Under the pieces are notes generated by a model. That model did no database searches and was not told where the DNA came from. It was given only the letters and a program-made list of their open reading frames with translations. A stretch of DNA of 64,000 nucleotides from Propionimicrobium sp. PCR01-08-3 (lineage in GTDB: Bacteria > Actinomycetota > Actinomycetes > Propionibacteriales > Propionibacteriaceae), in contig NZ_CP127390.1 in the NCBI RefSeq assembly GCF_030286045.1, positions 2,373,482-2,437,481 of the forward strand, written 5' to 3'. Shown piece after piece: positions 1-64,000 of the stretch (positions within the stretch are counted from its first letter, which is position 1; each line of letters starts with the position of its first letter). The position numbers and the translations under genes were made by a program.

Positions 1-2
1 GA

Positions 3-971
3 GCTGGAATACTCGGTCTTGTCGCGGCATGGCTCGGGTTCACACTGCCATCTGCGGTATTGCTGTTCGGGTTCGCGCTCGGCGTATCGACCCTTGGCGA
101 CGTATCGCAGGCTGGATGGGTGCTGGGCCTGAAGGCTGCGGCGGTCGCGGTCGTGGGTCATGCTGTGCTCGGGATGGCAAAGTCACTCACGCCTGATGCG
201 CGACGAGCGACGATTGCTGTCGGGGTGCTCACTGTCGTGCTGCTCGTACCCGGCCCGCTGACGATGCTCGGCGCGATGGCCTTGGCCGGGATCGCGGGGT
301 TCTTCGTCTGTCGATCCCCGAGCACGGCCGAGAACGATGAACCGCGTTTCCGGGTGCGCCTGCGGCCCGCAGTCGGATGGTTGAGCCTGGCTGTGTTCGT
401 CATGCTGCTCGCAGGGTTGCCGATTCTTGCTGCGTTCACCGGCAACGCCACGGTAGGCCTGATTGACACCTTCTATCGTGCGGGGTCGCTCGTGTTCGGC
501 GGCGGGCATGTCGTGCTCCCGCTTTTGCAGGCTGAGACAGTGCAGACTGGACTGGTGGAGCCGGGTGCGTTCCTCGCGGGGTATGGTGCCGCGCAGGCGG
601 TGCCAGGGCCGCTGTTCACCTTCGCCGCGTTTCTCGGAGCGGTCACCACGAGCGGCCCGAGTGGGCTGCTCGGCGCATCCATTGCGCTGCTCGCGATCTT
701 TCTGCCGTGTGCGCTGCTCGTGATGGGGGTGCTGCCCTTCTGGGAGCGGTTGCGTCGTGCGCCGAGAGTGCAGCGTGTGCTGACGGGCGTGAACTCCGGA
801 GTCGTCGGGCTGCTCGCCGCCGCGCTGTACGACCCCGTATTCACCGCGGGTGTCACGAACGCCGCATCACTCGTCGTCGCGGCACTCGCGTTTGTCGCAC
901 TCACGTCCTGGAAAACACCGGCATGGGCGGTAGTGCTCGGGGCCGCAGGAGCCGGGGCATTGCTGCTCTGA
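3..971 (+). CDS. chrA: Chromate transporter ChrA, C-terminal part (5' end outside window)
   Basis: Membrane carrier of the CHR family, which exports chromate and confers resistance. The open frame runs in from the left edge, so the true start lies outside the window. The visible part holds the end of the first CHR domain (GFTLPSAVL) and the second half with its family motif FGGGHVVLPLL and the AQAVPGPLF segment, along with several hydrophobic helices. It stops 72 bp before the metal ATPase, in the same direction, so the two may be co-transcribed. Family assignment is from motifs; the substrate is inferred from the family. Confidence 0.88.
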   Translation, partial: AGILGLVAAWLGFTLPSAVLLFGFALGVSTLGDVSQAGWVLGLKAAAVAVVGHAVLGMAKSLTPDARRATIAVGVLTVVLLVPGPLTMLGAMALAGIAGFFVCRSPSTAENDEPRFRVRLRPAVGWLSLAVFVMLLAGLPILAAFTGNATVGLIDTFYRAGSLVFGGGHVVLPLLQAETVQTGLVEPGAFLAGYGAAQAVPGPLFTFAAFLGAVTTSGPSGLLGASIALLAIFLPCALLVMGVLPFWERLRRAPRVQRVLTGVNSGVVGLLAAALYDPVFTAGVTNAASLVVAALAFVALTSWKTPAWAVVLGAAGAGALLL

Positions 972-1043
972 ACGCGCTACGCGGATACTCAGGCGAGGCT
1001 GGCCTGCAATGCGAGAAGCGTGCCCGCCTGGGAGGATTGAAGC

Positions 1044-3002
1044 ATGAGCCGTTTTTCATCTCTGGTCAGGGCATATCCACTCGTGATCTCAACACTGTTG
1101 GTGGCTATGATCGGGTTGGTTCTCTTAGCGACTCCGGCCAGTGAGTCGGCCAGCTGGATTGTGGGTGCGTATGCGCTCGTGATTGCCGGGTGGGAGGCGG
1201 TCGGGATGATCCGGCAGCTCATCCGAGGGCACGCCGGGCTCGACATTCTTGCGGTGACGGCAATCACCGCTGCAGTGCTCGTTGGGGAGCCGTGGGCGGC
1301 GCTCGTGGTGGTGCTGATGCTCACCGGCGGGGCGGCCCTCGAAGATTACGCTGAGAACCGTTCGAAGCGGGAACTGACCGCGCTGCTGCGTAAGGCACCC
1401 CAGCAGGCCACGCGCATCCTCGCCCCAAGCGCACCCGGCGCGGACATGCACGGGCATACTGCCGAGGTCACGACCGAGGACATACCGGTCGAAGAAGTCG
1501 AGGTGGGTGATCTGTTGTTGGTGCGGCCGGGTGCACTCGTGCCTGTGGACTCGATCCTCGTCTCCGAGCACGCCGTGTTCGATGAGTCGTCATTGACCGG
1601 TGAAAGTCTGCCCGTTGAGCGTGACGCGGGAGAGAAAGTGTCGAGCGGTGCGGTGAATGGACAAGCCGCAGTCACCATGCGGGCTGCGGCTCCGGCCGCC
1701 GAGAGCGAGTATCAGCAGATTGTTCGGCTCGTCGAACAAGCCGCGGGGAGCAAAGCCAAAGTCGTGCGGCTCGCAGATCGGTACGCGGTGCCGTTCACAG
1801 TGCTCGCGCTCGTGATCGCCGGGATCGCGTGGGCGGTCAGTGGAGAGGCTGTCCGGTTTGCCGAGGTGCTGGTGGTGGCGACCCCATGCCCGCTGCTGAT
1901 CGCCGCGCCGGTCGCGTTTCTCGGTGGCATGAGCCGTGCCGCGAGGTTCGGGCTGATCGTCAAGGGCGGCGGCACCCTCGAACAGCTTTCACGAGCCCGC
2001 TCGGCGGCATTCGATAAGACCGGCACCATCACGACCGGCAAGCCAGTGCTCGAACGCCTTCTGCCCACCGACCGCGCCAGCGAAGACGAGCTGCTGCGTT
2101 TCGCAGCCTCAGCGGAGGTGTACTCCTCTCACGTGCTTGCGGACTCCGTCGTGCAGGCCGCGAAACAGCACGGCTTGTCGCTCGTCGAAGCCGAACATGC
2201 CGAGGAGATCGCGACAAACGGAGTCGCGGCTGTGTTCCGCACTCCTGACGCACCTGAGGCAGTGACGGTTCGTGTCGGCAAGCCCTCCTGGGTGCGCCAC
2301 TCCGCGCCGGACCTCGTGCTGGCAGACCTTGCTCCAGGGGAACTCGCAATCTACGTCTCAGTCGATGGCCGTTTCGCCGGAGCCATCGTCATGCGCGACC
2401 AAGTGCGCGAAGAAGCAGCCCAGGCTCTCCGTCAGCTGAGCGCACTCGGTATCGAGCGTACGCTCATGGTCACCGGAGACGTTGCAGCCACCGCCGATCC
2501 CATCGCGCGGCGCCTTGGAATCAGCGAGGTGCACGCGGAGTGCCGCCCCGGCGACAAAGTTCGCATTGTCAGTAGCGTGCAGCCCCGCCCGCTCATCATG
2601 GTCGGTGACGGCCTCAACGATGCCCCGGTGCTCGCTGCTGCGGATATTGGCTTCGCAATGGGGGCGCGCGGTGCAACCGCAGCATCGGAGTCTGCGGACA
2701 TCGTGAACCGCTACGACACGCTCTCGGCCCTGCCGCGCGCGGTGAGCATCGGCAAGGACACCGTGCGCATCGCACTGCAAAGCATCTGGCTCGGCATCAT
2801 CATCAGCGTCGGCCTCATGCTCATCGCCGCCTTCGGGTTCCTCCCAGCACTCCTCGGCGCGTGGCTGCAAGAAGTCGTTGACCTGGTGGCCATCCTCGGC
2901 GCACTCCGTGCAGTCGGCCCACGATCTGAGCGAATCACACGATCATCACCAGTCGCATCGACGGAACAACTTCACTTCAGCACGACCCAAGACAGGAAAT
3001 GA
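1044..3002 (+). CDS. Heavy-metal-translocating P1B-type ATPase
   Basis: ATP-driven transmembrane metal pump, 652 aa. Visible motifs are the actuator TGES (185-188), the ion-pathway motif TPCP (280-283), the phosphorylation loop DKTGT (Asp324) and the GDGLNDAP hinge near residue 520. The membrane motif is TPC rather than the CPC of copper and zinc pumps, and there is no N-terminal CxxC metal-binding domain, so the transported metal cannot be named. The start has a good ribosome site (GGAGG at 1031-1035, 8 nt before ATG). The stop overlaps an ATG of the next reading frame (ATGA at 2999), suggesting coupling with the VIT-like gene. Fits a metal-resistance operon with chrA. Confidence 0.92.
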   Translation: MSRFSSLVRAYPLVISTLLVAMIGLVLLATPASESASWIVGAYALVIAGWEAVGMIRQLIRGHAGLDILAVTAITAAVLVGEPWAALVVVLMLTGGAALEDYAENRSKRELTALLRKAPQQATRILAPSAPGADMHGHTAEVTTEDIPVEEVEVGDLLLVRPGALVPVDSILVSEHAVFDESSLTGESLPVERDAGEKVSSGAVNGQAAVTMRAAAPAAESEYQQIVRLVEQAAGSKAKVVRLADRYAVPFTVLALVIAGIAWAVSGEAVRFAEVLVVATPCPLLIAAPVAFLGGMSRAARFGLIVKGGGTLEQLSRARSAAFDKTGTITTGKPVLERLLPTDRASEDELLRFAASAEVYSSHVLADSVVQAAKQHGLSLVEAEHAEEIATNGVAAVFRTPDAPEAVTVRVGKPSWVRHSAPDLVLADLAPGELAIYVSVDGRFAGAIVMRDQVREEAAQALRQLSALGIERTLMVTGDVAATADPIARRLGISEVHAECRPGDKVRIVSSVQPRPLIMVGDGLNDAPVLAAADIGFAMGARGATAASESADIVNRYDTLSALPRAVSIGKDTVRIALQSIWLGIIISVGLMLIAAFGFLPALLGAWLQEVVDLVAILGALRAVGPRSERITRSSPVASTEQLHFSTTQDRK

Positions 3003-3007
3003 ACAAT

Positions 3008-3738
3008 ATGGCATCCGACTCAAGCACCACGCCGCATCCCGGCGAAGCCCACCTGCAGAACGTGGGCCAACGTTTGAACTGGCTACGTGCAGGGGTGCTC
3101 GGCGCAAACGACGGCATCGTCTCTACCGCGGGTGTCGTCGTCGGTGTCGCTGCCGCTACACCAAACAACGTACTGGCAATCGCGACGGGGCCGGTATCGC
3201 CGCCGTAGTTGCCGGGGCGTTCTCAATGGCTGGCGGAGAGTATGTTTCGGTGAGCACCCAACGCGACACAGAGAAAGCGCTCATCGCAAAAGAACGGTGG
3301 GAGCTCGAAACCATGCCCGAGGAGGAGCTTGAAGAACTCACCGAGCTCTATCGACAGCGGGGCCTCTCAGATGACCTCGCACATCAGGTCGCGGTGCAGC
3401 TTACCGAGACGGACGCTCTCGCCGCTCACGCAGAGGTCGAACTCGGAATCGACCATGAAGAGTTCACAAGCCCGTGGGCAGCCGCCGTGTCATCGTTCAT
3501 TGCGTTCGCCGTTGGAGCGCTGATCCCACTCATCATGATCTTGCTCCCCGTCGGCGGACACCGAGTTTGGATCGCAGCCATCGCAGTTGTGATCGGCCTC
3601 TTCCTCACCGGTTGGATCAGCGCTGCGCTCGGTGGCGCGCCGCGCGGTCGCGCAATTCTCCGGAACGTGGTCATGGGCTCAGCGACCATGATCGCCACAT
3701 ACGCCATTGGGGCACTCTTTGGCGTGGCCATCGGATAG
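3008..3738 (+). pseudogene. VIT1/CCC1-family iron/manganese transporter, frameshifted
   Basis: Two overlapping frames together encode one VIT1/CCC1-type membrane transporter. The first frame carries the N-terminal helix with GANDGIVST and VVVGVAAAT. The second resumes with the AFSMAGGEYVSVS motif, the acidic cytoplasmic helical part (EEELEEL), and three C-terminal membrane helices. The break lies at about 3188-3200, at the run acggggccgg; one extra G would restore a continuous protein, so this is either a true frameshift or a homopolymer base-call error. ATG 3008 is preferred over 2999 because AGGA at 2994-2997 is 10 nt upstream of it. Members move Fe2+ or Mn2+. Confidence 0.8.
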
Positions 3739-3901
3739 GCCGCTTCTCGTGATCCGGCCCGCTTTCATGTGCTAACTCATGTGCTACCGACGCTGCTAGG
3801 TTGTGAATCGCGGTGCAGTTATCCACAGGTGGGCCTCGCAGAAACCGCGGAATCATGCGGCAGAACGCCGATTCACGATTTCGTGTGCGAGGGGGAACGG
3901 A
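3739..3901. other. Convergent gap
   Basis: Between the VIT-like gene and the convergent flavoprotein gene. No open reading frame with coding character and no clear terminator hairpin were seen. Confidence 0.5.
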
Positions 3902-5578
3902 TCAGTCCGCGTCCTCCGCCGTCGTCAACCGCCGGTTCTCCTTCGAAGTCGGCTGAGCGCTCAGGTGCCCCAGGGCGAGGGCGACGTAGTCATAGTTCCG
4001 CTGGGTGTCGTCGCTGGTCGAGATCCGGCGGAGGTTCCGGTCGCGGTCGAGAGCGGTCACCCTCTTCGAGATGCGCCGGATCCGTAGGTTCGGCCCGGCA
4101 GCGCTGACGATACGGTCGGCGGACCAGGTCAGGTAGGCGCCGTAGAGCGCGCGGGAGGTGTAGGTGTTCGGTTCGACGTCGGCCCGTTCGGCCAGGAGGA
4201 CAGGGTCATCCTTGAGCCAGCGTGCGGCCTCCGGGGTCTGGAGCCAGTCATAGAACGCCGGGCCGTGTACGTAGTCCTCCTCGAATCCGGCTGAGGCGTC
4301 GGGGAAAGCGGACAGCTGGGAGCACACGGTGTTCATCAGCAGCGCGGTCGTCTGGTACGGGCTCCACACCCGTCCGGCCCCGAACGAGGTGTCGTCGTAC
4401 CAGTCGAGGTCGAACTGCCTGCCGGTGGTCGCGGCCAGGGACACGAGACGTTCGACGACGGCCAGCCCACGCGGTCCGGCGCCGACGACCGCTACCCGCT
4501 GCCGAGATTCCGCATCGGATGTGGCGGGCTCTTCGACCGGTGGTGCGTATGGGAGAAGACTGCGCACGATGGTGGCGGCGGGTTGTGCGCTCACGTGGGT
4601 GAAGCCGGTTCCGGCCCAGAGATTGAGGTTCTCGGCATCGTCGTGCTCGTCAGCGTTCTTGCGCAGAGCGGACGTGAGGAAGTGCAGCTGCGGGTAGAGG
4701 CCCGGGGCGCTCTCGGACAGGGAGTCGGTGAACCGGTTCGCGATCGCACGCGCTGGCCGCCCGGTGAAGGCCGTCGTGATGACCGTGTTGCGGTCGGTGA
4801 GCTCGCGAAGTGCCCTGCGGTGGGTCTTCTTGGTCCCTGCCTCGTCGGCATCGAGGAACAGGGTGCCGACCTGGACGGCGGTCGCTCCGGCACGCAGCAG
4901 GGCAAGCACATCGGCGGCGGTGGCCACACCGCCACCGGCGAACACGGGCTTATCGGAAACAGTAAGGGCATGCTCGATCAGCGTGACGAGCGATTCGCTG
5001 GAGTCGTCGTCGACTCCAGCGACCGTTGCCCGGTGGCCACCGGCCTCCGGCCCCTGGATGCCGATCACGTCGGCGTCCGATGCTGCGATGGCGTCGATGC
5101 CCGGGCGGCTCGTCGCGTAGAGCACGACCAGCTTCCCTGCGTCGTGGATGCGTTCGATCATAGACCGCGAGGGGTGACCGAAGGTGAAGGACACGAAGTG
5201 CGCAGACGAGGCGAGGGCGACCTCGAGCTTGTCGTCGAAGGCGTCATCGGACCAGACCGGGTCTTCCGGCAACAGTGCCTCGCCGGCGTCGGCGGCCTTG
5301 AGGACCTTGTCCCGGTAGCGGCGGTAGGTGCCGAGATCGCAGTCCTGGCCGCTCGGGTCCGGGGTGAAGAGGTTCACGCCGAAGGGCGCCGCAGTTCGGC
5401 TCTCCAGGTCCTCGATGTCCTCGCGGAGCTTGCCGGGGGTGAGGTACCCGGCTGCCAGGAACGGAAGTGCGCCGGCCTCTGCGACGGCAGCGGCGAGTCG
5501 CGGTGTCGACGGTCCTCCGGCCATGGGCGCGAGCACAAGGGGCCGCACCAGCTTCAACGTTCGCTTTTCATCGCTCAT
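3902..5578 (-). CDS. Nitronate monooxygenase-like / NAD_binding_9 fusion, C-terminus short
   Basis: 558 aa with two domains. Residues 1-345 form an FMN-binding nitronate monooxygenase (2-nitropropane dioxygenase) barrel, with APMAGG near the start, QGPEAGGH (175-182) and GGGVAT (215-220). Residues 361-540 form an NAD_binding_9-type FAD/NAD(P) domain with GAGPRGLAVVERL and the closing LALGH. Proteins with this second domain normally continue for several hundred residues; here the chain ends about 18 residues after it, so the second enzyme looks truncated. The start MSDEK is chosen because AGGACG lies 8 nt upstream; the open frame extends a further 43 codons. Function of the fusion is unknown. 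Confidence 0.8.
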   Translation of the reverse strand: MSDEKRTLKLVRPLVLAPMAGGPSTPRLAAAVAEAGALPFLAAGYLTPGKLREDIEDLESRTAAPFGVNLFTPDPSGQDCDLGTYRRYRDKVLKAADAGEALLPEDPVWSDDAFDDKLEVALASSAHFVSFTFGHPSRSMIERIHDAGKLVVLYATSRPGIDAIAASDADVIGIQGPEAGGHRATVAGVDDDSSESLVTLIEHALTVSDKPVFAGGGVATAADVLALLRAGATAVQVGTLFLDADEAGTKKTHRRALRELTDRNTVITTAFTGRPARAIANRFTDSLSESAPGLYPQLHFLTSALRKNADEHDDAENLNLWAGTGFTHVSAQPAATIVRSLLPYAPPVEEPATSDAESRQRVAVVGAGPRGLAVVERLVSLAATTGRQFDLDWYDDTSFGAGRVWSPYQTTALLMNTVCSQLSAFPDASAGFEEDYVHGPAFYDWLQTPEAARWLKDDPVLLAERADVEPNTYTSRALYGAYLTWSADRIVSAAGPNLRIRRISKRVTALDRDRNLRRISTSDDTQRNYDYVALALGHLSAQPTSKENRRLTTAEDAD

Positions 5579-6128
5579 GGTCTCGTCCTGACGTAGGTCG
5601 TATCGGTTGGAAGGGGTGACGCATCGCCCGACCCCTTGAACTGGCGTGATGAGACGGAAGGGCCGCATCCTCTGATCGCGACGCCAGCACCTCATCGAGT
5701 GATTCACCAGGTCTGTGGCGACACTGCCACCGAACGAACATGCCGTATATGGATATTTTAGCGTCAGTTGTCTAGTCTGCGACTTGACTCAGCTAAAAGG
5801 TCCGGGAAAGTTCACGCGTGCCTCAGATGAGAATGTCCGCATGATTGATCGGGTTCCTGGGCCGTGTGAGCAAGGATCTGTCGATGGCTGCCCGCCGTGA
5901 GATCACGAAGAAGTTCGCCCGCGAGTACGCGTGAGCGGGGCAAGACCCACAGGGGTGAGATCTTGGACGCGTTGGTCGCGTCGACCGGCTGGACCCGTGA
6001 TCACGCCGACGGATTGAAGGGCTTGCCCGAGGTCGTGGCCAATGTGTGCTATAGCCGACTCAGGGAATCTCGACGCCGCCGATGCGGCACTGGGCCGCCC
6101 GGTCGGTCAAACTGCGCTGAGCCAGCGG
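5579..6128. other. Long intergenic region with mobile-element debris
   Basis: 550 bp between two genes on the minus strand. It holds a comparatively AT-rich stretch around 5740-5790, a broken transposase N-terminus at 5884-6007, and no intact gene. It separates the metal-stress segment from core genes. Confidence 0.65.
5884..6007 (+). pseudogene. Transposase/integrase N-terminal remnant
   Basis: An ATG frame reads MAARREITKKFAREYA, then stops at 5932. The neighbouring frame continues with RGKTHRGEILDALVASTGW up to about 6007. Together they match the N-terminal pattern of an actinobacterial transposase family (basic helix followed by a 'DALVASTGWTRDHA' helix-turn-helix-like stretch). A frameshift and loss of the catalytic part make it a fossil. 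The family is recognised from memory of related proteins and not searched. Confidence 0.55.
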
Positions 6129-7349
6129 TCAGACGGTGCAACTCATCAGCCCTAGATCTGATTTCAGCTGCAGCACTCGCGCTGTCTTCTTCGTGATCTC
6201 GGACGCGAACTCTGCGTCGCCTTGGGCTTCGGCCAGCGTTGCGTCCAGCATCTGCTGGGCCGCAGCGCCGTCGGCCACCACCGCCATGTCGCCGCCTGCT
6301 TTGAAGAAATCCGTGCCACGCTCGGCCACCGGGTAACCGGACACGGCCGCGGCTACGCCGAGATCGTCCGAGATGACCACACCGTCGAAACCCATCCGGT
6401 CACGCAGCACGCCCGTCACGATCTGGGACGAGAGAACTGCCGGGTTGTCGGGATCGACCTGCTCATAGACAGCGGACGACACCATCACCGATGATGCACC
6501 GGCGTCGATCGCGGCCTGGAAGCTCGTGAGTTCATCGGCGCTCAAGGTGCTGACCCGGTCGTAACCGACCTCGAAATCGGTGTTCGCATTCACCTGTCCG
6601 AGCCCAGGGAAATGTTTGACGCTGCTCGCCACCTGGGCATCGCTCAATCCGGTGATCACCTGCGTGACCTTGTCGCCAACCATCGCCGCGTCCGAACCGT
6701 AACCACGGTCCAATTGTCCGATGGCCGCATTGTTGCCGACCTGATCGGCCGGCACTACGTCGGCCACCGGGGCGAGGTTCCAGTTGACCCCCGCCTGGGC
6801 GAGTTGCCCACCCCATGATTGCCAGTTCGTCCGCAATTCATCGTCGGAAAGCGCCGCCTGCTCGGTAGCGGAGGGAATGGTATCGAAGCCCGGACCGGCG
6901 AGCTTCTGTACCAGGCCGCCCTCCTGATCGGTGGCGATCAGCAGCGGTACCCCACCGGGAGCGAACCCTTGAAGCTGACCCGTCTCGGCCTGTACAGCGG
7001 ACATGCCGCCGGTACGATTGCCAAGCAGGATCACCGCACCATTGCCGTTCGCGCCGATCTGCGCAATCACATCGTCCGGGCTCGAATCGGCCATCAATAC
7101 CGTCATATACAGCTGGCCGACTTGCTGAGCAAGACTCAACTCACCGGCATAGTCGAGGCAGGCCGCCGCCGGATCACTGCTCGTCGCACCATCCGAAGCG
7201 GGGTTCGAGTTACTCACAGAGGAGGTGGCTGGAGAACTCGCTGAATTACTCTCAGCAGACCCGTCCGGCCCATTCGAGTTCGTGCCGCACGCGTTCAGCC
7301 CGAGCACCACAATGAGTGCTCCCATCAACGATTTGGGAATAAACCTCAT
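6129..7349 (-). CDS. Glycoside hydrolase family 3 lipoprotein (NagZ-like)
   Basis: 406-aa exported lipoprotein. The start MRF is preceded by GGAGGGG and gives a signal peptide ending in the lipobox LNAC, followed by a Ser/Asn-rich linker. The catalytic barrel shows the GH3 signatures ATDQEGG, KHFPGLG and FDGVVISDDL, whose Asp is the expected nucleophile. Family members cleave beta-N-acetylhexosamine or related glycosides, in bacteria often cell-wall fragments. The NagZ Asp-His general-acid motif is replaced by NTDF after KHFPGLG, so exact activity is uncertain. No operon partner is evident; mycothione reductase follows upstream after about 150 bp. Confidence 0.85.
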   Translation of the reverse strand: MRFIPKSLMGALIVVLGLNACGTNSNGPDGSAESNSASSPATSSVSNSNPASDGATSSDPAAACLDYAGELSLAQQVGQLYMTVLMADSSPDDVIAQIGANGNGAVILLGNRTGGMSAVQAETGQLQGFAPGGVPLLIATDQEGGLVQKLAGPGFDTIPSATEQAALSDDELRTNWQSWGGQLAQAGVNWNLAPVADVVPADQVGNNAAIGQLDRGYGSDAAMVGDKVTQVITGLSDAQVASSVKHFPGLGQVNANTDFEVGYDRVSTLSADELTSFQAAIDAGASSVMVSSAVYEQVDPDNPAVLSSQIVTGVLRDRMGFDGVVISDDLGVAAAVSGYPVAERGTDFFKAGGDMAVVADGAAAQQMLDATLAEAQGDAEFASEITKKTARVLQLKSDLGLMSCTV

Positions 7350-7500
7350 TCTTCTCCCCTCCGATTCAGAGATGACGGCGGGCAACATCGCACGAAATTT
7401 CGTAAACCCTTCCCCGAAGCATCCCGGCAACCACCCACATCAACCGGCTCAATGGGCACCTGTTGCATCTCCGAATGCGAGCGAGATATCCTTCACCGGG

Positions 7501-8961
7501 CTACCGGGGCTCGCTGCGCAGTTCGGCCTTCTGCAGCACTCCCAGCAGGGCGTTCTCGATCACCTCGGTGAGCGCCGGATGCGTCCAGTACTGGCCCTTG
7601 ACCGTCTCGCTGATCGTCTGCCCGAGGCTCATCGCCTGAACGAGAATCTGAATCAAAGTGGTGGCCTGCGGCCCGACGATATGCGCTCCGAGCAGATGCT
7701 CGCCGGCGGGGTCGGCGAGCAGCTTCACGAAGTGTCCGGAGTCGTTCATCGCCCAGCCATAGGCAACAGACGCATATTCCTGAACGTGAACGATGTATTC
7801 GACGCCCGTCTTTTGCAGCCCCTCTTCGCTGGCTCCCACCGAGGCGGCCTGCGGCTCGGTGAAGATGCCCTTCGGCACGAAGCGCTCGTCCCGCACCTCT
7901 AGCGGACGCCCATCCCGCTCAGCCAGCAGGTTGCGCTTCACCAGCCGGGCCTGCGCATTGGCCAGATGCTTCAGCATTATCGAAGAGCAGACGTCGCCGA
8001 GCGCCCAGATGTGCGGCACCGGGGTGCGCAGGTGCTCGTCGGTCGGAATGAAACCTTTGTCGTCCAGGACGATGCCGGCCTTGTCGACGCGAAGTTGGTC
8101 GCCGTTCGGCACCCTACCGATGCAGACCAGCACGGCGTCCGCCTCATAGCTGTACTCGATGCCGAAGGAATCTTCGGTGGTCAGCACCACGCCGCCGACG
8201 TCGTCGGTGTCGAGCCCGGTGACCCGCTGGTTGAGCCGCAGCATGATGCGCTCCCGTCGCGACAGCTCCTCTGTCACCCGGATACCGATGGCCGAGTCGT
8301 AGGCCCGCAGCAATGGCTCACTACGATTGATGATCGACACTTGCGAACCCATGCCAGCGAAGATGTGGCCGAATTCGACGGCCTCGATGCCACCGCCCAA
8401 GATGATCAGTCGCTTCGGCAGTTCGTCAATCCGCATGATCGACTCCGAGGTATGCACGAACGCATGCAAGTAGGGGTCGTCGAAGCCCGGTGCGGTCATC
8501 TGGCGTGGACGCGAGCCCGCGGCGATGACGATGCGATCCGCGGTCAACCGCCGTCTGCCGACCTGGATGGTGTGTGCGTCGACGAAGGTCGCCGACCCGA
8601 ACAAGACCTGCACGTTGGGCCTGGTGCCCAGCCCTACCAGCCCGGCCGCAGAGATCGAGTCGGTGCGTCCGAAGGTGCGTGTCTGAATCGCCTTGAAGTC
8701 GACCTTCTTCAGACTCAGATCGACATCGACCTGAGCGGCGTGCTGAGGCGACAGACTCGCGCTCGCCGGTAGCGACAGCATCTTGGAGGGGATGCAGCCG
8801 GCGTTCAGGCAGGTGCCACCGAAGATGTCGTTGGGGCCGATGCCGTCGTCGATCAGTGCGATCTGCCAGTCATTGATGTCATCGTCGATCAGCGACAGGC
8901 CCGATCCCGACCCGATGATGCACAGATCGACATGATCGGGGCCGGCCGTTGTGTTTTGCAT
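7501..8961 (-). CDS. mtr: Mycothione reductase (FAD-dependent disulfide reductase)
   Basis: 486 aa, class I pyridine nucleotide-disulfide oxidoreductase. It has the N-terminal FAD fold with IGSGSG, the redox-active disulfide in GGTCLNAGCIPSK, the NAD(P) motif ILGGGIEAVEFGH, the second FAD motif (IWALGDV) and the dimer-interface WTHPALTEVIENALLG with the catalytic His. The GSGSG start and the C-terminal wording are closer to mycothione reductases than to dihydrolipoamide or mercuric reductases. It would keep mycothiol, the actinobacterial glutathione substitute, reduced with NADPH. A -10 box 6 nt before ATG suggests a leaderless transcript. Confidence 0.83.
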   Translation of the reverse strand: MQNTTAGPDHVDLCIIGSGSGLSLIDDDINDWQIALIDDGIGPNDIFGGTCLNAGCIPSKMLSLPASASLSPQHAAQVDVDLSLKKVDFKAIQTRTFGRTDSISAAGLVGLGTRPNVQVLFGSATFVDAHTIQVGRRRLTADRIVIAAGSRPRQMTAPGFDDPYLHAFVHTSESIMRIDELPKRLIILGGGIEAVEFGHIFAGMGSQVSIINRSEPLLRAYDSAIGIRVTEELSRRERIMLRLNQRVTGLDTDDVGGVVLTTEDSFGIEYSYEADAVLVCIGRVPNGDQLRVDKAGIVLDDKGFIPTDEHLRTPVPHIWALGDVCSSIMLKHLANAQARLVKRNLLAERDGRPLEVRDERFVPKGIFTEPQAASVGASEEGLQKTGVEYIVHVQEYASVAYGWAMNDSGHFVKLLADPAGEHLLGAHIVGPQATTLIQILVQAMSLGQTISETVKGQYWTHPALTEVIENALLGVLQKAELRSEPR

Positions 8962-8967
8962 GGGTCA

Positions 8968-8973
8968 ACCCTA
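8968..8973 (-). promoter_or_regulatory. -10 box of mtr (leaderless)
   Basis: TAGGGT on the minus strand ends 6 nt before the mtr ATG, placing the transcript start at or next to the start codon. Confidence 0.6.
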
Positions 8974-9016
8974 TTCCAACCGTCGAAGACGCAGCCAGCA
9001 CGCTCGCCGTCGCACA

Positions 9017-9697
9017 TCAATGCCCGGACGAGAACGCCTTGTTGCCGTCTTCCCTCAGCAGGTCGCGGGCCGGTTCGGCATAGGTCACACCGCTCAGCCT
9101 GCCTTCGGTGAACCGGAAGGTCGTCACGCTGCCCAGCGTGCACTGCCTCTTGCGCGGGTCGTGGGCGAGCCGGCGTCCCTCTGCGGCGAGCCGGGCGATC
9201 CAGATCGGCAGTTGGTGGCTGACCAGCACGGCCTGGGCGCCGGGCGGCAATTCATGGGCGGTCTCGGTGATCGCCGCCAGCATTCTGGACGCCAGCTCGG
9301 TATAGGGCTCCCCCCACGACGGCTTCATCGGGTTGACGAAATAATGCCAGTTGCGCGGATCGAAGATGGCCGTATTGCGTTTACCGAACCGTTGGCCTGC
9401 CAGCTTGTTGTCGGCCTCGATCAGTCTCGGATCGGTGTGCACCTCAAGGGACGGATGGGCTGCAGCGATCGGCGCGAGCGTCTCCTGCGCCCGCTCGAGG
9501 GGTGAGCAACGCAACTGCTTGAGCGGCACCGGCGCAAAGCATTCACCGAGCCTGGCGGCCATCGCCTTGCCGTTTTCTGACAAGTGGTATCCGGGAAGGA
9601 GCCCGTAGAGAATGCCGGTGGGGTTGAAGACCTCGCCGTGGCGCACCACGTGCACCTGGACGGCGGGTTCGGGGTCTGTCGGATAGCTGTCTTCCAC
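9017..9697 (-). CDS. Histidine phosphatase (phosphoglycerate mutase-like)
   Basis: 226 aa. The catalytic VVRHGE motif is near residue 18, and the second catalytic His lies in VLVSHQLPIW. This is the branch-1 histidine phosphatase fold, whose members dephosphorylate sugars, nucleotides or small molecules; the substrate cannot be read from sequence. It lies 24 bp downstream of the HemD-type gene on the same strand, so it may be co-transcribed, but it also has its own -10 box 6 nt before the GTG start. Confidence 0.85.
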   Translation of the reverse strand: MEDSYPTDPEPAVQVHVVRHGEVFNPTGILYGLLPGYHLSENGKAMAARLGECFAPVPLKQLRCSPLERAQETLAPIAAAHPSLEVHTDPRLIEADNKLAGQRFGKRNTAIFDPRNWHYFVNPMKPSWGEPYTELASRMLAAITETAHELPPGAQAVLVSHQLPIWIARLAAEGRRLAHDPRKRQCTLGSVTTFRFTEGRLSGVTYAEPARDLLREDGNKAFSSGH

Positions 9698-9703
9698 GCC
9701 TAA

Positions 9704-9709
9704 ACCTTA
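9704..9709 (-). promoter_or_regulatory. -10 box of histidine phosphatase gene (leaderless)
   Basis: TAAGGT on the minus strand ends 6 nt before the GTG start at 9697. Confidence 0.5.
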
Positions 9710-9721
9710 CCGGCCCATCGT

Positions 9722-11335
9722 TCAAGAACTGTGCTGCCTGCGGCGTCCCTTGCGCTGGGACGGCCTGCGCACCTGTTCGCCGCGAGCGATGAACCCCTCG
9801 GTGCGTTTGGCCGCGAACTCGGCCAGGTCGTCCACCAGCTGAACGTGGGTCGGATTCTCGGCGACCACATCGACCCGCAGATTGGCCTCTTCACATGCGG
9901 CCACTGTCGCCGGCCCGATGGCCGCGATGATCGTCTCGGGATGCGGTTTGCCCGCGATGCCGACCATATTGCGCACGGTGGATGCGGAACCGAAAACGAC
10001 GGCGTCGAATCGTCCGGCCTTGATGGCCTCGCGAATCTCTGCCGGCGGCGGAGCAGCACGTACGGTCCGGTAGGCGACCACGTCCTCGACCTCCCAGCCG
10101 AGTTCGTTCATGCCTTTCACCAGCGCATCGACCGCGATATCGGCTCGGGGAATCAGGATCCGGTTGATCGGATCGAGCAGATCGTCGAAGGTCGGAAACT
10201 CGACCGCCAGCGCTGCCGAGCGCTGCAGGCCCTCGGGCACCAGATCGGGCTTGATGCCCCATTCACGCAAGGCCTCGACGGTGTTCTGCCCGACGGCAGC
10301 GATGCGCAATCCCGAAAATGCCCGGGAATCAAGGCCGAGCCCGACGAGGCGTTCGGTGACGGCCCGCACGGCCTGAGCTGAGTTGAAGATGATCCACTGA
10401 TAGCGGCCGTCGACCAGCCCTTGAATGGCGCGCTCCATCGGCTGCGGGTTGCGCGGCGGCTCGACCGAGATGGTCGGCACCTGCACCGGGATGGCACCGT
10501 GATGTTCGAGCCGGCGTTCCATCACGCCCGACAAACCCTTGGTTCGGGGCACCAGCACATGCCAGCCGAAAAGCGGTTTCGACTCGTACCAGTTGAGATC
10601 AGGGTCGCGATCGGCCGCCGCACCGACGACGACCGCGGCCGGGCGTCCCTCGATCGTTTGCACGGTCTCGGCCAGCTGCGCGAGTGTAGTCGTCCTGCTC
10701 ACCTGGGCAGTGGTCGCATAGTCGGAGACCACCAGGGCGGGAGTGTCGTCACCAAGACCGACCTTGGACGCATGGCGCGCGATGTCGTCCAGATTCTGCC
10801 CGGGCGTCAGCGCCACGAAGGACGGCTTTTCGTCGGCAGCGTCGGCCTTACCGGACCACAACTGGAATCCGGCGTCCGGGCTGATGCCGGCGGACGTCAG
10901 AGCCAAACTCAGCCGGGAAAGCCCGGGAACCATGTCGATTCGGCAACCGGCTGCCTTGAGCCTTGCCGCATACGGGGTTGCCTCGGAATCCATCAGAGGG
11001 TCTCCGGACAACAACCAGACCACACACAGGCCGGAGTCGACGAGCGAGGTGATGACGCCGAGATCCGGGGTAGCGCCAGCCAGCAGCCGCGGCACCTCGG
11101 CCGGTACGGCGACCTCCGGCTCGCCAAGCAGCGCTTCGTCAACGCCGGGGCTGAGGACGAGAACGTCTGCCTCTTCGATGGCTTTCAGCCCCGCCAGTGT
11201 CAGACGCAGCGGACCGCCGAGGCCGACTCCGGCGAAAATTACGTATCCGGGGTTGCCTCGCCCGTCATCGTGACTCACCGCCAACGCGGTGGGGTCACAA
11301 TCAGCCAGCGCCACCGCTGATGGCTGCTCACTCAC
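9722..11335 (-). CDS. hemD: Uroporphyrinogen-III synthase with N-terminal methyltransferase-like domain
   Basis: 537 aa. Residues about 30-250 resemble a uroporphyrinogen-III methyltransferase (GVGLGG, LLSGDPLMDSE), and residues 255-515 are a HemD fold (GWHVLVPRTK, FNSAQAVRAV, FGSASTVRN), ending in a basic tail. HemD cyclises hydroxymethylbilane to uroporphyrinogen III, the branch point for heme, siroheme and cobalamin. Fused methyltransferase-HemD proteins are usual in actinobacteria. The SAM loops deviate from the normal GAGPGDP and GDPFVFGRG forms, so methylation activity is doubtful. GTG start with GAGGAG 7 nt upstream. No other heme genes are adjacent. Confidence 0.85.
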   Translation of the reverse strand: MSEQPSAVALADCDPTALAVSHDDGRGNPGYVIFAGVGLGGPLRLTLAGLKAIEEADVLVLSPGVDEALLGEPEVAVPAEVPRLLAGATPDLGVITSLVDSGLCVVWLLSGDPLMDSEATPYAARLKAAGCRIDMVPGLSRLSLALTSAGISPDAGFQLWSGKADAADEKPSFVALTPGQNLDDIARHASKVGLGDDTPALVVSDYATTAQVSRTTTLAQLAETVQTIEGRPAAVVVGAAADRDPDLNWYESKPLFGWHVLVPRTKGLSGVMERRLEHHGAIPVQVPTISVEPPRNPQPMERAIQGLVDGRYQWIIFNSAQAVRAVTERLVGLGLDSRAFSGLRIAAVGQNTVEALREWGIKPDLVPEGLQRSAALAVEFPTFDDLLDPINRILIPRADIAVDALVKGMNELGWEVEDVVAYRTVRAAPPPAEIREAIKAGRFDAVVFGSASTVRNMVGIAGKPHPETIIAAIGPATVAACEEANLRVDVVAENPTHVQLVDDLAEFAAKRTEGFIARGEQVRRPSQRKGRRRQHSS

Positions 11336-11451
11336 GGCAACTCCTCAACCTGCGGACGTATGACGAAACGTCAGCGTGGATTCACCGAGAACATTAACGG
11401 TGAGCGCCGACAATTCGAAGCTTGCTGCCGGGCACCTGGCCCAGACTGAAC

Positions 11452-11553
11452 TTAGCGACCTGCCCTGCGGCGCTGGATGCGCGTCTTCTTGAGCAGCTTG
11501 CGATGCTTCTTCTTCGCCATCCGCTTGCGGCGCTTCTTGATGACCGATCCCAC
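11452..11553 (-). CDS. 30S ribosomal protein bS22 (AURKAIP1/COX24-like), 33 aa
   Basis: A very short gene starting with GTG and a GAGAGGG ribosome site. The peptide begins [17 protein letters not shown] and is almost entirely Lys and Arg. This matches the tiny basic protein found on actinobacterial 30S subunits (bS22), related to the mitochondrial AURKAIP1/COX24 domain. It lies alone between the HemD-type gene and proC, as often seen for this orphan ribosomal gene. Confidence 0.9.
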
Positions 11554-11718
11554 TGTGACCCTCTCGAGAATCTGAATGCTTAGGTGAGGCGAGCTGCGAC
11601 AAGCACAACTTCGCCCCTGCGCGGTAAAACCGCAACTTGAGCAGTTTACCGCGCTGGCTTTGGATTGAACAAACCCTGTTTCCGGCGTTGATCACATCGC
11701 CGGAGTACGCCTATTCGC

Positions 11719-12543
11719 CTACTCGCCGCGGCTGCGCCGGTACGCGGCCCACACGGCATCGCTGACAGCGGCGCGGGTGGCGTGAGCGTCCAACTCACGG
11801 ATTGCTGCCGCCGTGGTGCCGCCGGGCGAGGTGACGCGCTCCCGCAAGATCGTCGGGTGTTCGCCCGACGCGAGCAGCTGGGCCGATCCGATGATCGTCT
11901 GGCGGGCCAGCTTGTCGGCCTGTGCACGGGTGAGCCCCACCTGAACGCCGGCCTCGATCAGTGCCTCGGCCAAGTAGAAGACGTACGCGGGGCCCGATCC
12001 GCTGACCCCGGTGACCGCGTCCTGCAACGATTCGGGCACGACCATGGTCTCGCCGACGGCCTGCATCAAAGCGTCGGCCAACGCCAACTGTTCGTCGCTG
12101 ACGTGCGGATTCGGTGACAGCGCCGACATGCCCTTGCCCACCTGGGCCGGAGTGTTCGGCATCACCCGGACGAGTGGAACCGCGTCGGGAAGATTGGCTT
12201 CGAGCTCGCCGAGAGTGACCCCGGCGCACATCGACATCACCAGGGTTCGGTCGGCGATCAGCGGCGTGACCTGTTCGCATACGCTCGGCGCCACCTTGGG
12301 CTTGACGACGATCGCAACGACGTCCGGTGACTCGGCGATCTCGTCGGCTCCGGCCACGGCCTTCAGACCGAATTCGTCGGCCAACTCGGCGCGGCGGGTC
12401 TCGGTCGGCTCGACGACGGTGACATTCGTCCAACCATCGGCGGCCAGCCCGGACGCGATCGCGCCACCCATCACGCCGCCACCGACAATGACGACGGCCT
12501 GACTGCGATCGGGCCCATCGGCCTCGTTCGGTTGCTCGGCCAT
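11719..12543 (-). CDS. proC: Pyrroline-5-carboxylate reductase
   Basis: 274 aa from the preferred ATG (MAEQPNE). Last step of proline synthesis: reduces pyrroline-5-carboxylate with NAD(P)H. The nucleotide-binding GGGVMGGAIA lies near residue 20. The C-terminal ProC signature is clear (GVSGSGPAYVF, then VTSPGGTTAAAIREL). Its start is only 7 bp after the asd stop, so the two are probably one transcript. A longer open frame upstream runs inside asd and is not needed. Confidence 0.93.
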   Translation of the reverse strand: MAEQPNEADGPDRSQAVVIVGGGVMGGAIASGLAADGWTNVTVVEPTETRRAELADEFGLKAVAGADEIAESPDVVAIVVKPKVAPSVCEQVTPLIADRTLVMSMCAGVTLGELEANLPDAVPLVRVMPNTPAQVGKGMSALSPNPHVSDEQLALADALMQAVGETMVVPESLQDAVTGVSGSGPAYVFYLAEALIEAGVQVGLTRAQADKLARQTIIGSAQLLASGEHPTILRERVTSPGGTTAAAIRELDAHATRAAVSDAVWAAYRRSRGE

Positions 12544-12550
12544 GAATTGC

Positions 12551-14585
<2,035 letters not shown>

Positions 14586-14586
14586 C

Positions 14587-14700
14587 TCAGACCCTTTCGG
14601 CCGGCCGGCGATTCGGCGAACCGGGTGTGTTCTGGCCGAAGCAGGCCCTCGTCAGGGCCGGGCAGGTACAAGTTGCGCAGGCATGGGCGACCAGCTTCAT
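14587..14700 (-). CDS. Putative 37-aa Cys-rich peptide
   Basis: A short frame wedged exactly between two genes: its ATG is 1 nt after the proline dehydrogenase stop, and its TGA is 1 nt before the GTG of the CPBP protease. It begins MKLVAHA and has a cysteine cluster CATCTCPALTRAC, then a Pro/Arg-rich tail. About three quarters of third codon positions are G or C, in line with neighbouring genes. The cluster could bind metal or an Fe-S centre, or form disulfides. No family is recognised. The tight packing is the main support; it could still be non-coding. Confidence 0.45.
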   Translation of the reverse strand: MKLVAHACATCTCPALTRACFGQNTPGSPNRRPAERV

Positions 14701-14701
14701 C

Positions 14702-15628
14702 TCAGCGCTTCCCGATCAGGGAACGGGCGAACAGGGCAGCGTTCGCCGGACGCTCCGCCAGCCGCTGCGAGTAGTAGTCGTACCATCCCGGCCCGAACGG
14801 CACGAGCACCCTCGACCGGTGACCGATGTCGGCCAGCCGACGCTGTTCATAGGGCCTGATGCCATAGAGCATCTGAAATTCGTAGCTCTCCGGCCGGCGG
14901 CCACTGCGCCTGACCAATTCCTCGGCTATCGAAATCATCCGCGGATCATGGCTGGCGACCAGCACCTCGGCCTGACTGTTCATCAATGCTCGAAGATCAC
15001 GGACGAATGCCAGGTCGATTTCATGCCGGGCGGTGAAAGCAACCTGTTTGGATTCCTGGAATCCGCCTTTGCATAGCCGAATTCGTCGGCCGGGCAGCGC
15101 CAAATCGTTGATATCACGATGTGTGCGAAAAAGCGCAGCCTGCACGGTGATTCCGGTCGCGGGAATGTCTTGCTGAAGCTCGCCCCAGGCATCCAGAGTG
15201 GGGGTCGTCAACTCACTTCCGCTCATGTCGAGCGTGACTGCGACCCCGGCGTTGCTGGCAGCTCGGCTGATCCTCCGGGCGGCGAGCAGCGCGAATTGCC
15301 TGCCTTCGGCTCCCAAGCGCTGGCCGAGTCGGCTCAACCTTAATGAGATCTCTGCCTGCGACGCGATTCCGGCCGATTCGAGCCGACGCACGATCGTGAG
15401 ATAGGTCTGCTCGTTTGCAGCAGATTCTTCGAGATTGTCGACGCGATTGCCGAGATATTCGACCCCTACCAATAGCCCCTTTCCGATCAACGATTTCAGT
15501 ACCGGAATCAGGTCATGGATTTCTTGGCCCGCAACATAGCGGGCCACCAGATCACGTGCTGCAGAAGTCGTCAGTGCAGCCTTCTTCACCCGTGGACGCT
15601 GTGCCCAGCGCATCACCAGTTCGCTCAT
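14702..15628 (-). CDS. Proline dehydrogenase (monofunctional)
   Basis: 308 aa. FAD enzyme that oxidises proline to pyrroline-5-carboxylate, passing electrons to the membrane quinone pool. The barrel motifs are visible: LDMSGSE, GRRIRLCKGGFQES and YEFQMLYGIRP near the C-terminus, where the Arg residues bind proline. It is the stand-alone form, without the P5C dehydrogenase half of PutA. The start overlaps the stop of the isomerase-like gene (ATGA). proC, the opposite reaction, lies 2 kb away on the same strand. Confidence 0.9.
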   Translation of the reverse strand: MSELVMRWAQRPRVKKAALTTSAARDLVARYVAGQEIHDLIPVLKSLIGKGLLVGVEYLGNRVDNLEESAANEQTYLTIVRRLESAGIASQAEISLRLSRLGQRLGAEGRQFALLAARRISRAASNAGVAVTLDMSGSELTTPTLDAWGELQQDIPATGITVQAALFRTHRDINDLALPGRRIRLCKGGFQESKQVAFTARHEIDLAFVRDLRALMNSQAEVLVASHDPRMISIAEELVRRSGRRPESYEFQMLYGIRPYEQRRLADIGHRSRVLVPFGPGWYDYYSQRLAERPANAALFARSLIGKR

Positions 15629-16614
15629 TGCCGTTCACCGTACCCCGCAACGGGAGCCGCGGCAGCTATCTGCTCACGAGTCCGGGCCAGACACTCGGCC
15701 AGCACCTGAGAACGTGCTTCGTAGCCCGCCCGGCGTCTGGTGCTCACCTCGTGAATGATATGGCCCTGATAGCCGCGGGAAACGAGCGTCTCGACGACCT
15801 GCCAGGCACGCTGATTTCCCTCGCCGGGCATCAGGTGTTCGTCCAGTACCGAGCCATTGCCGTCGGTCAGATGAAGGTGGCGCAGCCTGGGCCCCCAATC
15901 GTCCAAATAGCTCAGCGAACGGGCCCCGGCGGTGGCAGCATGCGAAAGATCGAGCGTCAGATGATCGTAGGGCTGATCGGTCGGGTCCCAATCGGGCACG
16001 TAGGCCTGCGCCGCGACACCCGGCCCCCGCCACGGGTACATGTTCTCGACCGCGACGATGATCCCACTGTGCTCGCACAGCTCACGGACCAAGTGCGCAA
16101 AACCGGCCGCATACGTGCGCTGCCAAGCAAACGGCGGATGAACGACCACCAGATCAGCGCCCAGCAATGTCGCCGCGGTGACTGCCTGCCGTAATTTCCC
16201 TTCGGGATCGGTCCCCCACACACGGGGTGTCAGCATCAGGCAGGGTGCATGGACGCTCAGCACCGCGACCTGGTATTCGTCCTGAAACTCACGAACCTTG
16301 TCGAGGTCACAACTGGCGGCATCGGTGCCGACCATCAACTCCACGCCGTCGTAATGAAGATCGGCCGCCATCCGAAAGGCAGTGTGAGTTGACTCGGGAA
16401 AAACCGATGACGTGCTCAGCCCGACCCTCGGCAAACCCGAAGGCAGGCCGGCCGAGTCGGTGCCGGCCGAAGCCCTCGCGGGCCGTCGGGGTGTTTGGTC
16501 ATCCCCTCGGATCGCCCCCGCATCGTAGCCACGACCGAATTCACCCGCGCAGCTCTCCGCCTCATCGTCCGGCAGCACTCGCCGGGCACGTTCCGGATCT
16601 TCAGCAGCTTGCAC
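15625..16614 (-). CDS. Sugar phosphate isomerase/epimerase-like TIM-barrel protein
   Basis: 329 aa. Xylose isomerase-like (AP endonuclease 2) barrel: VGLSTSSVF at strand 1, DGVELMV, VVHPPF, VENMYPW with the metal Glu, LDLSHA, HLHLTDGNG and HEVSTR. These positions fit divalent-metal binding. The substrate is not predictable. Similarity begins only near residue 61, so the first 60 residues are an extension; the GTG at 16614 is nevertheless favoured because TACCGT sits 6 nt upstream in leaderless spacing. A TTG at 16434 is the alternative. Overlaps proline dehydrogenase by 4 nt. Confidence 0.72.
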   Translation of the reverse strand: MQAAEDPERARRVLPDDEAESCAGEFGRGYDAGAIRGDDQTPRRPARASAGTDSAGLPSGLPRVGLSTSSVFPESTHTAFRMAADLHYDGVELMVGTDAASCDLDKVREFQDEYQVAVLSVHAPCLMLTPRVWGTDPEGKLRQAVTAATLLGADLVVVHPPFAWQRTYAAGFAHLVRELCEHSGIIVAVENMYPWRGPGVAAQAYVPDWDPTDQPYDHLTLDLSHAATAGARSLSYLDDWGPRLRHLHLTDGNGSVLDEHLMPGEGNQRAWQVVETLVSRGYQGHIIHEVSTRRRAGYEARSQVLAECLARTREQIAAAAPVAGYGERQ

Positions 16615-16620
16615 GACTCC

Positions 16621-16626
16621 ACGGTA
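16621..16626 (-). promoter_or_regulatory. -10 box of isomerase-like gene (leaderless)
   Basis: TACCGT on the minus strand ends 6 nt before the GTG at 16614. It would also transcribe proline dehydrogenase and the CPBP gene. Confidence 0.45.
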
Positions 16627-16727
16627 CTTCGCCGGCCCACCCGCGGTTCAGGCACCAGCCGCCGCTGGCAACCATCGGCGCTGCTACACGATTCGCTAAT
16701 AACACCCGCTGTTGCCACAATGACTTT

Positions 16728-17366
16728 ATGCATATCGACCATCTGACATTCGTAGCTGGTCCCGAAGGTCTGCAGGCCACCGTCGACGAGTTGAGCGAGG
16801 CCCTGGGACGTGAGTTCAAGGACGGCGGTTTTCACCCTCGTTTCGGAACCAGGAACCACATCTTGCCGCTGACCGATGGCCGCTATTTGGAAGCGGTCGA
16901 GGTGCTCGATCATCCGGCCGCGGAGAAGGCCGTCTACGGCCAGGTCGTCCGCGACCGGCAGGAGAAGGGTGGTGGCTGGCTGGGCTGGGTCATCGCCGTG
17001 GACGATCTCGCCCCGTTCGAACGTCGCCTCGACCGCGCTGCGGTGCCCGGCTCCAGGCAGTTCCCCGACGGCCGTCGCCTCGAGTGGCATCAGATCGGTG
17101 TCAAGGGCCTGATCACCGACCCGCAATTGCCCTATTTCTTGAAATGGGAGTCCGAGCCCGATGTGCTGCCCTCAGCACTGCACAGCGACGTGCGGGTTGA
17201 CACCATCGAGATCGCGGGATCCCGTGCCCGCGTCGAGGATTGGGTGGGCGCACCGATCAGCGAGCTGCTGGACGACATCAAGATCGACTTCACCAGCCCG
17301 AACGGTTCGCCCGGTATCTCGTCGGTCACCTTCGAAGTGCCCGGACGAGGAGCGGTGCAGATCTGA
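16728..17366 (+). CDS. Glyoxalase-like (VOC) domain protein
   Basis: 212 aa. Begins MHIDHLTFV, the first strand of a VOC fold with its metal-binding His, followed by RNHILPL and YLEAVEVL with the second strand Glu. This layout fits the Glyoxalase_3 family, whose members are metal-dependent isomerases, dioxygenases or binding proteins of unknown substrate. The ATG lies 6 nt behind a CACAAT hexamer. The 3' end is followed, in the same frame after the stop, by a near-copy of the last codons. Confidence 0.8.
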   Translation: MHIDHLTFVAGPEGLQATVDELSEALGREFKDGGFHPRFGTRNHILPLTDGRYLEAVEVLDHPAAEKAVYGQVVRDRQEKGGGWLGWVIAVDDLAPFERRLDRAAVPGSRQFPDGRRLEWHQIGVKGLITDPQLPYFLKWESEPDVLPSALHSDVRVDTIEIAGSRARVEDWVGAPISELLDDIKIDFTSPNGSPGISSVTFEVPGRGAVQI

Positions 17367-17459
17367 GACAATTCCCGGCTCAGGCTGAGTCCGGCGTTCG
17401 AAGTTCCCGGACGCGGCCTGGTGCGGTTCAAGCTGATTGCGACGGGGTCCCCAACATGA
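17331..17459 (+). repeat. In-frame repeat of the VOC gene C-terminal codons
   Basis: FEVPGRGAVQI is encoded at 17331-17363. FEVPGRGLVRFKLI is encoded at 17397-17438, 66 bp later in the same frame but beyond the TGA at 17364. The DNA of the two copies is largely identical over 33 bp. The second copy looks like a former or alternative C-terminus. Confidence 0.6.
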
Positions 17460-17633
17460 CGGCGCCCGGCGGATTGGGCGGGGACTAAGCGAGGTCCTCC
17501 GCGTGGGATACCGATCCGCCAAAGTTTTCGTTCCATCTAGGGGATCTTACGAATCTTGCGCCGCACTGACCCAGTCATTGACGCACTCGCCTCAGACATG
17601 GCTGCACCCATAAGAATTGTCGGTGCTCCCCTC

Positions 17634-17639
17634 TAGTCT
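17634..17639 (+). promoter_or_regulatory. -10 box of radA (leaderless)
   Basis: TAGTCT ends 7 nt before the radA ATG; no ribosome site is present between them. Confidence 0.6.
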
Positions 17640-17646
17640 CATCTGC

Positions 17647-19047
17647 ATGGCTACCAAGACCGACGCGTATCAGTGCACCGAATGCGGGTGGACATCTGTC
17701 CGCTGGGTCGGACGCTGCGGTGAGTGCCAGACCTGGGGGTCGGTCGCCGAGCGTGGCGCACCCAAGTTACAGACGGTCAGCTCATCGGTTCCGGCGCAGG
17801 CCGCGGTACCGATCGGCGAAGTAGACCTGGAGACCGCCAAACGTAAGCTGACCGGCATCGGTGAGCTCGACCGGGTGCTGGGCGGCGGTCTGGTTCCCGG
17901 CGCGGTCGTCCTGCTGGCCGGTGAGCCGGGGGTCGGCAAATCGACCCTGTTGCTGGAGGTCGCAGCCAAGTGGGCAGGCGGCGACAACAAGACCCTCTAT
18001 GTCTCGGGTGAGGAGTCCGCCGCCCAGGTGCGGTTGCGCGCCGAACGCACCCACGCGCTGGCCGACCAGCTCTATCTGGCGGCCGAGACCGATCTCGGCA
18101 CCGTGCTCGGCCATATCGAGCAGACCGCGCCGAGCCTGCTGGTGGTCGACTCGGTGCAGACCATCGGCACGGCCGAGGCGGAGGGCTCGGTCGGCGGGGT
18201 GAGCCAGGTGCGCGAGGTGACCGGCGCTCTGGTGCGGGTGGCCAAGCGCCGAGGCATGGCAGTGGTTATCGTCGGGCATGTCACCAAGGACGGCCAAGTG
18301 GCAGGCCCCCGGTTCTTGGAGCATCTGGTCGATGTGGTGCTCTCCTTCGAGGGCGATCGGCATTCCGGATTCCGGATGGTGCGCGCGGTCAAGAACCGGT
18401 TCGGCCCCTCGGACGAAGTGGGTTGCTTCGAGATGGGCGAGCACGGCATCGTCGAAGTGCCCGACCCTTCGGGTTTGTTCACCTCACGCAACGACGACCC
18501 GGCACCGGGCACCTGCGTCACCGTCACCAGGGAGGGCAGCCGCTGCATGCTCGCCGAGGTGCAGTCGTTGGTCGCGTCGGTGGCGGGCGACACTCCCCCA
18601 CGCCGGGTCACCCACGGGGTCGATGGCTCCCGGGTAGCGATGATCGTTGCCGTCATGCAGCGGCGAGCGCATTTCACCTTGTCCAGGAGCGATATCTACG
18701 TGTCGACGGTCGGCGGCGCCAAGATCATGGACCCGGGCGCCGACCTCGCATTGGCCATCGCGATCGCCTCCGCAGGCCTGGACGAGGGCTGTCACCGCAA
18801 GGTCGTCGCGTTCGGCGAAATCGGGCTGGCGGGTGATCTGCGCCGGGTGCCCGGCCTCGAACAGCGGGTCGGCGAGGCGGCCCGGATGGGATTCGATCTC
18901 GCTCTGGTGCCCACCGGCAACCGGGACCCGAACAACAAGCTGCCCCGCATGCACGGGTTGAAGGTCGTGGAGGTTTCGACCGTTGCCGAGGCCCTGGGCG
19001 TCCTCGGGCTACGGCATTCCCGGGACTTGCACACATCGGCCTCATAG
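17647..19047 (+). CDS. radA: DNA repair protein RadA
   Basis: 466 aa. Recombination ATPase that drives branch migration of strand-exchange intermediates. N-terminal zinc ribbon (CTECGW, CGECQTWG), Walker A GEPGVGKST near residue 95, Walker B LLVVDSVQT, the RadA KNRFG motif, and a C-terminal Lon-like domain (GGAKIMDPGADLALA). Start MATKTDAYQC matches the family; a longer frame begins 10 codons earlier. Followed directly by disA, the order found in many actinobacteria. Confidence 0.96.
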   Translation: MATKTDAYQCTECGWTSVRWVGRCGECQTWGSVAERGAPKLQTVSSSVPAQAAVPIGEVDLETAKRKLTGIGELDRVLGGGLVPGAVVLLAGEPGVGKSTLLLEVAAKWAGGDNKTLYVSGEESAAQVRLRAERTHALADQLYLAAETDLGTVLGHIEQTAPSLLVVDSVQTIGTAEAEGSVGGVSQVREVTGALVRVAKRRGMAVVIVGHVTKDGQVAGPRFLEHLVDVVLSFEGDRHSGFRMVRAVKNRFGPSDEVGCFEMGEHGIVEVPDPSGLFTSRNDDPAPGTCVTVTREGSRCMLAEVQSLVASVAGDTPPRRVTHGVDGSRVAMIVAVMQRRAHFTLSRSDIYVSTVGGAKIMDPGADLALAIAIASAGLDEGCHRKVVAFGEIGLAGDLRRVPGLEQRVGEAARMGFDLALVPTGNRDPNNKLPRMHGLKVVEVSTVAEALGVLGLRHSRDLHTSAS

Positions 19048-19050
19048 ACT
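19045..19050 (+). promoter_or_regulatory. -10 box of disA inside radA stop
   Basis: TAGACT includes the TAG stop codon of radA (19045-19047) and ends 7 nt before the disA GTG. Confidence 0.55.
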
Positions 19051-19057
19051 GGACGCC

Positions 19058-20110
19058 GTGAGCAAAGATCTGGGGCACGACGCCGAGCGGTACCGCAAGT
19101 ATCGAGCGTTGCTTGCACCCGGCACGCTGCTGCGCGAAGGCCTGGAACGCATCCGCGCCGGCCACACCGGCGCATTGATCGTGCTCGGCACCAACCCGGT
19201 CATCGAACAGATCTCGACCGGCGGGTTCATCATCAACACCGACTTCACGCCCACCGCTCTTCGCGAGCTGGCGAAGATGGACGGCGGCATCATTGTCGAC
19301 AACGAACTGACGACCATCATCGCCGCCGGCGTCCACTTCTCTCCCTCGTCCAGCCTGCCCACCATCGAAACCGGCACCAGGCACCGCACCGCCGATCGGA
19401 TCGCGTTGCAGTCGAACGTGCCCGTGGTGACCGTGTCGGCCGCCATGGCCACCATCGCCTTGTTCATGTCGGGTCTCAGATATCCGATCGAGTCCTCCGA
19501 CCAGATCCTGGTTCGCGCCGAGCAGGCCGTCGCAACGCTGTCCAGGTACCGCGAACGGCTCAATGCCTCGACCTTGACGCTGTCCGGGCTGGAGATGGAC
19601 GGGCTGGTCACCGTCGGTGACCTGGTGCAGGCAGTGCAGCCACTCGCCATGGTCCGCAGACTCGCCGAAGAATTGGAAGGCCATGTCGAGGCCCTCGGCG
19701 TCGACGGCCGGCTCCTGCAATTGCAGCTCTACGAGCTGACCCAGGGCATCGATCAGCTCGCCACCTTGCTGGAGCTGGATTATCGCAATGACGATGCCGA
19801 ACGTTTCACTCTCGACGTGCTCAGGCATCTGCCGACCGGTGACCTGCTGGATCCGGTGACGGTGGCGAATGCCATCGGCTTCGCATCGGGCGATCTGGAC
19901 GAGCATCTCAGCACCCGCGGCTACCGGATCGTCTCGCAATCGGCCCAGATGAGCACCGCTACCGCCGGACGCTTGCTCGATCACTTCGGCTCACTGCAGG
20001 CGGTACTGGCCGCCTCTCGGTCGGAGCTCGCCGACGTCTCCGGTGTGGGTCCGGCCCGGGCCAGGGCCATCCGCGATGGTCTCGCCCGGATCTCGGACTC
20101 GATCCGCTAG
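19058..20110 (+). CDS. disA: DNA integrity scanning diadenylate cyclase DisA
   Basis: 350 aa from GTG. Joins two ATP into c-di-AMP and stops when bound to branched DNA. N-terminal cyclase domain with GALIVLG, MDGGIIVDNE and GTRHRTA (the RHR motif); middle helical linker; C-terminal HhH DNA-binding domain with VSGVGPARARAIRDGL. The usual DGA motif reads DGG here. A neighbouring Kup potassium importer is a plausible c-di-AMP-linked process, by analogy with other bacteria. Confidence 0.95.
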   Translation: MSKDLGHDAERYRKYRALLAPGTLLREGLERIRAGHTGALIVLGTNPVIEQISTGGFIINTDFTPTALRELAKMDGGIIVDNELTTIIAAGVHFSPSSSLPTIETGTRHRTADRIALQSNVPVVTVSAAMATIALFMSGLRYPIESSDQILVRAEQAVATLSRYRERLNASTLTLSGLEMDGLVTVGDLVQAVQPLAMVRRLAEELEGHVEALGVDGRLLQLQLYELTQGIDQLATLLELDYRNDDAERFTLDVLRHLPTGDLLDPVTVANAIGFASGDLDEHLSTRGYRIVSQSAQMSTATAGRLLDHFGSLQAVLAASRSELADVSGVGPARARAIRDGLARISDSIR

Positions 20111-20285
20111 CTGTGTGAGTCCGCTATTCGAAGATCGACGTGAGTCGGTCCATATCCAGTAGTCACCGTCCAGAAGATGCGCCACACATCATGAGCAGAG
20201 CACAGAGCTGAGCACTTCTGGCCCGGCCCCGAGAGCAACACCACAGGAAATGACCAGCTGACTAGCGATGGTGACCGCAGTCGGA
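20111..20285. other. Convergent gap after disA
   Basis: 175 bp between convergent genes. No clear terminator hairpin or gene was recognised. Confidence 0.4.
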
Positions 20286-21011
20286 TCAGTAGTGAATCTG
20301 CATCACGAATCGGGCGCTCGCCTGTTTTATCGTGGCCGTGGCCACGTAGGTGCCGACACCGAGCACGGATTCGGTGATCTCGCAGCCATTGGAGCGCCGC
20401 ACCGGCCAGCTCACATCGAAGCCGGATTCTGCGCCGGCGGTCAGTTCGAGCACATCGCTCGGCTGCCACTGATCGCAGTCGGCGGTGCTCCAGATCGCAT
20501 CGGCGCCCGAGGTTATCGCCAGCGCCGTTCCGGCAGCTCCGAGATCGAGCCGGCAGCTTTCCTCGGTGGTAGCCACTGCCACATGAAAAGCGGACGAGGT
20601 CTCGCTTTGTGCCAGCGCCTCGTTGCCTTCGACTCGCAAACTGAGGTTCTTCGGCTGGCAGGCAGCCGGAGCCTGCTCGGCGGCATCAGGAGTTTCGGAG
20701 GACTCGGCGTCCGCGGACTCTGATGTCTCTGCCTCGGTCGCCTCGGTCGCCTCCGCACCCGGAGTCGGTTCGCCATCGGAGGCTTCCGAGGGACTCTCGG
20801 AGGGCGACGGCTGCGGTGTCTCGGCGTCCGGCGAGACGGTTGCGCTGTTCGAGGGGCTCGACTCGACCGGGGTCGCGGTGACGGACCTGGGGCGTACTGC
20901 CAGCCAAACGATCGCTGCGATCACCGCGAATATCACCAAGAGCACGACGGCCCGCCGTATCCAGTAGATACGCGGGTCTTCGGGGCCGATGGGTTTGAGC
21001 CAACCCTGCAT
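20286..21011 (-). CDS. Membrane-anchored secreted-domain protein of unknown function
   Basis: 241 aa. A short cytoplasmic start (MQGWLKPIGPEDPRIYWIRR) leads into one transmembrane helix (about 22-43), then a Ser/Pro/Glu/Thr-rich linker of about 75 residues and a C-terminal domain with four Cys, probably outside the cell. No enzyme motif is visible. A protein of this plan between disA and mutY also occurs in mycobacteria at the same place, so it is probably an orthologous conserved envelope protein. Confidence 0.75.
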   Translation of the reverse strand: MQGWLKPIGPEDPRIYWIRRAVVLLVIFAVIAAIVWLAVRPRSVTATPVESSPSNSATVSPDAETPQPSPSESPSEASDGEPTPGAEATEATEAETSESADAESSETPDAAEQAPAACQPKNLSLRVEGNEALAQSETSSAFHVAVATTEESCRLDLGAAGTALAITSGADAIWSTADCDQWQPSDVLELTAGAESGFDVSWPVRRSNGCEITESVLGVGTYVATATIKQASARFVMQIHY

Positions 21012-21090
21012 GGCGTTATCGTAGGCGGAATCTCGCCTGCCGATCGGCTCCCACGCGGGCAGTTGCCCCGGTTGCGCAATCGGCAGGCTC

Positions 21091-21096
21091 TACCCT
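21091..21096 (+). promoter_or_regulatory. -10 box of mutY (leaderless)
   Basis: TACCCT ends 7 nt before the mutY GTG. Confidence 0.5.
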
Positions 21097-21103
21097 GGAA
21101 CAG

Positions 21104-21979
21104 GTGAGCAACCAGCCCGAACACGACCGCGCAACGACGGTGCGGGCGCTGATCGACTGGTTCGACGACAATGAACGCGACCTGCCCTGGCGGCACAGCA
21201 CCCCGTGGGGAGTCATGGTCAGCGAGTTCATGCTGCAGCAGACCCCGGTCTCCCGAGTGCTGCCGGTCTGGCAAACCTGGTTGCAGCGCTGGCCGACCCC
21301 GGCCGATCTGGCCGCCGAGCCCAGCCGCGAGGCAGTTCTTGCCTGGGGACGCCTCGGCTATCCACGCCGCGCGCTTCGGCTGCATGCCAGCGCTCAGGCC
21401 ATCGTCCGCTGTCATGACGGCCGGGTTCCCGGTGATGTGGACGCGCTGTCGGCACTGCCCGGAGTCGGGGCCTACACGGCCGCTGCGATCGCCAGCTTCG
21501 CATTCGGCGCCAGCGTGCCGGTTCTCGACACCAATGTGCGCCGGGTGCTGACCCGTCTCGAGTTGCCCGAGGCAGCACCGCCGGCCCACCTCACCAAGGC
21601 CGAGCGGATGCGCGCCCAGGAATACACCGACGCCGCCGGCGCGAAGGCCGCCCGATGGGCAGCGGCCGTGATGGAATTCGGCGCGCTGGCCTGCCTCCCC
21701 CGGACGCCGGCGTGCGCGTCGTGCCCGGTCAGCGAGCAATGCAGCTGGCGGGGCGCCGGCTACCCGGCCTCTGCGGTGGCGTCCAGAACTCAGAGCTGGC
21801 ACGGCACCAACAGGCAATGCCGCGGACAGCTGCTGGACATCGTCCGCAACTCACCCGAGGGCCTACCGGTCGAGGCCCTGCTTTCGGGCTGGCATGACCG
21901 GGAGCAAGCAGCAGACTGCCTCGCCGCACTGGTCACCGATGGGCTCGTCCGTCAAGACGCCGGGATGGTGACGCTCTGA
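21104..21979 (+). CDS. mutY: A/G-specific adenine glycosylase MutY
   Basis: 291 aa. Removes adenine mispaired with 8-oxoguanine. Catalytic Glu in SEFMLQQTPV, HhH motif LPGVGAYTAAAI, catalytic Asp in VLDTNVRRV, and the Fe-S cluster ligands CLPRTPACASCPVSEQC (C-x6-C-x2-C-x5-C). The chain ends about 60 residues after the cluster, so it lacks the C-terminal MutT-like oxoG-recognition domain of longer MutY proteins, as is usual in some actinobacteria. Confidence 0.94.
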   Translation: MSNQPEHDRATTVRALIDWFDDNERDLPWRHSTPWGVMVSEFMLQQTPVSRVLPVWQTWLQRWPTPADLAAEPSREAVLAWGRLGYPRRALRLHASAQAIVRCHDGRVPGDVDALSALPGVGAYTAAAIASFAFGASVPVLDTNVRRVLTRLELPEAAPPAHLTKAERMRAQEYTDAAGAKAARWAAAVMEFGALACLPRTPACASCPVSEQCSWRGAGYPASAVASRTQSWHGTNRQCRGQLLDIVRNSPEGLPVEALLSGWHDREQAADCLAALVTDGLVRQDAGMVTL

Positions 21980-22091
21980 GGTTCCTCTGAACGGTTCGGT
22001 GTGCATGGGCCTTCTACCCAGCTCCGCTCGGTTCTGGCGTCCGGCCCCCATCGGAACATGATCGCTACGGCCGCTCTATCCGCGCCATCTT

Positions 22092-22145
22092 CTACTCGTT
22101 CTCGACGCCGCTACTCGTTCTCGACGCCGCTACTCGTTCTCGACG
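22092..22145. repeat. 19-bp tandem repeat at the GH65 stop codon
   Basis: Two full copies of a 19-bp unit (ctactcgttctcgacgccg) and a 16-bp third copy. The third copy is the last codons and stop of the GH65 gene, so the end of that gene has been duplicated twice downstream. Confidence 0.9.
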
Positions 22146-24661
22146 GTCTGCGGCACCGCCGGGAACTCCTCGGTGTGGAACTCCACATCGGAGGCCTGCG
22201 GCACCTCCGCAGTGATCAACGTGCCGTCGGTGCGCCGGCCGCCGATGATCGGATGCGTCGAGGTCAGCGGAGGCAGATAAACGCCCTGATGAGACAGCCT
22301 CACATTCAGCGGCGTATCCGGCGCGACAACATACTCGGTGCCGCGCACCCGCAGCTTGACGGCTTCTCCGTCGAGCAAGGTGAAACCGATGTTGCGGCGG
22401 GTCAGATTCACGCGGATGCGGCTGCCCCGGTAGGCCAGCGCGAAGTTCATGTGATCCCACTTGCGCGGCAGCCGCGGATCGAAGCACAGCACCTCCTCGT
22501 CGTCGCGCAGCCCGCCGAAGCCACAGACCAAGGCCCGCCAGGTGCCGGCGGACGACGCGATATGGACGCCGTCGCAGGCATTGTTGTGAGTGTCGCCGAT
22601 GTCGACGAACAGCCCCTCGTAGAAGTAGTCCAGGGCCATGTCCTGATGGCCGACCTCGGCGGCCACGATCGCCTGCATGACCACCGAGAGGCTGGAGTCT
22701 CCGGTCGTGATCGGATCGTAGTATTCGAAGTCGGCGCGCTTTTCTTCGAGACTGAATTCGTTGCTGCGCAGGAAAAGCGCCAATACGACATCGGCCTGTT
22801 TGAGCACCTGGAAGCGATAGATCACCAAAGGGTGATAGTGCAGAAGCAGCGGATAGGAATCTTCCGGGGTATTTTCCAGATCCCAGACTTCTTTGGCAAC
22901 GAAAGCATCATCCTGCGGGTGAATTCCCAGCCTGTCATCGAAAGGAATCCTGATTCCATTGGCGCAACGGTCCCACTCGGCGATCTCCTCGTCGCGCAGC
23001 CCGACGGTATGCACCAGCCGCTGATAGGCCTGCGGGGCTCGTTCCGCCATGGTGCGCACCATCCACACGGCCAACCGCAAATTCCACCGCGCCATCACAT
23101 TGGTATAGGTGTTGTTGTTCACCACCGTGGTGTATTCATCGGGGCCGGTCACGCCGTGAATCTCGAATGTCTCCACCTCGCTGACTCGCCAGAATCCGAG
23201 GTCGACCCACATTCGCGCAGTTTCGACCAGTATCTCGGCGCCTTCACCGAATGCGAATTCGGCATCGCCGGTCATCGCCAGGTAATGCCCGATCGCATAG
23301 GCGATATCGGCATCGATGTGATACTGGGCAGTTCCTGCCGCATAATAGGCGGACGCCTCTTCACCATTGATGGTGCGCCACGGAAACAGCGCACCCTTGG
23401 TCGACATCTCACCGGCGCGCTCGCGGGCATCGTCCAGATGCGTGTAGCGGAACCGCAAGGCGCTTCGGGCACGCTCCGGATTGGTCAGGGTCAGGAAAGG
23501 CACCATGTATACCTCGCTGTCCCAGAAATAGTGGCCTTCATAGCCGTCCCCGGTCAGACCCTTCGCCGGGATTCCCGACCCGTCGGCGCGCGCGGTGGCC
23601 TGGGCGAGCTGAAAGGTGCACCAGCGGATGGCCTGCTGGATTCTCGGGGTGGTCCCGGCCGAGACGTCGCTGGATTCCCAGAAATCGACCAGCCATTGCC
23701 GCTGAGCTTCGTAGTAGATGTCGAATCCGGTTTCACGGACGCGGTCGAGAGTGCGCCGCACCCGATCGCTCAATTCTCGTACCGGCACTCCCCGCGACGA
23801 GTGATAGGCGACCGCCTTGGTGACGAGAATCGGTTGTCCTTTCTTGGCGGCCACCCGGTAGATCTTGCGCCCCTGGTCGGCGGTGGTGTCGTCCAATTCG
23901 GTGTACATATTCGACGTTTCGATGCGGTGATCGGCACCGACGGCCAATGTCATACCCGAATTTGCGACCTGATATCCCAAAATCATCCGGCGTGGGCTAT
24001 GCCAGCTCATTTCGGGTTGCAATACCCGGTGATTGAGTCCCGGACTCTTACGCGGGTCCTCGTCCGAACGCGTGGCGCGGCGGCCGGCTATGTCGTCGAA
24101 ATCTTCCTTATTGACGATCTGAGAAGAGATGACGATCGGGGCATCGCCGTCGAGAAGCTTCACCTCGAATGTCATCAACGCCAGATGCCGCTCGGTGAAG
24201 CTGACCATTCTGGTCGATGTCACCTGGACCCTTTTACCGCCCGGTGTTCGCCACACCAATTCACGGCGCAGCACACCTTCGCGAAAGTCCATTCTGCGTT
24301 CATATGACTGCAGATCTGCCACGCTCAGCAGCAGCGGTTCGTCGTCCACATAAAGGCGGATCATCATCGCGCTCGGCGCATTGATCATCGTTTGGCCGGT
24401 GCGCGCCAGGCCGTAGGCGTTCTCGGCATGGCGGATATCCCAGGTTTCGTGAAAACCATTGATGAAGGTGCCGACCATGTACGAATCGCGGCCCTCTTCG
24501 GGGTTACCGCGCATCCCGATATAGCCGTTTGCGGTCGAGAACAAGGTCTCGGTCTTGCCGAGGTCGTCGTCGCACGGGTAGGTCTCGATCAACGCCCACT
24601 CATCGGCCGGAAAGCGATAATCGTCCAGCGGATTCAGATCGGTCTTGGTCCTGTGAATCAC
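22130..24661 (-). CDS. GH65 disaccharide phosphorylase (maltose/trehalose/kojibiose type)
   Basis: 843 aa. Splits an alpha-linked glucose disaccharide with phosphate into beta-glucose-1-phosphate and glucose. N-terminal beta-sandwich with GYIGMRGNPEE, helical catalytic domain with GYEGHYFWDSEVYMVPF, and the general acid Glu509 in GPDEYTTVVNNNTYTN; C-terminal beta domain with the phosphate-loop region (SSAGTWRALVCGFGG). The exact disaccharide is not set by these motifs. GTG start overlaps the pgmB stop (GTGA), giving a coupled two-gene operon. Confidence 0.93.
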   Translation of the reverse strand: MIHRTKTDLNPLDDYRFPADEWALIETYPCDDDLGKTETLFSTANGYIGMRGNPEEGRDSYMVGTFINGFHETWDIRHAENAYGLARTGQTMINAPSAMMIRLYVDDEPLLLSVADLQSYERRMDFREGVLRRELVWRTPGGKRVQVTSTRMVSFTERHLALMTFEVKLLDGDAPIVISSQIVNKEDFDDIAGRRATRSDEDPRKSPGLNHRVLQPEMSWHSPRRMILGYQVANSGMTLAVGADHRIETSNMYTELDDTTADQGRKIYRVAAKKGQPILVTKAVAYHSSRGVPVRELSDRVRRTLDRVRETGFDIYYEAQRQWLVDFWESSDVSAGTTPRIQQAIRWCTFQLAQATARADGSGIPAKGLTGDGYEGHYFWDSEVYMVPFLTLTNPERARSALRFRYTHLDDARERAGEMSTKGALFPWRTINGEEASAYYAAGTAQYHIDADIAYAIGHYLAMTGDAEFAFGEGAEILVETARMWVDLGFWRVSEVETFEIHGVTGPDEYTTVVNNNTYTNVMARWNLRLAVWMVRTMAERAPQAYQRLVHTVGLRDEEIAEWDRCANGIRIPFDDRLGIHPQDDAFVAKEVWDLENTPEDSYPLLLHYHPLVIYRFQVLKQADVVLALFLRSNEFSLEEKRADFEYYDPITTGDSSLSVVMQAIVAAEVGHQDMALDYFYEGLFVDIGDTHNNACDGVHIASSAGTWRALVCGFGGLRDDEEVLCFDPRLPRKWDHMNFALAYRGSRIRVNLTRRNIGFTLLDGEAVKLRVRGTEYVVAPDTPLNVRLSHQGVYLPPLTSTHPIIGGRRTDGTLITAEVPQASDVEFHTEEFPAVPQTVENE

Positions 24662-25371
24662 GCGAGCAACTCCTCACAATCGGCAACGACCAGATCTGCT
24701 CCGGCATCGGTCAATGGTTGCACGCCGGCCCCGCGGTCGATGCCCACCACCAGGCCGAAGCCTCCGGCGGCACCGGCGGTCACGCCCGACAGGGCGTCCT
24801 CCAGCACGACCGCCTCGGCAGGCGTCACGCCGATCATCTCGGCAGCGCGGACGAAGACGTCGGGCGCAGGCTTGCCGGGCAGGTCAAGTTCACCGGCGAG
24901 ATTGCCGTCCATGACGAGCTCGAAATAGCCGGTGATACCGGCCGATTCCAGCACAGCCCGGGCGTTGCGCGAGGACGACACCACTGCCATCGGCAGCTCG
25001 ATTCGGCGCAGCTGATTCAGCAGCTTCAAAGATCCCGGATAGGGCTGGATGCCATCGCGCGCGAGCACCTGATTGAAGTATTCGTTCTTGCGGTTGCCGA
25101 GCCCCGCCACCGATTCGATGGCCGGAGCATCGCCGGGATCACCGAAAGGCAGTTCGATTCCACGACTGTTCAGGAAGGCCGCCACCCCTTGGTAGCGGGG
25201 CTTGCCGTCCACGTAGGCGAAATAGTCGTCGTCGGTGTAGGGGTCGGTGACTCCCCGGCCGCGCAGATAATCGTTGAACATCTGCGACCAGGCCCGTCTA
25301 TGAAGGTCTGTGGTGGGAGTGAGAACTCCGTCGAGGTCGAACAAGGCGGCGCGGTAGTTGCTCCATTTCAC
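24658..25371 (-). CDS. pgmB: Beta-phosphoglucomutase family HAD hydrolase
   Basis: 237 aa from the preferred GTG. HAD fold with nucleophile FDLDGVLTPT, the SSSRNARAVL motif, KPAPDVF Lys and the acidic pair VLEDALSGVTAG. In an operon with GH65 it should convert beta-glucose-1-phosphate to glucose-6-phosphate. The GTG at 25371 is chosen over 25407 because TAGGCT lies 7 nt upstream. As a HAD protein it could also be a sugar phosphatase, but the context argues for mutase. Confidence 0.88.
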   Translation of the reverse strand: MKWSNYRAALFDLDGVLTPTTDLHRRAWSQMFNDYLRGRGVTDPYTDDDYFAYVDGKPRYQGVAAFLNSRGIELPFGDPGDAPAIESVAGLGNRKNEYFNQVLARDGIQPYPGSLKLLNQLRRIELPMAVVSSSRNARAVLESAGITGYFELVMDGNLAGELDLPGKPAPDVFVRAAEMIGVTPAEAVVLEDALSGVTAGAAGGFGLVVGIDRGAGVQPLTDAGADLVVADCEELLA

Positions 25372-25378
25372 GCATCCC

Positions 25379-25384
25379 AGCCTA
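25379..25384 (-). promoter_or_regulatory. -10 box of the pgmB-GH65 operon (leaderless)
   Basis: TAGGCT on the minus strand ends 7 nt before GTG 25371. Confidence 0.5.
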
Positions 25385-25529
25385 AGCACGCCCTCAACGG
25401 GTTCCACGCCGATTCATGAATGTTTAACGAGAATGCCCCATCGGGGCCGCCGTGGCATGGGAGCGTTTCCTGACTTGCGGCAGAATTGAATATCGGAGGC
25501 ACAACACGTAACGACCGAGGGAGGCCATC

Positions 25530-25949
25530 ATGGCCAAGTTTCTCGCTACCTACATTGCACTTCCCGGCACCACGGGCGAGGCGTTCGAACACTGGCATGA
25601 CGTGTTCGGCGGCCAGCTCAACCTCATGCGCTACGGCGATGCGCCGGCGATGGAGGGGATGGGTTTCGAACCCGATCCGAATGCCGTCGCCCATGTGACG
25701 CTGACGCTGCCCTTCGGGGTGCTCGCCGGTGGTGACTCGATGGACCCCGAGCATGACTATCCGGTGCGCGACACCGCCTACTCGCTGTTGATCGAAACCG
25801 ACTCTGCGGATGAGGCAAGGGGCTATCAGCAAAAGCTATTGGACGCCGGTGGCCAGGTGGGCATGCCGTTCGAGAAGGCGCCGTGGGGCGGCTGGTACGG
25901 TCAGGTCTTCGACCGCTTCGGCGTGATGTGGGCTTTCTCGGCCGAATGA
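25530..25949 (+). CDS. PhnB-like VOC protein
   Basis: 139 aa. The pattern YIALPGTTGEAFEHWHDVFGGQL followed by GDSM and a C-terminal WGGWYGQVFDRFGVMWAF is that of the PhnB/YjdN branch of the VOC superfamily (3-demethylubiquinone-9 methyltransferase domain in older naming). Activity of such proteins is mostly unknown. ATG has GGGAGG 7-8 nt upstream. Ends 13 bp before the convergent cardiolipin synthase gene. Confidence 0.82.
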   Translation: MAKFLATYIALPGTTGEAFEHWHDVFGGQLNLMRYGDAPAMEGMGFEPDPNAVAHVTLTLPFGVLAGGDSMDPEHDYPVRDTAYSLLIETDSADEARGYQQKLLDAGGQVGMPFEKAPWGGWYGQVFDRFGVMWAFSAE

Positions 25950-25962
25950 TCGGCCGCCCCGA

Positions 25963-27837
25963 TCACATCAGCGGCGAGAAGGTGCGCAGCACCAGCCAGT
26001 AGGCGCGGCGCCACCATGGTGTCGAACGCACCTCGTCCACGCTCACGCGGCGGCTTTTTGCGACGATCTGTTCGAAGTCTTCCGACATGTCCGCGATCGC
26101 GGAGGTCTGGTACATCCACACCGCGTTCTCCTGGTGCAGGTAGAAGCTGCGGAAGTCGAAATTGATCGTCCCGATGATCGCGGTCTCATCGTCCACGATC
26201 ATTTGTTTGGCGTGCACGAACCCGGGCGTGTACTCGTAGAGTTCGACACCGGCCTCGACCAGTGGACGATAGTTCGACCGGGTCACCGCATAGACATACG
26301 CCTTGTCGGGAATGCCGGGAGTCACGATCCGCACCCTGATCCCGGATTGCGCCAAGGCGGTGAGCTCGCTGATCATCTCGCTGGTGGGAACCAGATAGGG
26401 CGTTGTCAGGTCGATCTTCGAATTGGCACGGCTCATCATCGCGCGGTAGGCGGCCCAGCCAACCGAGACATCGTCGAACGGGGTGTCGTCATAGTTCAGC
26501 ACCACTCCGGACCCGCTGGGGCAGCCGGCCAGGCGTTCTTCGCTCGGGTGCAATTCCGCGCGATTGGTCTGATCGCCGGTGACCAGATCCCAGATGGTGA
26601 AGAACAGGGACGCCATGCCCCATGCGCCGGGCCCGCGAAGCCGGATCGTGGTGTCCTTCCAATGCCCGAAACGCTCGATGGCATTGATGTATTCGTCTGC
26701 CAGGTTGATGCCGCCGGTGAATCCGACGACTCCGTCGACCACGGTGAACTTGCGGTGGTCCCGGTTGTTGTAGCGCAGCGTCAGGCCGGGACCGAGCCTG
26801 TTAAAGGCGTGGACGCGGATACCTGCGTCCCGGAGGTCCTTGACCAGGCCGTCGGGAAGCTTCCACAGCGAACCGAGGTCGTCATACATGAACCAGATGC
26901 GCACGCCCTCGGCCGATTTACGGACCAGCACATCGAAGATCTGCCGCCACATGCTGCCGTCGGAGACGATGAAATACTCCATCGCGATCCAATCTTGGGC
27001 GTTCTCGAGAGCTTCCAGGATGTCGGCGAAGGCCGCCTCGCCGACCGGATAGTAGGTGGTTTCGGTCTGCTCGTATGCCTTGAATGGGCCGATGGCCTCC
27101 AAGAACGCGATCTGCCTGGCGGCTCCCGGGTCGACGGGCGCCGAAATAGAGTGGACGGTGGTCGCGACCGGCTCATCGGCAGCCGGGCCAGTGACGGCGA
27201 CCTGGGCGTTGGCTGCGGCCGAGTCGCCGGCATCAAGGGCAGCAGCGTCCCCGTCCGCGTCGGCTTGAGCGACCCTCGGATCGGCACCGTCCGATCCACC
27301 GCCGTCCGGCCGGGCATTCGACCTGCCGTCGTTGTCCCGGCTCGCACCGGATCCGCTGCTCGGAACTATCCGGGCACCGGAAGCCACCTCCAACGCGGGG
27401 GCTGCGTCCCCGCTCGGTGCGATCGCGTTGACGGTGCCCACGCTCGATTCAAGGTCGAGCGCGGCAAGATCTTGCAGCGCGCTGTAGCGCAGCGTCTGCC
27501 GGTGCCCACCGGTGCGCGATCCGAAGAGCAGATAGAAGGCGCCGCCGAAAAGCGGCATCAGCATGATCGGTATCGCCCAGGCCAGTTTGTATTCGACCTG
27601 CATGTGAGAGTTCAGGATGAATGCCACCACACCGACACTGACCGCGACCGACAAAGTGCCGATCCATGGCGCCACCTCGCTGCCGCGCAGCATCAAGATG
27701 GCAAAGACCGCCAGCTGAAGGATCAGCGCCAGCGCGGTGAGCCCGAAGCGAATACCGACCTGGAAGATTCTGCGCAATGAATTGCCGGCTTTTCGTTTAT
27801 ATGCCGAACCAGTTCTCGTCGAATCCATCGCGTCCAC
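25963..27837 (-). CDS. cls: Cardiolipin synthase with long Ala/Asp-rich insert
   Basis: 624 aa. Two N-terminal membrane helices (33-50, 57-75), a hydrophobic stretch at 86-104, then two phospholipase D motifs: His361-Lys363-Asp368 in HRKFTVVD and His542-Lys544-Asp549 in HAKQMIVD. It condenses phosphatidylglycerol molecules to cardiolipin at the membrane. Normal bacterial enzymes are about 480-510 aa; the extra length is a low-complexity Ala/Asp/Gly/Ser-rich segment at about 139-235 between the membrane part and the catalytic domain. Confidence 0.9.
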   Translation of the reverse strand: MDAMDSTRTGSAYKRKAGNSLRRIFQVGIRFGLTALALILQLAVFAILMLRGSEVAPWIGTLSVAVSVGVVAFILNSHMQVEYKLAWAIPIMLMPLFGGAFYLLFGSRTGGHRQTLRYSALQDLAALDLESSVGTVNAIAPSGDAAPALEVASGARIVPSSGSGASRDNDGRSNARPDGGGSDGADPRVAQADADGDAAALDAGDSAAANAQVAVTGPAADEPVATTVHSISAPVDPGAARQIAFLEAIGPFKAYEQTETTYYPVGEAAFADILEALENAQDWIAMEYFIVSDGSMWRQIFDVLVRKSAEGVRIWFMYDDLGSLWKLPDGLVKDLRDAGIRVHAFNRLGPGLTLRYNNRDHRKFTVVDGVVGFTGGINLADEYINAIERFGHWKDTTIRLRGPGAWGMASLFFTIWDLVTGDQTNRAELHPSEERLAGCPSGSGVVLNYDDTPFDDVSVGWAAYRAMMSRANSKIDLTTPYLVPTSEMISELTALAQSGIRVRIVTPGIPDKAYVYAVTRSNYRPLVEAGVELYEYTPGFVHAKQMIVDDETAIIGTINFDFRSFYLHQENAVWMYQTSAIADMSEDFEQIVAKSRRVSVDEVRSTPWWRRAYWLVLRTFSPLM

Positions 27838-27913
27838 GCACCAAGTATTGCCGAATGCCCGTTTTTCAGCACCTCATTAGCGCCGGTGGGTTTCACGGAC
27901 GCCGGGCGACGGC

Positions 27914-27919
27914 TAGCGT
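27914..27919 (+). promoter_or_regulatory. -10 box of aroD (leaderless)
   Basis: TAGCGT ends 6 nt before the aroD ATG. Confidence 0.5.
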
Positions 27920-27925
27920 TGGCTC

Positions 27926-28699
27926 ATGAGCGTAGTCAGGGGCCGTCCGATCTTGAAGATTCGGCAAGTCGAGTTGGGCATTGGGCGCCCGAAAGTCATC
28001 GTGCCGCTGACCGATGCTCACGACGCCACCCTGATCGCCTCGGCGAAGCGGATCGCGGCCAGCAGGACCGACATGGTCGAATGGCGCGTCGACCGCTATG
28101 CCGCGCGCGACGATCACTCCAAGGTTGTTGCGATGGCCGCCCGGCTGCATGAGATCATCGGCGAGCGTCCTCTCCTGTTCACCCCGCGCACCAAGCATGA
28201 GGGCAGCGACTGGAACCCGCCGGGCGATTCTTACCGCGACATCATCGCCGATGCTTGTGCTTCGGGTGCTATCGACATGGTCGATGTGCAGTATCTGAAT
28301 CCCGCAGTCAAGAGGTGTTTTGAGGCGGCGAGGGCACACAAGGTGCCGATCATCGCCTCGAATCACGACTTTGCGAGCACTCCGAGCGCGGTCGAGATCG
28401 CCGACCGGCTGGACGCGATGGCGTCGTTGGGTGCCGATATCGCCAAGATCGCCGTGATGCCGCGCAAGCCCATTGATGTGGCAGCGCTGTTGGAGGCGAC
28501 GGCGGTGGCTGCTGCGTCGTCCAAGGTGCCGTTGATCACCATGTCGATGGGCCCTCTCGGCGTGGTGTCCAGGCTCGCCGGGGAGGTTTTCGGATCCTGC
28601 GCGACATTCGCGACTCTGGGCGGCGAGGGTTCGGCGCCGGGCCAGCTTCCTTTGGACGAAGTGCTGTCCGCGATGGAGCTGCTCGGCCGCGACCTTTGA
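27926..28699 (+). CDS. aroD: 3-dehydroquinate dehydratase, type I
   Basis: 257 aa. Third step of the shikimate pathway, through a Schiff base. Type I landmarks: EWRVDRY, the catalytic His in IIASNHDF, the Schiff-base Lys in ADIAKIAVMP, and the C-terminal TLGGEGSAPGQLPLDE. Many actinobacteria use the unrelated type II enzyme with the aroBK cluster; this gene stands alone and may serve quinate use or replace type II. Followed within 15 bp by an acetyltransferase gene. Confidence 0.93.
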   Translation: MSVVRGRPILKIRQVELGIGRPKVIVPLTDAHDATLIASAKRIAASRTDMVEWRVDRYAARDDHSKVVAMAARLHEIIGERPLLFTPRTKHEGSDWNPPGDSYRDIIADACASGAIDMVDVQYLNPAVKRCFEAARAHKVPIIASNHDFASTPSAVEIADRLDAMASLGADIAKIAVMPRKPIDVAALLEATAVAAASSKVPLITMSMGPLGVVSRLAGEVFGSCATFATLGGEGSAPGQLPLDEVLSAMELLGRDL

Positions 28700-28713
28700 G
28701 AGTAGGCCGTGAT

Positions 28714-29205
28714 ATGGAACTCAGCGATGGCGTGATCAAACTGATTCCGGTCAATCCTGCCCAGGCTCAAGAACTCGCTTCCGGACGCAGTCCGTTGCCG
28801 GCCGTGCCCGATTACCCGCATGCCGATACCGCGGCCGCCGCCAGGATCTTCCGGGACAGCCTCGGCATCGACAACTGGGTGCCGGGATTCGGCATCTATC
28901 TGATCGTCCGCGCCGGCGACGGTCTGGTGGTGGGCGACGCCGGATTCCACACCCCACCCGATCTGCGCGGCAGCGCCGAGATCGGCTACGGGCTGGCGCC
29001 GTCGGCCCGCGGCCAGGGTCTCGCGAGCCGGGCCGTGCGCCTGTTGACTGCGTGGGGCTTCGCCCAGCCGGGCCTGTCGTCCGTCGTCGGGGAGACCGAC
29101 GCCGGAAACCTGGCATCCATCCAGGTACTGGAGGCCTGCGGGTTCGTCCGTATCGCCGACCGCGGCGACCGCGTCCGATACCTGCTGCAGCGGCGGCCAA
29201 CCTAA
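28714..29205 (+). CDS. GNAT-family N-acetyltransferase
   Basis: 163 aa. Acetyl-CoA-binding GNAT fold: EIGYGLAPSARGQGLASRAV (motif A with R-G-Q-G-L-A) and the ending NLASIQVLEACGF. Resembles the RimJ/RimL group, which acetylates protein N-termini or small amines. ATG 28714 is preferred; an earlier TTG overlaps the aroD stop. Substrate unknown. Confidence 0.82.
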   Translation: MELSDGVIKLIPVNPAQAQELASGRSPLPAVPDYPHADTAAAARIFRDSLGIDNWVPGFGIYLIVRAGDGLVVGDAGFHTPPDLRGSAEIGYGLAPSARGQGLASRAVRLLTAWGFAQPGLSSVVGETDAGNLASIQVLEACGFVRIADRGDRVRYLLQRRPT

Positions 29206-29221
29206 GGAATTTGTCGGAGGC

Positions 29222-31216
29222 TCAGATCTGCAGCGTGCCGCCCATCAGCATCGTCCGATTGGGCGGCAGGTGGAATGCCTCGCCGCGGGGAGCGGCGTTG
29301 CGGGCCAGCCAGATGTACAGGTGCTTGCGCCAGCCGGCCATCTTCGAGGCGCCGCCGGTCTGCAGAGTCATCACGGACGCGAAGTAGCGAATCTGGTCGG
29401 GATCCATCTGCAGCTGAGGGCAGCGCTCGGCCACCGAATCGAGGACGCCGGGCAGATCCCGGATCTCCTTGAACCCGAAGGTGATCGTCAGATGGTAGAG
29501 CCCCGAGTAGTGGCCAGGGAACTCGTCGATCCGGACGCGGTCGTCGTCGCTGACCCGGGGAGTCGAGGCCGTCTTGGCGCGCACCACATAGACCCGTTCG
29601 TGCAGTGCGCGGTTGAAACGCACGTTCTCCTTGAGTGCCAGCGGCGCGGTGCCCGGATTGGCGTGCAGATAGACGGCCTCTCCGGCAACCCGGGTCGTCA
29701 CGCTTGCCTTGATGCGATTCAGGAAGTCGGGCAGTTCGCCCTCGATCTCGGCACGCCGGCTCAGTACATAACGGTTGCCCTTGAGCCAGGTCGCCATCAC
29801 CGTGACGATGAGCATCGCGACACCGAGCGGCAGCCAGCCGCCGTGCACGATCTTGGTCACATTCGCGGCCAGGAAGAGCAGTTCCAGTGCAGCGACCGGG
29901 ACTATCCGCACCGCGACGCGCCAAGCCGGCCAGTGCCAGATCCGGGTGGCGGTCAAGGTGAGCAGGCCGGTGGTGGTCACCAGCATGCCGGTCACCGATA
30001 GCCCGTATGCGCTGGCCAGCGCCGTCGAGCTGCCGAAACCGAAGATCAGGGCGAGCACTCCGACGAAGAGCAGCCAGTTGACGGCCGGTAGGTAGATCTG
30101 GCCGTACTCGTCGTTCGAGGTGTGCTGGACGCGCAGGTTGGGCAACAGGCCCAGCCTGGTTGCCTGGTGGGCCATCGAGTAGGCCCCGGAGATGACGGCC
30201 TGCGAGGCGATCACGGTTGCCGCGGTGGCGAGCACGACCAGTGGGATACGCGCCCAGTCGGGCGCCAGCTCGAAGAATGGGTTGACGATGGCCGCCGGAT
30301 TGTTCATGATCATGGCGCCCTGCCCCAGGTAGTTGAGCAGCAGGCTGCCCAGCACCAGACCGAACCAGGCCTTGCGGATCGGCCCGGCACCGAAATGCCC
30401 CATATCCGCGTAGAGTGCCTCGGCCCCGGTGATGGTCAGCACGATCGCGGTCATCGCGACGAAAGCGATCAGCGGGCGGGCAAGCCAGAACTCCACAGCA
30501 TAGGTCGGTGACAAGGCCAGCAGGATGCCCGGGTGACGGACGATCTGTGCCGCGCCCAGCAGCGCCAGCGTCACGAACCAGCAGATCATCACGGGCCCGA
30601 ACACGCGTCCGACTTTTCCGGTACCGAACCGCTGGACGCAGAACAGCACCGCCAGGACGAGCACCGATCCCGGCAGCACCACCGCGTCCAGGTCGGGGTT
30701 GACCACCTGGAGGCCTTCGATGGCGGACATCACCGAGATCGCCGGGGTGATCAGTGAGTCGCCGAAGAACAGCGCGGCCCCGACCATGCCGATCGTCAGG
30801 ATGGTGGCGCGAAGCCTCGTGCCGCTCAGCCTGCCGCGCAGCAGGGCGGTGAGCGACAGGATGCCGCCCTCGCCGTCGTTGTGGGCGCGCATCACCAAGA
30901 CGACGTATTTCATGGTGACGATGAGGATCAGCGACCAGACGATCAGCGAGATGATGCCGTAGACATCGAGCCGGGTGACCTGAACCTCGTTGTGGTTGAC
31001 GCTGAATGCGGTCTGCAACGAATAGAGGGGGCTGGTGCCGATGTCGCCGAAGACCACGCCCAGCGCCCCGATGGCGAGAGCTCTGCTCCGGGTGCGGGGG
31101 CGGCCGGCCGGGCCGGTGTTCTCGTTCTTCTCAGTTACCTTGGGGCTGACCCCGAAGATATTCACGAGGGTCAATGGTGCCACCGACCCGATGGGTTGTC
31201 GATAGACGGACGACAA
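29222..31216 (-). CDS. kup: Low-affinity potassium transporter Kup
   Basis: 664 aa from the longest start. Proton-coupled K+ uptake protein of the KUP/HAK/KT family. The family start ALGVVFGDIGTSPLYSL, the following YVVLVMRAHNDGEGGILSLTALL and GDSLITPAISVMSAIEGL are clear, with about 12 membrane helices and a cytoplasmic C-terminal domain. Start is uncertain: TTG 31216, GTG 31183 and GTG 31165 are all in frame before the conserved part. Divergent from apbE, with the two starts only about 35-90 bp apart. Confidence 0.93.
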   Translation of the reverse strand: MSSVYRQPIGSVAPLTLVNIFGVSPKVTEKNENTGPAGRPRTRSRALAIGALGVVFGDIGTSPLYSLQTAFSVNHNEVQVTRLDVYGIISLIVWSLILIVTMKYVVLVMRAHNDGEGGILSLTALLRGRLSGTRLRATILTIGMVGAALFFGDSLITPAISVMSAIEGLQVVNPDLDAVVLPGSVLVLAVLFCVQRFGTGKVGRVFGPVMICWFVTLALLGAAQIVRHPGILLALSPTYAVEFWLARPLIAFVAMTAIVLTITGAEALYADMGHFGAGPIRKAWFGLVLGSLLLNYLGQGAMIMNNPAAIVNPFFELAPDWARIPLVVLATAATVIASQAVISGAYSMAHQATRLGLLPNLRVQHTSNDEYGQIYLPAVNWLLFVGVLALIFGFGSSTALASAYGLSVTGMLVTTTGLLTLTATRIWHWPAWRVAVRIVPVAALELLFLAANVTKIVHGGWLPLGVAMLIVTVMATWLKGNRYVLSRRAEIEGELPDFLNRIKASVTTRVAGEAVYLHANPGTAPLALKENVRFNRALHERVYVVRAKTASTPRVSDDDRVRIDEFPGHYSGLYHLTITFGFKEIRDLPGVLDSVAERCPQLQMDPDQIRYFASVMTLQTGGASKMAGWRKHLYIWLARNAAPRGEAFHLPPNRTMLMGGTLQI

Positions 31217-31238
31217 CCAGTTTTGCGCGACTCTCGGC

Positions 31239-31244
31239 TAGCGT
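31239..31244 (+). promoter_or_regulatory. -10 box of apbE (leaderless)
   Basis: TAGCGT ends 7 nt before the apbE ATG. Confidence 0.5.
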
Positions 31245-31251
31245 CGGTGAG

Positions 31252-32232
31252 ATGACGCGGGCGACCAGGAGCTACTACGCGCTGGGGACTCGTGTCACGC
31301 TGATGGTCGACGCCCCCGATCCGGACGCGCTGCTCGGTCGCACGGTGGCCTTCGTCGGAGAATACGAAGAGCTACTCAGCGCCAACCTGTCCTCGTCCGA
31401 GATCGGGCGCATCAATCAGGCCGCAGGGATCGCGCCGGTCGAAGTCAGCCCGGCCGGCTATCGGCTGGTCAGGGAATCGGTGCTGGTCAGCCGCAGTGAC
31501 AAAGGCTTCAATGTGGCGATCGGGCCGCTCGTCCAGGCGTGGCGGATCGGTTTCGACGATGCCCGCGAGCCGTCGGCCGGCGAGGTCGAAAAGGCCCGGC
31601 AGCTGATCGATCCGCAGCAGATCCGTCTTGACGACGACGCCCATTCGGTCTTTCTCGAGCGCGTCGGCATGAGGCTCGACCTCGGCGCGATCGCCAAGGG
31701 GTACATCGCCGACGCCATCGCCGAGGTTTGGCGGCGGGCTCCGGGATTTCGCCGTGGTGTCATCGATCTCGGCGGCAACGTCGTCACCGTTGGCCGATCA
31801 CCGCATCCCGATGGACGCTGGCGGGTCGGCGTCCAATCACCGTTAGCCGACCGCGGGCATTCGCTCGGGACGCTCGCGCTGCCCGCCTGTTCGGTGGTGA
31901 CGACGGGTAGCTATGAACGAACCCACACGGCAAACGGACGCACCTGGCACCACATTCTCGATCCGCGGACCGGGTATCCGCTGGAAACCGACCTGGTCAG
32001 TGTGACCGCGGTGACCGCCTCGTCCACCACGGCGGAGATCTGGTCGACCATCGGCTTCTTCAACGGCGCGCGAGCAACCCTTGAGCTGATCCCTCCGGGC
32101 CTCGAAATCGGATTCGTCTTCGTCACCCGAGATCGGACGATCCATCTGTCACCCGGCTTGGCCGACAGCTTCACGCTCACCGATGACGGCTATTCCCTCT
32201 CGGATTGCGCCCGCTGGACGCCCTGCACGTAG
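31252..32232 (+). CDS. apbE: FAD:protein FMN transferase ApbE
   Basis: 326 aa. Attaches FMN covalently to Ser/Thr in the [S/T]GA[T/S] motif of FMN_bind domains, using FAD. Motifs present: YYALGTRV, DLGAIAKGYIAD, IDLGGNV, and the metal site region HHILDPRTGYPLETD. No signal peptide or lipobox is visible, so this looks like a cytoplasmic ApbE. Its likely target is the FMN_bind domain of the neighbouring three-domain reductase. Its 3' end overlaps the end of the convergent FMN reductase gene by 43 bp. Confidence 0.92.
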   Translation: MTRATRSYYALGTRVTLMVDAPDPDALLGRTVAFVGEYEELLSANLSSSEIGRINQAAGIAPVEVSPAGYRLVRESVLVSRSDKGFNVAIGPLVQAWRIGFDDAREPSAGEVEKARQLIDPQQIRLDDDAHSVFLERVGMRLDLGAIAKGYIADAIAEVWRRAPGFRRGVIDLGGNVVTVGRSPHPDGRWRVGVQSPLADRGHSLGTLALPACSVVTTGSYERTHTANGRTWHHILDPRTGYPLETDLVSVTAVTASSTTAEIWSTIGFFNGARATLELIPPGLEIGFVFVTRDRTIHLSPGLADSFTLTDDGYSLSDCARWTPCT

Positions 32233-32753
32233 CGCAGGAAGTCCGAGAAACAGTCGTTCATCACCTCGACGGCCGACGCGTCGGTCAGCTCACCATCGGA
32301 GTCGATGATCTGCTGCACGTTGCCGAGCAGTACCTCCTTGCCGGGCAGCACGTTCGCCTGGATCTCGGGCGAGGCGAGGATCTGCCGTAGATGAAGCTGG
32401 GCACGGGCCGAACCCAGAGGGCCGTAAGAACCGCCCACGATCAGCACCGGCTTGCCCTTCAGCGACTCCAGCTGATACGACATCCACTCCAACGCGCTCT
32501 TCAGGACTGCCGGAATCGAGTGATCGTATTCGGGGCAACTGATGATCACACCGTCGGCATCCTCGATCTGCTGCGCGAAGGCCAGCACCTCGGGTTGCTC
32601 GCCGGTCTCCAAGTCCTCGTTGAAGGCCGGCAGCCCACCGATCTCCAGCACCTCGATGGTGGCGAGCCCGGCAAAATGCTTCTGCATCCAGAGCAGCAGA
32701 AGCCGGTTAAAAGAGAGTTCGGCATTGGTCCCGACGATGGCTGCCAGTTTCAT
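32190..32753 (-). CDS. NADPH-dependent FMN reductase-family protein
   Basis: 187 aa flavodoxin-like FMN_red protein. Motifs: VGTNAELSFNRLLL, the phosphate-binding start; IISCPEYDHSIPAVLKSALEW, the family signature; and VLIVGGSYGPLGSARAQLHLR. It would pass electrons from NAD(P)H to FMN or a partner flavin. It is a close paralogue of the N-terminal domain of the large reductase 13 bp upstream, so a tandem duplication is likely. GAGGAA lies 4-5 nt before the ATG. Overlaps apbE tail to tail. Confidence 0.9.
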   Translation of the reverse strand: MKLAAIVGTNAELSFNRLLLLWMQKHFAGLATIEVLEIGGLPAFNEDLETGEQPEVLAFAQQIEDADGVIISCPEYDHSIPAVLKSALEWMSYQLESLKGKPVLIVGGSYGPLGSARAQLHLRQILASPEIQANVLPGKEVLLGNVQQIIDSDGELTDASAVEVMNDCFSDFLRYVQGVQRAQSERE

Positions 32754-32766
32754 CGATTCCTCACAA

Positions 32767-35250
32767 TCAGCGTCCGGGCACCTGGCGCAGCGCGTCGGCG
32801 ACGGCTGCCTTGAGAGCGTTGCTCGACACCGTCGCACCCGAGATCACATCGACGTCGGCACTGTCGCGGGCCACCATCTGCGCGGGCAGCTTCTGCAGTG
32901 CCTCGCCGGCGACGTCCCCGGTCTCGGACTGGCTGATGATCTCGATGTCCCGGAGCTTCCGGTCGTCGTCCACCGTGACGCGGACGGTGATCTCGGCGCC
33001 CATGCCGGCCTTGCTTCGTCCGATGAATTGGCCGGGCCCAAGCGGAATGTCTGCTTGGCTCTGCGCCAGGTCACTCTTGAAGCTGCCGAGCGTCTGCCCG
33101 GTGTTGGTCGCCACCATGGCGGGCGCCACATCGTCCTGGCGCGAAGCCTGCACGCCGGATTGCTGCTTCGGCACGGCGGCGTTCTGCCCGGCGATCTTGC
33201 CGAAGATCAGGCACTCGGCGATGTTCTGGCCGCCCTGGTAGACGCCCGCGCACACCCCGCCGAGCTCGCCGGCGCCATACAGGTGCCCGATCGGGCACCC
33301 ATCGGGGTCGAGGATCTCGGCGCGCGAGTTGCGCCGAGGGCCACCCTGGGTGTTGAGCATGCCCTGCAACATCGCTATGGCGTAGTAGGGCCCCTGATCG
33401 AAGGCGCGCATGGTCTCGGGGTCGCGTCCGAACTCGTAATCTGTACCCTGCTGGACGAAGGAGTTGAACCGTTCGATGGTCTTCGCGAGGGTCTGCGGAT
33501 CGGCCCCGATGAGTTCCGCCAGTTGTTCTGCGGTGTCGGCCTGCACGGCCCGGTCCAGCACCTCCGGATGCTCGCCGTGCACGATCTCGTCGTGTTTCTC
33601 CTGGTCGAAGATCAGGTGCGGGTGCGCCTGCGCGGGTGGCACCCGCCAGATCCCGTGATCGAAGATGTGGCCGTGGCGGTTCGTCTCGTCTTCGCGGAAG
33701 TAGCGGGAGCCATCGTCCCCAACCGTCAGCAGGCTGCCGGTCGCGAGGTCGTCGTAGCCGAAGACGAGCAGCGGGCCGCGCTCACCGTCGGGCACCGCGA
33801 AGGTCAGTCCGTGCTGCAGGCCGAGCGACTCGTAGTTGGCCATGTGCCACAGGTCTGCGCCCGCTTCGATCGCCAGGTCAACCCCTGCGCCCTTGTTGAA
33901 CAGGGATCCGGCCGGTGCCAGCCGTGGCGCCCCGAGGTAGTCCTGGATCATCCGCCGGTTGTTCTCGAATCCGCCGGTGGCCAGCACCACACCGTTCAGC
34001 GCCCGAATGTTGCGCAGCACGTGTTCGCGTTCGATCTGGACGCCGGCGATCGTGCGTCCATCGTCCGCCTTGATCAGATGGCGGGCCGGAGACCTGTACC
34101 AGACATCGATCGCGTCGGCCCGGTCGGCCACTTTCTGGTGCAAGATCTTCCACAGTGCGCCGTCGAAGAATCCTTCGTGGACGAGCAGCAGGTCGATGCA
34201 GTCTCCGCCCTCGAATTCCGGATACTCCGGGAACATCCCGAAATCTGCGCCCAGCAGTTGCTTCGAGCTGACGGGTTCGACATCCAGGTACTGCCTGAAG
34301 TAGCTCTTCATGCCGGCCATGCCCTCGACATAGGTGTCGACGATCGCCTCATCGAGATCCATCGGGCCCAACTGGGCACGGTAGTAGGCACGCAGTTTTT
34401 CTTCATCGTCGCCGTAGCAGACCAACTGCCCCGACACTCGGGTGTTGCCGCCCTCGTGGCCTTCGGGAGCCGAGTCCACGAGCAGCACCGTGGCGCCGTC
34501 GTCCGCTGCGAACCTGGCGGCGGTAGCTCCCGCCCCGCCGAAGCCCAGCACGACGACGTCATAGGTCGCGTCCCAATGAACGGCATGTGATTGCACCATC
34601 TCTTGATCTCCTTTGATCGTTGATGCGGGTTCGGGCTGACTGCTGTATCCGGTCGGCTGCAACCCCTTCGTTCGTCCCGCGGACTCCAGCACGCTCGATT
34701 GCTCTCGGCCCTGCTCGAGGCGGACGAAATCGATGAAATCGGCGAAGCACTGCTCCAGGAAAGTGATCGTGCCCGGGTCCACCAACTCACCCTGATCGTC
34801 AAAAGCGTCCTTGACCCCACCCAGCAGAAATTCGTTGCCGGGCAGCACCCGGGCGCTGACGCCCGGAGAATCCAGAATCTGACGCAGATGGATCTGCGCC
34901 CGCGACGACCCCTGCGGATGGTAGGAAGCGCCGACGATCATCACCGGTTTGCCGTTGAGCGGATGCTGCCGGTACGACAGCCATTCGAGCACGCTCTTGA
35001 GCGCCGACGGCACCGAATGATTGTGCTCCGGGCAACCGATGATCACCCCGTCGGCAGCCACGATCTGACGGCTCAACCGGGTGACCGGCTCCGGATCCTG
35101 CTCAGGAACATCCTCGTTGAACATCGGAACATCCGCGATGTTGCAGACCTCAATGTCGGCGGCCTCGGCAAAGTGTCGCTTCATGAAATTCAGCAGCAGA
35201 CGGTTAAAAGAATGACTTGCATTGGTTCCGGTAATCGCCACGAGCTTCAC
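32767..35250 (-). CDS. Three-domain flavin reductase: FMN_red + FAD_binding_2 + FMN_bind
   Basis: 827 aa, no signal peptide. Residues 1-185: FMN_red domain (GCPEHNHSVPSALKSVLEW). Residues 225-690: FAD-dependent reductase of the fumarate reductase/urocanate reductase type (VVVLGFGGAGATAA; LATGGFENN; GHLYGAGELGG). Residues 735-827: FMN_bind domain with SGAT, Thr807 being the predicted covalent FMN site for ApbE. The layout resembles soluble NADH-dependent fumarate, acrylate and cinnamate reductases. The Arg proton donor seems kept (DETNRHGH) but substrate-carboxylate residues of fumarate reductase differ, so the acceptor is unknown. Start GTG 35250 has GGAGG 8 nt upstream. A second strong ribosome site precedes Met218. 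Confidence 0.9.
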   Translation of the reverse strand: MKLVAITGTNASHSFNRLLLNFMKRHFAEAADIEVCNIADVPMFNEDVPEQDPEPVTRLSRQIVAADGVIIGCPEHNHSVPSALKSVLEWLSYRQHPLNGKPVMIVGASYHPQGSSRAQIHLRQILDSPGVSARVLPGNEFLLGGVKDAFDDQGELVDPGTITFLEQCFADFIDFVRLEQGREQSSVLESAGRTKGLQPTGYSSQPEPASTIKGDQEMVQSHAVHWDATYDVVVLGFGGAGATAARFAADDGATVLLVDSAPEGHEGGNTRVSGQLVCYGDDEEKLRAYYRAQLGPMDLDEAIVDTYVEGMAGMKSYFRQYLDVEPVSSKQLLGADFGMFPEYPEFEGGDCIDLLLVHEGFFDGALWKILHQKVADRADAIDVWYRSPARHLIKADDGRTIAGVQIEREHVLRNIRALNGVVLATGGFENNRRMIQDYLGAPRLAPAGSLFNKGAGVDLAIEAGADLWHMANYESLGLQHGLTFAVPDGERGPLLVFGYDDLATGSLLTVGDDGSRYFREDETNRHGHIFDHGIWRVPPAQAHPHLIFDQEKHDEIVHGEHPEVLDRAVQADTAEQLAELIGADPQTLAKTIERFNSFVQQGTDYEFGRDPETMRAFDQGPYYAIAMLQGMLNTQGGPRRNSRAEILDPDGCPIGHLYGAGELGGVCAGVYQGGQNIAECLIFGKIAGQNAAVPKQQSGVQASRQDDVAPAMVATNTGQTLGSFKSDLAQSQADIPLGPGQFIGRSKAGMGAEITVRVTVDDDRKLRDIEIISQSETGDVAGEALQKLPAQMVARDSADVDVISGATVSSNALKAAVADALRQVPGR
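34599..34618 (-). promoter_or_regulatory. Internal Shine-Dalgarno before Met218 of the fusion reductase
   Basis: On the minus strand AAAGGAGATCAAGAGATG places a near-ideal AAGGAG 8 nt before an in-frame ATG (34599-34597). That ATG sits exactly at the junction between the FMN_red domain and the FAD domain, so a 610-residue FAD/FMN_bind product could be made separately. Confidence 0.6.
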
Positions 35251-35358
35251 GCGGTTCACCTCCGTCGGTACGCCATTGGGGCCGGACGAGCAACAACCGT
35301 TCGTTCTTCGTCATACCCTGACCTCACCTTATCGTGCACGCCGCATCCTCAACATAAC

Positions 35359-35394
35359 TTGAACGATTGTTTACACTATTAAACATGCGTTCAA
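35359..35394. promoter_or_regulatory. Palindromic operator over the tetR start codon
   Basis: TTGAACG-2-TGTTTA-6-TAAACA-2-CGTTCAA is a 36-bp inverted repeat with only the 2-nt spacers unmatched. It covers the TACACT -10 box and the ATG of the TetR gene and faces the divergent reductase promoter. This is the expected binding site for the TetR protein itself. Confidence 0.75.
35372..35377 (+). promoter_or_regulatory. -10 box of the tetR-ABC operon (leaderless)
   Basis: TACACT lies inside the palindrome and ends 7 nt before ATG 35385. Confidence 0.5.
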
Positions 35395-36029
35395 TCAACG
35401 ATCGTGGTGACCTCACCACCAAGGCACGGATCCGGAATGCCGCCATCGAGTTGTTTGCCGAGAAGGGCTTCGAGCGCGCCAGCCTGCGCGCCATCGCAGA
35501 GCGTGCCGAGGTGAGCGCAGGCCTGGTCGTCCACCACTTTGGAGACAAGAACGGGCTGAAGAAGGCGTGCGATGAATATGTCGTCGCCGAGTTCACTGAC
35601 GACCGGCATTCGGTGGGCACGGCTCCGACTCTCGAGTCGATTCAGGCGATGCTCGGCGATCTGGATTCCTATGATCCGGCGCTGGACTACCTGGCGCGCA
35701 TGCTGACAGACGACTCACCAAGCTCGGATGATCTCTTCGATCGGATGCTGCAGGGCACCTTGGAGATGCTTGAAGCCCAGCAGGCGGCCGGCGTGATCCA
35801 TCCGGTCTCAGATCTTCAGGGCATGGCACTGTTGCTCACCGCGATGGGGCTCGCCCCGGTGGTGATGCATCGGCAGGTTGCCCGCGTGCTCGGCACCGGC
35901 ACCCTGACCGGCCAGGGACTGGCCCGGCTCACCATGCCGACCATGGAGCTGTTCTCCCGGGGCCTTTACCGCGATCAGGGAATCTTGGACGCCACCCGAG
36001 AGGCTCTCGACAATCAACCGAAGGAGTAA
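35385..36029 (+). CDS. TetR-family transcriptional regulator
   Basis: 214 aa. N-terminal helix-turn-helix of the TetR type: IRNAAIELFAEKGFERASLRAIAERAEVSAGLVVHHFGDK. The rest is a helical ligand domain without recognisable specificity. It is the first gene of a tetR-ABC ATPase-permease operon and divergent from the flavin reductase. The 36-bp palindrome across its start codon strongly suggests autorepression, and possibly control of the divergent reductase. Its stop overlaps the first ATG of the next gene. Confidence 0.92.
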   Translation: MRSINDRGDLTTKARIRNAAIELFAEKGFERASLRAIAERAEVSAGLVVHHFGDKNGLKKACDEYVVAEFTDDRHSVGTAPTLESIQAMLGDLDSYDPALDYLARMLTDDSPSSDDLFDRMLQGTLEMLEAQQAAGVIHPVSDLQGMALLLTAMGLAPVVMHRQVARVLGTGTLTGQGLARLTMPTMELFSRGLYRDQGILDATREALDNQPKE

Positions 36030-36031
36030 TG

Positions 36032-36952
36032 ATGTCACCACCGATCGAATGCATAGCCCTTAGCAAGAAGTTCGGCCATCTAACGGCGGTCCGTGACCTC
36101 AACCTGTCACTGGAGGAGGGAACCGTACTGGGTTTCGTCGGTCCGAACGGCGCCGGAAAATCCACCACCATCCGGATGCTGCTCGGTTTGGCCCGTCCGA
36201 GTGCCGGAAGTGTGCGAATCTTCGGCTCCGAGCCGCAGCGCGACGTCAAGGTGCGAGGACGAGTCGGCTACTCCCCCGGTGAGTTGCGATTGGACGACCG
36301 GCTCAGCGTCAAGACGACGCTGGCGAGTTGGGCCAGATTGCGGGGCACGGTGGACGCCGGATTTCGCGACGAGTTGATCGAACGGCTGGACGTTCAGCCG
36401 GACCGGCAGGTGCGCGGGCTCTCCACCGGAAACCGGCGAAAGGTCGCGTTGGTCGGCGCACTGATGTCCAAACCCGACCTGCTGATTCTGGATGAGCCAA
36501 CAAATGGGCTCGACCCGATCGTCCAGTCAGAATTCATGACCATTCTCTCCGAAGCCGCGCTGCGGGGCACCAGCATATTGCTGTCGTCCCATATTCTCAG
36601 CGAGGTCGAACGCATTGCCGATCTGGTGCTCGTGATTCGGGCCGGAGCAATCGTCGCGTCGGGGCCCACCAAACAATTGCGCGGAGATCTGCCACAGATC
36701 TTCCGGGCCAACTTCCGAACCGATGCCCCGGCGGCAACGCAATTCGAGCAACTGACCGGCACCATAAAGGTCGAAAAGCCGCACTCCCGAGAATTGCTGA
36801 TCCACTGGTCGGGGCCTCCCGGCCCACTATTGTCGCGGCTGGCCGATTATGAACTCGATTCGCTCACCGCGCCCGAGCCGGATTTGGAGCAGGCATTCCT
36901 TTCCTACTACCGCTCCGATCAGCCAACGGACGCGAAACGAGGTGAATCATGA
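36032..36952 (+). CDS. ABC transporter ATP-binding protein
   Basis: 306 aa. Nucleotide-binding subunit: Walker A GPNGAGKST, Walker B LLILDEPTNGLD, H-loop SSHILSEV. The signature reads LSTGNRRKV in place of LSGGQ. The C-terminal DUF-type extension of about 90 residues is normal for ABC-2 exporters. Two ATGs follow AAGGAG (36029 and 36032); the second has better spacing. Ends in a 4-nt overlap with the permease. With TetR control, a drug or toxic-metabolite exporter is likely. Confidence 0.92.
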   Translation: MSPPIECIALSKKFGHLTAVRDLNLSLEEGTVLGFVGPNGAGKSTTIRMLLGLARPSAGSVRIFGSEPQRDVKVRGRVGYSPGELRLDDRLSVKTTLASWARLRGTVDAGFRDELIERLDVQPDRQVRGLSTGNRRKVALVGALMSKPDLLILDEPTNGLDPIVQSEFMTILSEAALRGTSILLSSHILSEVERIADLVLVIRAGAIVASGPTKQLRGDLPQIFRANFRTDAPAATQFEQLTGTIKVEKPHSRELLIHWSGPPGPLLSRLADYELDSLTAPEPDLEQAFLSYYRSDQPTDAKRGES

Positions 36953-37746
36953 AACTCGAATTGTTCACCCGGGCCATGGCCACGCAAAGACGCGCCGCCG
37001 TGATCTGGTGCATCTGCCTGATAGCACTCACGGCGTCAGTGGTGGCGCTTTGGCCTTCAATGAGTGGCTCCGGATCACTGGAGTCGATATTTGCGGGGTT
37101 ACCGCCCGAAGTCATCTCCTCGCTCGGACTGAACGACTTTGGTTCCCCGGCAGGATTCCTCAACGGAAACCTCTATGCGGTTTTCATGCCGCTATTGTTC
37201 GCAGTGCTGGGCACGGTGCAGATGAATGCGCTCACCGCAGCCGATGAGGACGCGGGCAGGCTCGAACTATTGCTGGCACTTCCGGTATCCAGGATGCAGG
37301 TCTATATCAGCCGCTTCGTCGCGGTATTTCTGGTGCTTGCCGGTATTGCCGCGGTCACCGGTGCGACGATCTGGATAACTGCCCCATGGTTCGATATGGA
37401 GATCGAACCGGCAGGCATCGCAGCGGTCACCTTGAGCGTCTTTCTTCTGGGCATGCTGCAGGCATCATTGGTGCTGGCGCTGGCCGGCATCGGAATGCGC
37501 GCCTCTGCCGTCAATGCCGTCGCGTTCGCGGTCATCGCAGCCGGATACGTGCTGCACGCCCTACTGCCGTTGGCAGATCTCGAATTCGATTGGGCACGGC
37601 TCTCCCCCTGGCATTGGGCGCTTGGTGGCGACCCGCTGAACTCCGGTTTCGATGGCGAGGGAGCTGCGCTCCTGGTCGCATGCAGTGCCGTGCTGCTGGT
37701 GGCCGGTCTGCTGGCCATTGGGCGGCGGACGATCCGCTCGAGCTAG
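36949..37746 (+). CDS. ABC-2 type transporter permease
   Basis: 265 aa, with about six membrane helices (for example 18-36, 80-95, 120-145, 160-185, 188-208, 240-258). The cytoplasmic stretch EDAGRLELLLALPVSRMQVY is the coupling region seen in ABC-2 permeases. Partner of the preceding ATPase through an ATGA overlap. Substrate unknown. A strong bidirectional terminator follows 12 bp after the stop. Confidence 0.9.
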   Translation: MKLELFTRAMATQRRAAVIWCICLIALTASVVALWPSMSGSGSLESIFAGLPPEVISSLGLNDFGSPAGFLNGNLYAVFMPLLFAVLGTVQMNALTAADEDAGRLELLLALPVSRMQVYISRFVAVFLVLAGIAAVTGATIWITAPWFDMEIEPAGIAAVTLSVFLLGMLQASLVLALAGIGMRASAVNAVAFAVIAAGYVLHALLPLADLEFDWARLSPWHWALGGDPLNSGFDGEGAALLVACSAVLLVAGLLAIGRRTIRSS

Positions 37747-37757
37747 AAAGACAGAAA

Positions 37758-37793
37758 GTGGGTGGTGGCTCCCGGTTGGGAACCACCACCCAC
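37758..37793. terminator. Bidirectional terminator between ABC permease and clpC
   Basis: GTGGGTGGTGG pairs perfectly with CCACCACCCAC, extended by TCCC/GGGA around a 4-nt loop. AAA precedes and TCTTT follows, so it can end transcription from both sides. Confidence 0.9.
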
Positions 37794-37829
37794 TCTTTAT
37801 GGTCTGAGCTTCACGCCCACATCAGCCGA

Positions 37830-40364
<2,535 letters not shown>

Positions 40365-40433
40365 TCGACTCCTCTGGTTGGCTTTTGCAAGCCCTCCGTT
40401 GCGCCAGTTGCCTGGCGCCTTCACAAATAGTCT

Positions 40434-40488
40434 AGGGAGTGCCTCCCAATCCTGATCCTCAAGGGACCAGCATCAGGTGACACTCCCT
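40434..40488. promoter_or_regulatory. Nested inverted repeats upstream of clpC
   Basis: Outer arms AGGGAGTG (40434) and CACTCCCT (40481) enclose inner arms CCTGAT (40451) and ATCAGG (40472). The outer arm adjoins a TAGACT -10 hexamer for clpC (minus strand, 40429-40434). Candidate operator or RNA structure; the regulator is unknown. Confidence 0.45.
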
Positions 40489-40620
40489 ATAACCGTCTAC
40501 CGTTCGGCAAACTTCCTACGTTCGCCGTCGGCTTGATCCATCATTCGGCACCGTTTCAAGCGTTTTCGGCCCGAGTCACGGGGTCAGGACAACCGACGAA
40601 CCGGAAGCGATCGCGGTATG

Positions 40621-40947
40621 TCAGTTGTTGGCTGCCTCATAGGCGGCGCGCACCTCGGCGGGGACGCGGCCCCGGGCGCTCACCTCATAACCGTTGTCAG
40701 CAGCCCAGGCCCGGATCTCGGCGGGCGAGGAGCCGGCCGCAGCGGTGCTGCCCGCCGAACGGGCGCGCTGGCCACGGACGCGGCGTGCGGCGCCGACATA
40801 AGGCGCCAATGCCTCGCGCAGGGAATCAGCATTTTTCTTCGAAAGATCGATCTCGTAGTTGACTCCGTCAAGGCCAAAGCGGACCTTTTCGGTAGCGGGG
40901 CTTTCGTCGATATCGTCGATCAGAATAATCTCGACTCTTTGAGCCAT
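40621..40947 (-). CDS. lsr2: Lsr2, nucleoid-associated xenogeneic silencer
   Basis: 108 aa. N-terminal oligomerisation domain (VEIILIDDIDESPATEKVRFGLDG), then a C-terminal DNA-binding domain with the AT-hook-like RGR in SARGRVPAEV and a WAADNGYEV helix. Lsr2 bridges AT-rich DNA and silences foreign genes in actinobacteria, in the manner of H-NS. ATG follows AGGAGA. Placed between folK and clpC, as in mycobacteria. Confidence 0.96.
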   Translation of the reverse strand: MAQRVEIILIDDIDESPATEKVRFGLDGVNYEIDLSKKNADSLREALAPYVGAARRVRGQRARSAGSTAAAGSSPAEIRAWAADNGYEVSARGRVPAEVRAAYEAANN

Positions 40948-41002
40948 TTCTTCTCCTAGGTGTGGGTGACACACGTTTTGCGGTCCCTGTAATTCCACCG
41001 CA

Positions 41003-41008
41003 ACTATA
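41003..41008 (-). promoter_or_regulatory. -10 box of lsr2
   Basis: TATAGT on the minus strand, about 55 bp before the ATG, just behind the folK stop; the -35 region (GTGATC at 17 bp) is weak. Confidence 0.45.
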
Positions 41009-41027
41009 GCCGAACTGCAAGTCGGGA

Positions 41028-41582
41028 TCACGGTTTGATTAACGAAACGCCTGTGAGTTTGTTTACCCCCGAAGTATCCATGGTGGCTACCAGATCATCG
41101 ACGCGTCCTTGCGGAAGCTCTGCACGATGGTCGATTTCCAGCCACGGGACGAGCACAAAAGCGCGTTCGTGTGCTCGCGGATGCGGCAGCGTCAATTCTT
41201 CGGTATCACTGACGCGTCGTCCGACCTGAATCAGATCGATATCCAAAGTGCGGGGTCCGTGCGGATTATCCGGGTCGCGTACCCGGCCATATGCCTCTTC
41301 TATTGCCAAGCAGCGCTGCAACAGCGTCAATGGCTCGAGAGTTGAATCGGCAATCACAACTGCGTTATAGAAGTCGGGTTGATCGACATTACCCACCGGC
41401 GCCGTGCAATAGATCGACGAGACGTCGGCCACGATCACATCCGGAGTTTCCGCCAGCCGGTCCACGGCTGCCTGAAGATTCTCGACCGAATCACCTTCAT
41501 TCGAGCCGAGACTGAAGACCACCTGATTGAGTGGCCTGAGATCGCCCAGGGTGTCGACATCAATAGCGAAGATCTCAGTCAT
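41028..41582 (-). CDS. folK: 2-amino-4-hydroxy-6-hydroxymethyldihydropteridine pyrophosphokinase
   Basis: 184 aa. Transfers pyrophosphate from ATP to hydroxymethyl-dihydropterin. Motifs: FSLGSNEGDSVENL, the ring-stacking PDFYNAVV, and the signature DPDNPHGPRTLDIDLI, followed by LPHPRAHERAFVL. Overlaps folB by 8 bp; last gene of the folE-folP-folB-folK group. Confidence 0.95.
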   Translation of the reverse strand: MTEIFAIDVDTLGDLRPLNQVVFSLGSNEGDSVENLQAAVDRLAETPDVIVADVSSIYCTAPVGNVDQPDFYNAVVIADSTLEPLTLLQRCLAIEEAYGRVRDPDNPHGPRTLDIDLIQVGRRVSDTEELTLPHPRAHERAFVLVPWLEIDHRAELPQGRVDDLVATMDTSGVNKLTGVSLIKP

Positions 41583-41943
41583 GTTTACTCCTTGAAATCA
41601 TCACGGCCACATCGTCAAATCGGACGGTGATCGGCGCCTGTGGCTTATGAACGGTAACGGTGACGCTTTGGACGCGTTGATCTTTGAGCACCGCGGATAC
41701 GATCCGGTCCGCCAGTGTTTCGATGAGATTCACCGGTTCACCCTCGACAATACCGACCACCGTGGTGGCCAATTCGCCATAATCGACGGTTTCGGTGATC
41801 TCGTCTGCGGATGGCATATCGACCACGAGTTCAAGATCGACAATGAAATCTTGACCGGTTTGACGCTCGTCGGCCAGAACTCCGTGATATCCCCGGCCGG
41901 CCAGACCGGTGAGGGCGATGACCGCCCGCTGCTGAGTGTCCAT
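41575..41943 (-). CDS. folB: Dihydroneopterin aldolase
   Basis: 122 aa. Cleaves dihydroneopterin to hydroxymethyl-dihydropterin and glycolaldehyde. Small tunnelling fold with LAGRGYHGVLADERQTGQDF (catalytic Tyr and Glu region), VDYGELA, LIETLADRI and the VHKPQAPI ending with the catalytic Lys. Separated from folP by 140 bp, with a leaderless-type -10 box of its own. Confidence 0.95.
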   Translation of the reverse strand: MDTQQRAVIALTGLAGRGYHGVLADERQTGQDFIVDLELVVDMPSADEITETVDYGELATTVVGIVEGEPVNLIETLADRIVSAVLKDQRVQSVTVTVHKPQAPITVRFDDVAVMISRSKHD

Positions 41944-41949
41944 GCGCGA

Positions 41950-41955
41950 AGGCTA
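41950..41955 (-). promoter_or_regulatory. -10 box of folB (leaderless)
   Basis: TAGCCT on the minus strand ends 6 nt before the folB ATG. Confidence 0.5.
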
Positions 41956-42083
41956 CTCGACCCGGTCGGCCGATTGCCCAGGTTCGGCTCATCTGACCAC
42001 CACGGTCTGATTCAGGCCCGGGTCGATCGGCCTGTCATCAGGTGTGCCGGTTCACTTCCCGTCGCCCACCGGTCTGGCCGCAG

Positions 42084-42890
42084 CTAACCTTGTGACCGCT
42101 TGATGCGCTCGACGACGGCGATCGCATCTCGCTGCCCGCGCACCTCGTGGGTCCGGACCGCCCAAATCCCCTGCTGCGCGCAAATGACCGAGATGGCGGC
42201 AGTCGCGCCGTCCCTGCTGGCGGGCTCTCTGTCGGCCAGCAGATGACCGAGGAACCGTTTGCGGGAAGCCCCGATCAGCACCCGATGGCCGAGCACCGAG
42301 AAGGCGTCCACGTGGGCGAGTATCGACCAATCCTGCTCGGCCGTCTTGGCGAAACCGAGCCCGGGGTCGACGATGATCTTCTCGGAGTCGATCCCGGATT
42401 CCTCGCATGCTTGCAGCCGGGCCCGCAATTCGTCGATGACTTCGGGCACCACATCGTCGTATCGGGCCAGCCGGTTCATCACCGCGCCGTGCCCCCGCCA
42501 GTGCTGGCAGACGTATTCGACACCGGACGCGGCGATGATGCCCAGCATCCCGGGATCGGCCAGCCCGCCGGAGACATCGTTGATGATTCTCGCGCCCGCA
42601 TCGATCACCTGCCGGGCCACCTCGGCCCGCATCGTGTCGACGCTCACCGGAGCCTTCCCGGCAAGTCCACGGACGACCGGAAGGACCCGCTCCAGTTCGA
42701 TCTCGGCGGCCGGACGCACGGCCCCCGGCCGGGTCGATTCACCGCCGACATCCAGCAGGTCCGCGCCTTGGGCGATGAGCTCTTCACCATGAGCTATCGC
42801 GTCGGTGGGGTTCAGCCACAGGCCGCCATCGGAAAAAGAATCCGGGGTGACGTTGACCACCCCCATGACCAAGGTGCGCTGCCGGTTCAT
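42084..42890 (-). CDS. folP: Dihydropteroate synthase
   Basis: 268 aa. Joins pterin pyrophosphate to p-aminobenzoate; target of sulfonamides. Motifs: [47 protein letters not shown], and [12 protein letters not shown] barrel of normal length. Start overlaps the folE stop (ATGA). Confidence 0.96.
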
Positions 42891-43513
42891 CGTCCCTGGA
42901 CGATCAGGCTCATGGCCTCGGCCCGGGTCGCGGGATCGCGTAACTGCCCACGCACTGCCGAGGTGGTCGTCCGGGAGCCGGGTTTACGGACGCCACGCAT
43001 CGTCATGCACATGTGCTCGCAATCGACCACCACCAGGGCGCCCCGCACGTGCAGGTGGGCCACCAGGGCATCGGCGATCTGAGTCGTCAGCCGCTCCTGC
43101 ACCTGAGGACGCTTCGCGTAGACATCGACGAGCCGGGCGATCTTGCTCAGGCCGGTGACCCGGCCCGATTCCGGCGGAATATAGGCGACATGGGCGAGCC
43201 CATGGAAAGGCAGCAGATGATGCTCACAAAAGCTCTGCACCTCGATGTCGCGCACCAGCACCATCTCGTCGTGCGAGGCATCGAAGGTCGTCGACAAAAT
43301 CTCTTCGGGATCCTGGGTCAACCCGGCGAAGATCTCTGCGCAGGCACGGGCGATGCGAGCCGGGGTCTCCTGCAATCCGTCGCGATCGGGATCTTCACCG
43401 ATGCCGATCAGGAACTCCCGTACCGCGGCCTCGATCCGCTCAGGATCGTAACCGGCCGGGTTTTCGGCGAGTTGGACCACCGCCCTGCGGGGTTTCTTCT
43501 TCGAGTCGGCCAT
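42887..43513 (-). CDS. folE: GTP cyclohydrolase I
   Basis: 208 aa from MADSKKK. Opens GTP to dihydroneopterin triphosphate. Catalytic and zinc motifs: [12 protein letters not shown] (Cys and His), [23 protein letters not shown] and the third ligand in [19 protein letters not shown] precedes the ATG, and TAGGAT about 33 nt upstream may be a separate -10 box. First gene of the folate operon. Confidence 0.96.
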
Positions 43514-43558
43514 GTCTTCCTCTCGGTTCACGAAGTCGGGCAACATCCTAGCGACACG

Positions 43559-43597
43559 AGGTGGGCGCCGGTTCCCTCTCGGGCCCGGCGCCCACCT
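43559..43597 (-). terminator. Strong hairpin between the Gln/Pro-rich protein gene and folE
   Basis: AGGTGGGCGCCGG pairs perfectly over 13 bp with CCGGCGCCCACCT around a 13-nt loop. No T tract follows, so it is a terminator-like or leader hairpin rather than a textbook terminator. Confidence 0.6.
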
Positions 43598-43672
43598 GGC
43601 GTCCATGTGCTGGCCTCACAGTCACCGGCTTGTTTTTGGATGTGACCCGCCGGTGGGTTCGAGGTCAGGAGA

Positions 43673-44701
43673 TCACGCTGTCGGATCTGTGATGCAGTAG
43701 ACCTTTGCTGGTTCCGGATCGGGCAGGATGAAGGCGACGTCCGGGTAGGAGCAGCTGGACGCGTCCGTGCCCGGGACTTCGCTCTCGACCTTGAAATCAG
43801 CCTCCGGATCGGTGCAGGGAACCGGGATCCATTCCTTGATGTTGTCCGGCACGTAGCAAACGCCGACATCGAGCACTGGTGCCAGGCAGAGCGACAGGGT
43901 TGCGTAGTCGCTGCCCAGGTAGCCGGTCTGGTAGTAATTCACGTAGTCGGTGGCGCATTCGACATCGCCCCTGTCAACCGAGGCGACGATCAGTTTGAAT
44001 TCGCCTGCCAGGTTGCAGTCGACCACCTGATGGGTAACGGAGATGCTGCCATCGGCTTCCGGAGTCGCGCCGGGAACCTCGACGAACTGCAGGCACTGAC
44101 CGACCTCGAGCTCGTCCATCTGGGTGCCGCCGCTCGCCGGTGCACTGGGCACGTCGCCCGAGGTGGCCGGAGCCGAGGCGGAACCGATGTCGCTCGACGG
44201 CCCGGTCGGCTCATCATTGTTGCCGCCCAAGCGGGTGAAGGCGAAGATGGCGATGATGGCCACGATCAGGACGACGGCACCGATCGCGATCCACTTGCCC
44301 GGGCCGCCCTTGCCCCCTGCCGTGGGTGGGTTGGGGCCACCAGGCGGAGGAGTCTGACCACCGTAGTTTTGGCCCGCTCCCTGTGGGCCGTAGCCGCCCT
44401 GGAAGTTCTGGTTACCGGGCTGCGAACCCGGGTACTGCGACCCCTGGCCGGACGGCTGGCTTCCGGGGAACGACTGCTGGGAGGCGCTGGCGCCCTGGCC
44501 TTGCTGTCCGTTCCATGGCTGAGCGCCCGGATACTGCGATGTGGGCTGCTGGCTGGTCGGATACTGCGACGTCGGCTGTTCGCCGCCCTGATTCGGCGAC
44601 GACGGCTGAGCGCCGGGATTCTGGGATGCTGGCTGCCCGCCTTGCCCAGGCTGCTGAGGGCCCTGGGGTCGGTTATCGGGGCCGTAGTTTTGGTTCGACA
44701 T
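43673..44701 (-). CDS. Membrane protein with Gln/Pro/Gly-rich cytoplasmic repeats and Cys-rich outer domain
   Basis: 342 aa. The first 130 residues are Gln/Pro/Ser/Gly-rich with short repeats (SQYP, SQQPT, GSQPG). One membrane helix follows (about 137-157), then a Ser/Thr/Pro linker and a C-terminal domain of about 150 residues with eight Cys, probably disulfide-bonded outside the cell, with VGQCLQFVEVP and VPCTDPEADFKV repeats. This plan is common in actinobacterial LppU-like proteins of unknown role. It occupies the place between hpt and folE where ftsH is usual. Confidence 0.72.
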   Translation of the reverse strand: MSNQNYGPDNRPQGPQQPGQGGQPASQNPGAQPSSPNQGGEQPTSQYPTSQQPTSQYPGAQPWNGQQGQGASASQQSFPGSQPSGQGSQYPGSQPGNQNFQGGYGPQGAGQNYGGQTPPPGGPNPPTAGGKGGPGKWIAIGAVVLIVAIIAIFAFTRLGGNNDEPTGPSSDIGSASAPATSGDVPSAPASGGTQMDELEVGQCLQFVEVPGATPEADGSISVTHQVVDCNLAGEFKLIVASVDRGDVECATDYVNYYQTGYLGSDYATLSLCLAPVLDVGVCYVPDNIKEWIPVPCTDPEADFKVESEVPGTDASSCSYPDVAFILPDPEPAKVYCITDPTA

Positions 44702-44891
44702 ATCGTCCTTCACATTCGTCTTCGCCGAACGGCCGAATAAGCCACAGCTTAGCCACATCCGGGCCATCTGCCTGTCATCTCGTCAGAAGACGAACCGGCC
44801 GAAACTACGCTTTGAGCGTGACCTCGCCGCCGCACGGCCTGTGGATCATCGAAGCGGCGACGGTCGGCTGGGGCGCCGGGCCGGCACTTGT

Positions 44892-45443
44892 TCAGGAATA
44901 GACATGCGGCGCCAAGGTGGCCACATCGGTCAGATTTCGATAGCGCCCGTCGTAGTCAAGGCCGTATCCGACGACGAACTCGGTGGGAATATCGAAACCG
45001 ACATAGCGTGCCTCCACCGCCGAGGTGATGGCGTCCGGCTTGCGGAACATCGTCATCACCTCGATGCTGGCAGGCTCACGCGAGCGCAGATTCTGGATCA
45101 GGTAGCTCAAGGTCAGGCCGGTGTCGATGATGTCCTCGACGATCAGCACATTGAGCCCGGTGATGTCGGTGGTGAGGTCTTTGAGAATCCGGACCACGCC
45201 CGAGCTCTTCGTCCCCGAACCGTAGGAAGAGATGGCCATCCAATCGATACGGCAATGCGATTTCATGGCCCGGGTGAGGTCGGACATCACCATCATGGCG
45301 CCATTGAGCACGCCCACCATCAGCAGGTCACGACCTGCGTAATCTGCGTCGATTTGTTCGGCCAGCTCACAAACCCGTTCATGAACCTGATCGGAGCTCA
45401 GCAATACGTGTGCAAGATCTTCAGAAATATCCGCGGCATCCAC
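44892..45443 (-). CDS. hpt: Hypoxanthine phosphoribosyltransferase
   Basis: 183 aa. Purine salvage: joins PRPP with hypoxanthine or guanine. PRPP-binding signature VLIVEDIIDTGLTL, the flexible-loop SSYGSGTKSSG, and FVVGYGLDYDGRYRNL at the C-terminus. GTG start 7 nt behind a TAGACT box, a leaderless arrangement. Downstream of tilS, the usual actinobacterial pairing. Confidence 0.95.
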   Translation of the reverse strand: MDAADISEDLAHVLLSSDQVHERVCELAEQIDADYAGRDLLMVGVLNGAMMVMSDLTRAMKSHCRIDWMAISSYGSGTKSSGVVRILKDLTTDITGLNVLIVEDIIDTGLTLSYLIQNLRSREPASIEVMTMFRKPDAITSAVEARYVGFDIPTEFVVGYGLDYDGRYRNLTDVATLAPHVYS

Positions 45444-45450
45444 TCACCGG

Positions 45451-45456
45451 AGTCTA
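45451..45456 (-). promoter_or_regulatory. -10 box of hpt (leaderless)
   Basis: TAGACT on the minus strand ends 7 nt before the hpt GTG. Confidence 0.6.
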
Positions 45457-45602
45457 GCGGGCCGGTCGGCACGATGACACCGAGCGTTTCCCGGCCCACT
45501 CACGGGCGCCCCGGCAGCCACCGGACTCTGGCCCCTTCGAGGAACCACCGGCGCAGATCGACGCGCCGATCTCTTGCCACGACCCATGGCGACCGTCTCC
45601 GC

Positions 45603-46592
45603 CTATTCGCCCGGACGATCGGCAACGAGGAGACCGGCCTTGCGCCGCACCCGTACTCCCCCGGGCAGATCGACACCACGTTGGCCATGCCAGCGATCCA
45701 CCAACGCCTGCACCGAACGGACATGAGCGAAACCGGGCTGGTCGGCACCGGCGCGTACCAGCCAACCACGCAAGACCCTGGATGCGACGGCTTCGGGAAG
45801 CCCCGCCAGCATGGTCACGTCCAAGCCCTCGCCCGAGGCCGGAATCAGGGCTTCGGCACAGTCGTCGAGGGCGTCCCCATCCTGTCTGGCAAGGATCGCG
45901 GTGCGGGCCAGCGCCTCGGCGAACCTCGGCCCCAGCTCGGCCTCCAGCATGGGCATCACCCGTTGCCGGACGCGCACCCGCGCGAATTCCGGCTGGGCAT
46001 TCTGCGGGTCGTCCCAGACCTCGATGCCCCATTCGCGGCACGCCTTGGCCGTCGTCGTCCGGCGCAAGCCGAGCAACGGACGCCGAAACTGGGGTGCGGT
46101 GCCGAAACGCGGTGGCATGCCTGCCAGCGAGCGGGTGCCGGACCCCCTGGCGAGTCCCAGCAGCACGGTCTCGGCCTGATCGTCCAGGGTGTGACCGAGC
46201 AGGACGACCGCATGTGGCCCGGCCATCTCACTCAGCGCCTGATAGCGGGCGTCGCGGGCGGCCGCCTCCGTGCCGTCCGGAGAATCAGTGAGCACCTCGA
46301 CGCGCCGCACCTGCGCCGGCATGCCGATACCCTCCAACCGGGCAGCCACGGCCGCGGCGACCTGCGCAGAACCGGGCTGCAGACCATGGTCGACGATGAC
46401 GGCGCGCACGCTGGGCGTCCGATCGGCCGGCTTGCCTGCCAGATGACCCACCGCGCAGGCCAACGACGTGGAATCGGCACCGCCCGAGCAGGCCACCACG
46501 ATCTCGCGGCTCGGGTCGTCCAGCGCTGCGAATACCTGTTGCACGGCCTGGACGACCTGCAGTGCGGCCGGCCCCAAGGCCCGTCTAGCCAT
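45603..46592 (-). CDS. tilS: tRNA(Ile)-lysidine synthase
   Basis: 329 aa. Adds lysine to C34 of tRNA-Ile(CAU) with ATP, changing decoding from Met to Ile. PP-loop SGGADSTSLA near residue 36, VDHGLQPGS, LLGHTLDDQAETVLLGLARGSG and RPLLGLRR are all present. The short form without the extended C-terminal domain is usual in actinobacteria. Overlaps the preceding zinc protease gene by 8 bp. Confidence 0.94.
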   Translation of the reverse strand: MARRALGPAALQVVQAVQQVFAALDDPSREIVVACSGGADSTSLACAVGHLAGKPADRTPSVRAVIVDHGLQPGSAQVAAAVAARLEGIGMPAQVRRVEVLTDSPDGTEAAARDARYQALSEMAGPHAVVLLGHTLDDQAETVLLGLARGSGTRSLAGMPPRFGTAPQFRRPLLGLRRTTTAKACREWGIEVWDDPQNAQPEFARVRVRQRVMPMLEAELGPRFAEALARTAILARQDGDALDDCAEALIPASGEGLDVTMLAGLPEAVASRVLRGWLVRAGADQPGFAHVRSVQALVDRWHGQRGVDLPGGVRVRRKAGLLVADRPGE

Positions 46593-47622
46593 TGCCCGAG
46601 ATTCGTTCGCACCACTGCTGCGGGTGCAGTAATTCGGTCATGGACGGCAGGGCCGCCGAGCCGGCGAACGCCTCGTTCAGCAACTCGGCGCCACCCTTGC
46701 GCAGCACCTCGCGGCAGAATGCGGCGCCTTCCGCATACTGCGCCTGCTTCGCGTCCATGCCCAAGATCTTGTTGAGCACCACCCAGATGCCGCTCGGCGT
46801 GCGCCTGCCCTGAAACCTCTTGCGGATCATCGAGACCGACGTCATCAGCTTCTTGCCGCTGCGGTCCATCATCACGTCGGCATGGCCTTCGAGCAGTGAC
46901 ATCGCCGCGCTCACCTCGGCCATCGCGGTCACGGTCTGCGGCGACGAAAAGGCATTCAGCACACGCATGCTGGCCGGCCGATGGTCTTCGCGGTCGCTTC
47001 GGGCCTGCGCGACACGGCCCGGCAGATCGCGCCAGAACCCCTCGCCGCCGTCCTCGGTCTCGGCCGCCGCGATCGCCCGGGCCCGCTCGATCAAATAGTC
47101 ACGCAGCCACGGCGCATTGGCGAATTGGACGCGGTGAGTCTGCTCGTGCAGCACCACCCACATCCGGAAATCAGCCGCCGGTACCTTGAGCTGCCGTTCG
47201 ACCGCCATGATCGTCGGCGCCACCAGATACAGCGTGGGTTCTGCACCGAACGGATCGTATTGGCCTAGAATCCTCGAACCCAGCAGACCGAGCGCGGTGC
47301 CGATGCTCACACCGCGCGCGTGGCCGGCCAGCTGTGCTGCCCGGCCGGCGGGCCGGTCGTCGGTCACGGAACCCAGCATCTGCCGTGCGGTATTCGAGTT
47401 GGCCCGGATGATGCCCGCGCGGTCGACCACCAGTTCGCGCGCGTGGCCGGCGACGGGCAGCTTGGTTGCGTCCACGATCGCTTCGGTACTGCGCCGGGCG
47501 TCGGCGCGCAGTTCGGCGACCAATTGCTCGCGTTCGGTACGGCTGGCCCGTGGGCCGGGATTCACCAGGGTGCCACCGGTTCGAGCGGCAGCGTCCCAGT
47601 CGATCCACGGCATCGAAGTCAT
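46585..47622 (-). CDS. DUF2342-family zinc-dependent metalloprotease
   Basis: 345 aa. Carries the zincin motif HEQTHRVQF (HExxH) and the family stretches PWIDWDAAARTG and LGQYDPFG. The family is called coenzyme F420 biosynthesis-associated or zinc-dependent metalloprotease by annotation systems; the name comes from co-occurrence and no function is known to me. Its site next to tilS and dacB is conserved among actinobacteria. Confidence 0.88.
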   Translation of the reverse strand: MTSMPWIDWDAAARTGGTLVNPGPRASRTEREQLVAELRADARRSTEAIVDATKLPVAGHARELVVDRAGIIRANSNTARQMLGSVTDDRPAGRAAQLAGHARGVSIGTALGLLGSRILGQYDPFGAEPTLYLVAPTIMAVERQLKVPAADFRMWVVLHEQTHRVQFANAPWLRDYLIERARAIAAAETEDGGEGFWRDLPGRVAQARSDREDHRPASMRVLNAFSSPQTVTAMAEVSAAMSLLEGHADVMMDRSGKKLMTSVSMIRKRFQGRRTPSGIWVVLNKILGMDAKQAQYAEGAAFCREVLRKGGAELLNEAFAGSAALPSMTELLHPQQWCERISGNG

Positions 47623-47629
47623 GGCCCCC

Positions 47630-47635
47630 AGAGTA
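47630..47635 (-). promoter_or_regulatory. -10 box of the zinc protease-tilS unit (leaderless)
   Basis: TACTCT on the minus strand ends 7 nt before ATG 47622. Confidence 0.5.
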
Positions 47636-47643
47636 TCGAACCC

Positions 47644-49071
47644 TCAGCTGCCCGCCGCGCACTCGCAGTCGGCCAGGGCGGCGGCCGCCTGATCGAACCA
47701 GGTCCGGACGTCTTGATCGGTGGGCAAACCGTTACCCATCAGGGCGAACACAATCAGCGCGCCGTCTGTGGTCATGGTGTATCCCGCCAGCGAGGAGACG
47801 CTGTCCAAGGTGCCGGTCTTGGCGCGCACCACACCGCGGGCCGCGGCGCTCTGATCGTCCGCGAACCGGCTGGCCGTGGTGCCGGTCGACGAGGCCACCG
47901 GCAGCCCGGCGAGCACCGCGCTCAATTCGGGACGCTGATAGGCCAGCTGCAAAGCCTCGACCAGCGCCGCCGGGGTGATCTTGTCGTTCATCGACAGGCC
48001 CGAGCCGTCCGCGAGGTACTGGCCGTCGTCCCACAGGCCGAGTTCGGTCAGGCGATCGGTGAGAGCCTCGGTGCCGCCAGTGAAAGACGCCTCGTGCCCG
48101 TCGGCGATCGCCAGCTGGCGCAGCAGCATCTCGGCGATGAAATTGTCGGAATGGGTCAGCATCTCCTGTACCAGAAGGCCCAGCGGCACCGACTCCACCT
48201 TGGCCAGTTCCTCGCCGGCGTCGGCGGAGGCCGCGGTCGCCTCGCCGGTGATCTCGATTCCGGCCGCCGCCAGCTGCTCGCAGAACTTCGCGGCGACGGT
48301 CGCCGAGCCGGAGTCCGTACCGGCGACGCCGGCCCCCTCGTCCAGACTCAGCGCACCGATCGGCGCCACGAACTCGCGGTCGCCCTCGGCCCAGTCCGGA
48401 TGCCACACATCGCCGGCGAAAAGCGAGTCGTCGTAGCCCACGCTGACCTGCGTCACGCCTCGCGCCTGCAGGGCAGCCGCGGTCTTCGCGGCCAGATCGG
48501 CGGTGGTCGGCAAATCGATGGTGGACGCCGCCGAATAGCTGTCGTCGGTCGAAGCCAGCAGCGGATCCCCGCCACCGACCAGCACGATCTGATCCTGGGC
48601 GGTGCTGACCACCGAGGTGATGAAGGTGTGCTCGGCACCCAGGGCATCCAGGCTGGCGATCGCGGTCATGATCTTGAGGGTGGACGCCGGGGTCAGCGCG
48701 GTGTGCGCCGACGATTCATAGCTGAGGCCGTCCTGCGTCAGGTCGGCGACCGCGACACCGTAGCTACCCGACAGCGTCGGCTGGGTCGCGTCCAAAACGG
48801 CAGCGATGTGATCGGCGTCCGCGCTCTGGTAGCCGGGTTCGGAGGCTTCGGAGATCGCGCCGTTTCCCGATGGGGCGCTGTGGATCTCGGCGATGATCTG
48901 GGGATCGATGCTCGGTTGGCCACCGTCGACGCTCCATCCCCGCTCGCGTGCCAGCGGGCCTGCCACGTACGCGGCCGATGCCGCCAACAGCAGCACGACG
49001 AGCAGCCAGCTCAGCCAGCCGAACCACAGTGGTGGGCGAAATCGTCTGACGCGTCCTTCGCTCTTCCCCAC
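47644..49071 (-). CDS. dacB: D-alanyl-D-alanine carboxypeptidase/endopeptidase (PBP4, S13 family)
   Basis: 475 aa. One N-terminal membrane helix (about 17-42) anchors an outer-side enzyme that trims peptidoglycan stem peptides. Penicillin-binding motifs in order: the Ser nucleophile in [13 protein letters not shown] (SxN), and [14 protein letters not shown] (KTG). Length and order fit class C PBP4. Divergent from ppa across about 80 bp. Confidence 0.93.
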
Positions 49072-49154
49072 CTGAATCCTCCCGACCGGATAGCGTTAGT
49101 CTCGACATTTGCAGTCTTCTGGTGTCTAACAGTCTCATCTTAAGGAGCGTTTCG

Positions 49155-49715
49155 GTGATCGACGACTTCCGGAATAACGACGACGTGGAACCGAAGGTCG
49201 GTATCACGTTCGATATGACCGTTGAGATCCCCCGCGGTACCAAGAACAAGTACGAGATGGATCACACCAGCGGGCGCATCCGTCTCGACCGCACCTTGTT
49301 CACCTCGACTCAGTACCCGTACGACTATGGGTTCATCGAGGGCACTCTCGGCGAGGATGGTGACCCGCTGGACGCCATGGTGATCGTCGCCGAGCCGACC
49401 TTCCCCGGTTGTCTTGTCGAGTGCCGCGCCGTCGCGATGTTCCAGATGCAAGACGAGATGGGCGGTGACGACAAGGTGCTGTGCATCCCCACCGCAGATA
49501 CCCGCCGTAACCATCTGGACGACCTGGACGCGATCCCGCAGTACATGCTGTTGGAGATCGAGCACTTCTTCACCGTCTACAAAGATCTGGAACCCGGTAA
49601 GAGCGTCGAGGGCGCGAGCTGGGTCGGACGCGAGGCCGCCGAGGCGGAGGTCCGCCGGTCCATCGACCGTGCCAAGGGCACCAGCTACGAGCACAAGAAG
49701 GTCGACCTGCAATAG
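49155..49715 (+). CDS. ppa: Inorganic pyrophosphatase (family I)
   Basis: 186 aa. Hydrolyses pyrophosphate to drive biosynthesis. Metal site [11 protein letters not shown] (D-x-D-P-x-D), DYGFIEGTL and the [16 protein letters not shown] ending. GTG 49155 is chosen because AAGGAG lies 8 nt upstream; an earlier in-frame ATG adds 11 unlikely residues. Divergent from dacB, as in mycobacteria. Confidence 0.95.
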
Positions 49716-49814
49716 ACCACCCGACGCCGGACCGACCGGTTGCGCTGGTTCGTCGGCGGCTACCTGAAGCAGCTTCACTTTTGCCCGCCTCGCGGCACGT
49801 GACACGATGGTCGG

Positions 49815-50894
49815 GTGCCCGATTATCTGATGTTGCTGGACCCCTCGGCGAATCGTGTTTATCGCGAAGCCACCCCTGCGTTGTCGGCGGCGGAGCTTGC
49901 GGTCACGTCGGACTTCGCGCACTCCATCAGCCCGGCGGTCTGGGGCAGGGCGCAGGGAATACGGTTCAGCGCCGATGAGATCGATGAATTGGCGCTGGCC
50001 GCCCAGTCCGCATTGCTGATGGGATTCGAACAGACCGGCGCCGGTCTGCTTCGTCCGCTGGATCTGCCGAACCTCGATGTCATGGACGATGACCTGGTCA
50101 CCATCCCCAAGTACGCGGGCAAGACCAACGAGGCGTTCACCCGGATGCTGCTGCACTTGGTCTGCAGTCAGATTTCTCGTCCGGGACCATTGGACATTCT
50201 CGATCCGTTGGCCGGGCGCGGCACCACGCTGCTGGCCGCATGGCAGTTGGGGCACAACGGATTCGGTGTGGAAGCCGATGCCAAGAGTTTCGAGGCACTG
50301 GCCGGCTACCTCAAGACCTACCTGCGCACCAAACGGATCAAGCACTCGGCCGATGTGTCGCCGGTGCGCCGGGAGGGGCGTTCGATCGGGCGCAGATTTG
50401 ACGCCGAAGCAAGACTGGACGAGGCAACTCACGAACGTCCGGCAATGCCCGGCAGGCCACGCCTGCAGATGACGGTGTTCACCGGTGACACCCGGGATTC
50501 GGCCGCGCTGTTCGGCCGCAAACGTTTCGATGCGATCGTCACCGACGCTCCGTACGGGGTCGTGCACGGGGCCGAGCAACGCGGCTCCGACCGGCGGGGT
50601 GCCTCGTCCGGGCAAGGGCCCAAGGGCCGGCCGGGGCGGCCCACCCCCGGCAGGGATCGCTCGCCCGCACATCTGCTTGCGGAGGCGATCCCGGTGTGGC
50701 GCGGACAGCTCAAGCCGGGCGGCGCGATCGGCATCTCCTGGAACACCTACACCCTGCCCCGCTCCGAGATGGTCGCGATGCTCGCCGGTGCAGGGCTCAG
50801 CCCGCGCGACGAGGGTCCCTGGCGTAACTTCGAACACCGGGTCGATGCCTCGATCAATCGTGATCTGGTGGTCGCCGTCGCAGACCGAACCTGA
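49815..50894 (+). CDS. TRM11-like putative nucleic-acid methyltransferase
   Basis: 359 aa. SAM-dependent methyltransferase fold: motif I DPLAGRGTTLLAAWQLG, the catalytic motif IV as TDAPYG (usually D/N-PPY), and LKPGGAIGISWN. The arrangement resembles TRM11/THUMP-type RNA methylases and related DNA methylases. No restriction gene is nearby, so an RNA modification role is more likely. A basic Gly-rich loop (about 255-285) follows motif IV. GTG start. Confidence 0.78.
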   Translation: MPDYLMLLDPSANRVYREATPALSAAELAVTSDFAHSISPAVWGRAQGIRFSADEIDELALAAQSALLMGFEQTGAGLLRPLDLPNLDVMDDDLVTIPKYAGKTNEAFTRMLLHLVCSQISRPGPLDILDPLAGRGTTLLAAWQLGHNGFGVEADAKSFEALAGYLKTYLRTKRIKHSADVSPVRREGRSIGRRFDAEARLDEATHERPAMPGRPRLQMTVFTGDTRDSAALFGRKRFDAIVTDAPYGVVHGAEQRGSDRRGASSGQGPKGRPGRPTPGRDRSPAHLLAEAIPVWRGQLKPGGAIGISWNTYTLPRSEMVAMLAGAGLSPRDEGPWRNFEHRVDASINRDLVVAVADRT

Positions 50895-50909
50895 TCGCCG
50901 GTCCACGGG

Positions 50910-50915
50910 TAAAGT
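50910..50915 (+). promoter_or_regulatory. -10 box of sixA-like gene (leaderless)
   Basis: TAAAGT ends 6 nt before ATG 50922. Confidence 0.45.
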
Positions 50916-50921
50916 TCAGCC

Positions 50922-51440
50922 ATGACTCACACGCTGTTCCTGATGCGCCATGCCAAGGCCGAATCACACCGGCCGGTCAGCGACTTCGATCGCGAATTGG
51001 CGCCGGCGGGCATCCTGCAGGCTCGGCAAGCAGGGCTGCAGTTGGCCGGACGAGGCATCCAGCTCGTGCTCTCGTCATCGTCCATGCGCACCAGGCAGAC
51101 CTATGAGGCGTTGAGGCTTCGGACCCCTTCCGGCGACAGTGTTCCGGTCGAATTCATGGATGCCCTCTATCTGGGTTCGGCCGACGCCATTCGGCAGCGC
51201 ATCAGTGAGATCACCGAGGACGTCACGTCTTTGCTGGTGATCGCGCATTCACCCGGCATCCCCAGCCTCGCGGCAGAATTGGCGTGGACCTCGGCACCAC
51301 ACGAGGCAGATCAGATCAGCTGCTGGTTCCCCACCTCGGCCTATAGCGAGTTCAGTCTTGACACCAGCTGGGCCAACATCGCGGACTACGGGCAGGGTGC
51401 CCAACTCACCGACGTCACACGGCCGGCGAAGGACAGATGA
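50922..51440 (+). CDS. SixA-type phosphohistidine phosphatase
   Basis: 172 aa. Histidine phosphatase with catalytic LMRHAKAE at the N-terminus, SSMRTRQTYEAL for phosphate binding, and the second His in LVIAHSPGIPSLA. Short SixA-like length. In E. coli SixA acts on phosphohistidine proteins of the PTS; the substrate here is unknown. Convergent with the zinc-ribbon protein gene. Confidence 0.86.
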   Translation: MTHTLFLMRHAKAESHRPVSDFDRELAPAGILQARQAGLQLAGRGIQLVLSSSSMRTRQTYEALRLRTPSGDSVPVEFMDALYLGSADAIRQRISEITEDVTSLLVIAHSPGIPSLAAELAWTSAPHEADQISCWFPTSAYSEFSLDTSWANIADYGQGAQLTDVTRPAKDR

Positions 51441-51455
51441 TCGAAAGACGGGTGA

Positions 51456-52670
51456 TCAGGCCGCGGGTTCGGCGACGATCCACACCGCGAGGCCTTCGAC
51501 TCCGTCGAGCCCGACGCAGCTGATACCTTCGGATGCCGAGCATTCGAGCCGGTAATTCCGGTTGGACGAGGAGCTGAACGCCTCGACCGTCACCGAGTCG
51601 GTCATCGCCCGATCGACCTGCTTGGCGACCTCGTTGGCGAGCACACACGACGTCTGGGATCCTGCCCAGACTCCGGAATCGCATTCCTTGGCCCCGGCGT
51701 CCATCGCTGGCGTGACCTTGGCGGATGGTGTCGGGGTCGGGCTGGGCGACTGTGTTTCTTCGGTTTCGGTGGCCGGCTCTGCCGCAGCGGTCTCCTCGGG
51801 AGCAGGTTCTGCCGAGACGCTGGTCTCGGCCGAGGCCGCATCCGCGCGGTTGAGTATCAAAGAATCGAGGGTCAGCAGTCGTCCGACCAGCAAGACCAGC
51901 ACCAGTGCGGTCACGCCGAGAACCACCGCCACCGAGAGCGCTTTCGCAGCCGGCACCGCGGATGCCCCGATCATCTGATTGACCTGGTCGCGGCGGTTCG
52001 AATCGAGGTCGACCCGCGCCGGTTCGGGGGCATCGGCCACCCCGTAGTCATCCCACAGGCTGAGCTCATCGGGATCGCGCTCGACGGGCACGCTGATCAT
52101 CCGCCGGTACGGCTCGACGCGGGGAACCTGCGGATGGGACGCCCTGGTTGCTCCGCCCTTGGCGGGTGCGGCAGGCGCGGCCGCGGAGGCCACCTGCCCG
52201 GACGCAGCCGCGGAGGCAACTTGGCCGGACGTCGCCGCGGCGACGAGCTGGCCGGGCACCGGTGCGCGAGTCGAGCCACTCACCTGTCGGGGACCGGGCT
52301 CGCCTGTCTGCGGTTCGGATCGGCCGGAAGGTTGCGGACCGGACGCAGCCGGGGCCGAGTCTGCGGTTTCGGACGAAAGCGCGTCCTGCCCGGCGGCGGG
52401 AGGCGCCTCGACGACAGCCGAGGCGTCGTCCGGAAAGGCGGGCTGGGTGCTCTCGGGCGGAACGAAGACCGGCGCAGCGGCAACGACATCGGCCACCGGC
52501 TGTGGCCCGCCACCGGCTCTGGTTGATGAGGCCGAGCTTTGCCGTGAGGTGCCCGGCACTCGGCGTGGATCGGTCAGCCGGACCGATCCTGGAGAGGTGA
52601 GGTCAGCCCCGCACGCGCTGCAGACCCGATCTCGCGGACCCACAGCCATCAAGCACTGCGAGCAGAACAT
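51456..52670 (-). CDS. Zinc-ribbon membrane protein with Ala/Pro/Ser-rich linker
   Basis: 404 aa. Begins with a zinc ribbon MFCSQCLMAV...CSACGAD (two CxxC). A long disordered Ala/Pro/Ser stretch follows, with repeats of ASGQVASAA near 130-160. One membrane helix is at about 243-265, then a Glu/Thr/Pro linker and an outer domain with four Cys. No enzyme motif. Likely a membrane protein of envelope function, conserved only in plan. Confidence 0.72.
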   Translation of the reverse strand: MFCSQCLMAVGPRDRVCSACGADLTSPGSVRLTDPRRVPGTSRQSSASSTRAGGGPQPVADVVAAAPVFVPPESTQPAFPDDASAVVEAPPAAGQDALSSETADSAPAASGPQPSGRSEPQTGEPGPRQVSGSTRAPVPGQLVAAATSGQVASAAASGQVASAAAPAAPAKGGATRASHPQVPRVEPYRRMISVPVERDPDELSLWDDYGVADAPEPARVDLDSNRRDQVNQMIGASAVPAAKALSVAVVLGVTALVLVLLVGRLLTLDSLILNRADAASAETSVSAEPAPEETAAAEPATETEETQSPSPTPTPSAKVTPAMDAGAKECDSGVWAGSQTSCVLANEVAKQVDRAMTDSVTVEAFSSSSNRNYRLECSASEGISCVGLDGVEGLAVWIVAEPAA

Positions 52671-52982
52671 CTGCCTCCAACCACCTCATCCGGCTACCGC
52701 CAGTAGCGTCCCGGCAGCCACGCCCGATCGTGCGCGATGGGTGGCTGCGAAGCCGTGATCGCTCAACTTACCGTGGTGGCCGCCATGAGCCGTCGTCCTG
52801 CGGCCCCGGGGTAGCTCTAAGGTTACCCCGGCGGGCTCACAAAAACGTGAAAGTATCAGCGCCGAGTTGCCGTGAGATGGCGGCAGCGCCGAAACCACAC
52901 CGTAACGTGAAGGACCATTCGATAACCGGCTTGTAACACGGTCACAACTCGGCGGCAACGCTGGTCGCCCACGATTGAGGCC
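52671..52982. other. Divergent intergenic region upstream of amt
   Basis: 312 bp between the zinc-ribbon protein gene and amt. No gene seen. It carries GlnR-like half-sites near amt. Confidence 0.6.
52902..52948 (+). promoter_or_regulatory. Possible GlnR-type sites upstream of amt
   Basis: GTAAC-6-GACCA at 52902 and GTAAC-6-ACAAC at 52933 resemble GTnAC-6-GaAAC boxes of the actinobacterial nitrogen regulator GlnR. They are 31 bp apart, about three helical turns, and 35-80 bp before the amt start. The second half-sites are weak. Confidence 0.35.
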
Positions 52983-54329
52983 ATGACAATCCTTGAGATC
53001 AGTGCTGGCGACACTGCCTGGGTCCTGGTCAGTGCGGCCCTCGTCCTGATAATGACTCCCGGCCTCGCCTTCTTCTACGGCGGCATGGTGCGCTCCAAGA
53101 GCGTGCTCAACATGATGATGCTTTCAATCGGAACAATGGGCGTCGTCGGTGTTGCCTGGGTGCTGTACGGCTTCTCGTTTGCATTCGGCGACTCGATCGG
53201 CGGATTCCTCGGCAATCCGGGTGACTTCTTCGGCCTGAGCAATATCGCAGGTCTCGAGGTCGGCACCATACCGGGATACGTCTTCGTCGGGTTCCAGTCG
53301 GCATTCGCGATCATCGCGGTGGCTCTGGTCTCGGGCGCGGCGGCGGACCGGATGAAGTTCGGCGCCTGGTGCCTCTTCGCACTTCTGTGGGCCTCCCTGG
53401 TCTACTTCCCGGCAGCTCACTGGGTGTTCGCATTCGATGACTCGGTCTCGGCCCATGGTGGTTTCATCGCCAACACCATCGGCGCGATCGACTTCGCAGG
53501 CGGCACCGCCATCCACATCAACGCCGGTGCCGGCGCTCTGGCCCTGGCCCTCGTGCTCGGCAAACGAATCGGCTTCGGCAAGGTTCCCATGCGTCCGCAC
53601 AACCTGACCCTGGTCATGCTCGGCGCCGCTCTGCTGTGGTTCGGGTGGTTCGGCTTCAACGCCGGATCTGCCCTCGCAGCCAACGAAACCGCCGGTCTGG
53701 CATGGGTGAACACGATGGTCTGCCCGGCCGCCGCGATGCTCGCCTGGCTGCTCACCGAACGTATCCGCGATGGTCACGCTACTTCCCTCGGCGCCGCTTC
53801 CGGCATCGTCGCAGGCTTGGTCGGCATCACCCCCGCCGCTGCCGCTGTCACCCCTGTCGGCGCCATCATCATCGGCATCCTGGTCGGCGTCGGCTGCTCG
53901 ATGGCCATCTCGCTGAAATACAAGTTCGGCTATGACGACTCGCTCGACGTGGTCGGCGTTCACCTGGTCGGCGGCCTGATCGGCACCCTGGCCATCGGCT
54001 TCCTCGGTTCCCCCGACCTCACCGGTGGCATCGATACCGCGGGCCTGTTCTACGGTGGCGGCGTCGCACAGCTCGGCCGTCAGGCCGCAGGTGCCGCGAT
54101 CGTCCTGGTTTACTCCTTCGTGGTCTCCTTCATCATCGCCAAGGTGATCGACAAGATCATGGGCATGCGGGTTGCCCCGTCGCAGGAGACCAGCGGCATC
54201 GACCTGGTCGAGCACGCCGAGGTCGGCTACGACCTGTCGAAGGTGCAGTACTCCACCTACAACAAGACCCTCCTTATCGCTGACCCGACCAAGACCTCCG
54301 ACGACGACTCTGCGAAGGTGACCGTATGA
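52983..54329 (+). CDS. amt: Ammonium transporter Amt
   Basis: 448 aa, with about 11 membrane helices. Moves ammonium across the membrane. Motifs: GLAFFYGGMVRSKSVLNMMM at the start, FAGGTAIHINAGAGALALA with the pore His, and FDDSLDVVGVHLVGGLIGTL with the second His. The C-terminal cytoplasmic tail after about residue 395 is the contact for PII. Overlaps glnB by 4 nt (ATGA), the standard amt-glnK unit. Confidence 0.95.
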   Translation: MTILEISAGDTAWVLVSAALVLIMTPGLAFFYGGMVRSKSVLNMMMLSIGTMGVVGVAWVLYGFSFAFGDSIGGFLGNPGDFFGLSNIAGLEVGTIPGYVFVGFQSAFAIIAVALVSGAAADRMKFGAWCLFALLWASLVYFPAAHWVFAFDDSVSAHGGFIANTIGAIDFAGGTAIHINAGAGALALALVLGKRIGFGKVPMRPHNLTLVMLGAALLWFGWFGFNAGSALAANETAGLAWVNTMVCPAAAMLAWLLTERIRDGHATSLGAASGIVAGLVGITPAAAAVTPVGAIIIGILVGVGCSMAISLKYKFGYDDSLDVVGVHLVGGLIGTLAIGFLGSPDLTGGIDTAGLFYGGGVAQLGRQAAGAAIVLVYSFVVSFIIAKVIDKIMGMRVAPSQETSGIDLVEHAEVGYDLSKVQYSTYNKTLLIADPTKTSDDDSAKVTV

Positions 54330-54664
54330 AACTCATCACATCTGTTCTGAGAGAGGACGCGGTCGACGAAGTGCAGATCGCGCTGGCTCAGCAGGGCATC
54401 AGCGGAATGACGGTCAGCGAATGCTCGGGCTACGCCCGTCAGCGTGGCCACACCGAGGTCTACCGCGGCGAAGAATTCACCATCGACTTCATCACCAAGA
54501 TCCGAATGGACATCTTGTCCTCGGACGAGGATGTCGACGTGATCGTCAAGACGATCTGTCAAGCGGCCCGCAGCGGATCCATCGGAGACGGCAAGATCTG
54601 GGTGACCCAGGTCGAAGACGTCGTCCGGATCAGGACCGGCGAGCGGGGCGACTCGGCGATCTAG
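54326..54664 (+). CDS. glnB: Nitrogen regulatory protein PII (GlnB/GlnK)
   Basis: 112 aa. Trimeric sensor of ATP/ADP and 2-oxoglutarate that can plug Amt. Start MKLITSVLRED, T-loop RQRGHTEVYRGEEF, B-loop SGSIGDGKIWV and the C-terminal RIRTGERGDSAI are all normal. The T-loop Tyr51 that is uridylylated or adenylylated in other bacteria is Phe51, and residue 49 is Glu, not Ser. No glnD follows. Ends before a strong terminator. Confidence 0.95.
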   Translation: MKLITSVLREDAVDEVQIALAQQGISGMTVSECSGYARQRGHTEVYRGEEFTIDFITKIRMDILSSDEDVDVIVKTICQAARSGSIGDGKIWVTQVEDVVRIRTGERGDSAI

Positions 54665-54691
54665 GTCGAAATCGACGAATTGAATACCGAC

Positions 54692-54729
54692 AAAGGATCT
54701 GGGGTGGCACTTGCCACCCCAGATCCTTT
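54692..54729. terminator. Bidirectional terminator between glnB and alcohol dehydrogenase
   Basis: AAAGGATCTGGGGTGGCA pairs perfectly over 18 bp with its complement around a 2-nt centre (effectively a 4-6 nt loop). AAA leads in and TTT leads out on both strands. Confidence 0.93.
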
Positions 54730-54736
54730 TTGTTGG

Positions 54737-55744
54737 TTAGATCCTGACGTGGAACTTGGGCCCTGCCCCGCTGCCCTGCGGCCGCCCGCCGGCGAGGACC
54801 ATGGGCAGTTCGTCCAGCGACAGGGTCGCGGCGACAAGTGGACGCGGATCGACCGCTCCGGCCGCATAGGTCTCGATGGTTCCAGCGAGCCCCGGTGAGG
54901 CGCTCAGCACGCCCACCGCGGTGACATCGGCGAGCACCAGGTTCCGGGTGTCGATCAGGCTCGGGGTGCCGGCCAGCCCGATGTAGACCACCCGTTTGCC
55001 GGGTTCCACCAGGTCGAGTGCCGTCGCCGGCAGCTGCTGCGCGTTGGATGCCTCGATCACCGCATCCCATCCCAGGTCGGGGAGGGTCTCGCGGGTCCAG
55101 ACGTGCTCGAAACCGATGGCCCGGGCAAAGTCCTGCGATCGTTCGCTTCGCCCGAGCAGATGCACCTCGGCACCGGCGGCCCTGGCGAACAGTCCGCAGA
55201 GCAGACCGATCGTCCCTGCCCCGAGCACCAGACATCGGTCGCCCGGATCGAGCGCTGCCACCTGCACGGCCCGGTACGCGTTACCGCCCGGCTCCACCAT
55301 CGCGCCCATCGCATCGTCCACGGAGTCGGGCAACCTGTGCAGCGCAGTCTCGGGCACGGCGACCTGCTCGGCGAGAGCTCCGGGTCGTCCGCCACGAATA
55401 CCAAGTTCGGTGCGGGACTCACAGACGTAGCCTCGACCGGTGCGGCACAGCCTGCACTTGCCGCAGCCGAGCATGGTGTCGCCGGTCACCCGAGCTCCCA
55501 GCCAGGCCGCATCGACCCCCTCGCCGACCGCCGACACGACGCCCATCCACTCGTGTCCGATCCGTACCGGAAAGGATGTGTGACCAGTGTCGAAGTAGGG
55601 CTGTTCGCCGGTGAAAAGTTCGATATCGGTGCCACAGATACCGGATCGCTTCACGTCCACGACGACTTCACCGGGCACCGCGACCGGCGCCGGAACGTCT
55701 TGCACTGCGGCCTCGCGGGCCCCCGTAATGACAAGTGCCCTCAT
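54737..55744 (-). CDS. Zinc-dependent medium-chain alcohol/polyol dehydrogenase
   Basis: 335 aa from MRALVITG, with AAAGGAG upstream. Catalytic zinc ligands in SGICGTDIE and GHEWMG; structural zinc Cys cluster in CGKCRLCRTGRGYVC; NAD(P) site LVLGAGTIGLLCGLF. MDR family (threonine/sorbitol/alcohol dehydrogenase-like). Substrate unknown. It lies about 90 bp downstream of the amine oxidase-like gene on the same strand. Confidence 0.88.
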   Translation of the reverse strand: MRALVITGAREAAVQDVPAPVAVPGEVVVDVKRSGICGTDIELFTGEQPYFDTGHTSFPVRIGHEWMGVVSAVGEGVDAAWLGARVTGDTMLGCGKCRLCRTGRGYVCESRTELGIRGGRPGALAEQVAVPETALHRLPDSVDDAMGAMVEPGGNAYRAVQVAALDPGDRCLVLGAGTIGLLCGLFARAAGAEVHLLGRSERSQDFARAIGFEHVWTRETLPDLGWDAVIEASNAQQLPATALDLVEPGKRVVYIGLAGTPSLIDTRNLVLADVTAVGVLSASPGLAGTIETYAAGAVDPRPLVAATLSLDELPMVLAGGRPQGSGAGPKFHVRI

Positions 55745-55833
55745 CGTGACTCCTTTATCACGTGCCCGCGCACGACGGACGACCATGGTTTGCGCCGACT
55801 GCCGACCAAACACTCAATCAAAAGATAGCGGCT

Positions 55834-57180
55834 CTATCCCAGCTCACGGGCGATCGCGCGGGCCTCGTCGCGTCCCGAGCGAATGGCACCTTCCAGGTAG
55901 CCGTTGAACTTGTGCGCATATTCGGACCCTGCGAAATGAATCGGCCCCTCCGCCTGCGCCAACAGCTGACCGTTCATGCTCCAGATGCCGGGCGCGAAGT
56001 GGGGGGTGTTGCTGCCCTGGGTGAACGGGTCCGCATACCAGTCATGATCGAGGTAGCTGTGCTCCTGGCGGGCTACCTGGCCGAAAACGGCAGCCAATGC
56101 GTCGATGAAAGCCTGCTCGCGGGCCGCGGGGCCGGCCTGCGACATGGCAACGGCGGTCTTCCCTCCGAACATTCCGGTGAGCACGCCGGGCCCACCCGGT
56201 TCGGTCAGATCGAAGGTTGCGCGGATGGTGCCGTCGTCCGCACTCATCTGCCCGCTCAGCCCGGATTCACGCCACCACGGCGTCGGATAGACCACGAATG
56301 CCTTGATCGCGGCTCCGGGCGAGGTACGGGCGACGGTCTCGTAACGCCATTCGGGCAAACCGGGCGAATAGTCGAGCTTCATGGCCAGCCACGGGGGCAG
56401 CGTCACCAGTGTGGTGCGTGCCTCGATCTGCTCACCGGAGGCGGTGTGCACGATGACGCGGTCGGCCGCCTGGGTGATTCCGGTCACCTGGACACCGAAT
56501 TGGATCCGATCCCCGACCTGGTCGCCCAGGTGATCGGCCACCTGGTGCATACCGCCCAGCACCCTGCGAAGCTTCAGCCCACCACCGACGGCGAACAGCG
56601 ATTCGAGATCGATGCCGTTGCGTCCGGCTCGCAGCGCAGCACCCAGCGTGACCCCCGAATCGGCTTCCGCGCCCAGAACACCTTTCATCGCGGTGCTGAA
56701 ATCCTGCTGCGCCGCCGGAGTGCGGACGTTCGTCTTGATCCAGCGAGACAGTGGCTGGTTCAGCCACGTCTTGTTGGTCGAGGTCCACGTCGGATCGGTA
56801 ACCATGCGCTCGGACAACCTGCGGAACCGGACGACGCCTTGGCCCAGATCCGCGGTTTCGAACGGCGAAAGGGCTGGTGTCCTGTCCGCCTGCTGGTGGC
56901 TGCGCACCACCGATCCGCCGGTGCGCAGCAGATATGAGCCCTCCTGCGGCCCGACGAGGTCCAACCCTGCCTCACGGACGAGTTCGAGCATGGATTCGTT
57001 GCCGGGAGTGATCCACTGACCACCGCTGTCGACGGATACGCCATCGACATCGGTCGCCCGGACTCGTCCACCCACGCGATCGCGTGCCTCGACGACCGCG
57101 ACCCTCTTGCCGCGCGCGATCAGTTCGTCCGCTGCAGCGAGCCCAGCGAGACCGGCTCCAATCACTACGCAATCCAACAC
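55834..57180 (-). CDS. Flavin monoamine oxidase-family protein
   Basis: 448 aa from GTG (VLDCVVIGAG). FAD-binding VIGAGLAGLAAADEL, then EARDRVGGRVR, and the C-terminal FAD-contact AEGPIHFAGSEYAHKFNGYLEGAI. This is the amine oxidase fold (monoamine oxidase, putrescine oxidase, tryptophan oxidase). The Cys that carries covalent FAD in human MAO is not evident; a Ser lies near (GSEYAH). Substrate unknown. Divergent from the P450 gene. Confidence 0.88.
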   Translation of the reverse strand: MLDCVVIGAGLAGLAAADELIARGKRVAVVEARDRVGGRVRATDVDGVSVDSGGQWITPGNESMLELVREAGLDLVGPQEGSYLLRTGGSVVRSHQQADRTPALSPFETADLGQGVVRFRRLSERMVTDPTWTSTNKTWLNQPLSRWIKTNVRTPAAQQDFSTAMKGVLGAEADSGVTLGAALRAGRNGIDLESLFAVGGGLKLRRVLGGMHQVADHLGDQVGDRIQFGVQVTGITQAADRVIVHTASGEQIEARTTLVTLPPWLAMKLDYSPGLPEWRYETVARTSPGAAIKAFVVYPTPWWRESGLSGQMSADDGTIRATFDLTEPGGPGVLTGMFGGKTAVAMSQAGPAAREQAFIDALAAVFGQVARQEHSYLDHDWYADPFTQGSNTPHFAPGIWSMNGQLLAQAEGPIHFAGSEYAHKFNGYLEGAIRSGRDEARAIARELG

Positions 57181-57369
57181 AGCCACCAATCTACCGAGCA
57201 CTCAACCAGCGCCCGACGGTGGGGCCATTGGTCAGGCCACTCCAATGCTCCAGGAAAGAGGATCTGGGTGTTCTCCACAGGCGCATCGCCGACCGGACAC
57301 CCACCCGTCCGCTATTTAATACAATTCATTTGGACATGCGACCATCGAACAGTGCAGAAGGGCTGCCCT

Positions 57370-58476
57370 ATGACACACACGGATCCCCGGCAGGATTACG
57401 ATCGGCTGCGCGAGGAGGGCCTCACCAGGCGAGATGATGCGTGGGTGGCCTGCAGGTATGCCGATGTCGCCGCGATCGCGAAGGCAGATGACAGGTTCTC
57501 CAGCGCCGTGTCGAGGTTCTTGCAGGTACCGAACGGGCTTGACGGTGCCGAACATGCCCGGATGCGGCAGATCATCGATCCTTTCTTCTCCGCCGAGCGT
57601 ATGGCTGCGCTCGAGCCGGTGATTTCGGAGGTTGCACGCGAGTTGGTGGGCCGGCTCGACCGTGGCACGGTCTTCAACGCGGTCACCGAGTTCGGCGCCA
57701 GGTTCGCGGTGCGTGCCCAGTCGCGTTGGCTGGGCTGGCCACACGAGAGCGAACACGCGTTGCTGGCCTGGATGGCCGAGAACCATGAGGCCACTCGCTC
57801 GGGGGAGCTGGCGCGCACCGCGGCGGTCGCGCAGCGCTTCGATGAGATCATCATGGGTATCGTCGAGCCACGCCTGAGCGGTGCGCGGCCCCGAACCGGT
57901 GACGTCACCGACGAGTTGATCGATGTGCTCCGCGACGAGCCTGATTTCAAGCCGACTCTGGTGTCCGTGCTGCGCAACTGGACCGGCGGCGATCTGGGGT
58001 CGATCGCGCTGTGTGTCGGCGTGATCGTGCACTGGCTCGCCACCCACCCGGAGCACATCGGGGCGTTCCGTGGGCTGCCGGACGAGCAACTGGACCGCGC
58101 CATCGACGAGATCTTGCGGATCGATGACCCGTTCGTGTCGAATCGCAGGGTCGCGGCCGTCGATACCGAGGTCGACGCGATGTTGATTCATGCCGGCGAG
58201 CGAGTGATCGTGAACTGGACGGGCGCCAATCGGGACCCGGCCGTGTTCGGTGACCCCGATCGCTTCGATCCGCAGCACAACGCCGAGCACAATCTGGTTT
58301 ACGGCACCGGCGTACATGTGTGCCCTGGGCGTCCGCTGGCGACCTTGGAGTTGCGGGTGGCGATCCGCGCCCTGCTGAATGGCGTATCGCAGATCAGGCT
58401 CTCGGATGACATTCCCGCCGAGCGAGCGCAGCCGCCGATCGGTGGGTTCACGGTGGTTCCGGTCATCGTGAGCTGA
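57370..58476 (+). CDS. Cytochrome P450 (short, unusual I-helix)
   Basis: 368 aa. Heme-thiolate monooxygenase fold: ExxR in DEILRID, the PERF-like NRDPAVFGDPDRFDP, and heme Cys318 in YGTGVHVCPGRPLATLE. It is shorter than the usual 400 aa. The I-helix reads NWTGGDLGSIAL, so the normal (A/G)GxxT Thr needed for oxygen activation is replaced by Gly with a Ser next to it. No ferredoxin or reductase gene lies nearby. An AT-rich stretch (TATTTAATACAATTCA) near 57314 may hold the promoter. Confidence 0.88.
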   Translation: MTHTDPRQDYDRLREEGLTRRDDAWVACRYADVAAIAKADDRFSSAVSRFLQVPNGLDGAEHARMRQIIDPFFSAERMAALEPVISEVARELVGRLDRGTVFNAVTEFGARFAVRAQSRWLGWPHESEHALLAWMAENHEATRSGELARTAAVAQRFDEIIMGIVEPRLSGARPRTGDVTDELIDVLRDEPDFKPTLVSVLRNWTGGDLGSIALCVGVIVHWLATHPEHIGAFRGLPDEQLDRAIDEILRIDDPFVSNRRVAAVDTEVDAMLIHAGERVIVNWTGANRDPAVFGDPDRFDPQHNAEHNLVYGTGVHVCPGRPLATLELRVAIRALLNGVSQIRLSDDIPAERAQPPIGGFTVVPVIVS

Positions 58477-58593
58477 TCCGGCCGGTTCCACGGGAGCCTC
58501 TCGTCCACCGGGTGAACACGACGGTTCTAAAGTGGGCACCGATAGACAGCATCCTTGTTGTGTCATCCATCGCTCGTCCGAAGGAGAATGCTC

Positions 58594-59397
58594 GTGTCTC
58601 AGCCGCCGGTCACATTCGTCATCGCGGGTTCAGAGGCCACCGGAGGGGCCGGTGTCCAAGCCGACCTGCGCACCCTGGAAGAGTTCGGCGTCTTCGGCGC
58701 AGCCGCGCTCACCTGCATCGTGGCATTCGACCCGAACAACGGCTGGAATCACCGTCTGACCCCCGTCGACCCGCAGGTACTGCGCGATCAAAGCGAAGCC
58801 ATCCTGGCCGAATGGACGGCACCCGATTCCGTCAAGGTCGGCATGCTGGGAACCGTGCCGACGATCGAGGCCACCCGCGACATCTTGGTAGCGGCCAAGC
58901 TGAGGAACATCGTCGTCGACCCGGTCCTCATTTGCAAAGGACAAGAACCCGGCGCGGCATTGGATATCGACACCGCCTTACGCGCCGACATACTGCCACT
59001 GGCCGACGTCGTGACCCCCAACTATTTCGAAACCTGCACCCTCGCCGGCGTGGGCTCCATCGACTCAGTGGGCGCCCTGGCCGACGCCGCAAAAAAGATC
59101 GGTGACGCCATCGGCTCCGCCGTGCTGGCGAAGGGCGGCATGACCATCCCCGGCGACAACGCCGTGGACGTCTTGTGGGACGGCTCCGAACTGGTGAGCT
59201 ACGCACGCCCCAAGGTCGCCGGCGCACCGGTATCCGGCGCAGGGGACACCCTGGCCGCGGCCGTTGCTGCGGGCCTCGCCCTGGGACACTCACTGCACGA
59301 CGCCGTCGATGCCGCGAAAGACTTCGTCACCGCAGGAATCCAGCGCAAGATCTCAGCCCCGACACCCTTCGACGTCGTCTGGCAATCCGCTCACTGA
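58594..59397 (+). CDS. Pyridoxal/hydroxymethylpyrimidine kinase (PdxK/ThiD-like)
   Basis: 267 aa from GTG, with AAGGAG 7-8 nt upstream. Ribokinase-fold kinase: AGSEATGGAGVQADLRTLEEF at the start, VVDPVLICKG, TPNYFETCTLAG and the anion-hole GAPVSGAGDTLAAAVAAGLA with the catalytic Asp. The GSEATGGAG form and AFDPNNGWNH segment are nearer PdxK-type pyridoxal kinases of Gram-positives than classic ThiD (GSDSGGGAG). It should phosphorylate vitamin B6 or HMP. Confidence 0.85.
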   Translation: MSQPPVTFVIAGSEATGGAGVQADLRTLEEFGVFGAAALTCIVAFDPNNGWNHRLTPVDPQVLRDQSEAILAEWTAPDSVKVGMLGTVPTIEATRDILVAAKLRNIVVDPVLICKGQEPGAALDIDTALRADILPLADVVTPNYFETCTLAGVGSIDSVGALADAAKKIGDAIGSAVLAKGGMTIPGDNAVDVLWDGSELVSYARPKVAGAPVSGAGDTLAAAVAAGLALGHSLHDAVDAAKDFVTAGIQRKISAPTPFDVVWQSAH

Positions 59398-59416
59398 CCC
59401 CATCGCGCGAACGGCG

Positions 59417-60271
59417 TTACTCCCCCACCGCCACCGGACGATCAGGGTCGGCGGACCAGCCCGACCAGGATGGCGGATAGAGCGCGGCCTCGATGCCCAG
59501 GCCGGCCAACGCCAATATTTCCTGGGCCGCGGAGACACCGGAGCCGCAGTAAACCGCCACTGGGCCCTCGGCAGGAAGATCCAGGAGTTGGGCGAGCCGT
59601 TCGGACGAGGGCAGGGTTCCGTCGGTCTCCCAGAACGCGCCCACCGGACGATTCACCGCACCAGGGATATGCCCGGCCGCCGGATCGAGAGGCTCGGACT
59701 CACCGCGGTACCGCTCGGGCGCCCGGACGTCGATCACCGTGCCGTCGAAGGCCGACACCTCATCGGCGGTGAGAGTGGGCAGGTGGCCCGAGGTGAGCGG
59801 CCCGAATTCGGTCGGCTCGACCGGGGCTGGGTCGCCGGTCTCCAAAGCTGGTTCGGCGCCCGCCTGCCAGGCGGTGATGCCGCCGTCCAGCACACGTACC
59901 TCGAGTCCCAGCCAGCGCAGCACCCACCACGCGCGGCCGGCAGCAAACGAGCCCGGCTCGTCGTAGACCACCATCTCCTTGTCCGGTTCGATGCCCAGTT
60001 CGCCGAGCCCGGCGGCCACCAGTTCTGGGGACGGCAAGGGATGACGCCCCAGCAGGGGGTCGGTGTGCGGGCCGGTGAGCACCGCCTCCAAGCTCAGGAA
60101 TCGGGCAGCGGGCAGATGCCCTGCACGGTAGCGTTCTAGTCCGGCACCTGCGGGTTCGCCGAGCCGCCAGCGCACATCCAGCAGTTGCGGCATCTCGGGC
60201 GTACCGAACCGGTTTCGCAACTCATCCACCCCGATCAGCACCCGCGACCTCGGGTCGGCAACCTGTCCCAT
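59417..60271 (-). CDS. Two-domain sulfurtransferase (3-mercaptopyruvate type)
   Basis: 284 aa. Two rhodanese domains: the first inactive (LLDVRWRLGEP...GHLPAARFL), the second active with the Cys loop YCGSGVSAAQ near residue 241. The CGSGVSA loop is the form of 3-mercaptopyruvate sulfurtransferase, whereas thiosulfate enzymes usually have CRKGVTA. The enzyme moves sulfane sulfur to thiols or cyanide. Convergent with the PdxK-like gene, 20 bp apart. Confidence 0.9.
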   Translation of the reverse strand: MGQVADPRSRVLIGVDELRNRFGTPEMPQLLDVRWRLGEPAGAGLERYRAGHLPAARFLSLEAVLTGPHTDPLLGRHPLPSPELVAAGLGELGIEPDKEMVVYDEPGSFAAGRAWWVLRWLGLEVRVLDGGITAWQAGAEPALETGDPAPVEPTEFGPLTSGHLPTLTADEVSAFDGTVIDVRAPERYRGESEPLDPAAGHIPGAVNRPVGAFWETDGTLPSSERLAQLLDLPAEGPVAVYCGSGVSAAQEILALAGLGIEAALYPPSWSGWSADPDRPVAVGE

Positions 60272-60344
60272 GTTCGAACCCTATCGGAAACGCTGATTTG
60301 CCACCCTCCGATTCACTTGCGCCTTGCGACGTCGGATATCGTGG

Positions 60345-61607
60345 ATGATCGTGCTCTCGAAATATTTGGATGTTCTGCGAATCAACGAGGCATGGAAGTT
60401 CTCGATCTCGGGCCTGATCATGCGGATGCCGATGGCCATGATCGGTATCGCGACGATCCTCTCGGTGAAGGCCGCGTACGGCAACTACACCCTGGCCGGG
60501 GCGGTAGGTGCCGCGAACATTTTGGCCACCTGCGCCTGTGCGCCGTTGCTGGCCCGCCTCGTTGATGAGTACGGGCAGCGTCGCGTCATGTTTCCCTCGC
60601 TGCTGGCCTCGGCTGCGGCGACTTTGACGCTGGCCGTCGCCATCGTCTACCACGCGCCGGCGTGGCTGCTTTTCGCGGCATCGATGATTGCCGGCGCCAC
60701 CTGGGGATCGCCGGGCGCGCTCGTCCGCTCACGGTGGGCGCGGGTCGCCGACCGGGCCGATCAACTCGGTACCGCATACGCGCTGGAGGCGGCCTTCGAC
60801 GAGTTCGCCTTCATCGTCGGACCGATTCTTGCCACCGTGCTGGGCACCATGCTTCACCCGGTCACAGGACTGCTTGTTGCCGTGGCGTGTTTTCTGGTCG
60901 GCAGCACGATTTTCTTCGCCCAGCGGGCCACCGAACCGGTTCCTCGCCCCCGCAGCGCATCCGAAAAGCGCCGGAGCGTGCTAGCCAACCCTGTCGTCCT
61001 GGTGCTGATGGCCACCTATATCGGAGCGGGTGCACTGTTCGGCGCGAACGATGTCGCGGTCGTCGAATTCGCCCAGGAGCAAGGTGCGGCGAGCGCATCC
61101 GGCATATTGTTGGCCATCTTTTCGTTCGGTTCGTGCGCCGCGGCATTGGCATACGGGTCTCGCAATTGGCGCAGCCCGATATGGAAGCTGTTCGCCGCGG
61201 GCGTGCTGGCGCTGGCGGTCGGGGTATCTACCTTCTTGTTCGCACATTCTCTGGTGATGCTGGCGGTGGTGATGCTGATCACCGGCGCGGCCTGCGCCCC
61301 CACCATGACCAACGTCAACACGATCGTGACGCGGGTGTTCGCACCGGTGCAGCTCACCGAGGGCCTGACCTGGACGACAACCGCGCTCAATGTCGGAGTG
61401 TCGCTCGGGTCCGCCGTCGGTGGGCGCCTGGTGGATGCCGCCGGATCGCACGGCGGATTCATGGTCGAGGTCGGTGCAGCCTGGCTGATGGTGGCATTCA
61501 TGCTTGTCGGGTTGCCGTTGCTGCGGCGCAAGACCGGCGCGACCGACATCGGCTCGCAGACGATCTATCGGGACGAGGACACATCGCAGTTCACCGCAGT
61601 GAGCTAG
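60345..61607 (+). CDS. MFS transporter
   Basis: 420 aa from ATG 60345 (MIVLSKYLD); an upstream in-frame start adds 7 residues. About 12 membrane helices in two halves, with a loop after helix 6 ([18 protein letters not shown]). The helix 2-3 loop RLVDEYGQRRVMFPS is the major-facilitator signature. Drug-exporter-like sequence, substrate unknown. Followed by a convergent tRNA gene. Confidence 0.86.
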   Translation: MIVLSKYLDVLRINEAWKFSISGLIMRMPMAMIGIATILSVKAAYGNYTLAGAVGAANILATCACAPLLARLVDEYGQRRVMFPSLLASAAATLTLAVAIVYHAPAWLLFAASMIAGATWGSPGALVRSRWARVADRADQLGTAYALEAAFDEFAFIVGPILATVLGTMLHPVTGLLVAVACFLVGSTIFFAQRATEPVPRPRSASEKRRSVLANPVVLVLMATYIGAGALFGANDVAVVEFAQEQGAASASGILLAIFSFGSCAAALAYGSRNWRSPIWKLFAAGVLALAVGVSTFLFAHSLVMLAVVMLITGAACAPTMTNVNTIVTRVFAPVQLTEGLTWTTTALNVGVSLGSAVGGRLVDAAGSHGGFMVEVGAAWLMVAFMLVGLPLLRRKTGATDIGSQTIYRDEDTSQFTAVS

Positions 61608-61635
61608 GCTGATCCGGCTCCGACCGGCCGAGCGC

Positions 61636-61711
61636 TGGAGCCACCAACGAGAATCGAACTCGTGACCTACGCTTTACGAGAGCGTCGCTCTACCGACTGA
61701 GCTATGGTGGC
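61636..61711 (-). tRNA. tRNA-Thr (anticodon CGT)
   Basis: 76 nt on the minus strand. Acceptor stem GCCACCA/TGGTGGC, D arm GCTC/GAGC, anticodon stem ACGCT/AGCGT with loop CTCGTAA giving CGT, T arm ACGAG-TTCGATT-CTCGT, and encoded CCA. All stems are fully paired. Confidence 0.97.
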
Positions 61712-61790
61712 ACGCTGGTCCGTGGCCGGACCAACCACGCAAACTATACCGACACCGGCGCCGTTGCGCGAAACCGGATCCGGTCCGCTG

Positions 61791-62849
61791 TCACGCCGCC
61801 GCCACCGACTCGCCCTCGGTCAGCCGCCCTCTGATCAGCACCTGTTCGGTGGGGCGCCCGGGATCGGCGATGGTGGAGAGCAGCACCCGCGCCGTCGCGC
61901 TGGCGATCTCGGCGAGCGGCTGGGTGATCGTGGTGAGCCGCGGAACGAAGTAGCGCCCCACGTTCAGGCCGTCGAATCCTGTCACCGAACAGTCGCCCGG
62001 CACCCGGATCCCGGCCTCGTGCAACGCGCGCGCCGCACCGACCGCCACCGCATCACAGGAGGCGACCAGGGCGGTGAATTCGTGCTCGCCGTGGGCCAGC
62101 CAGGCTTGCATCGAGCGGTAGCCGTTGTCCATGGTGAACAATTCGTGTGGCAACTCCGAGGGGACGATCACGTGCGGATCGGCCTGGTTCCCGGCCCGGG
62201 CGAGCGCCGCGCGCACCCCGGCAAACCTCAGCGCCCACACCTGACCTTGTTCCTGCGCAGAACCCGCACCCACGAACGCGACCTTCCGATGCCCGAGTTC
62301 TGCCAGACGCGCGCCGAGATCGAAGCCGCCGGAATAGTCGTCCACACACACCGACGAATGAGCCGAGCGCAAGCCCGAGTAGTCCGATGTCGTACAGAAC
62401 ACGATCGGGACGTCGAGCTCGGCGAGTTGTCTGCTGAGCAGGTGCGAGTCGGTGGACTGCGCGTCTCCGTATCGTCCGAGAAAGACCACACCGGCGAACT
62501 TGCCATCGCGCACGATGCGCTCCACCGTCGCAAAATGCGCGCTGCGCACCGGCACATGCGACATCGTGATGGCGAATCCTGCCTTGCCGAACGCTTCCTC
62601 GAGGATGAGCAGAACATCGATGAGCAGCGGGCTCGGCTCGCCTTGAATGATCACCGAAATCGTCCGATTGGCCGAAATCTTCAGGCTTCGGGCACTTGCG
62701 TTCGGCACATACCCGTACTGCTTCGCGGTGGCGAGGATGCGGTCACGTGTCTCGGCGTTGATGCCCTCGCGATCGTTGAGTGCTCTGGACGCGGTCGAAA
62801 CAGCCACCCCACAGATGCGGGCAAGCTCCTTGATCGTCATATCGCCCAC
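61791..62849 (-). CDS. LacI-family transcriptional regulator
   Basis: 352 aa. N-terminal HTH TIKELARICGVAVSTASRALND with the hinge helix ASARSLK; then a sugar-binding domain with SVTGFDGLNVGRYFVPRLTTI near the end. ATG 62840 (MTIKEL) is an alternative to GTG 62849. It is the last gene of a sugar ABC transporter operon, 29 bp after the permease, and probably represses that operon in the absence of its sugar. Confidence 0.93.
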   Translation of the reverse strand: MGDMTIKELARICGVAVSTASRALNDREGINAETRDRILATAKQYGYVPNASARSLKISANRTISVIIQGEPSPLLIDVLLILEEAFGKAGFAITMSHVPVRSAHFATVERIVRDGKFAGVVFLGRYGDAQSTDSHLLSRQLAELDVPIVFCTTSDYSGLRSAHSSVCVDDYSGGFDLGARLAELGHRKVAFVGAGSAQEQGQVWALRFAGVRAALARAGNQADPHVIVPSELPHELFTMDNGYRSMQAWLAHGEHEFTALVASCDAVAVGAARALHEAGIRVPGDCSVTGFDGLNVGRYFVPRLTTITQPLAEIASATARVLLSTIADPGRPTEQVLIRGRLTEGESVAAA

Positions 62850-62878
62850 GCATTACACCCCCTCGCGATGAAGCGAGG

Positions 62879-63712
62879 TCAGCCCTTGACAGCGCCGGCC
62901 ACCACTCCGCTGATGATGTGGCGCTGCGCGACCAGATAGAAGACGATCACCGGAATCATCGCAAGCACCAGGATGCCCATCATGGCACCCATATCCACCG
63001 AGCCATAGCCACCCTTGAGGTATTGGACGGCGATCGGAATCGTCTTGAACTTCTTCATGTCCAGGGTCAGATAGGGCAGCAGGTAGTCGTTCCACAACCA
63101 CATGACTTCGAGAATGGCGACGGTGACCACCGACGGCCGCATGATCGGCAAGACCACCTGGAAGAAGGTCCGCACCGGCCCACAACCGTCGATCGTCGCG
63201 GCTTCCTCGATCTCGTGCGGGATCGACTTCACGAACCCGGTAAAGATGAACACCGCCAGCCCGGCGCCGAATCCGAGGTAAACGATCCACAGACCGAACG
63301 GATTGCCCAGATGCAAGAAGTCCGTCAGCCACGACAGGGTGAACATCACCATCTGGAACGGCACCACGAGGTTCAGCAGGAACGCCGAATAAAGCGTCTT
63401 CGCGTATTTGTTGTCGGCCCGCACGATCCACCAGGCGGTCATCGAGGTGCATAGCAGGATCAGCGCCGTCGATCCGACGGTGATGATCAGTGACCATCCG
63501 AAGGACGAGAAGAACTCCGTCAGCTGCACGCCACGCGCATAGTTCGCCAGCCCGACGAACGTTTCCGAGTTGGGCAGCGAAAACGGCTGGGACGAGATGA
63601 ACACCTTGTCCTTGAACGAATTGATCACCACGAGAACGATCGGAAACATGTAACCGATGCTGATGATCGTGAAGATGACGGTCCACAGACCCGGACGCTT
63701 GACCTTGCTCAC
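62879..63712 (-). CDS. Carbohydrate ABC transporter permease (MalG-type)
   Basis: 277 aa from GTG 63712. Six membrane helices and the ATPase-contact EAA loop EIEEAATIDGCGPVRTFFQVVLPIMRP. The MalG/CUT1 family imports oligosaccharides or polyols together with a second permease and a binding protein. The start overlaps the upstream permease stop (GTGA). LacI follows. Confidence 0.93.
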   Translation of the reverse strand: MSKVKRPGLWTVIFTIISIGYMFPIVLVVINSFKDKVFISSQPFSLPNSETFVGLANYARGVQLTEFFSSFGWSLIITVGSTALILLCTSMTAWWIVRADNKYAKTLYSAFLLNLVVPFQMVMFTLSWLTDFLHLGNPFGLWIVYLGFGAGLAVFIFTGFVKSIPHEIEEAATIDGCGPVRTFFQVVLPIMRPSVVTVAILEVMWLWNDYLLPYLTLDMKKFKTIPIAVQYLKGGYGSVDMGAMMGILVLAMIPVIVFYLVAQRHIISGVVAGAVKG

Positions 63713-64000
63713 GACAGCGTCTCCTTCGAACGAGTCAGTCTGTTCTGCAGCATCGCGAGTGCCGCGACGATCAGCAGGAAGATCACGGCCTTCGCCTGGC
63801 CGACGCCCTCGAAACCGGTGCGTCCGTAGAACGTGTTGTAAATGTTCAGCGCGAGCAATTCGGACATCCTTGAGGGTGCTCCGTTGGTCAATGCCAGGTT
63901 CTGGTCGAAAAGCTTGAAGCCGTTGGTGATGGTGAGGAAGGTGCACACCGTGATGGAGGGCATTACCAAGGGAATCGTGATATTGAACAGGGTCTGCCGC
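63709..64000 (-). CDS. Carbohydrate ABC transporter permease (MalF-type), C-terminal part
   Basis: The frame enters from the right edge, so the start is outside the window. About 97 residues of the C-terminus are visible: end of the EAA-loop region (PLVMPSITV), FLTITNGFKLFDQNLALTNGAP and a last membrane helix VIFLLIVAALAMLQNRL. Partner of the downstream MalG-type permease; the binding protein is presumably further upstream. Confidence 0.88.
   Translation of the reverse strand, partial: RQTLFNITIPLVMPSITVCTFLTITNGFKLFDQNLALTNGAPSRMSELLALNIYNTFYGRTGFEGVGQAKAVIFLLIVAALAMLQNRLTRSKETLS

Follow-up and report, generated by a model that had tools for sequence, protein, structure and literature searches.

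A predicted ApbE-flavinylated reductase cassette of a propionic-acid bacterium with a domain order and substrate pocket unlike those of HcrB

HcrAB, the two-protein hydroxycinnamate reductase of lactobacilli (hcrRABC in Lactiplantibacillus plantarum), is the closest characterised system to the locus described here, which lies in a 64,000-nucleotide stretch of DNA (the window). It pairs a separate FMN_red protein with one of 812 aa that holds FMN_red, FMN_bind, and FAD_binding_2 domains, uses NADH and FMN, and is predicted to be cytoplasmic (PMC10295242, PMC11126511, PMC4600210). HcrA increases the production of HcrB and lowers its proteolysis, and HcrB requires both NADH and FMN (PMC10295242). 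The HcrB type is represented here by locus L173, assigned by gene order and by four ORFs of the published lengths (315, 204, 812, and 186 aa) rather than by a named HcrB record. A search with the HcrB-type protein against 397 Lactobacillaceae genomes yielded 81 that match at 1e-100. One review places hcrR downstream of hcrB and cotranscribed with it, from which L173 differs by having a divergent LysR gene upstream; likewise, the signature PEYN...LKNAID given for lp_1424 in one paper differs from PEYD...LKSAIEW in the HcrA-like protein of L173. Par1 was set aside as a comparison, being an SDR in one paper and a distant HcrB homologue in another.

Further systems share single features with the locus. 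In Klebsiella pneumoniae, a cytosolic ApbE flavinylates a soluble fumarate reductase (PMC12052999), and the likeness lies in a cytosolic ApbE serving a soluble reductase. On a Vibrio plasmid (L138), an FMN transferase gene adjoins a fused OYE-like/FMN_bind/FAD reductase; in contrast to the window protein, its electron input is Oxidored_FMN, followed by FMN_bind and then FAD, and its FAD module is of the HcrB type (56% identity to L118 over residues 173-796). Like the window protein, the urocanate reductase UrdA and the flavocytochrome c3 fumarate reductases belong to the FAD_binding_2 family and have a Gly at clamp Arg+3; the catalytic Arg is probably shared as well. The carboxylate clamp of UrdA is formed by His520 and Arg560 (PMC7921117), whereas in the window protein both residues are replaced, electrons would enter through FMN_red, and a signal peptide was not seen. 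The vinylphenol reductase VprA (NF053717) is, similarly, a lactobacillar FAD_binding_2 reductase that lacks the carboxylate clamp: in all 12 rows of its family, which is named for substrates without a carboxylate, the two clamp positions carry Cys and Asn. VprA was rejected as a close relative, with an identity of 27% and an NF053717 score of 111 bits against a cut-off of 600; in addition, its ORFs of 484-516 aa are too short for two extra domains. The earlier note on this DNA had named single-domain reductases as relatives; the list needs to be widened to the multi-domain proteins that matter here, those of the HcrB type and the OYE-like one of Vibrio, and HcrAB went unnamed there.

The window carries the six genes that the earlier note had listed (ApbE, FMN reductase, three-domain protein, and a divergent TetR-ABC exporter): apbE, an FMN_red gene, a three-domain reductase gene, tetR, an ABC ATPase gene, and an ABC permease gene. 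The apbE gene (31252..32232, plus strand) encodes an ApbE-type FAD:protein FMN transferase of 326 aa of the cytosolic type (Pfam ApbE, E 9e-67); its start is taken at the ATG at 31252, which corrects the earlier note. The protein has low N-terminal hydrophobicity, with neither signal peptide nor lipobox seen, and shares the stretches LDLGAIAKGYIAD, DLGGN, and HHILDPRTGYP with the lactobacillar copies. The genome carries two ApbE genes (three matched stretches in two ORFs) and two ApbE/FMN_bind sets, the one in the cassette being the set without export features. Tail to tail with apbE, and overlapping it by 43 bp, lies the gene of the separate FMN_red (32190..32753, minus strand), an HcrA-like partner of 187 aa with the motif PEYD (Pfam FMN_red, E 2e-35, scored on a longer ORF than the 187-aa call). 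The three-domain reductase gene (32767..35250, minus strand) starts with GTG behind GGAGGTG and encodes 827 aa. Its Pfam matches, obtained on an 830-aa ORF that is three residues longer, are FMN_red at about 5-147 with the motif PEHN (E 1e-35), FAD_binding_2 at about 234-679 (E 1e-26), and FMN_bind at about 752-824 (E 2e-16). None of these three proteins features a strong N-terminal hydrophobic segment, and a PADLOC scan of four proteins for anti-phage defence gave no match.

The 827-aa protein carries a predicted C-terminal flavinylation motif, D801-V-I-S-G-A-T807 (32830..32850, minus strand), which bears out the SGAT at Thr807 noted earlier and fits the definition D-x-x-[S/T]-G-A-[S/T] (PMC12052999). 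This pattern occurs once among 55 non-overlapping ORFs of the window (20,889 residues), and it lies C-terminal to the FAD domain in 42 of 46 further window-type rows; the other four, L074 (broken frame), L062, L112, and L114, have no match to the pattern used. Both marks of ApbE-flavinylated proteins, the motif in FMN_bind and an apbE gene close by, are present.

The locus resembles HcrAB in having a partner FMN_red next to a protein that holds FMN_red, FMN_bind, and FAD_binding_2, with a PEHN/PEYD pair in both systems; the fused FMN_red domain shares 60% identity with the HcrB-like protein encoded at L173, and the partner shares 52% with the HcrA-like protein there. Flavoprotein (UbiX-like) and UbiD families include phenolic-acid decarboxylases, and genes of both families lie near the relative at L085. 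All this would suit an HcrAB-like, NADH-dependent hydroxycinnamate reductase from lactobacilli that reduces caffeic, ferulic, and p-coumaric acids. However, the domain order is FMN_red/FAD/FMN_bind in the window protein and FMN_red/FMN_bind/FAD in the HcrB type, and the FAD module belongs to another lineage, with an identity of only 27-29%. Upon alignment to the fumarate and urocanate reductases of PF00890, the clamp His is replaced by Asn633 and the clamp Arg by Tyr671, whereas HcrB-type proteins retain both (18 of 18). An AU test on FAD domains rejects a single clade for the two three-domain groups (p 4e-8), on a tree that leaves out L014, L016, and L099 in addition to L089 and L063. Moreover, HcrAB comes with the LysR gene hcrR, whereas the window locus has no LysR and a TetR instead, and its partner gene lies downstream of the reductase gene, unlike in HcrAB. 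Domain order and the L173 match lower the odds of hydroxycinnamate reduction of the HcrAB kind and slightly raise those of an independently built class; we regard the former as quite unlikely.

The replaced clamp is a conserved trait. The Arg position carries Tyr in 47 of 47 homologues and the His position Asn in 45 of 47, the remaining two (L027, L028) keeping His; this count leaves out L014, L016, and L099 as well as two unrelated ORFs (L120 9589-12354 and L121 1489-4071), and many rows are near relatives, so that the counts are not independent. In the 44 of these homologues that remain without L027, L028, and L102, the residues N633, T634, Q635, Y671, N676, and H526 are invariant (44/44), and R525 is found in 43. 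The pocket residues were assigned by alignment at 27-29% identity, and Arg525 aligns with the catalytic Arg of fumarate and urocanate reductases only after a shift of one residue, one MAFFT alignment placing that Arg opposite a gap. An AlphaFold2 model from 11 rows (mean pLDDT 52.5) is confident for FMN_red and mostly confident for FMN_bind, with the FAD domain unresolved. The conserved, altered pocket suggests, at the level of sequence, selection for a specific substrate. We found no member of this FAD module for which an activity, a substrate, or a covalent flavin has been reported. Since two kinds of altered-clamp relative, one with Asn/Tyr (L123) and one with His/Tyr (L027, L028), lie beside anion-symporter genes, some of them may grip carboxylates in another way.

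Ketosteroid dehydrogenases use a Tyr near the place of the carboxylate clamp. The Tyr at the clamp position recalls this residue (compare the Cgr2 analysis in PMC5953540) and would fit an oxidative, ketosteroid-dehydrogenase-like enzyme that passes electrons to NAD(P)+. We give this hardly any weight: the FMN_red module and the kinship with known reductases favour reduction, the Y-Q-G-G spacing follows R-L-G-G of fumarate reductase, and the ketosteroid-dehydrogenase NCBIfam models stay far under their cut-offs (NF009478, 135 bits against 789; NF005882, 116 against 788; NF009479, 76 against 793).

The separate FMN_red falls into one cluster with its counterparts from L075-L078 and L090 (support 91). 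Where a separate FMN_red with PEYD accompanies the reductase, the fused domain reads xE[H/Y]N (27 of 27 loci; SEHN, not PEHN, in L181 and L182); where none lies within 3.5 kb in the fetched stretch, the fused domain itself reads PEYD (14 of 14). This rule was noticed post hoc over few independent lineages, and the reductase gene of L079 stands at a contig start with its upstream side outside view. Related tandem FMN_red pairs occur in lactobacilli and on an enterococcal plasmid, some beside ApbE, as might be expected if the locus encoded an unspecialised NADH:flavin or quinone diaphorase, or a flavin reductase that forms H2O2, without a dedicated substrate of the enoate type. The chance of this is slim, as the FAD_binding_2 domain is retained with its strongly conserved, altered pocket.

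The core of the locus is a three-gene cassette of reductase, FMN_red partner, and ApbE, which probably encodes a soluble C=C reductase that draws on NAD(P)H through a heterodimer, serves as an electron sink, and is predicted to be flavinylated by ApbE. The FMN_red domain of the 827-aa protein and the separate FMN_red would form a heterodimer and take hydride from NAD(P)H onto FMN; from there, electrons would pass to the FMN attached by ApbE to Thr807 in FMN_bind, then to the FAD in FAD_binding_2, and as hydride to the substrate, with Arg525 as the likely proton donor. For the cell, NAD(P)+ would be gained and an unsaturated, probably plant-derived compound removed. Because the catalytic module is separately derived and lacks the usual carboxylate clamp, binding in the manner of fumarate, acrylate, or cinnamate is improbable; we would expect an unsaturated carbonyl or aromatic compound, either neutral or anchored in a different way. 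The soluble, NAD(P)H-driven, ApbE-flavinylated reductase proposed in the earlier note is, hence, still the best reading, given a gene set that is kept together and proteins free of strong N-terminal hydrophobic segments, but its substrates modelled on fumarate, acrylate, cinnamate, and urocanate are doubtful with clamp His and Arg replaced.

The cassette occupies one chromosomal place in four Propionibacterium genomes. The grouping of ApbE, FMN_red, and the three-domain protein persists in the Propionibacterium carriers and in part of the lactobacilli, in line with the conserved neighbourhood that the earlier note had proposed to look for. Among Propionibacterium loci, L072, L073, and L029 (= L074) have ApbE next to the set. 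Five lactobacillar loci share the gene pair, and in four of them ApbE lies at most 3 kb away: L077 and L078 have it directly tail to tail, L076 with two ORFs between, and L090 on the same strand; the 16 kb of L075 contain no ApbE. In the FAD-domain tree, the three rows from Propionibacterium make up a single clade (100/100) inside a group of 39 rows (SH-aLRT 99) that is otherwise lactobacillar, with nearer forks at 89 in a quick tree without L089 and L063 (no start match). This nesting within the Lactobacillaceae radiation makes transfer likely, and the cassette probably came from Lactobacillaceae. GC and GC3 of the cassette are like those of the host and give no sign of transfer; composition was hence dropped as a sign of recent transfer. 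A plain empty site was also rejected, as G106, G016, and G057 have other genes downstream of clpC; G086 has no clpC match at the threshold. A single scan of viral_contigs, made to look for carriage by a phage or virus, returned no relative.

Divergent from the reductase gene lie, on the plus strand, a TetR-family regulator (35385..36029; TetR_N and TetR_C_25), a DrrA-like ABC exporter ATPase (36029..36952; Pfam ABC_tran, with drrA as best NCBIfam match under its cut-off), and an ABC-2 type permease (36949..37746; ABC2_membrane families at E 4e-6 to 2e-4, all under their cut-offs). A 36-bp imperfect palindrome, TTGAACGATTGTTTA-CACTAT-TAAACATGCGTTCAA (35359..35394, no strand), covers the tetR start codon within the divergent promoter region and is probably the TetR operator. 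It is the single such site in its own genome at up to two mismatches and is also present in G039 and G096, where TetR is 67% identical. This layout, with one palindrome between the two arms, could belong to one detoxification locus in which TetR would respond to a toxic compound and govern its reduction as well as its export; moreover, an orthologous ATPase (at least 69%) occurs in three of eight same-genus genomes examined (G000, G039, G096), all of them reductase carriers. However, all TetR-ABC carriers have it at one chromosomal place, and the co-occurrence may reflect descent. In G072, the cassette is present with no TetR-ABC pair beside it, while in G016, a genome without the reductase, a similar palindrome lies over the start of another tetR-ABC pair. 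In addition, 27 lactobacillar loci (L075-L091, L116-L125) have no match to tetR or permease, and their ATPase matches reach at most 32%. A joint detoxification locus is, hence, unlikely, and the link drawn in the earlier note to a substrate sensed by TetR and exported by the ABC pump is weak. The TetR-ABC genes look like a neighbouring, self-regulated exporter module separate from the reductase cassette.

Judging by domain order, pocket residues, and trees, electron-input domains of one kind appear to have been fused on separate occasions to two catalytic modules that are unlike each other. The substrate, therefore, cannot be read from domain content; genes with this set of domains may be taken for hydroxycinnamate or fumarate reductases. 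With somewhat less than even confidence, we propose that these soluble, NAD(P)H-dependent reductases, flavinylated by ApbE, make up a class of their own, for unsaturated compounds that are not anchored by a carboxylate clamp. The class would have been built independently of HcrB in another domain order, with an interchangeable FMN_red input (the two-subunit xE[H/Y]N/PEYD division) before a different FAD module, and would have spread among lactobacilli and from there reached Propionibacterium. Compact and predicted to be soluble, the cassette brings its own ApbE and partner. If this reading is true, protein flavinylation would gain a further use in an actinobacterium, one that is cytosolic and fed by NAD(P)H: a three-gene kit that a propionic-acid bacterium has in common with lactic acid bacteria, with a layout and pocket unlike those of known enzymes with the same domains.

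The three-domain reductase belongs to a compact locus in a genome of 3.29 Mb on two contigs. Flanked by kup and clpC, the locus consists of apbE (31252..32232, plus strand), a minus-strand operon of the reductase (32767..35250) and a separate FMN reductase, its partner (32190..32753), and a divergent plus-strand operon of tetR (35385..36029), an ABC ATPase (36029..36952), and a permease (36949..37746). The reductase starts with GTG at 35250 on the minus strand, has GGAGGTG ahead of this start, and comprises 827 residues. Its C-terminal end carries DVISGAT with Thr807 as the predicted flavin site; the flavinylation motif in print is D-x-x-[S/T]-G-A-[S/T] (PMC12052999). Because no strong N-terminal hydrophobic stretch was seen in the reductase, the partner, or ApbE, we read all three as cytosolic. 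The flavin-redox locus claimed by the earlier note is real, conserved, and coherent, and its enzyme is judged from sequence to be a soluble, ApbE-flavinylated, NAD(P)H-fed reductase of a variant not known before. Titles and abstracts of the open-access literature, among the matches listed, hold nothing on this FAD module or on such a Propionibacterium cassette—a limited negative, with subscription papers and preprints mostly outside its scope.

In the family search, 8 of 147 genomes match the reductase at E ≤ 1e-20. The carriers in the genus are the window's own genome, G039, G096, and G072, the last with a broken frame; the G072 match is identical to that of locus L029, which comes from a public MAG labeled 'Propionibacterium sp.' and has the apparent frame break (L029 8019-8052; L074 is the same locus) between about residues 702 and 718. 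The four remaining same-genus genomes feature no match at this threshold. The four other family matches, at 28–41% identity, are limited to all or part of the FAD domain, and the full-length reductase occurs in none of the 139 family genomes outside the genus. At 1e-40, 10 of 396 genomes match in the phylum search, none over the full length besides the own genome: the match lies in FAD or FAD/FMN_bind for seven, all of family f27, in FAD for G507, and in FMN_red only for G748. At 1e-60, matches occur in 61 of 201 Lactobacillaceae genomes, and in four of these one piece spans nearly the entire reductase (55–57%); lactobacillar plasmids carry FAD/FMN_bind proteins at about 52–53% and others at 40–42%.

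The neighborhood, which the earlier note proposed to check in relatives, is kept: the Propionibacterium loci have in common the order of reductase, partner, and tail-to-tail ApbE, bordered by clpC at one end and aroD at the opposite end. The reductase–partner pair recurs in five lactobacillar loci (L075–L078 and L090), with ApbE at most 3 kb away in four of the five and directly tail to tail in L077 and L078. Neither kup nor tetR-ABC lies beside the cassette in G072. The clpC side varies between species: downstream of clpC, in the place of the carriers' cassette, G106 (L106 5432-13735) encodes a pair of molybdopterin oxidoreductases plus a 4Fe-4S protein, one carrying a Tat signal, G016 (L107) a PASTA kinase, and G057 (L108) a CshA/SpaA-type surface protein. 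A relative of the three-domain reductase at L085 (6775-13886) lies near two LysR-like genes as well as UbiD-family and Flavoprotein-family (UbiX-like) genes, neighbors hinting at phenolic metabolism.

In the FAD-domain tree, Propionibacterium is represented by three rows, which group together in a single clade (100/100). A quick FAD tree places them within a 39-row group (SH-aLRT 99) whose remaining rows are lactobacillar, the nearer enclosing forks having 89. The fused FMN_red domain and the separate partner both cluster with the same lactobacillar loci, at forks of 83 and 91 that are under the starred level. GC and third-position GC of the cassette resemble those of its neighbors. We infer that the cassette moved from Lactobacillaceae in an old transfer predating the split of the carrier species.

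The hcrR, hcrA, hcrB, and hcrC genes of L. plantarum encode 315, 204, 812, and 186 residues (PMC11126511). At locus L173, the LysR gene is divergent and encodes 315 residues, the FMN_red gene 204, a further ORF 186, and the reductase gene 812 from its second start; L174–L176 match these lengths using alternative starts. From gene lengths, we take L173–L176 to be HcrAB, the lactobacillar hydroxycinnamate reductase, with two printed details unlike L173 (the hcrR position and the lp_1424 signature). In the L173 reductase, FMN_red covers residues 1-147, FMN_bind 201-273 with the motif DAISGAS at 252, and FAD_binding_2 302-788, where HHTMGG and NRLGGN stand toward the end, whereas the window protein has FMN_red, FAD_binding_2, and FMN_bind in this order. 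Identity to L173 amounts to 60% in FMN_red, 33% in FMN_bind, and, measured over its second part, 27% in FAD; to the window-type lactobacillar protein of L077 it is 62%, 51%, and 57%, respectively. The FAD and FMN_bind part of the HcrB type shares 56% identity with a protein on a Vibrio plasmid, which has the order Oxidored_FMN/FMN_bind/FAD and an adjoining FMN transferase.

A single clade of both three-domain groups on FAD domains is rejected (AU test, p 4e-8), and trees reject a single clade of window-type fused FMN_red domains (p 0.0016). Forms with and without fused FMN_red are intermixed in the FAD tree, forcing at least five changes for the fused form. Since trees reject one clade, fused and unfused forms are intermixed, and the domain order differs, the evidence points to window-type and HcrB-type proteins put together separately from common parts. 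Tandem FMN_red genes occur in L030, L032–L034, and the Enterococcus faecium plasmid locus L139, some adjoining ApbE, the second gene often with a long C-terminal extension. The HcrB-type query L118 has matches in 94 Enterococcus plasmid records, confined to the FMN_red part among the matches listed; the one record inspected, L139, has IS1216 flanks.

In all 17 loci with a partner gene, the partner carries PEYD, paired with PEHN or PEYN in the fused FMN_red; in all 14 loci that lack such a gene, the fused domain carries PEYD. Ten later HcrB-type loci concur, with fused PEHN in eight, SEHN in two, and partner PEYD in all ten. This rule, spotted after the fact and with few lineages behind the counts, predicts the 187-residue FMN_red to be an obligate dimer partner, in accord with HcrA raising HcrB production and lowering HcrB proteolysis (PMC10295242).

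In UrdA, the substrate carboxylate is contacted by Arg560, Gly563, Arg411, and His520, contacts described as conserved across the whole family of fumarate reductases (PMC7921117). Aligned with flavocytochrome c3 fumarate reductase (1qo8), the window protein has LNTQGG for HHTMGG and YQGGQN for RLGGN; at the positions of the His/Arg clamp that grips the carboxylate, His is replaced by Asn633 and Arg by Tyr671. Among 47 window-type rows, Tyr is invariant and Asn occurs in 45, L027 and L028 having His instead. Because the clamp is absent in all 12 VprA-family rows, named for carboxylate-free substrates, and both residues are present in HcrB-type rows (8/8, 4/4, and 6/6 in three sets), clamp loss tracks non-carboxylate substrates in one comparison and clamp presence carboxylates in the other, which is suggestive but not proof. 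Against this argument, L123, an Asn/Tyr row, has symporter genes of the Na+/sulfate (DASS) family close by, and the two His/Tyr rows, L027 and L028, have anion-permease or DASS genes in their surroundings. In the NRHG stretch, R occurs in 43 and H in 44 of 44 rows, and the catalytic Arg position is probably taken by Arg525 with a one-residue shift. Of what the earlier note inferred, the NAD(P)H-fed soluble reductase remains the best reading, but reading a substrate from domain content is doubtful here.

In the own genome, a palindrome that covers the tetR start is unique at up to two mismatches. It recurs in G039 and G096, and a related element spans the start of a different tetR-ABC pair in G016, a genome without a reductase match. 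The ATPase orthologue is found in three of eight same-genus genomes, each of them a reductase carrier; G072 carries the reductase but lacks the orthologue. We take TetR-ABC to be a self-regulated exporter, which may, but need not, have signals in common with the reductase.

The own genome carries two ApbE genes, the cassette copy and one adjoining an FMN_bind protein. The second set (G000:C1:3160000-3168000, L109), in which the FMN_bind protein is small and is joined by an ABC ATPase and an FtsX-like permease, looks like an extracytosolic, iron-related flavinylation set; the same stretch holds an FTR1 iron permease about 6 kb from this ApbE. Klebsiella pneumoniae likewise has two ApbE proteins, of which the signal-less one serves a soluble fumarate reductase (PMC12052999)—the same logic as in the window genome.
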